Shown in pieces: positions 1 to 25,177 of a stretch of 25,177 nucleotides of DNA. The DNA is taken from positions 1-25,177 of IMG/VR virus record IMGVR_UViG_3300027782_000340; one strand, written 5' to 3'. Positions within the stretch are counted from its first letter, which is position 1, and each line of letters begins with the position of its first letter. This DNA comes from a virus. Both the position numbers and the translations under genes were made by a program. The notes under the pieces are model-generated. The model was not told where the DNA came from. It ran no database searches and saw nothing but the letters and a program-made list of their open reading frames with translations.

Positions 1-1029
1 TTTGGAAATTCCTATAATAGTAATAATAATGTTGGAATGCAACTTCGTGTTTCAAATGATGGTACACAAGTTCAAGCCGTAACAATAAATAATCAAGGTA
101 ATGTTGGTATAGGTACAACAAGTCCTGTTAATAAATTGCATATAAGTGGATCTTCTACAAATTTACCACTTAAATTGGAAGGATTGACAAGTAACGCAAC
201 TGGTTACTTTTTAACAGTAGATAACACTACCGGCGTAGTACATAAATCAACAAGTGGCGCTAGTGGAACAAGTGGTGCTAGTGGAAGTAGTGGCAGTAGT
301 GGTGCTAGTGGAACAAGCGGATCAAGTGGTACAAGCGGATCCAGTGGTGCTAGTGGAACAAGTGGAAGTAGTGGTACAAGTGGACAAACTGGATCAAGTG
401 GTACAAGCGGATCAAGTGGTACAAGCGGATCAAGTGGTACAAGCGGATCCAGTGGTACAAGTGGACAAACTGGATCAAGTGGAAGTAGTGGTACAAGTGG
501 ACAAACTGGATCAAGTGGAAGTAGTGGTACAAGTGGACAAACTGGATCAAGTGGAAGTAGTGGTACAAGTGGATCCGGAGTTTCTGGTGGCACAAATAAT
601 ATAGTTGCAAAGTTTAGTGGTGCTACAACACTCGCAACTTCTACTATAACGGACAATGGAACTACAGTTACAATTGCTGCAGCAAGTAGCATACAAGGTG
701 TTAAGGAAACGTATGCAACTACTGCACCTACATCTAGTGTTGTTACTATAGACCTTAATACTACAACTGTTGCTTTGTTAACTCTTAATGCTAGTGTTAC
801 TAGTTTTACTATTAATAATTTAACCGCTGGAAAAGTTAATTCATTTACAATAGTAACAATACCAAACGGATCTGTATATACTATAACTTGGACATTTGGA
901 GTCGTGGGTGTCAAATGGCCCGGTGGAACAGCACCAACATTAACTACAACAAACGGTAAATATGATGTATTTAGCTTTATATATGATGGTACAAACTGGT
1001 ATGGTTTTATAGGCGGACAAAATTTCTAA
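1..1029 (+). CDS. Tail fibre protein with collagen-like repeats, 5'-truncated
   Basis: The reading frame is open from the first base, so the true start is probably left of the window; the first internal ATG is at 37. Counting from that ATG, residues 20-38 contain a GNVGIGTTSP-type segment that is common just before the distal domains of phage tail fibres. Residues 73-184 are an uninterrupted Gly-X-Y stretch with X/Y almost only Ser, Thr, Ala, Gln, as in collagen-like fibre shafts. Residues 185-330 form a Thr/Val/Ile/Asn-rich beta domain ending in YDVFSFIYDGTNWYGFIGGQ, typical of fibre tips. The role inferred is a trimeric distal fibre or receptor-binding protein. The next structural gene begins 5 nt after its stop, with no visible promoter between. 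No ribosome site can be judged because the start is missing. Assignment as a fibre is firm; receptor and exact position on the virion are unknown. Confidence 0.85.
   Translation, partial: FGNSYNSNNNVGMQLRVSNDGTQVQAVTINNQGNVGIGTTSPVNKLHISGSSTNLPLKLEGLTSNATGYFLTVDNTTGVVHKSTSGASGTSGASGSSGSSGASGTSGSSGTSGSSGASGTSGSSGTSGQTGSSGTSGSSGTSGSSGTSGSSGTSGQTGSSGSSGTSGQTGSSGSSGTSGQTGSSGSSGTSGSGVSGGTNNIVAKFSGATTLATSTITDNGTTVTIAAASSIQGVKETYATTAPTSSVVTIDLNTTTVALLTLNASVTSFTINNLTAGKVNSFTIVTIPNGSVYTITWTFGVVGVKWPGGTAPTLTTTNGKYDVFSFIYDGTNWYGFIGGQNF
253..588 (+). repeat. Collagen-like Gly-X-Y coding repeat
   Basis: About 112 residues of Gly-X-Y triplets (GTS, GSS, GAS, GQT). Within it, positions 454-561 are three consecutive, apparently identical 36-bp units encoding GTSGQTGSSGSS. 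The near-identity at DNA level points to recent expansion by slippage or recombination. In-frame gain or loss of units would change shaft length without breaking the gene. Confidence 0.95.
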
Positions 1030-1034
1030 TACTT

Positions 1035-1685
1035 ATGGCAACAATAGGATCGGGTAGATCATCATTAATAAGAAGTAAAACAGCTGCCGGATCGGCAGTA
1101 AATTATACTTTGGTAAGATATGAAGGCGCTACTACTACAAGCGGAACAGTTGGATCCAGTACCTGTATATATGAACTGTATTTATTTACAGATGGATTTG
1201 TAGAAATGAGATTAGGCAATTGGGCTAATTCTGGTGGATTTTCCGGTCATTATACTGCTGGAGGAACTGGTACATCTCTTTCTCCATCAGCTAATACTAC
1301 ATATGTTTGGAACGCAACAGGAACAACCACTACATTTTTAGCTGGTTATCAATATATAAACGGAGTCGCAACAGCCGCAGGATCAACAAACCCTTCTTTA
1401 GGGGCAAGCTCCGTGGGTAGTTGGCCTCCTACAAGTTGGACCAGTTTACAAAATGGGAGTGTGGATGATAATTTCGTTTCAGTAACAATAGCCCCAACAA
1501 CATTTTTTGGTACATCCCGAACCACTGCATATATTGGTAGCAACGCTTATATTACATTTGGAGCTGGCAGCGCTCTTTATAGCGGTTTAAGTGCTACAGT
1601 TCCAGCTGTAGATAAATTCATGTTTAACGCGGCTGATAGAAGTTATCAAAGAGTTGCGTATTTAACTGCGGGTGGATCAAAATAA
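1035..1685 (+). CDS. Putative tail fibre/virion surface protein
   Basis: A 216-residue protein rich in Ser, Thr, Gly, Ala and aromatic residues, with alternating hydrophobic beta-strand character and no membrane segment or signal peptide. Composition and its place between a collagen-like fibre and a tail-fibre chaperone suggest a fibre tip or adhesin-like structural component. I do not recognise a named domain. The motif VRYEGATTTSGTVGSSTCIYELYLFTDGFVEMRLGNW-like N-terminal half (described by position: residues 28-63) looks like a compact beta domain. The start ATG at 1035 lies 5 nt after the previous stop and has no Shine-Dalgarno sequence, so translation may be coupled to the fibre gene. 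It could instead be a head or tail decoration protein; the context argues for the tail. Confidence 0.65.
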   Translation: MATIGSGRSSLIRSKTAAGSAVNYTLVRYEGATTTSGTVGSSTCIYELYLFTDGFVEMRLGNWANSGGFSGHYTAGGTGTSLSPSANTTYVWNATGTTTTFLAGYQYINGVATAAGSTNPSLGASSVGSWPPTSWTSLQNGSVDDNFVSVTIAPTTFFGTSRTTAYIGSNAYITFGAGSALYSGLSATVPAVDKFMFNAADRSYQRVAYLTAGGSK

Positions 1686-1692
1686 TAAAATT

Positions 1693-2139
1693 ATGAAAGT
1701 AGCAAAAATAATAAACAATTCAATTTATATACAAAGTATTTATACAATGTTTCCTAACGTTTCATTTCCTGACGTTGGTGTACCTGATGAATTTTTACAG
1801 ACTCACAATTTATATAAAGTACTTGAATATATACCACATAATCCAGAAACACAAATCTTTAATTTATTAGATGTGCCAGTACTAAAAGATAATATAGTTT
1901 ATACAGTTGAAGTTTTAGATAAAACAGCCGCGGAAATTAAATCAGATAAGCTAATAAAAGTCAGACTGTATCGCACTAATCTTTTAAACGAATCTGATAG
2001 TTACGTCACAATTGATAGATGGGAAGCTTATTCAGATGCGCAAAAAACTGCATGGAGACAATATAGACAGTCTTTAAGAGATATACCTCAAATCGCAGAT
2101 GATTTAGATAATATTGTATGGCCTATTAAGCCAAATTAA
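1693..2139 (+). CDS. Tail fibre assembly chaperone-like protein (Phage_tail_APC type)
   Basis: A protein of about 148 residues. Its C-terminal part (roughly residues 92-148) has the hallmark order of phage tail assembly chaperones of the APC family: R-x-x-LLxxSD, then D(R)W, then a W-R-Q-Y-R-Q-SLRDIPQ helix, and finally IVWPIKP. These proteins help fold or trimerise tail fibres and are usually encoded next to the fibre gene, as here. The frame extends upstream to a GTG at 1672, which overlaps the previous gene by 14 nt, but the ATG at 1693 gives a more natural N-terminus (MKVAKIINNS) and clears the overlap, so I chose it. The N-terminal half (PNVSFPDVGVPDEFL) resembles the variable fibre-specific part of such chaperones. 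The fibre target is inferred to be one of the two proteins just upstream. Confidence 0.8.
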   Translation: MKVAKIINNSIYIQSIYTMFPNVSFPDVGVPDEFLQTHNLYKVLEYIPHNPETQIFNLLDVPVLKDNIVYTVEVLDKTAAEIKSDKLIKVRLYRTNLLNESDSYVTIDRWEAYSDAQKTAWRQYRQSLRDIPQIADDLDNIVWPIKPN

Positions 2140-2159
2140 AATTATAATTATTAATAGTC

Positions 2160-2188
2160 TTGACTTTATAATTTATATAAAGTATAAG
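2160..2188 (+). promoter_or_regulatory. Candidate sigma70-like promoter
   Basis: TTGACT (2160-2165), 17-nt spacer, TATAAG (2183-2188). It sits in the 160-bp spacer 2140-2299, which has no gene, and faces the HAD-nucleotidyltransferase gene. Its transcription start would fall at about 2195, on the palindrome CAAGCGCTTG. The region is very AT-rich, so chance matches are possible. Confidence 0.5.
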
Positions 2189-2194
2189 CATAAG

Positions 2195-2277
2195 CAAGCG
2201 CTTGTTGAATTAAGTGGTTGTTAAATATTAATTAAATAATACTAAATTATTGATAGTTAAATTAAAGTTAAGCGCTT
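2195..2277 (+). repeat. Pair of AAGCGCTT palindromes
   Basis: CAAGCGCTTG at 2195-2204 and AAGCGCTT at 2270-2277 share the same self-complementary core, separated by about 65 bp of AT-rich DNA. The GC-rich core stands out in this spacer. The first copy lies at the predicted start of transcription from the 2160-2188 promoter, and the second lies 10 nt before the CTATTTAT box. They could be binding sites for a dimeric regulator; no direct proof. Confidence 0.4.
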
Positions 2278-2286
2278 GATATGCTA

Positions 2287-2294
2287 CTATTTAT
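2287..2294 (+). promoter_or_regulatory. CTATTTAT start-proximal box
   Basis: CTATTTAT ends 5 nt before the ATG at 2300. One of seven similar boxes in the window. If it acts as a -10 element the mRNA would begin at or near the start codon. A TATAAAT string overlapping the ATG (2297-2302 region) is also present but too close to serve this gene. Confidence 0.45.
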
Positions 2295-2299
2295 TATAA

Positions 2300-3466
2300 A
2301 TGATTACTAATAAACATAAAATATATTTGGATATGGATGGAGTAATAAGTGATTGGGAATCACAGTTTAAGCGCTATAGTGGTGGAGTGCCTGTAGAAAC
2401 TTATGATGTTGAGCATGGCAAAAAAAATAGATTTAAATTTGTTGATAAAAATTGTCCTGAATATTATTCTACAATGCCTTGGATGAAAGATGGTAAGTTG
2501 CTTTATAATTTTGTAAAAAATTTACCTGTAGAAATATTGAGTCATGCACCTAGTAAATTATCTTATATTGGTAAAAAGCAATGGTTAGCTAATAATAAGA
2601 TTGATATTGAAGCTAATTTGGTACCGCATAGAAATTTAAAAGCAAAGTTTGCAAATGCTGATAGTATTTTAATAGATGATCGTGAAGATAATGTAAATGA
2701 TTTTATAAATGCTGGTGGCAAAGCAATATTGCATAAAAATGCTATAGATACTATTAATCAACTAAAAGAAATGTTGGGTATTAAAGAAAAACATAGAATT
2801 TATAATAGTATTTTAAATCCTGAAATTTGGGCAACTAAAGATGAAATAAAGCCTGAAGTATTAAATAAACTATTAACTATAGCAAATACTTTCTACAAAG
2901 ATACTGATTTGAATGTACCGCTTGAAAATGTATATTTTCTTGGTAGTACCGCCGGATATAATTGGTCACCCACCAGTGATATAGATTTACATTTGCTTGT
3001 AGACTTTTCTAAGATTGCTGATAATAAAGAAATTGTTAAGAATTATGTGGGTGGATTAAAAAGTAAATGGAATGATTCGCACGATATTCGAATTGGTAAT
3101 CATCCGGTGGAAGTTTATATTCAAGATGTTAATGAAGTTAACCGAAGTCAAGCTGTATATAGTTTGACTAAAAATACTTGGGTAAAAAAGCCACAAATAG
3201 AAGACATACAGATTGATAAAGCTACTATTTCAAAGAAATATAAAGAATATGTAACATTTATTAATACGGCTGTAAAAGAACAAGATCTAGACAAATTGAA
3301 ACGTTTGGTAAAGCGGTTATATGAAATGCGTGAAGCTGGATTGGATAAAAGTGGAGAATACAGCACAGAAAACTTAGTGTTCAAACTTTTGAGATCCAGT
3401 GGGTACGTTAATCAACTAAAAGACGCGATAAATAATATCACGGATAAAAATTTGAGTCATATTTAA
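2300..3466 (+). CDS. HAD-family phosphatase fused to a DNA polymerase beta-type nucleotidyltransferase
   Basis: A 388-residue two-domain enzyme. Residues 7-160 are a HAD hydrolase close to 5'(3')-deoxyribonucleotidases: nucleophile motif D11-M-D13-G-V, a motif II serine at S81 (EILSHAP), lysines K92/K93 as motif III candidates, and the D126-D127 acidic motif IV (LIDDRED). Residues 205-280 are a nucleotidyltransferase: FLGS at 213-216, S226-D227-I-D229-LHLLVD, and a third carboxylate E271 in VEVYI, so all three metal-binding acids are present. Residues 281-388 are a helical C-terminal region with REAGLDKSGEYSTENLVFKLL, a segment I associate with phage nucleotidyltransferases. The HAD part would remove a phosphate; the second would transfer a nucleotide. 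Substrate is unknown: nucleotide, NAD-like compound, RNA end or protein are all possible. It has its own upstream promoter-like elements and lies just before the tail tube gene. ATG at 2300 has no Shine-Dalgarno sequence. Confidence 0.8.
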   Translation: MITNKHKIYLDMDGVISDWESQFKRYSGGVPVETYDVEHGKKNRFKFVDKNCPEYYSTMPWMKDGKLLYNFVKNLPVEILSHAPSKLSYIGKKQWLANNKIDIEANLVPHRNLKAKFANADSILIDDREDNVNDFINAGGKAILHKNAIDTINQLKEMLGIKEKHRIYNSILNPEIWATKDEIKPEVLNKLLTIANTFYKDTDLNVPLENVYFLGSTAGYNWSPTSDIDLHLLVDFSKIADNKEIVKNYVGGLKSKWNDSHDIRIGNHPVEVYIQDVNEVNRSQAVYSLTKNTWVKKPQIEDIQIDKATISKKYKEYVTFINTAVKEQDLDKLKRLVKRLYEMREAGLDKSGEYSTENLVFKLLRSSGYVNQLKDAINNITDKNLSHI

Positions 3467-3479
3467 AAAAAGTTAATTA

Positions 3480-3501
3480 AAATATAAATCGTTTTATATT
3501 T
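3480..3501 (+). promoter_or_regulatory. AT-only hairpin upstream of tube gene containing T4-late-like TATAAAT
   Basis: A 9-bp inverted repeat (3480-3488 and 3493-3501) with loop TCGT. Its left arm carries TATAAAT (3483-3489), matching the core of the T4 late promoter TATAAATA, and its right arm is the mirror TATTTAT. With TATAAAT as -10 the start would fall near 3496, giving a leader of about 30 nt that includes AAGG at 3515-3518. It may be a promoter, a weak terminator of the upstream gene, or both. Confidence 0.4.
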
Positions 3502-3503
3502 AT
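3496..3503 (+). promoter_or_regulatory. ATATTTAT box, distal to tube gene start
   Basis: Same box as found close to other starts, but here 23 nt before the ATG at 3527, and followed by a Shine-Dalgarno-like AAGG. This is the only boxed gene with room for a normal leader. Confidence 0.35.
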
Positions 3504-3526
3504 AATCAATAACATAAGGTAAAAAT

Positions 3527-4018
3527 ATGGCAGAACTACTAAATCCATCAGAAATTTTTTCAACAGCTTTTGAACCAAAAGTAAAGAATCGTTTTATTCT
3601 TTACGTTGATGGTCTTCCATCATTCATTATTAAAAAGGTCAATCGTCCTAAGTTAACACAAGCTAAGAAAGAACTTGACCACATGAACATAAAAACTTAC
3701 TACAAAGGTAAGAGTGTTTGGGATGATATCAGTATGGAACTTTATGATCCAATTGTACCATCTGGCGCTCAAGCAGTAATGGAGTGGGTTCGTTTGCATC
3801 ACGAATCAGTTACTGGTCGTGATGGTTATCAAGATTTCTATAAAAAAGATCTTACTATTAACGTTCTTGGCCCCGTCGGCGATAAAGTGGAAGAATGGAC
3901 ACTAAAGGGTGCATTCATCACAAGCGCTGATTTCCAAGAAATGGATTGGAGCGATGATGGTGCCGCTCAAATGATTAGTTTAACAATATCAATCGATTAC
4001 GCAATTCTTCAGTATTAA
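3527..4018 (+). CDS. gp19: Tail tube protein, T4 gp19 family
   Basis: 163 residues, the same length as T4 gp19. These subunits stack as hexameric rings to form the inner tail tube, built up inside the sheath from the baseplate. Supporting features are the N-terminal MAELLNPSEIFSTAFEPKVKN-like opening, the central F-(I/V)-xx-VNRPKL strand (residues 34-42), the WDDISMELYDPIVPSGAQ segment (65-82) and the C-terminal beta strands ending in MISLTISIDYAIL, all typical of the gp19/Hcp tube fold. A Shine-Dalgarno-like AAGG sits 8 nt before the ATG, rare in this window, and all arginine codons I checked are CGT, unlike the AGA-rich tail genes nearby; both fit very high expression. It is followed within 25 nt by a strong terminator, so it is probably transcribed as a short unit. 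The sheath gene gp18, usually just upstream, is not in the window. Confidence 0.93.
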   Translation: MAELLNPSEIFSTAFEPKVKNRFILYVDGLPSFIIKKVNRPKLTQAKKELDHMNIKTYYKGKSVWDDISMELYDPIVPSGAQAVMEWVRLHHESVTGRDGYQDFYKKDLTINVLGPVGDKVEEWTLKGAFITSADFQEMDWSDDGAAQMISLTISIDYAILQY

Positions 4019-4041
4019 GATTTGGTAACCAAATTAAAAAG

Positions 4042-4065
4042 AACCCCACATTTATCTGTGGGGTT
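4042..4065 (+). terminator. Intrinsic terminator after tail tube gene
   Basis: Perfect 9-bp stem AACCCCACA/TGTGGGGTT with loop TTTATC, followed by TTCT. Starts 24 nt after the gp19 stop. The T stretch runs straight into a CTATTTAT box for the next gene. Confidence 0.93.
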
Positions 4066-4067
4066 TT

Positions 4068-4075
4068 CTATTTAT
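4068..4075 (+). promoter_or_regulatory. CTATTTAT start-proximal box
   Basis: Begins 3 nt after the terminator stem and ends 6 nt before the ATG at 4082. Since the terminator should stop upstream transcripts, the next gene needs a new start here; this box is the only candidate element in the 16 nt available, which supports a promoter role. Confidence 0.55.
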
Positions 4076-4081
4076 TAACAT

Positions 4082-4978
4082 ATGCAAATGGGCAAGAAAG
4101 TATTCGTCATTTATCCTGGTAGATTTCATCCTTTTCACACAGGTCACAAGGGTGTATATAACTATTTAAGCACCAAATTTGGTGGCAATGACGTATACAT
4201 AACAACCACCGGAGTAGTTGAATTGCCAAAGTCACCTTTTTCATTTGATGAGAAAAAAGAAATGATGATGGCAACTGGTATACCATCCAATAAAATACTA
4301 AATGTCAAAAACAACTATAATCTGCAAAGTGTATCAAGTCAGATACCAATCAATGTAGAACGTGACAGTATTATTTTTGCGGTTAGTCAAAAAGATATGG
4401 CTGAAGATCCAAGATTCAAGAACTTTGTCAAAAAAGATGGATCTCCTTCGTATTTGCAGCCAATGCCAAAAAATGAAAGCAAATTGGAACCAGCAATTAA
4501 ACACGGTTACTTAATTACAGTGCCAACAACAGATTTTACAGTATTAGGATTACCAGCAAGAAGTGCAAGTCAATTAAGATCTCAGTATTCAACACTAAAG
4601 CCCGAACAACAAAAAGCATTTATTGTGGATCTATTTGGTAGTTATAATCCCAAGATACATAAGATATTAAACAACAAATTGGGTAACACCAGTGGTAAAT
4701 TGACAGAAAAGCAAAAGAAGCTATTAAAGAAATTGATTGTGGGTATCTTAAAAGAAGACGAAGATAAAATAAATTCTGCCAAAGAAAAACGAAATGCGGC
4801 TGAAGAGGATCTTCGACAAGCGGAACTTGAAGGCGCAGAAGAAGATTTAAAAAAAGCAAATGATAATTTATCATCGGCTACTACTCCAGAGGAAAAAGAT
4901 GCCGCTGAGGCAAATGTAAAAATAAAGAAGGCTTTGGTGGATAGTAAAAAAATTGCGTTGCAATCAAAACAAGATTAA
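4082..4978 (+). CDS. Cytidylyltransferase-like (HxGH) nucleotidyltransferase with coiled-coil tail
   Basis: 298 residues. Residues 6-170 are a class I nucleotidyltransferase of the cytidylyltransferase/NMN adenylyltransferase superfamily: VIYPGRFHPFHTGH holds the HxGH signature (H19-T20-G21-H22), and LPARSASQLR (157-166) is the ISTRxx-like second site. Such enzymes transfer AMP or CMP onto a phosphorylated substrate with release of pyrophosphate. The substrate cannot be read from sequence. Residues 225-298 are a Glu/Lys/Ala-rich helix, probably a coiled coil for oligomerisation or tethering. The protein lies between tail tube and baseplate genes, so it might be virion-associated or simply expressed late. 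ATG 4082 and ATG 4088 are both possible; I prefer 4082 because its spacing from CTATTTAT matches the other boxed genes. No Shine-Dalgarno sequence. NAD salvage, lipid-head or sugar activation are alternatives. Confidence 0.8.
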   Translation: MQMGKKVFVIYPGRFHPFHTGHKGVYNYLSTKFGGNDVYITTTGVVELPKSPFSFDEKKEMMMATGIPSNKILNVKNNYNLQSVSSQIPINVERDSIIFAVSQKDMAEDPRFKNFVKKDGSPSYLQPMPKNESKLEPAIKHGYLITVPTTDFTVLGLPARSASQLRSQYSTLKPEQQKAFIVDLFGSYNPKIHKILNNKLGNTSGKLTEKQKKLLKKLIVGILKEDEDKINSAKEKRNAAEEDLRQAELEGAEEDLKKANDNLSSATTPEEKDAAEANVKIKKALVDSKKIALQSKQD

Positions 4979-5027
4979 ATATAATAATTAAAAAGTTATA
5001 TAATGTTCTATATATTGTTACAAAGTT

Positions 5028-5849
5028 ATGAGTGACGAAATTATTATTCAAAAATTAAAACAACAACATTCAGCTGCTCCCACACCTGTAGCTACAAGTT
5101 ATCCATCTGAAACAATTGATTTGCCATCAAAGGGTTATTTTTATGATGAATCTAATCCATTGAGCAAAGGAACCATTGAATTAAAGATGATGACTGCTAG
5201 GGAAGAAGATATTCTGACCAATGAAAATTTCATCAAAAATGGTACCGTATTGGATAAGTTGATGGAAGGTCTAATTGTTACGCCCGGCGTAAGAACTCAA
5301 GACTTGTTAATGATTGATAAAAATTCTTTATTTATCGCTGCTAGACGATTGGCATATGGTGATAAATATGGACCAGTAAAGATTGAATGTAAAAAGTGTA
5401 ATACCGAAAACAAAACTTATATTGATTTAAGCACATTAAATGAAAAAGAAACGGATTTTAGTAAGTTTCAAAAAGGTACCAACGAATTTGAATTTGAGTT
5501 TCCATTCAGCAAGAGACGGATCACGTTTAAACTGATTACGTCAGGTGATCAAGAAAGTATTGATCGTGATATTAAGGCTCTAACCAAGATTAAAAAACAT
5601 TCTAGCACCGAAGTTACTACTAGACTTAAAAAACTGATCGTCAGTATTGATGGAAAGCCTGATATAGCGGCTATTAATAAGTTTGTTGATAATGAGCTAC
5701 TATCAAAGGACAGTATGGCGTTGAGATCTTATGTTAAAACAATTGCGCCTGAATTGGATATGGGTTTTGACTTTGTATGTGAACACTGTGGTGAGGTGGA
5801 AAGGATGGATGTACCTATGACGGTACAGTTTTTTTGGCCTGAGTCCTGA
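5028..5849 (+). CDS. gp26: T4 gp26-like baseplate/tail assembly protein with zinc-type Cys pairs
   Basis: 273 residues in the base frame. Residues 29-65 have the conserved T4 gp26-family opening: IDLPSKGYFYD, then NPLSKG and the MTAREEDILT motif. Two cysteine pairs, C121-x-x-C124 and C251-x-x-C254, would make a four-cysteine metal site. In T4, gp26 acts in assembly of the baseplate hub, and its genes lie just before the tape measure gene, as here. The last codons read TTT TTT TGG then stop at 5847-5849; the seven T residues at 5829-5835 coincide with the point where the +1 frame opens into a further 70 codons with fibre-free, conserved-looking sequence. This suggests two products: 273 residues, and about 339 residues after a +1 shift, as tail assembly chaperones do in other phages. 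The start ATG has no clear Shine-Dalgarno sequence. Family assignment is good, exact hub role is inferred. Confidence 0.8.
   Translation: MSDEIIIQKLKQQHSAAPTPVATSYPSETIDLPSKGYFYDESNPLSKGTIELKMMTAREEDILTNENFIKNGTVLDKLMEGLIVTPGVRTQDLLMIDKNSLFIAARRLAYGDKYGPVKIECKKCNTENKTYIDLSTLNEKETDFSKFQKGTNEFEFEFPFSKRRITFKLITSGDQESIDRDIKALTKIKKHSSTEVTTRLKKLIVSIDGKPDIAAINKFVDNELLSKDSMALRSYVKTIAPELDMGFDFVCEHCGEVERMDVPMTVQFFWPES
5829..5835 (+). other. T7 slippery run, candidate +1 (or -2) programmed frameshift site
   Basis: In the gp26-like frame the codons are CAG TTT TTT TGG. A tRNA-Phe on the second TTT can move +1 onto TTT with full pairing, making the next codon GGC and opening the downstream frame. A single-tRNA -2 slip on the run also reaches that frame. 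A one-base homopolymer error in the assembly would give the same picture. Confidence 0.55.
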
Positions 5850-6048
5850 ATATAAGGTACAAGTTCACAGTCAAATATTTGAATTGAGTTACTTCTCGCA
5901 AGGAGCTGTAAATGTACAAATTGCGTATCAATTACCCGTGTTTTTGCGCAATTTTTATTATGCTCAATTAGCAAATATAAAGAACAAAGAAAGTGATAGT
6001 TACAAAGAACCCACTAAAAAGTCGGGTAAAGTAGACAGGCCTTTTTAG
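5836..6048 (+). CDS. +1-frame extension of the gp26-like protein (no start codon of its own)
   Basis: The frame is open from 5821 to the TAG at 6046-6048 and contains no ATG. Its translation after the T run begins GLSPEYKVQVHSQIFEL and continues with YQLPVFLRNFYYAQLANIKNKE, then a charged tail ending DRPF. The LSPEY...ELSY...QLPVFLRNFYY pattern is well formed and resembles small segments found after gp26-like proteins in related phages. Because this sequence begins inside the end of the gp26-like gene and only CTG (5839) or TTG codons could start it, expression by frameshift from the upstream frame is the simplest reading. The position, immediately before the tape measure gene, matches the gpG/gpGT-type chaperone arrangement of lambda-like and P2-like phages. 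Alternatives are a non-ATG start, translational coupling, or a sequencing indel. Confidence 0.65.
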   Translation, partial: GLSPEYKVQVHSQIFELSYFSQGAVNVQIAYQLPVFLRNFYYAQLANIKNKESDSYKEPTKKSGKVDRPF

Positions 6049-6050
6049 TG
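6012..6050 (+). repeat. 10-bp perfect inverted repeat at end of the +1-frame ORF
   Basis: CACTAAAAAG (6012-6021) and CTTTTTAGTG (6041-6050) flank a 19-nt loop, and the right arm covers the stop codon at 6046-6048. There is no T run after it, so it is not a typical terminator. It could shape RNA between the chaperone and tape measure genes. Confidence 0.5.
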
Positions 6051-6068
6051 TAAAATGATATAGTTGTC

Positions 6069-6076
6069 ATATTTAT
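6069..6076 (+). promoter_or_regulatory. ATATTTAT start-proximal box
   Basis: Ends 7 nt before the tape measure ATG at 6084. No Shine-Dalgarno sequence lies between. Confidence 0.45.
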
Positions 6077-6083
6077 ATATTAT

Positions 6084-9000
6084 ATGGCAGCACAACCATT
6101 TGATGAAAAGGCCGCAGCGGCCTCAAGAGAGTACTTAAAGAACTTAATTGATATAAACTCGGAAATCGGACAAACACTGGGCGATTTACGCAAAATAACT
6201 GTCGCTGAACAGAACAATGTGGATATAGCCAAATCTTTGGGGCAAGTATATAAAACACAACAAGATAAGCTTAATGAACAGTTAAAAGGAAAAAGTCTAC
6301 AAGAACAAATATCATTGAAACTTCAAAATTCCGAATCGGAATTAGAGAAATTATCATCGGCACGTATCAGTAGCCACAAAACATCATTGAAGTTAGGTCA
6401 GGAATTATTTAAATTACATGCTGATCTGGTTAATTTGCAAGGTAGTAATGCTCTGAGCTCAGAGATTGAGGCTAAGATAAAATTAATTGAAGAAACAGAA
6501 ACTCAGTTAAATTTAGAAAAGAAGTTATTAAGCAATAGTGGTTCTCAGTTAGAATCGTTAAAACTATATAATGATACATTAGGTGCGACTTTAAAGATTT
6601 CAAAGGCAATTGGTGCTATAATGAGTGAATTAAACATTCCAACATCTTTTAGTGGTCTGTTAAAACAAACATACGAAAGATTCAAAGAAATCGATAAAGC
6701 TGCAACCGAAGTTCGTCAAACATTTGCGTTATTTAGACAAGACGCCGAATATATAGAGACAAATATTAAAAATATAAGTACAGATCTTGCTAAATTTGGA
6801 GTTACGGCTAAAGATGTGGCATCAACATCAAAATCTATAGGATCCGTATTTAGTTCAATTGATATTGCAAATACATCATTGGTTAGTGATATAACACTGT
6901 TATCCAAACAAATGGGGATTACATCTGATAAAAGTGTTGGTTTTCTTAAAACTATTGGTGGAATTAGCGGTCAGAGTGCAGTTGCTAGTAAAAATATGTT
7001 GAGCCTAGCTGGTGCTTCAGCAAAAGCTTATGGTGTTGGATTAGATGATGTGATGAACGACGTTGCAACCGCATCCGACGCGTCTAGAATGTTTGCTGGT
7101 AAAAACGCAGATGAACTGGTTAGAGCTGCAGCTCAAGCTAGACAGATGGGTACTACTCTTGATAATATGGCAAATACCGCAAAAGGTTTGCTTGATTTTG
7201 AAAGTAGTATTCAATCGGAATTAAAAGCTAGTGCATTAATTGGTAAAAATATTAACTTCAATGAAGCTCGTAGATTGGCATTTAATAAGGATACTATTGG
7301 GGCAAATAAATTAATATTGGAACAAGCTAAGAAAATTAAGTTCAATCAGTTAAATCCAATTGCACAAGAGGCATTTGCAAAAGCAGCTGGTAAGAGTGTG
7401 AAAGAATTGCAGGATATGTTGGAGGCAGAAACTCGTATAAAAGACGCACTGAACTCACAGGATCCTGTTGTTAGAAAAATAGCACAAGAAAGATTAAAAG
7501 AACAAAATTTATTGAAAACTAATAGTAAATTAGCTCAACAAAAATTTGAACAAGATTTGAAAACTAAAGCGAACCAAGAAAGATTGGCTATAGTACAAAA
7601 TAAAATAAATGATGCGTTACAAAAATTAATGTTGCCTGTTTTAGAACTCATTTCTAAAACGATGGATGGTATTGTATATATTTTTGAAAAGTTTAATCCT
7701 GAGGAATTAATAGGCCCTTTAATACGAATAAAATTGATGTTTACATCGGTTGGTACCGCGCTTCGTGAATCTTTATTGTTTCCACTTAGAGTTGCAAGTG
7801 GATATCTATCTAAGTTAGGAGATGTTGGGTGGATTAAAAATTTGTTATCGCCGATAACAATGTTGATAGAAAAAGTAAAAATTTTTATAGGAAACTTTCA
7901 GTATGCCAGATCGTTAGGCGCAAATTTTGCGCAGTCTTTTTTATCGGCTGGAAATGCGGTTGGTGGGATTTTTTCAAAAATAGGAAAACTTTTGGCCGGA
8001 ATGCCAATTGATTTTGTAATATCCAAATTTAATATTTTTAAAACATTTGTATCATCAATATTTAATGCTTTAAAAACACTCGTTTCATCAATATTTTCAC
8101 CTATTACAAACGCAATTAAACCGATAATAGGTGCGTTTAAATCTGTTGGAGAAGGATCTAAATTTTTAAAACCTTTACTAGGCTTTTTAAAAATCGGAAA
8201 ACTTGGTTTAACAGCTGTTCCTATTTTGGGTGAAATAATAATGGCTATAGAATTTATATATAATGCGTGGAAAAGAATTAGTGTAATATTTAATGATCCA
8301 AATTTAAACATTGGACAAAAAATATTTGCATCTGTTGTTGGGCTTTATGGTGCTTTGTATGATACATTAATACAACCATTTATTGATATTGGCGAATGGA
8401 TTATAAAAGCCGTTTGGGGAGAAGATATTTTGAAAGGTATAAAGGCAACAGTAAATGATATATATACTATACTCAAATCTCCATTTGAAAAGGCATATAA
8501 TTGGATAATGGATCTATTGGGCGGTAAATCTCCATCAAAAATTGGTTTAGCAATCGTCGATGGTATAGAATCTGTAGTAGATATGTTATTTGATGTACTT
8601 ACATATCCATTTGAAAAAGCATCTAAAATTATACCTGGTATTATTAATATTTTAAAAATAATATTTGTTGACGCTTTTAAATCAGTTGTAGATATAATAT
8701 TTGATTTGATTACGTATCCGTTTAAAAAAGCCGCTCAAATTATACCAGAGATTATTAATATTTTAAAAACAACATTTGTTGAGGCTTTTAAATCGGTGGT
8801 GGATATAATGTTTGATTTGATTGCAGAGCCATTTAGAAAAGCATTTCAACTAATAAAGTCTGCTGTGGCCGAAGTTGGATCTGTTCTAAAAGATACATTC
8901 AGTGGGGCTTTTACATTTATTATTAATGCACTTGAAAAAGTGTTGGAGAAGTTAAAGGGTGTGGGTGGATTTATAACTGACTTAGTAGGAAAAGGATTTA

Positions 9001-9284
9001 GTTTTGTTGGCAAAATACTTGGTGTTACTGATGAACCTACTAATGAACCTACTGGTAAATCTGCGAAAGTTGATGAAAAATATAAAGGACAAGGTTTACA
9101 AACCGATTCTATTATTAATGCAATTGTAAGTTCCAACAAAGCGGTGGTTGAAAAACTAGATAAACTAACATCGATGATGGCATCTGGTCAAATTGCTGTA
9201 TATATAGATGGACAACGTGCAAATCAACTATTGGCAACAAGTAATTCAAAATTTGGTTCATTTGGTCAAGCAACAACCAATTAA
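6084..9284 (+). CDS. Tape measure protein (T4 gp29 functional equivalent)
   Basis: 1066 residues, the longest gene in the window. Residues 1-200 are Lys/Glu/Leu-rich and predicted by eye to be long helices or coiled coil. The middle (about 270-470) is Ala/Gly/Ser-rich helical sequence of the type seen in phage tape measures. Residues 580-960 hold hydrophobic stretches such as those around 660-740 that could act as membrane-interacting segments on DNA delivery, and three tandem 37-residue repeats at 830-940. The C-terminus (about 1020-1066) has IAVYIDGQRANQLL, a common tape measure ending. The protein sets tail length during tube polymerisation and is released ahead of DNA. By the usual rule of roughly 1.5 angstrom per residue the tail could be longer than T4's, whose gp29 is about 590 residues. 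Gene order (gp26-like, tape measure, gp48/54-like) matches T4. ATG is preceded by ATATTTAT and no Shine-Dalgarno sequence. Confidence 0.88.
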   Translation: MAAQPFDEKAAAASREYLKNLIDINSEIGQTLGDLRKITVAEQNNVDIAKSLGQVYKTQQDKLNEQLKGKSLQEQISLKLQNSESELEKLSSARISSHKTSLKLGQELFKLHADLVNLQGSNALSSEIEAKIKLIEETETQLNLEKKLLSNSGSQLESLKLYNDTLGATLKISKAIGAIMSELNIPTSFSGLLKQTYERFKEIDKAATEVRQTFALFRQDAEYIETNIKNISTDLAKFGVTAKDVASTSKSIGSVFSSIDIANTSLVSDITLLSKQMGITSDKSVGFLKTIGGISGQSAVASKNMLSLAGASAKAYGVGLDDVMNDVATASDASRMFAGKNADELVRAAAQARQMGTTLDNMANTAKGLLDFESSIQSELKASALIGKNINFNEARRLAFNKDTIGANKLILEQAKKIKFNQLNPIAQEAFAKAAGKSVKELQDMLEAETRIKDALNSQDPVVRKIAQERLKEQNLLKTNSKLAQQKFEQDLKTKANQERLAIVQNKINDALQKLMLPVLELISKTMDGIVYIFEKFNPEELIGPLIRIKLMFTSVGTALRESLLFPLRVASGYLSKLGDVGWIKNLLSPITMLIEKVKIFIGNFQYARSLGANFAQSFLSAGNAVGGIFSKIGKLLAGMPIDFVISKFNIFKTFVSSIFNALKTLVSSIFSPITNAIKPIIGAFKSVGEGSKFLKPLLGFLKIGKLGLTAVPILGEIIMAIEFIYNAWKRISVIFNDPNLNIGQKIFASVVGLYGALYDTLIQPFIDIGEWIIKAVWGEDILKGIKATVNDIYTILKSPFEKAYNWIMDLLGGKSPSKIGLAIVDGIESVVDMLFDVLTYPFEKASKIIPGIINILKIIFVDAFKSVVDIIFDLITYPFKKAAQIIPEIINILKTTFVEAFKSVVDIMFDLIAEPFRKAFQLIKSAVAEVGSVLKDTFSGAFTFIINALEKVLEKLKGVGGFITDLVGKGFSFVGKILGVTDEPTNEPTGKSAKVDEKYKGQGLQTDSIINAIVSSNKAVVEKLDKLTSMMASGQIAVYIDGQRANQLLATSNSKFGSFGQATTN
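8571..8903 (+). repeat. Three tandem 111-bp (37-residue) repeats in tape measure gene
   Basis: Units at 8571-8681, 8682-8792 and 8793-8903. Each starts SVVD(M/I)(L/I/M)FD(V/L)(L/I) and contains PF(E/K/R)KA; units 1 and 2 also share IIP(G/E)IINILK and FV(D/E)AFK. Unit 3 diverges in its second half. The periodicity is likely structural and a means to change tail length. Confidence 0.9.
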
Positions 9285-9288
9285 TCTA

Positions 9289-9296
9289 ATATTTAT
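9289..9296 (+). promoter_or_regulatory. ATATTTAT start-proximal box
   Basis: Lies in the 17-nt gap after the tape measure stop and ends 5 nt before the ATG at 9302. No Shine-Dalgarno sequence. Confidence 0.45.
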
Positions 9297-9301
9297 AATT
9301 A

Positions 9302-11929
9302 ATGGCAAATAGTAATACATATTATGGCGCAATAGGCAATGATGGTGTGCAGGTTACCACACTTTCTAATATACAAGGTGCTGGTTTATCTTTACCGTTA
9401 AATACTGAACAGTATATAAATCTAAGATCGCCTGGTAAATTAGAAACGTTATTTAACACTAAAAATAACAGCGATGTATTATATAGCAAAAATAAACCAA
9501 TTGATTTATACGCTAAAGGATTAATTAGTAGTGAATTGGCACCCCCATTCTACGCAAATCCAAATCAAGGTCAGCGTCAAAAGATAAACGCTAGTAGATC
9601 GTTTCCTATACAATCCGCCTTAAGAGATGGTACTCGTATCAGAAGATTTTTGGGATCCGGTAAAGGCAGTGCCTTTTTAACAAAACAAATACTACTACAG
9701 GGATTTGCTCCGTTTGATGAAACAAAGATATATAATCCAGCAAGTCCTCTTTTAGCCGCAGTTAGATTATCAACATTTGGTGCTATAGAAAGGCCAACCA
9801 GATTTATAGATAGCAGTAACCTTGTGGGTGGTTTAATGGGAGCCGCTGGTCTTGGTGGTATTACCAAAGCTATAGGTGGGTTGTTTGGTGCTACTGAAGG
9901 AAGTCCGTCTCCACCACGTAGCAGTGTGGCTAGTGCTGCTAGTCAACCTAAAGATGGATTGGGTGGATTTTTCAATTTTACGGGATTACTTGGTGGTGGT
10001 GACAAAACCAATCAAGTAATGCCTATTACAGGTCGTGATGGTGTTAAAGGATTACTAAGAGGTAACACGGCTACCTCTGCTTATAACAACAAACGATACA
10101 AGAGTTTGATGAGTAATTCTGCTGGTAAAGGTGGATTTTTTGGTAATCTATTAAAAGCAGCTGGATCATTTTTAAAGAACAATACGATTCTAGGTGGATT
10201 GTTGCCACCTACTCAACCAATAGCAGGATTAAATTATAGAGCGGACGAAGATACATATGATCTGATGTTGAATACTAATAGATGGAGTAATTTCATTACA
10301 CAGGACAGTGGTGATCTTGGTAGCAAAAAGAGTCAAAATCTAAATACTAGTATAAATCAAGGTAATACACAATTGTTTTCAGGTACGCAACCAGTAACAA
10401 AAGGTGGTTTTATTGGCGCATTATTGAAAGGTGTTGGATTTCAATATATAGCACCGGGTAACGGTAGTAGCGGTGGTACAAGTGGAATGAGATTTTTTGC
10501 TACACCGTTGACAAACATCGTTTCTAAAAGACTGAGATTATATGTTCAGAGTAATAAAAATTTAAGAACCAATAGTTTTCTATCAGTTACATATTCGACT
10601 ACTCCTGGCGTTGGTAAATTAACCGATTCATATACACTTAGTAACGTTGAAATTAAGAATGTGGATGGGGCTAGTACAAATCGTTACGGTGACTTAGTTA
10701 AAATAGATGGCGATGTAGAATATAGCGATCAATTATTAAATTATAAGCTATATACGGATCCACAGTTATCTGTAAACTATCAACGTACACTTTCAGATAA
10801 AACAGATAAAACAGTACAATATCTTCAAGATTTAAACGTTACTTTAAAAAATAAAATCGCTGGATCAGATAATCAAAAATATGATTATTTTCCAGCATTT
10901 GGAAAAATACAACAAAATGTTACTAATGATGTGGGTTTTAATTATTTGGCAAAAGTAAAATCGGACAGAACGAACCCCGAAGGATCTGATAGTGCAAATC
11001 AGTATACATACACAGGAAGAATAAGATCAAATCCGGATCCAGAAAAATTCCCAACTTTATTAGGGAAAAAAGAGGGTAAGGATAGGTTTATAAGACCCAC
11101 CAATAATGTTGATTATGTTAATAGTCTGGGCGTGTTAAATGCTGATGAATTTGCTGAGAAATATAACGATCAATTCAATGGATTGGGCCCTGATTTGGTT
11201 AAGTTTTATTTCTATGATATTGTGAACAACATATTTATACCGTTTAGTGCTACGGTAAAAGGATTACAAGAAAATAATGCAGCAACTTGGGAGCCAATTG
11301 AATATCTTGGCAGACCTGACAAGTTATACTATTACAAAGGATTTACAAGAGATGTTAGTTTCAACTTCAAAGTAGTTGCACATTCTGTTAAAGAATTATT
11401 GCCTATGTGGCAACGTGTAAATTATTTAGTGGGTTTAACTAGACCTTCTAATTATACATCTACTATTAATGGTGGATTTATGATACCGCCTATGGTACAA
11501 TTTACACTTGGTGACTTTTATAAGAATCATTGCGTTGTATTAAATTCTTGCAACGTATCTATACCAGAAGATGCATCTTGGGAATTGATCAATGAAAGTA
11601 CTGTGAAAAATCAAGACTGGAGTTATAATTTGGGAAATATATTTACTAATGGTAAAACCAGTATGAAAGGTAAAGTAGCTCAGTTTCCAAGAGAAGCTGA
11701 AATTAGTATCACAATGGCTATAATGGAAAAAGACAGACCAAAAACAGGAAGAGCTATCTGGGGCAATGCTACTGTTCCAACTATTACCCAGTCGGATATT
11801 GGAGAAACTGCTACGGTATCTACATTTGGCACAACTGATCTTTATGGCGGTAAAGATTATAATGATGCGGCTAACAATGATTTTTCAACGAATATGCGAT
11901 ATGATGTCGATATACAAGGAAATGAATGA
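9302..11929 (+). CDS. Large baseplate protein with gp48/gp54-like C-terminal region
   Basis: 875 residues. The C-terminal third (about 625-830) reads as a tail-tube-initiator type domain: FIPFSATVKGL, then a W-E-P-I-E-Y-L-GRPDKLYYYKGFTRDVSF segment, then ELLPMWQRVNYLVGLTRPSNY and a GDFYKNH-VVLNSCNVSI part. This order resembles the T4 gp48/gp54 baseplate cap family on which the tube is built, and T4 also has gene 48 directly after the tape measure gene. The protein is far longer than T4 gp48 or gp54. Residues about 168-400 are Gly-rich and hydrophobic with a recurring KGGF(F/I)G(N/A)LLK(A/G) motif, perhaps an inserted structural region. Residues about 430-500 look like a separate beta domain. 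Its stop overlaps the next start as ATGA. Baseplate role is likely; the exact T4 counterpart is inferred. Confidence 0.65.
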   Translation: MANSNTYYGAIGNDGVQVTTLSNIQGAGLSLPLNTEQYINLRSPGKLETLFNTKNNSDVLYSKNKPIDLYAKGLISSELAPPFYANPNQGQRQKINASRSFPIQSALRDGTRIRRFLGSGKGSAFLTKQILLQGFAPFDETKIYNPASPLLAAVRLSTFGAIERPTRFIDSSNLVGGLMGAAGLGGITKAIGGLFGATEGSPSPPRSSVASAASQPKDGLGGFFNFTGLLGGGDKTNQVMPITGRDGVKGLLRGNTATSAYNNKRYKSLMSNSAGKGGFFGNLLKAAGSFLKNNTILGGLLPPTQPIAGLNYRADEDTYDLMLNTNRWSNFITQDSGDLGSKKSQNLNTSINQGNTQLFSGTQPVTKGGFIGALLKGVGFQYIAPGNGSSGGTSGMRFFATPLTNIVSKRLRLYVQSNKNLRTNSFLSVTYSTTPGVGKLTDSYTLSNVEIKNVDGASTNRYGDLVKIDGDVEYSDQLLNYKLYTDPQLSVNYQRTLSDKTDKTVQYLQDLNVTLKNKIAGSDNQKYDYFPAFGKIQQNVTNDVGFNYLAKVKSDRTNPEGSDSANQYTYTGRIRSNPDPEKFPTLLGKKEGKDRFIRPTNNVDYVNSLGVLNADEFAEKYNDQFNGLGPDLVKFYFYDIVNNIFIPFSATVKGLQENNAATWEPIEYLGRPDKLYYYKGFTRDVSFNFKVVAHSVKELLPMWQRVNYLVGLTRPSNYTSTINGGFMIPPMVQFTLGDFYKNHCVVLNSCNVSIPEDASWELINESTVKNQDWSYNLGNIFTNGKTSMKGKVAQFPREAEISITMAIMEKDRPKTGRAIWGNATVPTITQSDIGETATVSTFGTTDLYGGKDYNDAANNDFSTNMRYDVDIQGNE

Positions 11930-12219
11930 GATATCAATTTACACCAACAGAAAAAAGATACGATGGTAAAATGGTATTTAAGACCACATATTATCCAAAT
12001 ATACCTGAGTCTGACGATGATCTGTATATTACAGCGTCCAATGAAGATTATTTAGATGCTTTAGCTAAAAAATACTATGGGGACGAAATGTATTGGTGGA
12101 TAATTGCATTGGCTAATAATATAGCAGATGGTAAATTGTCTGTTAATGCAGATAAACAATTACGAATACCAGGCAACTTACCAAATATATTGCAGAATCT
12201 TAAACAGATTAATAGTTAA
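11926..12219 (+). CDS. gp53: gp53-like baseplate wedge protein with LysM-like domain
   Basis: 97 residues. The sequence DLYITASNEDYLDALAKKYYGD, then YWWIIALANNI and LSVNADKQLRIPGN, follows the LysM-like pattern of T4 gp53 and of small LysM baseplate proteins in contractile injection systems (a D-x-L-A-x-K-Y-YGD helix, the WW-I-x-A-xx-N segment, then L-x-IP). gp53 joins wedges together during baseplate assembly. The ATG overlaps the previous stop (ATGA) and an AAGGA lies about 6 nt upstream, one of the few credible ribosome sites here, so expression is likely coupled. T4 gp53 is about twice as long; this is the compact form. Residues 1-25 (RYQFTPTEKRYDGKMVFKT) also match the usual opening of such proteins. 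Confidence 0.8.
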   Translation: MRYQFTPTEKRYDGKMVFKTTYYPNIPESDDDLYITASNEDYLDALAKKYYGDEMYWWIIALANNIADGKLSVNADKQLRIPGNLPNILQNLKQINS

Positions 12220-12224
12220 GTTAT

Positions 12225-15089
12225 ATGGCATACGAGGAAGAAATCGCAGAAGAACCTAGATGGTGGGAAGTACAAAATATTCCTGTTGCGTTGATTCGTG
12301 AGTTACGACGTAGAAAAAACTCAAATAACGTTGGTTTTAACTATCCAAGTTCAGGAGACCCAAGTGGTGTAGTTTATGATTTTTTCAACAAACACGATCA
12401 ATACAAAGGGCCAATGACTCCGTGGATACGTGTATTTTCAAATGGCACAGGTATAGCAGGAAATGGATTGGTGCCACGTAGCACGATATTAAATAAAAAT
12501 GATAAAGAAAAGGCGTATGATGGATTTTTATTTATGCCTGGTAATGGTTTTTATGAAGCATACGGATTCAAACAAGAGGGAAATATATTAAAACAAGACA
12601 AGGCTATCATTGGATACGAAGCTAATGGGTCGCCACATTATATAGACTCTAAATATAGATCTCAATTTTCTTATAAGTGGCCAAGTACTTTTAACAAAAA
12701 TGGCAAGATTATAGAAAGCGTACAGAAATCTGAAGTGTCTTCTGTGTTACCACCACCTAATTTAGATAGCATAGAAATAAAAACTAGCAAAGATATGTTA
12801 GCTTTTGCTACGATAAAATTCAAATGTTATGGATTGGCTCAATTGGAATATTTAGCACCATTCTTTTTAACACCCAGAATAAATGTATTCGTGGAAATTG
12901 GATGGAACTTATTTAATATCAATTCGTTGATTGAATTGAGTAATGCAAACGAGTGTTGGTCTATTATACAGAGTCCACAAAAAGTAATGGATAGATGGTA
13001 CCAGTCGTATGGAAATTATGGATGTATAACAGGTATTATTACAAAATATAACTTTGCTACTCAAGATGGTACGATATATGATTGTAGTGTTGAATTAACT
13101 TCTCGACAAGCATTATTCGCTGGTATGCCAGCCGAAAATAATGTAAGCACCACTGTAGAAACAAAGACAGATGCAAATGGAAAAAAGATTCCAACCGAAA
13201 CCAAAGAGTATGCTGGTTTGAAAACATTCTTAAAAACCGCATTGCCTAAGTTAAAACAAGTCGTTGTTGATAGAAAAAACTTTATGGATTATATCGCAAC
13301 AAACGGTATATCCAATTCAGACGATTATGATAATTCAATAAATCAACATTTTATAAAACAACAATCTTTTTACGATGGTAAAGTTGAAAATAGAATCTTT
13401 ATAGGTAGAACTGATGCGACCAATGTATATAAAAAACCATCAATTCCAGTTGAGAACGACAACATATCGTATAAGTCTGTTACAATCGGCGATGTAAATT
13501 ATAAAGCTGTATCGTACAAAGATGATCGTTGTGATTTTGATACTAAGGGTGATGATGAAGTTTGGATGCAATTGGATTTTCTTTTTGAACTTGCTAACAG
13601 ATTCTGTTCAGTTGTGTCAAACAAAACATTTACTATTAACGTCGATAAGATAATTAACGCACATCCAAATTTGATAAGTTGTGATCACCACGTATTAATA
13701 CCGAACGGCATTGCTCCAAAATTTAACATTGGTAAAAAGTTACCGGATGAAAGTTATTTGAATACAATAAAAAATAATAAACTTGATCCAACAGCGCAGA
13801 GTCGAGTAGAAACAGAAATAAAATCGGGTGGTTATTTAAAAAACGGAGATGTAAATCAAAATAACTTTTTAAAATCTAAATACGACGTAGAAATAACCAA
13901 TGTAAATGATGAATTATATAGAGCCGCTAAAAAAGTTGAAACAGTGTTTAAAACAGCGGGTGCTTATAGAGATAATTTAGATACCGTTATAAACAGATTG
14001 TATTATGACATTGGAGGATTGAGTGAAGATAATCCATCTGATAATATATCATTTCCTTTTATTTATGACAAAGAAGCTGAATTGAGTGGGGATGAACTGG
14101 TATTAACAGATCCAACAAAACAAAGATCAACTTCAATCAAAAGAATATACAAGAAATTTAGATATGGCAATCTAAAAAATATTTATATAAGTAAAACTAA
14201 AGTACTTGAAATTGCGGAAAATAAAGAAATTCAAACTTGGCAACAATTTGCAAATGCGGTATTAAACGTTATTAATGAAGCTTCAAATGGATTTTGGAAA
14301 TTTCAAATATCACAAGATGATTTGGGTGGATTATCAATATTAGATAACAATTATATTGATTTGGGTGATAAAGCTCCCAGTTTGAAAAAAGTATACGTAT
14401 TTGATGCTGGTGGTACCGAATCGTGTATAAAGAATATTAGTTTTGATACATCGTTAACAAGTGAACAAGCTACATTGACACTATTTCAAGCTGGTATAAA
14501 TAAACCAGATGATTCTGATACATCTATGAGTGCAAAGAACTCAAGTGTGCCAGCAACTAGCTTCATAGATAGATTGGATGCTTTTAATAAGGAAGAAACG
14601 GGTACAGGTGAGAGCAATACTGTACCTTCACAAGACGAAATTACAGTGGATCAAAATCCATTGATTTCCACAATACAAACCTACGGAAACATAGATAAAG
14701 TATTAACGATTACTAGTGCATATATAGCTCCAGACGAAAATGCAAATGATGCTTCAAAGAACTACAAACAATTAAACTTGTCACCTGATTTGAAAGATAA
14801 GTTGGGTCAAATTATAGATGATCAAGATATAGAAAATAACCTGTCGTTGTATAGTGGTATATCTCCAAACTTTTCACTGACTGTAACGTTTGATGGTATA
14901 TTTGGATTTAGAATGTTTCAACACTTTGGTATTTCTAATTTTCCAAAACCATATATTCCTGAAAATGTTATATTTATGATAACAGATGTTACACATTATG
15001 TAACCGCTGGAAATGGTAAATGGGAAACTGTTGTGGGCTGTTTAGCTAGATGCGTAGCAGATCAAAATATTGAATTAGTGCCTGTATGA
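12225..15089 (+). CDS. Large baseplate hub-like structural protein
   Basis: 954 residues, starting 5 nt after the gp53-like gene. Residues about 175-230 contain PPPNLDSIEIKT, then FATIKFKCYGLAQLEYLAPFFLTP and NVFVEIGW, a pattern of hub proteins of the gp27/VgrG class that ring the spike and join tube to baseplate. The C-terminal end (about 880-954) has a second beta domain, LTVTFDGIFGFRMFQHF, then an ITDVTHYV-xxx-GKWETVVG motif, also common at the end of hub proteins. The centre is long, polar and unfamiliar. The first 100 residues include IRVFSNGTGIAGNGLVPRS. No lysozyme or needle motif is seen, so the spike must be encoded elsewhere. The stop overlaps the next start (ATGA). Assignment as baseplate is firm by context; hub identity is moderate. 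Confidence 0.6.
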   Translation: MAYEEEIAEEPRWWEVQNIPVALIRELRRRKNSNNVGFNYPSSGDPSGVVYDFFNKHDQYKGPMTPWIRVFSNGTGIAGNGLVPRSTILNKNDKEKAYDGFLFMPGNGFYEAYGFKQEGNILKQDKAIIGYEANGSPHYIDSKYRSQFSYKWPSTFNKNGKIIESVQKSEVSSVLPPPNLDSIEIKTSKDMLAFATIKFKCYGLAQLEYLAPFFLTPRINVFVEIGWNLFNINSLIELSNANECWSIIQSPQKVMDRWYQSYGNYGCITGIITKYNFATQDGTIYDCSVELTSRQALFAGMPAENNVSTTVETKTDANGKKIPTETKEYAGLKTFLKTALPKLKQVVVDRKNFMDYIATNGISNSDDYDNSINQHFIKQQSFYDGKVENRIFIGRTDATNVYKKPSIPVENDNISYKSVTIGDVNYKAVSYKDDRCDFDTKGDDEVWMQLDFLFELANRFCSVVSNKTFTINVDKIINAHPNLISCDHHVLIPNGIAPKFNIGKKLPDESYLNTIKNNKLDPTAQSRVETEIKSGGYLKNGDVNQNNFLKSKYDVEITNVNDELYRAAKKVETVFKTAGAYRDNLDTVINRLYYDIGGLSEDNPSDNISFPFIYDKEAELSGDELVLTDPTKQRSTSIKRIYKKFRYGNLKNIYISKTKVLEIAENKEIQTWQQFANAVLNVINEASNGFWKFQISQDDLGGLSILDNNYIDLGDKAPSLKKVYVFDAGGTESCIKNISFDTSLTSEQATLTLFQAGINKPDDSDTSMSAKNSSVPATSFIDRLDAFNKEETGTGESNTVPSQDEITVDQNPLISTIQTYGNIDKVLTITSAYIAPDENANDASKNYKQLNLSPDLKDKLGQIIDDQDIENNLSLYSGISPNFSLTVTFDGIFGFRMFQHFGISNFPKPYIPENVIFMITDVTHYVTAGNGKWETVVGCLARCVADQNIELVPV

Positions 15090-15472
15090 CAATAAAAGAT
15101 ACGGATATTATAACCAAGACAAAATTAAATTTGGGTAATTTTAATATTAATCTACCAAATACATTTTTGCCAATGCCGACTGATAAAGACTACAAAGTTG
15201 GATACATAGAACGATATGTAGTTTCTAAAATAAACTACAATGAGATAACTGAAGTTTCATCCGATGTATATGGTAAAATGGATAGTAACTTTTTTAAAAA
15301 GGCAAAGTTCAAATGGAAGATTACAGGTGTATTAAACAGCAAATATGACGGTAAAATGTTATTGGAACAGGGAGTGATAGAATTCAATAAAAAGCAAGTG
15401 GAACAGATAAGCACCATAATTAGAGGTGCTAATGATGTTTTTTCAAATATTACTCAGTTTTACAAACAATAA
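15086..15472 (+). CDS. Small baseplate-associated protein of unknown function
   Basis: 128 residues, translationally coupled to the preceding hub-like gene through an ATGA overlap. No named domain is recognised. Features visible are an IERYVVSKIN segment (41-50), a basic FKKAKFKWKI core (69-78), and a Gln/Val/Ile-rich C-terminal helix. No Cys, signal peptide or membrane segment is evident. In many T4-like phages of this sort a small gene follows the hub gene and encodes a partner protein; that is the likely role, by position only. Confidence 0.65.
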   Translation: MTIKDTDIITKTKLNLGNFNINLPNTFLPMPTDKDYKVGYIERYVVSKINYNEITEVSSDVYGKMDSNFFKKAKFKWKITGVLNSKYDGKMLLEQGVIEFNKKQVEQISTIIRGANDVFSNITQFYKQ

Positions 15473-15474
15473 AA

Positions 15475-15502
15475 TTGACTTTCCATATTGTTGTTGTAAA
15501 AT
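15475..15502 (+). promoter_or_regulatory. Candidate sigma70-like promoter with start near the GTG codon
   Basis: TTGACT (15475-15480), 16-nt spacer, TAAAAT (15497-15502). A start of transcription 7 nt downstream would be close to the GTG at 15509, implying a leaderless or nearly leaderless mRNA. It begins 3 nt after the preceding stop. Confidence 0.5.
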
Positions 15503-15508
15503 TAAGTT

Positions 15509-16807
15509 GTGGAGTATTCATCTAAAATTTATTTAAAATTAATTACAAAACACGATAATTATCATAACGCTTGTAATGATATTATTGCTGCTTTCATCTT
15601 TAATTTTAAAGATGGTACTAAACAATATTTAAATTTTGAACATAACGATTTACCTATAGATTGTACATTTAAAGAGTTTAAATCTGAGATTGAATCGCAA
15701 AATTTAATCGTGTATGTCAATAATAAAAAGACATACAAGTACTGGTTAAATTGCAATTTGATAGATGTTAATTTGTTTGGATTCATCGACAGCAATGAAA
15801 TATTAGATGAAGTAGAGTGTTTGACTGAGAACTTTCTGAAATACAATTATCGTAATATCAATAACTTTAATTTGATATTACCATATGTTATACATCAACG
15901 AATATTTGACGTTGAGATAAAGCAAATTGAGACGTTGGGCGATAAAGACATAGATAATTATTGTTTTAAGTTTTTTAATAACGTTATATCTGACACTTTG
16001 TTTGAGGTGGAAAAAAATGGATTAAAAGTTGATACAGACGTATTTTCAAAATACTTTAAAAGTAAAACATATAACAAATTCATATACACAAACTACAATA
16101 TCTACAATCCTACTGGTAGACCAAGTAATGCATATGATAATATTAATTATGTAGCGCTCAAAAAAGATGATGGGTCCAGAGCTAGTTTTGTGTCTAGGTA
16201 TGGAGAATCCGGCCATTTAATGATGGTAGATTTTACCGGATTTCATCCGTATATTGTGGCTAATTTGATTGATTATAAAGTTCCTGATAAGGAAACGATA
16301 TATGAACATTTAGCCAAATATTATTTTGATGTTGACACAGTAACATCTGAAGATATAGCTAAATCAAAGAAATTGACGATGGTTAATCTATATGGACAAA
16401 TTTCACAACAGTACTGTAACATTCCGTATTTCGCAAAGGTAAACGAATTAAAGGATAAGTACTGGCAAAAATTTGAAAAGAATGGATATATAACAACTCC
16501 AGTATACAAACGTAAAATTACAAATAAGCACATTGTTGATCCCAACAGAAATAAATTGTTTTCTTATATAATTCAAGCTGCTGAGACTGAATATGGAATT
16601 GATAGTCTGAGTAAGTGTATTAAGTTTGTTAGTGATAAGAGAATTGTACCCATACTATACGTGTATGACTCAATTGTATTTGATGTACACAATGACACAA
16701 ATAAACAAGAATTAATTGATTTGGTTGATATTATCAAAAACAAACGATTTAAAGTAAAAACCTATATTGGAAATAATTACAATGATTTGAAATTAGTCCA
16801 AATGTAA
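15509..16807 (+). CDS. Divergent family-A DNA polymerase-like protein
   Basis: 432 residues; the start is GTG because an in-frame TAA lies at 15503-15505 and no upstream ATG exists. Family-A motifs are visible in order. PTGRPSNAYDNINY (201-214) matches the TGR-xS-xx-(P)N-xQN segment. Motif A is MMVDFTGFHP with D241. Motif B is K287-K288 ... Y295-G296 (the K-x7-YG spacing). An RNKLFSYIIQAAETE helix (347-361) matches the NR-xx-Q-xxAAD region. Motif C is YVYDSIVFDV with D387. Both catalytic aspartates remain, but motif A has His at the usual Glu position, motif B lacks the upstream Arg, and motif C is YDS instead of HDE. The first 150 residues have no convincing 3'-5' exonuclease motif. T4-like phages normally replicate with family-B gp43, so this may be a second specialised polymerase or an inactive relative. 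It sits alone between tail and replication genes. Confidence 0.75.
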   Translation: MEYSSKIYLKLITKHDNYHNACNDIIAAFIFNFKDGTKQYLNFEHNDLPIDCTFKEFKSEIESQNLIVYVNNKKTYKYWLNCNLIDVNLFGFIDSNEILDEVECLTENFLKYNYRNINNFNLILPYVIHQRIFDVEIKQIETLGDKDIDNYCFKFFNNVISDTLFEVEKNGLKVDTDVFSKYFKSKTYNKFIYTNYNIYNPTGRPSNAYDNINYVALKKDDGSRASFVSRYGESGHLMMVDFTGFHPYIVANLIDYKVPDKETIYEHLAKYYFDVDTVTSEDIAKSKKLTMVNLYGQISQQYCNIPYFAKVNELKDKYWQKFEKNGYITTPVYKRKITNKHIVDPNRNKLFSYIIQAAETEYGIDSLSKCIKFVSDKRIVPILYVYDSIVFDVHNDTNKQELIDLVDIIKNKRFKVKTYIGNNYNDLKLVQM

Positions 16808-16809
16808 AT

Positions 16810-16829
16810 ATATTTATATGTATATTTAT
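16810..16829 (+). promoter_or_regulatory. Two ATATTTAT boxes before the 578-residue gene
   Basis: ATATTTAT at 16810-16817 and again at 16822-16829. The second ends 5 nt before the ATG at 16835, the same spacing as at other boxed genes. They lie in the only 27-nt gap between the two genes. Confidence 0.45.
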
Positions 16830-16834
16830 ATTAG

Positions 16835-18571
16835 ATGAACTTTAAATCATTAGTAAACGAAATTGGTTGTGATAGTCGTATCAAAAACGGAACATTGGAT
16901 CTTAAAAATGAAGATCACGTTTTTGTATTGCAGGAGTACTTGGAGAAGGCTGGTTACGATATTAATGAAATTGTAGATAAAACAGCTAGATTATTTGAAG
17001 CTGGTAGATTTCCTGAAAGACAAGCATACAACAAAGACGGTATACTTGTAACGTTTCCAAATAAACAATATAGAGATAGAGCTGTAAACAAAGGAACTCA
17101 CTTTGCTGAAAATCCTAAAAAGGCACAAACTAATATTTTCACTGCAGACGCTGAAAACGGAGTCGGTCAACAATCACCTTCCGGCGAAGATAAAAAACAA
17201 CCAGTTACACTGGATCAAACATTGGAAAAAGATATTGTTGGTGATAAAAATACAGACGAAAGAACACCAAGAGAAAAGAAACAAGATGCTTATGGAGTAG
17301 AGGCTATATTGATGGGTCAAACTCCATTGGTAAACTATAGTGTTGATGAAGCTATAAAGTATGGGTTTTATAAAAAAGGAATGATTTGGTTTAATACCGA
17401 AGGTCAGTTAATCGGAGAACAAGTATTTGATGAATATACTAAATCTCCAATTATACAATCAATCATAAAAGAAAATGCAGAGGATATAGAGGATGCTATT
17501 GTAAATGCTTTATACAATAGAGGATATCCATATGACAAAGATATTGAAAATGTAGCTAAAAAAGTTGCTAATTCTATAAAACCAATTGTTGGTCAATTAA
17601 AAAATGCACAACGTGTTGGTAGAGAAACTGCAAACTTAAGTGAGTTCTGGAGATCTTATAACGCAACCGATAACACTCCTAAAACTGACGTTATTATCAA
17701 TGATTTTAAATCGTCTGTTAAATATGGTCCATCTCAACTAATGTCTGGTGGTAAAAATGAATCTTTGGCTACGTTTATGGCCGCTGTTGATTCAACTCCA
17801 TCAGTAGACGCAGAAATTATTAAAAATGCAACCGGAATGTTAAACAACTTTGTTTCAGTCACTAGAACGGTAGAAGGTGGTGTTGAAGATTTGTTAAGAA
17901 AAAAACCATCTGATATTAAATCTGAATTAGAAAAGAAGGTGAAAATAATTGCGGATGCAGGCGATAAAGCTCATAAAGATTTAATGTTATATTTAGATAC
18001 AGTGTTTAGTCAAAACCAAGCATTTAAACATTCTTTTGTAAGAGAGGCTATGACTGGAGAACACAAATTTTCAAATGGATCATTTGCGATTGCAAATTAT
18101 ATTTTATCGGTATCTAAGAATGGTGAATCAATTTATTTCAACCAAATCAATGACACGGTTGTCAATAGCGTAGCTAATTCAACAAAAGTTTCGGTAAGAT
18201 TCAAATCAACTTCTGTTAAAAAGAAGGGTGAAAAAACAGGAGAGTATAACTTCTGGAGTGTAGTAGGTTTAATAGTTAAAGACTACAAGGAAAAGTATAC
18301 AAAAATAAATGAATTATTAAATTCTGGTGATGTATTGACTGAAGGAATTGTTGATCAAGTTAAATTGTTTTTGCAAAATGTCTGGAAGTTTATCACAGAT
18401 ATTTATGAAAAGATTATTACATATATAAAACAAGGGTTTGAATATGTAATTGATTTCTTTGGTGTTGATTTACAAAATGAAGATATATTTGTTAATGGAA
18501 TTGCTGGTGGTAATAGCATAAATATAGATTTTTCTAAGATACTGAATGACAACACACCCGTATCTGAATAG
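16835..18571 (+). CDS. Unknown protein with possible PD-(D/E)XK nuclease-like core
   Basis: 578 residues, no named domain certain. The segment around 281-310 reads TPKTDVIINDFKSSVKYGPSQL then MSGGKNES, giving D285 ... S-V-K296 ... Q301 ... E309, a pattern seen in restriction endonuclease-like folds (acidic residue, short strand, then S/E-x-K). This segment also looks like one I associate with conserved hypothetical proteins of T4-like phages. Residues 1-60 form a small helical domain (with EIGCDSRIKNG); 90-150 are polar and probably disordered; 510-550 hold an amphipathic hydrophobic helix (VKLFLQNVWKFITDIYEKII), possibly membrane-associating. Alternatives are a virion or ejected internal protein. 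It is preceded by two ATATTTAT boxes and no Shine-Dalgarno sequence. Confidence 0.6.
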   Translation: MNFKSLVNEIGCDSRIKNGTLDLKNEDHVFVLQEYLEKAGYDINEIVDKTARLFEAGRFPERQAYNKDGILVTFPNKQYRDRAVNKGTHFAENPKKAQTNIFTADAENGVGQQSPSGEDKKQPVTLDQTLEKDIVGDKNTDERTPREKKQDAYGVEAILMGQTPLVNYSVDEAIKYGFYKKGMIWFNTEGQLIGEQVFDEYTKSPIIQSIIKENAEDIEDAIVNALYNRGYPYDKDIENVAKKVANSIKPIVGQLKNAQRVGRETANLSEFWRSYNATDNTPKTDVIINDFKSSVKYGPSQLMSGGKNESLATFMAAVDSTPSVDAEIIKNATGMLNNFVSVTRTVEGGVEDLLRKKPSDIKSELEKKVKIIADAGDKAHKDLMLYLDTVFSQNQAFKHSFVREAMTGEHKFSNGSFAIANYILSVSKNGESIYFNQINDTVVNSVANSTKVSVRFKSTSVKKKGEKTGEYNFWSVVGLIVKDYKEKYTKINELLNSGDVLTEGIVDQVKLFLQNVWKFITDIYEKIITYIKQGFEYVIDFFGVDLQNEDIFVNGIAGGNSINIDFSKILNDNTPVSE

Positions 18572-18577
18572 ACAAAT

Positions 18578-18973
18578 ATGAACGAACAAAAACAACTACT
18601 CTGTACATTTTCTAATAGTAGTCAATATACAGACGTATTAAAAGAAATACCAAAGCAATATACTCTTATAGATAATAAGATCTTTATATTTGCTAACGAA
18701 AATAATCTTCGGGAATTATATCTAACATTCAACGTTGAAAAACGTGAACAAATTAATAGATACAAAGGCACCATTAGTATACATCGTAAGAAGCAAACAA
18801 ATACACTATATACGCTCAACGCAATGAATAAGTTGATTGCTGATGAAAACAATGGTGTATTTGATAAGAGCTTTCAATTAAATTGGGATTTATATAAAAA
18901 CAGTATTATTTTAACCAATGAAATTGGGGTAAAAATAGTTTCATTAAAATTGTTTTCTATCTCTGAAATTTAA
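18578..18973 (+). CDS. Conserved-looking small protein of unknown function
   Basis: 131 residues, 6 nt after the previous gene, with no promoter between, so the two are probably co-transcribed. The core residues about 72-112 read NTLYTLNAMNKLIADENNG then a Q-L-N-W-D-L-YKNSIILT strand. This NTLYTLNAMN-xx-I ... NGV-x-D-x-S ... W-x-x-Y-x-N-x-I-x-L pattern is reminiscent of a small family in T4-like phages for which I know no function. It is not a DNA-binding HTH or enzyme motif that I can identify. Basic segment KREQINRYKGTISIHRKKQ lies at 55-73. Confidence 0.7.
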   Translation: MNEQKQLLCTFSNSSQYTDVLKEIPKQYTLIDNKIFIFANENNLRELYLTFNVEKREQINRYKGTISIHRKKQTNTLYTLNAMNKLIADENNGVFDKSFQLNWDLYKNSIILTNEIGVKIVSLKLFSISEI

Positions 18974-18982
18974 TATGTATTT

Positions 18983-19011
18983 TTGACTTGATTTTGGTCT
19001 GCACCTAGTGT
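18983..19011 (+). promoter_or_regulatory. Weak candidate sigma70-like promoter for gp32
   Basis: TTGACT (18983-18988), 17-nt spacer, TAGTGT (19006-19011), the latter a poor -10. A start near 19018 would leave the hairpin at 19039-19058 in the leader. A second, overlapping option is TAGACT (19011-19016), 17 nt, TACAAT (19034-19039). The 125-bp gap 18974-19098 holds no gene. Confidence 0.4.
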
Positions 19012-19015
19012 AGAC
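18997..19015 (+). repeat. Inverted repeat in gp32 promoter region
   Basis: GTCTGCAC and GTGTAGAC pair over 8 bp (one G-T) around a 3-nt centre CTA. It spans the spacer and -10 of the TTGACT candidate promoter, so it may be an operator; no T run follows, so terminator function is unlikely. Confidence 0.5.
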
Positions 19016-19038
19016 TTAGTTTCGAGTTGGTTATACAA

Positions 19039-19058
19039 TCTGGTTTGAGTGAACCAGA
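19039..19058 (+). promoter_or_regulatory. gp32 leader hairpin, possible translational operator
   Basis: TCTGGTT/AACCAGA stem with loop TGAGTG, 40-60 nt before the gp32 AUG, followed by about 40 nt almost only of A and T without evident structure. T4 gene 32 has a pseudoknot at the same distance followed by an unstructured AU-rich start region to which gp32 binds and blocks its own translation. I see no clear pseudoknot partner for the loop here. Confidence 0.5.
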
Positions 19059-19098
19059 CGAATTAATTAACTAATTAAACATTAAATATTAAATAATT

Positions 19099-19929
19099 AT
19101 GGCATTAGATCTAAGTCGGCTAAAGAGCCGTTTGAGCTCTCTCTCAAACACAAATCAGAAATCAAACTTGATTTGGAAACCAAAGCCTGGGAAACAGGTA
19201 GTTCGTATTGTTCCGTACAAGTATGTACCTGATAATCCATTCATTGAACTGAAGTTTCATTACAACATCAACAACAAGACATATCTATCTCCTGATAGTT
19301 TCGGTCGTCCAGATCCAATCGTTGAATTTGCTAATCGTCTGAAAAAGACTGGTTCAAAAGAAGATTGGCAGATGGGTCGTAAGATGGAACCCAAGATGCG
19401 TACTTTCGTACCAGCTATTATTCGCGGCGAAGAAGGAGAAGGCGTAAAGTTCTGGGGTTTTGGTAAACAAGTTTATCAAGAACTTCTATCAATCATCAGT
19501 GATCCTGATTTTGGTGATATTACCGATCTAACCAATGGTCGTGATATCGTTGTAGAATTCAAGACAGCTGAAGGTGGAGCTAGTTTCCCAGAAACAAGCA
19601 TTCGTGTTAAGCCAAATGTAAGTCTCGCGGTAGATCCTAAAAACGCACAGTTGATGGAAGCGTTGAAGTCCCAAGTTAATATTTTGGATCTATTTGAAGA
19701 ACTATCCTATAACGATCTAAAAGATGTTATGGATAAATGGTTAAATCCAGAAGCTGCTGCTTCTGAGATCGTAACAGAACCAACCGCAAGTGGAGATGAC
19801 GATGAAGCTCCATTCCCCACAAGCCCCGTGGTCACATCCCAAGCAAAAGCCGTTCAATCACCAAGTACAGCTAAAGCTAAGGGTAAAGATAGTGTAGATC
19901 AAGCATTTGATGACTTGTTTAACTCTTAA
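19099..19929 (+). CDS. gp32: Single-stranded DNA-binding protein, T4 gp32 family
   Basis: 276 residues. It coats ssDNA during replication, recombination and repair, and works with UvsX, the helicase and the polymerase. The N-terminus (LSRLKSRLSSLS) has the basic/Ser motif used for cooperative self-interaction. The core (25-205) has the gp32 OB-fold pattern, for example VVRIVPYKYVPDNPF then LKFHYNI near residues 34-56 and KFWGFGKQVYQEL near 118-130. The C-terminus is long, Ala/Ser/Pro-rich and acidic, ending SVDQAFDDLFNS, the protein-partner tail. Unlike T4 gp32 there is not one cysteine, so the zinc site is absent. CGT arginine codons and a terminator right after the gene fit high expression. 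The start has an A-rich leader and no Shine-Dalgarno sequence. Confidence 0.92.
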   Translation: MALDLSRLKSRLSSLSNTNQKSNLIWKPKPGKQVVRIVPYKYVPDNPFIELKFHYNINNKTYLSPDSFGRPDPIVEFANRLKKTGSKEDWQMGRKMEPKMRTFVPAIIRGEEGEGVKFWGFGKQVYQELLSIISDPDFGDITDLTNGRDIVVEFKTAEGGASFPETSIRVKPNVSLAVDPKNAQLMEALKSQVNILDLFEELSYNDLKDVMDKWLNPEAAASEIVTEPTASGDDDEAPFPTSPVVTSQAKAVQSPSTAKAKGKDSVDQAFDDLFNS

Positions 19930-19941
19930 AAATTAAAAAAT

Positions 19942-19973
19942 AAGCCGGTGGAGTTTTTATAGTCCACCGGCTT
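19942..19973 (+). terminator. Intrinsic terminator after gp32
   Basis: Perfect 11-bp stem AAGCCGGTGGA/TCCACCGGCTT with a 10-nt loop, then TCT. Begins 13 nt after the gp32 stop; A-rich tract upstream may aid function. CTATTTAT follows within 2 nt, as after the gp19 terminator. Confidence 0.95.
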
Positions 19974-19974
19974 T

Positions 19975-19982
19975 CTATTTAT
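19975..19982 (+). promoter_or_regulatory. CTATTTAT start-proximal box
   Basis: Follows the terminator stem by 1 nt and ends 7 nt before the uvsX ATG at 19990. As at 4068-4075, a new transcript must begin in this tiny gap if the terminator is efficient. Confidence 0.55.
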
Positions 19983-19989
19983 ATACGTT

Positions 19990-21132
19990 ATGGCAAAAAA
20001 AAGTGTTAGTAAAGATACGGGTCAACGTGACGAACTAATCGAAATGTTGGCAAATGAATTAAATAAAGCAAATAAAGAGGGTGGAAAGATTGCTCATTTT
20101 CTAGATGAACAAGACAATCCATCTGAAATCACGGATTGGATTAGCACTGGTTCTTCTATTTTGGATTTGGCAATTAGTAATCGGCCCCACGGCGGATTGC
20201 CAGTTGGAAAAATGGTAGAATTTAACGGACTTGAAGGTACTGGTAAAAGTTTGTTATCCGCTCACGTTGTTGCAGATACCCAAAAGAAAGGTGGTATTGC
20301 TGTAGTAATTGATACAGAAAACTCAGCTGCTCCTGAATTCTGGAAAAGTTTAGGTGTAGACTTGTCTAGGTTATTGTATGTTCAATGTGAAACCGTTGAA
20401 GATATTTTTGCCCAGATGGAAAGAATGATCGCTATTGTTCGTAAAAGTGACAAGGATCGAATTCTAACAATTATTGTTGATTCCGTAGCAGCGGCATCTA
20501 CAAAGGTAGAACTTGAAAGCGATCACGGTAAAGATGGTTACGCTACTGGTAAGTCAATTATTATCAGCAAAGCAATGCGTAAGATTACTACTATGATTGG
20601 TCGGCAGAAAGTACTTACAGTGTTTACTAATCAGCTACGCCAGAATCTAAAGGCTATGGCGTTTGGAGATCAGTATGTGGTATCAGGTGGTAAAGCACTT
20701 GCTTATCATTGCAGTGTCCGAGTTCGTTTGAACAACGCAGGTAAACTCAAGAAGGGTGATGAGGTTGTTGGTAACGTATGTAAAGCGGTTGTTGTGAAGA
20801 ATCGTATGGGACCACCACAACGTCAAGCAAATTTTGATATCTATTTTGATAGTGGAATTGCTGACTATGGCAGTTGGATTAAAGTTCTAAAAGATCAAAA
20901 TCTAATTAAACAGGGTGGTGCTTATTACACATACAAGAAGGATGATGGATCTGAATGGAAGTTTCAATCCAAAGATTTTGTGACTGTAATGAAAACAGAC
21001 AAAGTGTTGGGAGAAGAAATTTACATGAAGATTTGTGATGCTGTAATTATGAAGTACAAAGACTTTAATAGTCAGATCATTGACGATGCTGTTGTGGAGG
21101 CGGACGAAGAAACTACTACGTCGGAAGAATAA
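19990..21132 (+). CDS. uvsX: UvsX/RecA-like recombinase
   Basis: 380 residues. It forms an ATP-driven filament on ssDNA for strand exchange, recombination-dependent replication and repair. Visible motifs: Walker A GLEGTGKS (80-87), the catalytic glutamate in VIDTEN (E110), Walker B LTIIVDSVAA (D164), the TNQLRQN segment (213-219) and the VSGGKALAYH segment (231-240), all in RecA order. The loop 174-190 (LESDHGKDGYATGKS) corresponds to the DNA-binding L1 region of phage UvsX. The C-terminus is acidic (VVEADEETTTSEE). It lies between gp32 and RNase H, a normal replication/recombination neighbourhood. ATG at 19990 lacks a Shine-Dalgarno sequence. UvsX rather than host RecA because of the T4-like context and the short C-terminal part. 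Confidence 0.93.
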   Translation: MAKKSVSKDTGQRDELIEMLANELNKANKEGGKIAHFLDEQDNPSEITDWISTGSSILDLAISNRPHGGLPVGKMVEFNGLEGTGKSLLSAHVVADTQKKGGIAVVIDTENSAAPEFWKSLGVDLSRLLYVQCETVEDIFAQMERMIAIVRKSDKDRILTIIVDSVAAASTKVELESDHGKDGYATGKSIIISKAMRKITTMIGRQKVLTVFTNQLRQNLKAMAFGDQYVVSGGKALAYHCSVRVRLNNAGKLKKGDEVVGNVCKAVVVKNRMGPPQRQANFDIYFDSGIADYGSWIKVLKDQNLIKQGGAYYTYKKDDGSEWKFQSKDFVTVMKTDKVLGEEIYMKICDAVIMKYKDFNSQIIDDAVVEADEETTTSEE

Positions 21133-21136
21133 TAAT

Positions 21137-22204
21137 ATGAGTGGATTCAGTTCATCTGAAAAGAAAAAACTGTTTTCATTGTTTGAAAATATCAATGAGG
21201 GTGTTGGAAATGAAGGTCTTAAAAAGTCTATCAATTCCGACATCCTCCTTGTTGACGGCCTTAATACTTACATTAGAAGTTTTATGGCCATTCCTTCACT
21301 CAACGAAGACGGATTACATACCGGTGGTATTGCTGGTTTTTTGAAGAGTATAGGATATGCAATTAAATTACTTTCTCCTACCCGAGTTATTATCGTATTT
21401 GACGGTAAAGGTGGTAGTCAGAAACGCAGAAAAATTTATCCGGATTACAAAAATGGCAGAAAGACAGACATTCGTCTTAACCGTAATTATGAAGAATTAT
21501 CTTCCTCACAAATCGAATCTGTAAATTTTAGAAAAGAGTTGGTTCGTACTGTAAATTATTTAGATACCTTGCCTGTAACAATTATGGCAATTGATCAAAT
21601 AGAAGCGGATGATACAATTGCTTATTTAGCTAAAGATACATTCAAAGACAGTAATGTAACCATTATGTCTACAGACAAAGATTTCTTACAACTAGCAAGT
21701 GATAAGATTAAAATCTGGAGTCCAACAAAAAAGAAAATTTTTGGTTGTAAAGAAATATTGGATGAATATGGTATTACCTGTAATAACTTTATTCTTTATA
21801 GAACTATGGAAGGTGATGTAAGTGATAATATTACTGGATTAGATGGAGTTGGTTTGAAAAGAGTTGTTAAAGCATTTCCATTTCTTGCTAACGAAGATCA
21901 GTCTTGTTTACAACAAATTTATAATTACTCTGAAAATAATCGTGGTAAATATAAAATTTATGATACTGTATTAGACAATAAGTTATTGCTTGGTCGTAAC
22001 TATGAATTGATGCAGTTACATAATACGCAGATTCAATCATTTACACAATTGCGTGTAGAAGAAATTATCAATACCCCCGTCAAGAAAATTGATAAAATTA
22101 GCTTTTCTAAGTTAATTACAGAAGACAAAATGTGGAATAATATCCCCAATTATCACATTTGGTTACAAGAATGTTTTGGCAAATTAAATAGTTTCGTGGA
22201 ATAA
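21137..22204 (+). CDS. rnh: RNase H-type 5'-3' exonuclease (T4 Rnh/FEN family)
   Basis: 355 residues from the ATG at 21137; the frame is open further upstream to 21080 but that would overlap uvsX, and 21137 is 4 nt after its stop. The enzyme removes RNA primers and 5' flaps on the lagging strand. FEN/5' nuclease acids are visible: D40 (LLVDGLN), D89 (VFDGKGG), the IEADDT cluster (E156, D158, D159), the STDKDF cluster (D180, D182) and EGDVSDN (D227, D230) followed by the helix-hairpin-helix GLDGVGLKRV. The KRRKIYPDYKNGRK stretch (97-109) is the conserved basic helical arch region. Length is a little above T4 RNase H (305). Rightly placed between recombinase and helicase genes. Confidence 0.92.
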   Translation: MSGFSSSEKKKLFSLFENINEGVGNEGLKKSINSDILLVDGLNTYIRSFMAIPSLNEDGLHTGGIAGFLKSIGYAIKLLSPTRVIIVFDGKGGSQKRRKIYPDYKNGRKTDIRLNRNYEELSSSQIESVNFRKELVRTVNYLDTLPVTIMAIDQIEADDTIAYLAKDTFKDSNVTIMSTDKDFLQLASDKIKIWSPTKKKIFGCKEILDEYGITCNNFILYRTMEGDVSDNITGLDGVGLKRVVKAFPFLANEDQSCLQQIYNYSENNRGKYKIYDTVLDNKLLLGRNYELMQLHNTQIQSFTQLRVEEIINTPVKKIDKISFSKLITEDKMWNNIPNYHIWLQECFGKLNSFVE

Positions 22205-22224
22205 AAAATGTCGGTTAATAAAAG

Positions 22225-22253
22225 TTGAAAATCACTGAATTCAGTGATATAGT
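22225..22253 (+). promoter_or_regulatory. Sigma70-like promoter with palindromic operator before helicase gene
   Basis: TTGAAA (22225-22230), exactly 17 nt, TATAGT (22248-22253), with transcription start expected about 22260, a few nt before the ATG at 22265. The spacer is filled by the palindrome described separately, suggesting repression by a dimeric protein that would mask the promoter. Confidence 0.65.
22231..22248 (+). repeat. Perfect 18-bp palindrome ATCACTGAATTCAGTGAT
   Basis: Self-complementary over all 18 bases, centred on GAATTC. It starts right after the -35 box and its last base is the first of the -10 box. As RNA it would not be transcribed from this promoter, so a DNA operator is the likelier role than a terminator; no T run follows. 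Confidence 0.85.
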
Positions 22254-22264
22254 AGAGTTATCTT

Positions 22265-23644
22265 ATGGAAAACAAAAAAGCAATTGATTCATTAACAAAA
22301 TACGGCCGTGACTTCCAAATCAAGTGTATTTCGTGTTTAATATCTGATCGTTCGTTTATTGAACGTATTAATGATATTATCGAAGTAGACTTCTTTGAAA
22401 GTGATGCAAACAAATGGGTTGTAAAAGAAAGTATTAAATATTTTAACGAATATAAAGATCTGCCAACTTTAACTGTATTCAAGATTAAAGTGGATGAAGT
22501 AGGTGACGAACTTCTCAAGCGAAGTATCGTAGACAATCTAAAGTTGGTTTATCAAAAGGTAAGTGATAGTGATCTAAAGTTTGTAAAAGAACAGTTCTTG
22601 GAGTTTTGTAAAAATCAGAAACTAAAGAATGCTATTATTGAAAGTGCAGATTTATTGTCGCTTGGTCAATATGATAAGATTAAAAGTGTAGTTGATCATG
22701 CAATGAAAGCTGGTATGGAACGTAATATTGGTCATGATTATACTGAAGATGTAGAAAAACGAATGAGTGTAATGAGTCGTAATTGTGTTAAAACCAATTG
22801 GACTGAAATTGATACCATTATGGATGGTGGATTAGCCGCTGGTGAATTGGGTATTATTACCGCTTGTGCTGGTAGTGGTAAGAGTTGGGTATTATCTAAA
22901 CTGGGCGTTGAAGCGATGAAACAAGGTAAAAATGTAGTTCATTTTACTCTTGAGTTGAATGAAAACTATGTGGGTCTTCGTTACGATGCTTGTTTTACAG
23001 GAATTGATTTCCAGAACATTCGTAACAACGTAGATATCGTAAAGAAGAAGATTGCTGATGTACCTGGCAAGTTGAAGATCAAATACTTCCCAATTAAAAC
23101 TGTAAGTGCATATAGTCTTAAGTCGCATTGTGAAAGATTGGCAGTACTTGGTACCAAAGTTGATATGATTATTGTTGACTACGCTGATATTCTACGTCCA
23201 TCACAGAGTGAACGTAATAGTAACAGTTATAGTGAAGCTGGTGGTATCTATGAAGAACTTCGTGGTGTAGCCGGTGAGTTACAAGTTCCTATTTGGAGCG
23301 CTTCACAGAGTAATCGTGCTGCTATGGATGAAGACATTATTCAGGCTAACAACATCGCTGATAGTTATCGTAAGATTATGACTGCTGACTTTGTTCTTAG
23401 TCTAAGTCGTAAAGTTAACGATAAACAAGCAAATACTGCACGATTCCACGTTATTAAGAATCGTTTTGGTCCTGATGGTTTGACATTCCCAAGTAAGATG
23501 AACGCTAGTTGTGGTCATATTGAGATTTATGGAGAGAACAGTCGTGAAGGAATGGGTATCATGAATGAAATGATGGATGGTGAAAATCAAGTTAAGAAGG
23601 CTCTAAAATCCAAATGGAACGTCCATAACAATGATGAAGAATAA
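22265..23644 (+). CDS. gp41: Replicative DNA helicase, gp41/DnaB family
   Basis: 459 residues, close to T4 gp41 (475). It is the hexameric 5'-3' helicase that unwinds the fork and works with primase. Residues 1-150 are the helical N-terminal domain; the RecA-type motor follows with Walker A CAGSGKS (201-207), catalytic glutamate in TLE (E229), Walker B MIIVDYADI (D305) and the SASQSNRAAM segment (346-354) that ends in the DnaB-type H4/arginine region. PGKLKIKYFP and SAYSLKSHCERL (267-292) fit the middle of DnaB proteins. No separate primase gene is visible. Mostly CGT arginine codons. It starts 60 nt after rnh behind its own promoter. Confidence 0.92.
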   Translation: MENKKAIDSLTKYGRDFQIKCISCLISDRSFIERINDIIEVDFFESDANKWVVKESIKYFNEYKDLPTLTVFKIKVDEVGDELLKRSIVDNLKLVYQKVSDSDLKFVKEQFLEFCKNQKLKNAIIESADLLSLGQYDKIKSVVDHAMKAGMERNIGHDYTEDVEKRMSVMSRNCVKTNWTEIDTIMDGGLAAGELGIITACAGSGKSWVLSKLGVEAMKQGKNVVHFTLELNENYVGLRYDACFTGIDFQNIRNNVDIVKKKIADVPGKLKIKYFPIKTVSAYSLKSHCERLAVLGTKVDMIIVDYADILRPSQSERNSNSYSEAGGIYEELRGVAGELQVPIWSASQSNRAAMDEDIIQANNIADSYRKIMTADFVLSLSRKVNDKQANTARFHVIKNRFGPDGLTFPSKMNASCGHIEIYGENSREGMGIMNEMMDGENQVKKALKSKWNVHNNDEE

Positions 23645-23713
23645 TTCATAGTATGAACTAGACGAAAAACATATAAAAAAATATTAAAAAAGTTACAGAC
23701 TAAACGCAAAATG

Positions 23714-23732
23714 AACTATCTAAACAATAGTT
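23714..23732 (+). other. AT-rich stem-loop with T run upstream of nrdA
   Basis: AACTAT/ATAGTT with a 7-nt loop, followed by ATTTTTTA. It could be a weak terminator for the helicase unit. The stem is only six A/T-dominated pairs. The rest of the 101-bp gap 23645-23745 shows no gene or clear promoter. Confidence 0.35.
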
Positions 23733-23745
23733 ATTTTTTACCCGT

Positions 23746-25177
23746 ATGAATAAAGAAATTTTTATAAAGAAACGAAATGGTATCACTGAGAAGTTTAATG
23801 CAGATAAAATCAATAAAATTTTACAATGGGCTACTGAAGATATAAAAGGTGTTGGATTTGAAGAAGTAGCGATGAACGCTCATTTGTCGTTCTTCGATGG
23901 TATGACATCAAAAGATATCCACGTGATGTTGATTGAAGCCGCGTCTAATCTAATCACGGAAGATAAACCTAATTATCAATTTGTAGCATCACGTTTATTA
24001 AATTATCAATTACGAAAAAATGTTTGGGGTGGTAAAAATCCCCCAAAGTTACACGATCTAGTTAAAACTAATATTGACGCTTTGGTTTATGACTCGGATA
24101 TTTTAAATTGGTATTCCAAACAAGAATTTGACAAGCTAGATGAGTTTCTACGACATGATCGTGATTTTAATTTCACGTATGCTGGTATCAAACAGTTGTG
24201 TGATAAGTACTTGGTTCAAAATAGGGCTACTAAGGTAATTTATGAAAGTCCTCAGTTTGCTTATATGCTTATTGCAATGACTTTCTTTAAAGATTATAAA
24301 GAAAACCGACTTGAGTATGTAAAGAAAGCTTATAATTACTTTAGTAAACATAAGATCAATTTACCCACACCAATTATGGCAGGCGTTAGAACTCCAATGA
24401 AGAGTTATGCCAGTTGTTCACTGTTCACAGTCGATGATGATCTACGTAGTATTTTCAGCAACAATAGTGCGGTTGGGTTTGCTACAGCTAGTCGTTATGG
24501 CATTGGATTGAATTTATCAAGACTACGTGCTACAAACGCTCCAATTCGTAATGGTGAAGTAATGCATACAGGTCCAATTCCATTTGCTAAATCATTTGAA
24601 GCTACAGTAAAGAGTTGTCACCAGAATGGCATTCGTGGTGGGAGCGCAACTGTAAATTTCGCTTGGTTCCATTATGATATTCTAGATATTCTTGTATTGA
24701 AGAATAATCAAGGTACAGATGATAATCGAGTTCGTAAGTTAGATTATTGCGTGGGTCTCGATAAACTAATTTTTGAACGTTTCTTGAAGAATCAAGACGT
24801 TACACTATTTAGTTATCACGAATGCCCTTCACTGTGGAATACATTTGGATTAGAAGGATTCAAAGAAAAATATGAAAAGGCTGAAGCTAACAAGAATCTC
24901 AAGTTCAAGAAGAAAGTACCTGCACGTGAATTGATGGGTCTACTTGCTAAAGAACGTCTTGAAACAGGTCGTATCTATACAATGTTCGTGGATCACGCAA
25001 ATGAACACGGTAGTTGGTTGGATCAAGTAGATACAAGCAATCTTTGTCTTGAAGTGCATCATCCATTAATTCCTATTTATGACGTTAATGATCAAAAAGG
25101 AGAAATTGGAGTCTGTGTATTGGCAGCATTGAATTGGTTAGAAATTAAAGATGATGCTGAAATGGAAAATGTATGTG
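23746..25177 (+). CDS. nrdA: Class I ribonucleotide reductase large subunit, 3'-truncated
   Basis: 477 residues before the window ends; the gene continues past the right edge. It reduces NDPs to dNDPs for phage DNA synthesis with a NrdB radical subunit that must lie elsewhere. Residues 3-90 resemble the N-terminal ATP-cone region. Active-site residues line up with E. coli NrdA: C224 in YASCSLF (C225), the SNLCLE motif with N432, C434, E436 (N437, C439, E441), and C457 in IGVCVLAALNW (C462). GIGLNLSRLR (252-261) and the RGGSATVNF loop (297-305) are typical too. The ATG at 23746 has no Shine-Dalgarno sequence. Class I rather than II or III because of the sequence and NrdA length so far. Confidence 0.93.
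   Translation, partial: MNKEIFIKKRNGITEKFNADKINKILQWATEDIKGVGFEEVAMNAHLSFFDGMTSKDIHVMLIEAASNLITEDKPNYQFVASRLLNYQLRKNVWGGKNPPKLHDLVKTNIDALVYDSDILNWYSKQEFDKLDEFLRHDRDFNFTYAGIKQLCDKYLVQNRATKVIYESPQFAYMLIAMTFFKDYKENRLEYVKKAYNYFSKHKINLPTPIMAGVRTPMKSYASCSLFTVDDDLRSIFSNNSAVGFATASRYGIGLNLSRLRATNAPIRNGEVMHTGPIPFAKSFEATVKSCHQNGIRGGSATVNFAWFHYDILDILVLKNNQGTDDNRVRKLDYCVGLDKLIFERFLKNQDVTLFSYHECPSLWNTFGLEGFKEKYEKAEANKNLKFKKKVPARELMGLLAKERLETGRIYTMFVDHANEHGSWLDQVDTSNLCLEVHHPLIPIYDVNDQKGEIGVCVLAALNWLEIKDDAEMENVC

Follow-up and report, generated by a model that had tools for sequence, protein, structure and literature searches.

Why a virus should encode a fused phosphatase and nucleotidyltransferase among its tail genes, and what such a protein would do, is the question raised by the locus described here. 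The window, i.e., the whole stretch of DNA analyzed (25,177 nucleotides, positions 1 to 25,177 of IMG/VR record IMGVR_UViG_3300027782_000340), had been read beforehand from its letters and open reading frames. This sequence-only reading described a HAD phosphatase joined to a pol beta-type nucleotidyltransferase beside the tail tube gene, judged both active sites intact, and left the tail-operon context unexplained. Our answer, to which we assign a probability of roughly one-half, is that the fusion is a two-headed nucleotide enzyme of a polyvalent-like phage module set, made late, probably associated with the virion, and used on the host early in infection. The features on which the argument rests are listed in Table 1.

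Table 1. Positions of the fusion gene, its modules and active-site residues, and the adjacent genes in the window
Feature	Position	Strand	Basis or remark
Tail fiber assembly chaperone, upstream neighbor	1672..2139	+	PF16778, E = 9e-14
HAD-nucleotidyltransferase fusion, 388 aa	2300..3466	+	Single uninterrupted ORF
HAD phosphatase module, residues 1-163, putative 5'(3')-deoxyribonucleotidase/NT5C type	2300..2788	+	phrog_2643, NT5M profile matches, Foldseek
HAD motif I, D11-x-D13 (predicted nucleophile and acid/base)	2330..2338	+	Invariant in 19 aligned modules
HAD motif III lysine, K114	2639..2641	+	Invariant in 19 aligned modules
HAD motif IV, D126-D127 (predicted Mg binding)	2675..2680	+	Invariant in 19 aligned modules
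Flexible hinge, residues 162-166	2783..2797	+	pLDDT < 50 in model
Putative nucleotidyltransferase module (pol-beta palm and C-terminal helical bundle), residues 167-387, phrog_36119	2798..3460	+	PHROGs, model, fold comparison
Transferase G215-S216	2942..2947	+	G invariant, S in >90%
Transferase D227-x-D229, predicted metal-binding pair	2978..2986	+	Invariant
Transferase third carboxylate, E271	3110..3112	+	Conserved in >90%
Tail tube gene (gp19-like), downstream neighbor	3527..4018	+	phrog_4542, E = 4e-27; order conserved
Intrinsic-terminator-like hairpin 3' of tail tube gene	4040..4067	+	Strong hairpin, 11-pair stem
NMNAT-like (HIGH) nucleotidyltransferase, third module	4082..4978	+	PF01467, E = 6e-5; kept in same place
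T4-type baseplate hub gene, downstream neighbor	5028..5849	+	PF12322, E = 1e-11

The fusion gene and its predicted architecture

The fusion protein is barely visible to Pfam and NCBIfam, and a direct search of PDB chains with its sequence gave no credible match. In PHROGs, residues 3 to 159 correspond to phrog_2643 (5'-3' deoxyribonucleotidase, E = 5e-23) and residues 168 to 386 correspond to phrog_36119 (E = 6e-45), a family with no listed function; the two domains and their position beside the tail tube gene were thus confirmed. Thirty-seven loci with 87 to 100% identity were retrieved from IMG/VR, and all of them contain the whole fusion except L043, which is a truncated contig. These relatives exclude an assembly artifact as the source of the fusion. 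The same arrangement, which the sequence-only reading had suggested looking for in other phages, is also present in more divergent loci (L058 to L067, L069, and L077), whose identity in the transferase half ranges from approximately 74% down to 43%. In the two comparisons without synonymous saturation (L016 and L040), dN/dS was approximately 0.04 to 0.08 for the HAD half and 0.07 to 0.10 for the transferase half, which points to purifying selection on both halves.

Structure prediction by AlphaFold2, likewise suggested earlier, gave confident models of the whole fusion (mean pLDDT, 90.3) and of the transferase alone (pLDDT, 92.7). Since residues 162 to 166 are disordered in the model of the whole fusion and its pTM is 0.53, the two domains are placed independently, and the halves may be pictured as beads joined by a flexible hinge.

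The HAD phosphatase domain

The residues of motifs I, III, and IV do not vary among the aligned HAD modules. In a search of known structures, the profile of these modules matched human mitochondrial 5'(3')-deoxyribonucleotidase best (PDB accession number 4mum; E = 2e-8), with the active-site motifs aligned, and no Pnkp was found among its matches. The Pfam NT5C model (PF06941) matches 17 of the 19 HAD family members at an E value of 0.1 or lower (best, 6e-15), and the HAD domain of the window alone lies below detection for every Pfam model. With the full fusion model, the top Foldseek match was 6g2l, which is also a mitochondrial 5'(3')-deoxyribonucleotidase. By sequence and predicted fold, we assign this half to the NT5C-type phosphatases, with (deoxy)nucleoside monophosphates as putative substrates. 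The 5'(3')-deoxyribonucleotidases (NT5C/NT5M) have in common with it the D-x-D-G-V sequence of motif I, the motif III lysine, and the IDD sequence of motif IV, whereas the viral module is shorter, is phage borne, and is fused or coupled to a nucleotidyltransferase.

The nucleotidyltransferase domain

In an alignment of 53 transferase modules, in which alignment position plus 160 gives the protein residue, Gly215, Asp227, and Asp229 are invariant, and Ser216 and Glu271 occur in more than 90% of the modules; the third acid is lost in L108. The active-site acids named in the sequence-only reading were therefore correct for both halves, and they are conserved in the aligned modules rather than decayed in most relatives. 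The G-G/S and D-x-D motifs and the third carboxylate are found on a palm fold, as in the pol-beta superfamily. The models suggest that this palm is followed by a C-terminal helical bundle and that the domain belongs to a phage family of its own, and uncharacterized phage proteins among the viral structures match the transferase model at a TM score of 0.9. Among characterized proteins, the matches were to AAD(9) (best), AadA, CD-NTases, and MNT antitoxins, and these are weak (E = 3e-4 and TM score = 0.28 for the best), so that any substrate class assigned to the transferase is a guess. The CCA-adding enzyme of A. fulgidus ranks 21st in the fold comparison, and only its palm is matched, over approximately 110 columns. 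The pol-beta palm, bearing the G-S and D-x-D motifs together with the third carboxylate, is found likewise in AadA/AAD(9) and in the MNT antitoxin nucleotidyltransferases, and AadA resembles the phage transferase further in carrying a C-terminal helical domain behind the palm. Unlike AadA and MNT, the transferase described here is phage centered and has its own C-terminal motif (MR..GL...GE.S.ENLVFK.LR).

A profile-derived scan found the transferase at 586 viral loci or more (i.e., at least 586) and at 23 loci in cellular genomes (84,980 species, one genome each), most of which are titled metagenome or single-cell assemblies; the family is phage centered. Named phages that carry it include cyanophages, Lak megaphages, Maribacter phages, and Caulobacter phage Cr30.

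Gene neighborhood

In the clade of the window, the order HAD-transferase, tail tube, NMNAT-like protein, and T4-type baseplate hub is retained in relatives at approximately 60% identity, and the fusion precedes the tail tube gene in every relative whose contig extends that far. The NMNAT-like family profile matched an archaeal NMNAT (E = 7e-8). The NMNAT-like protein of the window, encoded between the tail tube and baseplate hub genes, has a charged, alanine-rich C-terminal extension. In some relatives, an antisense ORF of approximately 500 aa lies between the HAD/transferase and tail tube genes (positions 6662 to 8170 in L070 and 7212 to 8717 in L013); it possibly encodes a homing-type endonuclease, and that of L013 matches DUF7487. 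A scan for sigma-70 promoters gave no excess over shuffled sequences, and Rfam gave no match. Elsewhere in the window, the tail-fiber-like protein encoded at positions 37 to 1029 contains a long, collagen-like stretch of GTSGSSG repeats (Pfam Collagen, E = 2e-15), and a 432-aa ORF (positions 15509 to 16807) resembles, by eye, a portion of a family A DNA polymerase, with no Pfam match at an E value of 0.01.

Fusion, splitting, and recombination of the modules

The HAD and transferase modules are fused in the window, L066, L069, and L077 and are encoded by separate genes with ATGA overlaps in L068 and L070 to L072 and with a short overlap in L084. Homologues are thus found as fusions and as coupled gene pairs, rather than always split and unlinked. 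Other loci combine these modules with the NMNAT-like domain and a zincin: L094 has a single 809-aa ORF of NMNAT-like, transferase, zincin, and HAD domains; L108 has an NMNAT-transferase-zincin polypeptide followed by an HAD gene; L179 has an NMNAT-zincin-HAD arrangement; and Flavobacterium phage immuto encodes a 907-aa NMNAT/zincin protein, with a weak Polbeta match, followed by an NT5C HAD gene. Loci L092 to L117 include transferase-zincin proteins of up to 1851 aa, and the very long ones have in common a repeated SGYIPTxxQAxDPRFSMALTxDIKPG motif beyond the zincin. Further partners of the transferase are a zeta-toxin/kinase-like P-loop domain (L090), an M23 peptidase with a peptidoglycan-binding domain (L111), and an amidoligase (L093). 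Taken as observed, HAD, transferase, NMNAT-like, and zincin domains are a linked module set that phages fuse, split, and recombine.

When the transferases were clustered at 70% identity, 47 groups were obtained, with a same-strand HAD within the fetched locus in 16, an NMNAT-like gene in 14, a tail tube gene in 13, and a zincin in 7; since it was the window that seeded the similarity searches yielding these loci, the linkage fractions do not describe a random sample. Among 36 transferase-bearing records searched whole, an HAD match at an E value of 0.001 or lower was present in 13 (nine of them strong) and an NMNAT-like match was present in 22. An obligatory pairing of HAD and transferase was rejected on these counts; many phages have the transferase with no detectable HAD, and the two steps are therefore not obligately coupled.

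Polyvalent proteins, as surveyed by Iyer et al. in 2017 (PMC5512222), occur in phages and conjugative elements, are modular, and include zincin-like peptidases; their genes lie near late virion genes, injection into the host is proposed, and the survey found pol-beta nucleotidyltransferases only in the polyvalent proteins of conjugative elements. The module set described here likewise combines enzyme domains of unrelated kinds within single polypeptides and shuffles them among relatives, and the window fusion is likewise encoded among virion genes, between the tail chaperone and tail tube genes. The window fusion differs from polyvalent proteins in having two domains and no zincin-like peptidase; the zincin is found in its relatives (L094, L108, and L092 to L117). 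The combination of an HAD, a phrog_36119-type nucleotidyltransferase, and an NMNAT-like protein was not found in the part of the 2017 survey that was available (PMC5512222).

Homologues in purified virions

In cyanophage S-CREM2, the transferase homologue is gp156 (positions 126012 to 126725), a stand-alone transferase whose entire length is covered by its match to phrog_36119 (E = 3e-90). Mass spectrometry of CsCl-purified S-CREM2 virions detected this protein, annotated as "hypothetical" ORF156, by 6 unique peptides with 15.2% coverage (PMC10665884, Table 3), together with the NMNAT-like cytidylyltransferase ORF154 (3 peptides; PMC10665884). The assignment of gp156 as a nucleotidyltransferase, made by homology, appears to be new relative to the literature consulted. 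Intervening gp155 was considered as a possible HAD and rejected, being a charged, unrelated protein, and no HAD partner was found in the whole S-CREM2 genome. NMNAT-like proteins have also been reported in virions of other cyanophages (PMC9602691). The virion-associated NMNAT-like and kinase proteins of cyanophages (S-CREM2 and S-SCSM1) thus offer a parallel in which homologues of two of the modules, gp156 and gp154, occur in virions, whereas in S-CREM2 these are separate genes rather than a fusion. The occurrence of a transferase homologue in virions is a candidate answer to why the fusion lies in a tail operon. Together, the place of the fusion among late tail genes and the presence of homologues in virions suggest that it is probably made late and carried in or on the particle.

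Several points weigh against this preferred reading, the weak fold matches to AadA among them. The S-CREM2 detection may be lysate carry-over, a caution that its authors gave for nonstructural proteins (PMC10665884). In several cyanophages and in Caulobacter phage Cr30, the transferase gene is near replication genes and not structural genes. No virion proteomics was found for the phage lineage of the window, and none was found in the paper on Maribacter phage Molly, where it was sought. Finally, the window protein does not have the T4-like capsid-targeting N terminus present in some relatives. That targeting sequence is typified by the N terminus of T4 IPII and IPIII (MKTYQEFIAE; NC_000866), in which residues 4 and 7 are important to targeting, and residues 8 and 10 to processing (PMC9026906). 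The same spacing occurs at the N termini of 8 of 90 family genes (0.05 expected from internal positions of the same proteins) and of 21 of 715 neighboring genes (1.0 expected), a comparison in which the pattern was picked after the sequences had been seen and in which N-terminal amphipathic helices could arise otherwise. T4-like capsid targeting was rejected as the packaging route of the window protein, whose N terminus, MITNKHKIYLDMDG, is without the pattern. Separately, in L090, L108, L177, and L079, unrelated clustered genes have a common MIKLKNILxE-like N-terminal motif with spacing similar to that of the T4 sequence, and a 578-aa protein of the window (positions 16835 to 18571; phrog_22045, E = 5e-11) begins with MNFKSLVNE, which is similar to the capsid targeting sequence with a one-residue shift.

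Functional interpretation

On the preferred reading of a late-made, virion-associated enzyme, the NT5C-type half would dephosphorylate (deoxy)nucleoside monophosphates or some comparable small compound, and the AadA/MNT-like half would transfer a nucleoside monophosphate to either a host protein or a small molecule. The fusion may then act as infection begins, either by changing the nucleotide pools of the host or by shutting down one of its responses. The sequence-only reading had offered a nucleotide-modifying enzyme that counters host defense as one of its possibilities, and we keep this as the leading idea, with packaging, delivery, substrates, and the counter-host role of the window protein being inferred. 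A more specific proposal, which we put forward tentatively, is that a nucleotidyltransferase and nucleotidase in the virion are injected with the DNA, nucleotidylate a host protein or signal, and alter the nucleotide pool before phage expression. MNT antitoxins provide the model for nucleotidylation of a host target, and the fusion would do by nucleotidyl transfer what T4 Alt does by ADP-ribosylation. T4 Ip2 and Ip3, injected phage proteins with anti-defense roles, are a newer precedent (PMC12373910). A toxin-antitoxin or known defense protein was rejected, the PADLOC matches being weak and partial only.

An explanation within intracellular nucleotide or NAD metabolism, in which (d)NMPs or NMN would be the substrates trimmed by the HAD and NAD-type dinucleotides the product of the NMNAT-like protein, with the transferase acting on a metabolite and nothing packaged, is rather unlikely. 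The NT5C-like HAD, the archaeal NMNAT match together with the frequency of NMNAT-like proteins in transferase-bearing records, and the kinase-like fusion partner in L090 are all in keeping with it; against it stand the location of the fusion among tail genes, the detection of homologues in virions, and transferases fused to zincins and to an M23 peptidase with peptidoglycan-binding domains.

Repair of RNA or tRNA ends, in which the HAD would take off a 3'-phosphate and the transferase would re-extend the end, is improbable. This "heal-then-extend" idea was drawn in the sequence-only reading from CCA-adding enzymes and T4 Pnkp, which likewise unite a phosphatase with a nucleotide-handling domain in a single chain. 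The partner phosphohydrolase of CCA-adding enzymes is an HD domain, not an HAD. By Pfam, the fusion has neither an HD nor a tRNA-binding domain, nor any RNA-binding domain, and its transferase is not close to CCA enzymes. T4 Pnkp combines a 5' kinase with a 3'-phosphatase HAD, whereas the window protein has no kinase domain and its HAD is of the NT5C type. Weak matches of the transferase half to MTPAP-like and NTP_transf_2 models, and of 2 of the 19 HAD members to HAD_SAK_2 (RNA repair), speak for repair; against it, no RNA ligase or tRNA was noticed within the window, and the transferase often occurs without an HAD. On grounds of family and fold, we rejected CCA-adding or Pnkp-like repair as the foremost explanation.

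A tail assembly or structural accessory protein with vestigial or repurposed enzymatic residues, in which adjacency to the tail tube gene would reflect an assembly function, would fit the conserved position immediately upstream of that gene in the window clade, but it is very improbable given the strong conservation of catalytic residues in both domains and the many phages whose homologues are unlinked to tail genes.

Implications

For family phrog_36119, which is large, phage centered, and listed without a function, the analysis provides a predicted fold and a putative active site, names partner domains, and links the family to the virion. These modules are reshuffled among phages, and one was detected in the purified particles of a related phage; they may therefore be tools delivered into the host. 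If this is true, nucleotidyl transfer would join the chemistry that phages deliver with their DNA, alongside the ADP-ribosylation of T4 Alt, and the puzzling NMNAT-like proteins of cyanophage virions would then belong to a single, testable set of modules. If the fusion instead serves simple nucleotide metabolism, a gene unannotated in many aquatic phages and gut megaphages would still be explained.

Follow-up and report, generated by a model that had tools for sequence, protein, structure and literature searches.

Gene Organization of the gp26-like Locus

The window, by which we mean the whole 25,177-nucleotide stretch of virus record IMGVR_UViG_3300027782_000340 that was analyzed, comes from a T4-like phage. 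The genes around the locus are arranged in the order tail tube, one ORF, gp26-like ORF with its extension, and tape measure (Table 1), and the layout was of the G/GT type, with a short ORF and an overlapping start-less ORF between the tail tube and tape measure genes. The 3' end of the gp26-like ORF read CAG TTT TTT TGG CCT GAG TCC TGA (stop codon TGA at 5847–5849), giving the short product the C-terminus FFWPES, and the +1 frame was open from 5821 to 6048 without any ATG. The product joined across the two frames had 339 residues. Re-reading of the sequence confirmed what the first-pass annotation had given for the stop of the gp26-like ORF, the T-run, the open +1 frame, and the joined product. 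The ORF between the tail tube and gp26-like genes had a charged C-terminal half, and no such gene is annotated at this place in Microcystis phage Mel-JY01 or Flavobacterium phage immuto.

Table 1. Features of the gp26-like locus in the window, and examples of extensions matching phrog_634 at other loci
Feature	Record or locus	Position	Strand	Remarks
Tail tube gene (gp19-like), upstream	window	3527..4018	+	phrog_4542, 4.2e-27
CTP_transf_like (nucleotidyltransferase-like) ORF between tail tube and gp26	window	4082-4978		PF01467, 5.8e-5
gp26-like short chaperone ORF (TAC-N)	window	5028..5849	+	273 aa, zero frame, PF12322/phrog_150
Slippery run TTTTTTT	window	5829..5835	+	from sequence; re-pairing of P-site codon 5832-5834 possible at 5833-5835
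Zero-frame tail of short form, TGG CCT GAG TCC TGA	window	5835..5849	+	
+1-frame extension (TAC-C)	window	5836..6048	+	70 codons and stop, without ATG start
Tape measure protein gene, directly downstream	window	6084..9284	+	phrog_58, 6.7e-26
Extension, phrog_634 example	L134	1718-1891		
Extension, phrog_634 example	L135	1691-1864		
Extension, phrog_634 example	L136	1867-2004		
Extension, phrog_634 example	L137	1613-1780		
Extension, phrog_634 example	L138	1831-1992		

The gp26-like protein matched PF12322 with an E-value of 1.3e-11 (45.1 bits; cut-off 24.5) over residues 45–270 on profile positions 9–219, and phrog_150 with 3.8e-14. The AlphaFold model of this ORF had a pLDDT of 87 and a pTM of 0.80. 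When the top solved chains were realigned to the model, 3fgx, 3klu (YqbN), and 2ob9 gave Z scores of 5.8, 5.4, and 5.0, respectively; 2ob9, the HK97 tail assembly chaperone, aligned over 97 residues with an rmsd of 4.0, and we take 3fgx and 3klu to be XkdN-like chaperones. All Z scores were under 8 and short of the reliable range, and the likeness of the predicted structure to the chaperone fold was at most suggestive. A Foldseek search of the PDB with the model gave nothing at an E-value of 0.001 or lower (values were above 1), and a search of BFVD gave 59 matches, of which the named ones near the top were mostly baseplate hub proteins. Searches by sequence gave no convincing solved relative, the best E-value being 0.1 in one search and 0.0025 (MtrB) in another.

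Conservation of the +1-Frame Extension

In a first scan, the 273-residue protein was compared with viral contigs; the best 80 of 88 relatives were kept, and they provided 79 loci. L080, whose contig ended before the gp26 stop, and the incomplete L148 were excluded from all counts. Among these best 80 of 88 relatives, the +1 frame was open past the site in 78 of the 78 loci whose contig includes the gp26 stop, the gp26 frame stopped 1–4 codons past the FFWP motif in all 78, and the extension was 65–83 codons long (those of L004 and L061 end at the contig edge); the window likewise had the open +1 frame and the early stop. From 57 distinct proteins, L004 and L061 were dropped for length, and the remaining 55 were reduced to 25 representatives under 90% identity. 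Within the 1774 extension codons of the representatives there were 208 stops in the zero frame and 93 in the -1 frame; the +1 frame was stop-free by construction in this count, and the evidence there was its constant length. The first 20 extension codons contained no ATG in 51 of the 57 distinct proteins. The positions H..IF.L and Y.LP..LR.FY were recognizable across the 25 representatives, and Rhodothermus phage RM378 aligned poorly. The dN/dS ratio of the extension was 0.30 for the window and L030 and 0.11 for L044 and L046, with a median of 0.39 over 85 pairs, many of which were near saturation. Judged from these codon comparisons, the extension is under purifying selection.

The same split was present in two isolate genomes, those of Mel-JY01 (where the run has seven T) and immuto (with FLWP in immuto), and open +1 frames followed similar sites in Streptococcus phage GXN1, Listeria phage LIS04, and RM378. 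With GXN1 as the query one distant viral contig was matched, and with RM378 no genome was matched but its own. A second scan, using a 13-sequence alignment as the query, found at least 590 loci, of which the best 80 were kept. These 80, the window, the 78 first-scan loci, Mel-JY01, immuto, and RM378 made up 162 loci, in which some contigs occur twice (for example L071/L251); the loci and their sites are not independent samples, and kinship inflates the counts.

The extension and join were aligned with those of the relatives, as the first-pass annotation had advised. By extension profile the best frame was +1 in 160 of the 162 loci and -1 in L294, and RM378, which has a slip site, scored at noise level in every frame; as members of these loci had gone into building the profile, the count describes the frame of a shared domain and is not an independent discovery. 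One continuous frame in relatives, which the annotation had named as contrary evidence, did not appear, the zero frame being the best for the extension in 0 of 162 loci. Classification by the longest frame had placed five loci in -1; the profile moved four of them (L242, L248, L291, and L296) to +1 and kept L294.

Sequence and Context of the Putative Slip Site

The site TTTTTTTGG was found at 126 and TTTTTTTAC at 25 of the 162 homologous loci, the second-scan part of which is the best 80 of at least 590. Sites with a broken run, TTCTTTTGG (4 of 162), TTTCTTTGG (2 of 162), and TTCTTTTAC (1 of 162), kept the YTT-then-T pattern and lost the long homopolymer. Three sites, TTTTTTTAT, TTTTTTTTC, and CTTTTTTGG, occurred at a single locus each, and one, TTC TTC TGG of L294, was unmatched. 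A run of at least seven T was present at 153 of the 162 sites (126 + 25 + 1 + 1). At 160 of 160 +1 sites a T comes directly after the P-site codon, which is TTT or CTT, and the P-site tRNA can therefore re-pair one base forward at each of them.

For site statistics L294 was left out and RM378 kept, and the 161 sites were reduced to 69 non-redundant ones under 85% identity. The base before the run was C at 40, G at 25, A at 4, and T at 0 of the 69 sites (C or G at 65), and T was found there at 0 of 161, whereas the base before the other Phe codons of the same genes was A 348, T 119, G 108, and C 58 times (A or T at 467 of 633). The absence of T before the run fits avoidance of the -1 heptamer T_TTT_TTY. 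Where the codon before the run encoded Gln, it was CAG in 12 of 12 cases, compared with 85 of 453 elsewhere. The codon at 5826–5828 and its homologues had G or C as the last base at 65 of 69 sites, with A depleted. The A-site codon was followed by CCT at 67 of the 69 sites, and the Pro codon after TGG was CCT in 24 of 24 representatives, whereas elsewhere CCT made up 105 of 290 Pro codons; such retention is as expected if the C and T of this codon double as the start of the Leu codon in the +1 frame. The A-site TGG is a sense codon and not notably rare, with 78 TGG, or 9.7 per thousand codons, in the ORFs of the window.

The window did not have the canonical -1 heptamer (X_XXY_YYZ), as it reads G_TTT_TTT and its extension lies in +1. 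In L294, ACA AAT TTC gives the heptamer A_AAT_TTC and the extension is in -1, which makes it the sole such member of the +1 group; this lineage may have changed to -1, or the sequence may carry a single-base error.

Relatives with the Extension in the -1 Frame

We searched 19 phage records with phrog_150, which matched 18, and phrog_634, which matched 9 (E up to 0.1); S-TIM5 matched neither. The extension was in the overlapping -1 frame in S-PM2, P-SSM2, Syn9, HTVC008M, phiM12, and KVP40, and in the five records whose annotation was read (S-PM2, P-SSM2, HTVC008M, phiM12, and KVP40) it stands as a short gene of its own, named 'baseplate hub assembly catalyst'. The same Phe-Phe position in these -1 relatives reads T_TTT_TTC or T_TTT_TTT, as it does in Atu_ph07, GAP32, and PA5oct. 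Two scans (the second giving the best 80 of at least 594) provided 90 -1 loci with a readable end, L148 being left out, and these were reduced to 46 under 85% identity. Within this sample, again with the best 80 of at least 594 from the second scan, the longest continuation was in -1 with a heptamer at 90 of 90 loci, and the heptamer was TTTTTTC at 81 and TTTTTTT at 9. Extension profiles were made from 102 and 91 rows, which were brought down to 78 and 36, respectively, and hhalign aligned the +1-extension profile with the kyanophage -1-frame extension at a local probability of 92.6 (E = 4.5e-7) and a global one of 84.8. PHROG 634, a family named 'baseplate hub assembly catalyst', apparently contains the -1-frame gp26 extension of kyanophages and their relatives. 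In LR756511 (L115), an extension-like ORF in the -1 frame has its own ATG and overlaps the gp26 stop, perhaps representing separate initiation.

The two groups differed in the elements around the site. In the +1 group, strong Shine-Dalgarno (SD)-like pairing (-5 kcal/mol or lower) was found at 12 of 69 sites, which is background when compared with 16% in the null, and the mean pairing over the 69 sites was slightly lower than that of the null (-3.49 vs -2.33 kcal/mol; null SD 2.33). No consistent downstream structure was found in this group, the mean z being -0.65 (14 of 69 below -2) and -0.74 (11 of 68 below -2), and in the 25 representatives the mean z over four intervals ranged from -0.02 to -1.22 (including -0.54). 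At the 46 non-redundant -1 sites of the kyanophage/Pelagibacter type, SD-like pairing had a mean of -8.0 kcal/mol, compared with -2.4 elsewhere in the same genes, and reached -5 or lower at 39 of 46 sites against 16%; the downstream structure had a mean z of -2.25, with 26 of 46 below -2. The Glu of the Glu-Gly motif in the -1 set was encoded by GAG in 36 of 44 cases compared with 308 of 987 elsewhere, and this excess indicated that the SD-like stretch of the -1 set is selected beyond the protein. A small inverted repeat, GTACC/GGTAC, seen by eye just 5' of the run was set aside as a candidate element, as it differs in other lineages and would sit inside the ribosome.

Taken together, kyanophages, Pelagibacter phages, Sinorhizobium phage phiM12, and KVP40 resemble the group of the window in the slip at the same Phe-Phe codons and in a homologous extension. 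The kyanophage/Pelagibacter type has a -1 shift on T_TTT_TTY with an SD-like stretch and structure, whereas the group of the window has neither the heptamer nor the SD and shows little structure. Tentatively, and as a reading that we consider plausible though somewhat short of probable, the T4-like superfamily may have switched the direction of an old chaperone frameshift at the same two Phe codons, between a -1 cassette consisting of T_TTT_TTY with an SD before it and structure after it, and a +1 site (a non-T base and then YTT_T, with a sense codon in the A site) with a candidate stimulator such as a nascent-peptide or U-run effect. The +1 side would be a large group, mostly of uncultured phages.

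Relationship to T4 gp26 and gp51

T4 gp26 and gp51 both matched PF12322, and the window's protein is homologous to T4 gp26. On the 282 positions of phrog_150, gp26 covered 14–235 and gp51 13–280; gp51 thus covered the family profile further toward its C-terminal end. The -1 extension profile matched the C-termini of the gp51 proteins of T4 and RB43 (gp51 209–245; i-E 5.4e-7 in a 3-sequence set), and the +1-extension profile gave no direct match to T4 gp51. The longer profile coverage of gp51 and its match to the -1 extension suggested that gp51 corresponds to the long form and gp26 to the short one, encoded by two genes. Vladimirov, Gautam and Davidson 2022 (Virology 566:9) reportedly paired T4 gp26/gp51 as short and long tail assembly chaperones, and are said to have described frameshifting as retained in several T4-like groups. 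The statement of the first-pass annotation that T4 itself is not known for such a pair is therefore out of date, T4 gp26 and gp51 both belonging to PF12322/phrog_150.

In a midpoint-rooted tree of 70 gp26 rows, with long branches for RM378 and the T4/RB43 rows, the gp26/gp51 proteins of T4 and RB43 grouped together (98/94), with KVP40 and the kyanophage-type -1 phages as their neighbors (100/99). All 44 +1 rows fell together with L294 nested among them, and the jumbo -1 phages GAP32, Atu_ph07, and PA5oct adjoined them. The labels of the 44 +1 rows required 2 changes and those of the 22 -1 rows 3, compared with means of 21.3 and 19.1, respectively, after shuffling (0 of 500 as low). The fork joining LR756508 with the relatives of the window was firm (98/92), and those taking in GXN1, LIS04, and RM378 were weak (88/48, 85/70).

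Proposed Mechanism and Alternative Explanations

The gene at 5028–6048 very probably encodes a tail assembly chaperone pair, consisting of a short gp26 and a long gp26-extension protein made by +1 frameshifting. This was the proposal of the first-pass annotation, a programmed +1 frameshift giving a chaperone pair like lambda G/GT, and it is the reading best supported by the conserved +1 extension, the purifying selection, the conserved site, the neighboring tail genes, and the homology to T4 gp26. Most ribosomes would stop at 5849 and produce the 273-residue short form. In a minority, the second TTT of CAG TTT TTT TGG would be in the P site, paired with tRNA-Phe, when the ribosome slips +1 on the T-run; the slipped ribosome would read GGC, not TGG, and produce the 339-residue long form, whose C-terminal part is the conserved extension. 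If the two forms work as lambda G and GT do, the part common to both would be expected to cover the tape measure protein, and the extension would bring in subunits of the tail tube.

The first-pass annotation had allowed a shift of +1 (or -2), and the seven T permit both kinds of re-pairing. A -2 ribosomal shift on the T-run, of the kind described for phage Mu in PMC5009743, would add one Phe; the TTT CTT and CTT TTT sites and the window's own run did not discriminate between the two directions. However, at TTC TTT TGG (4 loci), TTC TTT TAC (1 locus), and TTC TTT CGT of GXN1, -2 would set tRNA-Phe on TCT, whereas +1 would set it on TTT or TTC, so that +1 re-pairs cleanly and -2 does not; -2 is thus disfavored at 5 of 160 +1 sites (TTCTTTTGG, TTCTTTTAC) and at TTCTTTCGT of GXN1. 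From these homologous sites, a -2 shift is improbable as the general explanation, and also unlikely as a route for the seven T of the window. Still less probable is slippage of RNA polymerase on the T-run, by which some mRNAs would have six U (or nine) and the fusion would be translated from edited transcripts: the predominance of runs of at least seven T is in its favor, but the +1 layout is unchanged at sites where the run is only three or four T long. The ribosomal +1 shift is the best reading because broken runs misplace tRNA-Phe after -2 and short runs leave little room for RNA polymerase to slip.

That the extension is a separate small protein, with a non-ATG start coupled to the gp26 stop, is comparably improbable. 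GTG, TTG, or ATG codons occur inside many extensions, and the ORF of LR756511 with its own ATG over the gp26 stop would agree with such initiation, but no start codon was conserved in position, conservation of the +1 frame started right at the slip codon, where the residues are mostly Gly-Leu or Thr-Leu, and the exclusive use of CCT after TGG in the representatives speaks against it as well. The other proposal of the first-pass annotation, that a homopolymer indel in the assembly had split one continuous gene, agrees with the position of the join on a T-run; it was excluded for practical purposes by the same split in each of the 78 viral contigs drawn from the best 80 of 88 relatives and in the Microcystis and Flavobacterium phage isolate genomes, and by the lack, among the 162 loci, of any with the zero frame best for the extension.

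Comparison with Known Frameshifting Systems

The slip site of lambda G/GT is GGGAAAG. At the +1 site of RF2 (prfB), the P-site codon YUU is followed by U and the tRNA re-pairs one base forward. The 160 +1 sites share this YUU-then-U arrangement; they differ from prfB in that the A site holds a sense codon (TGG, TAC, TAT, or TTC) without an adjacent SD, and in the window the zero-frame stop comes after four sense codons. Lambda resembles the window in making a short and a long chaperone by frameshifting and differs in direction, being -1 where the window is +1; in lambda, a low-level -1 frameshift gives gpG and gpGT, which act with the tape measure protein (PMC5009743). The same paper describes chaperone frameshifting in tailed phages as -1, -2, or +1 depending on the phage, gives an archaeal myovirus as a probable example of +1, and states that such frameshifting is not found in T4. 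Published accounts describe some T4-like phages as having a short gene plus a longer fusion gene in place of frameshifting (PMC10885494), gp26 and gp51 as hub assembly chaperones (PMC3004832), and the gp51 of cyanophages as reaching just some 20% of the normal length and resembling the C-terminal region (PMC3037559). The T4-like gp26/gp51 type is like the window in its protein family, in having a short and a long form, and in the poly-T signals of some T4-like groups; those signals are described as -1 in PMC12846349, whereas the group of the window shifts +1 in another site context without SD, and T4 has two genes.

Chaperone frameshift pairs and the T4-like gp26/gp51 type were thus known already, and what appears to be new is that the same Phe-Phe codons would serve a -1 shift in some phages and a +1 shift in others, with different site contexts. 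Our literature search, which covered the papers in part, found no account of a +1 site in the gp26 family. Where annotations of T4-like phages overlook the extension or name it as a separate 'gp51 baseplate hub assembly catalyst', the result corrects them, and it offers a natural experiment on the direction of frameshifting, as homologous genes would use the same codons for a shift to -1 or to +1, with or without known stimulators. If the +1 shift is efficient without SD, stop codon, or structure, it would represent a recoding signal for which the same partial search found no description.

Other Features of the Window

No tRNA genes were found within the window. A GTG-start ORF at 15509–16807 had no Pfam match at an E-value of 0.01; by eye, it contains stretches that we presume to resemble the palm and O-helix of family A DNA polymerases, making it a candidate. 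At 1672–2139, near the fibre-like gene, there is a member of another family also named tail assembly chaperone (Phage_tail_APC, PF16778, 8.8e-14). The fibre-like ORF itself, at 1–1029, carries long Thr-Ser-Gly/Ser-Ser-Gly repeats.
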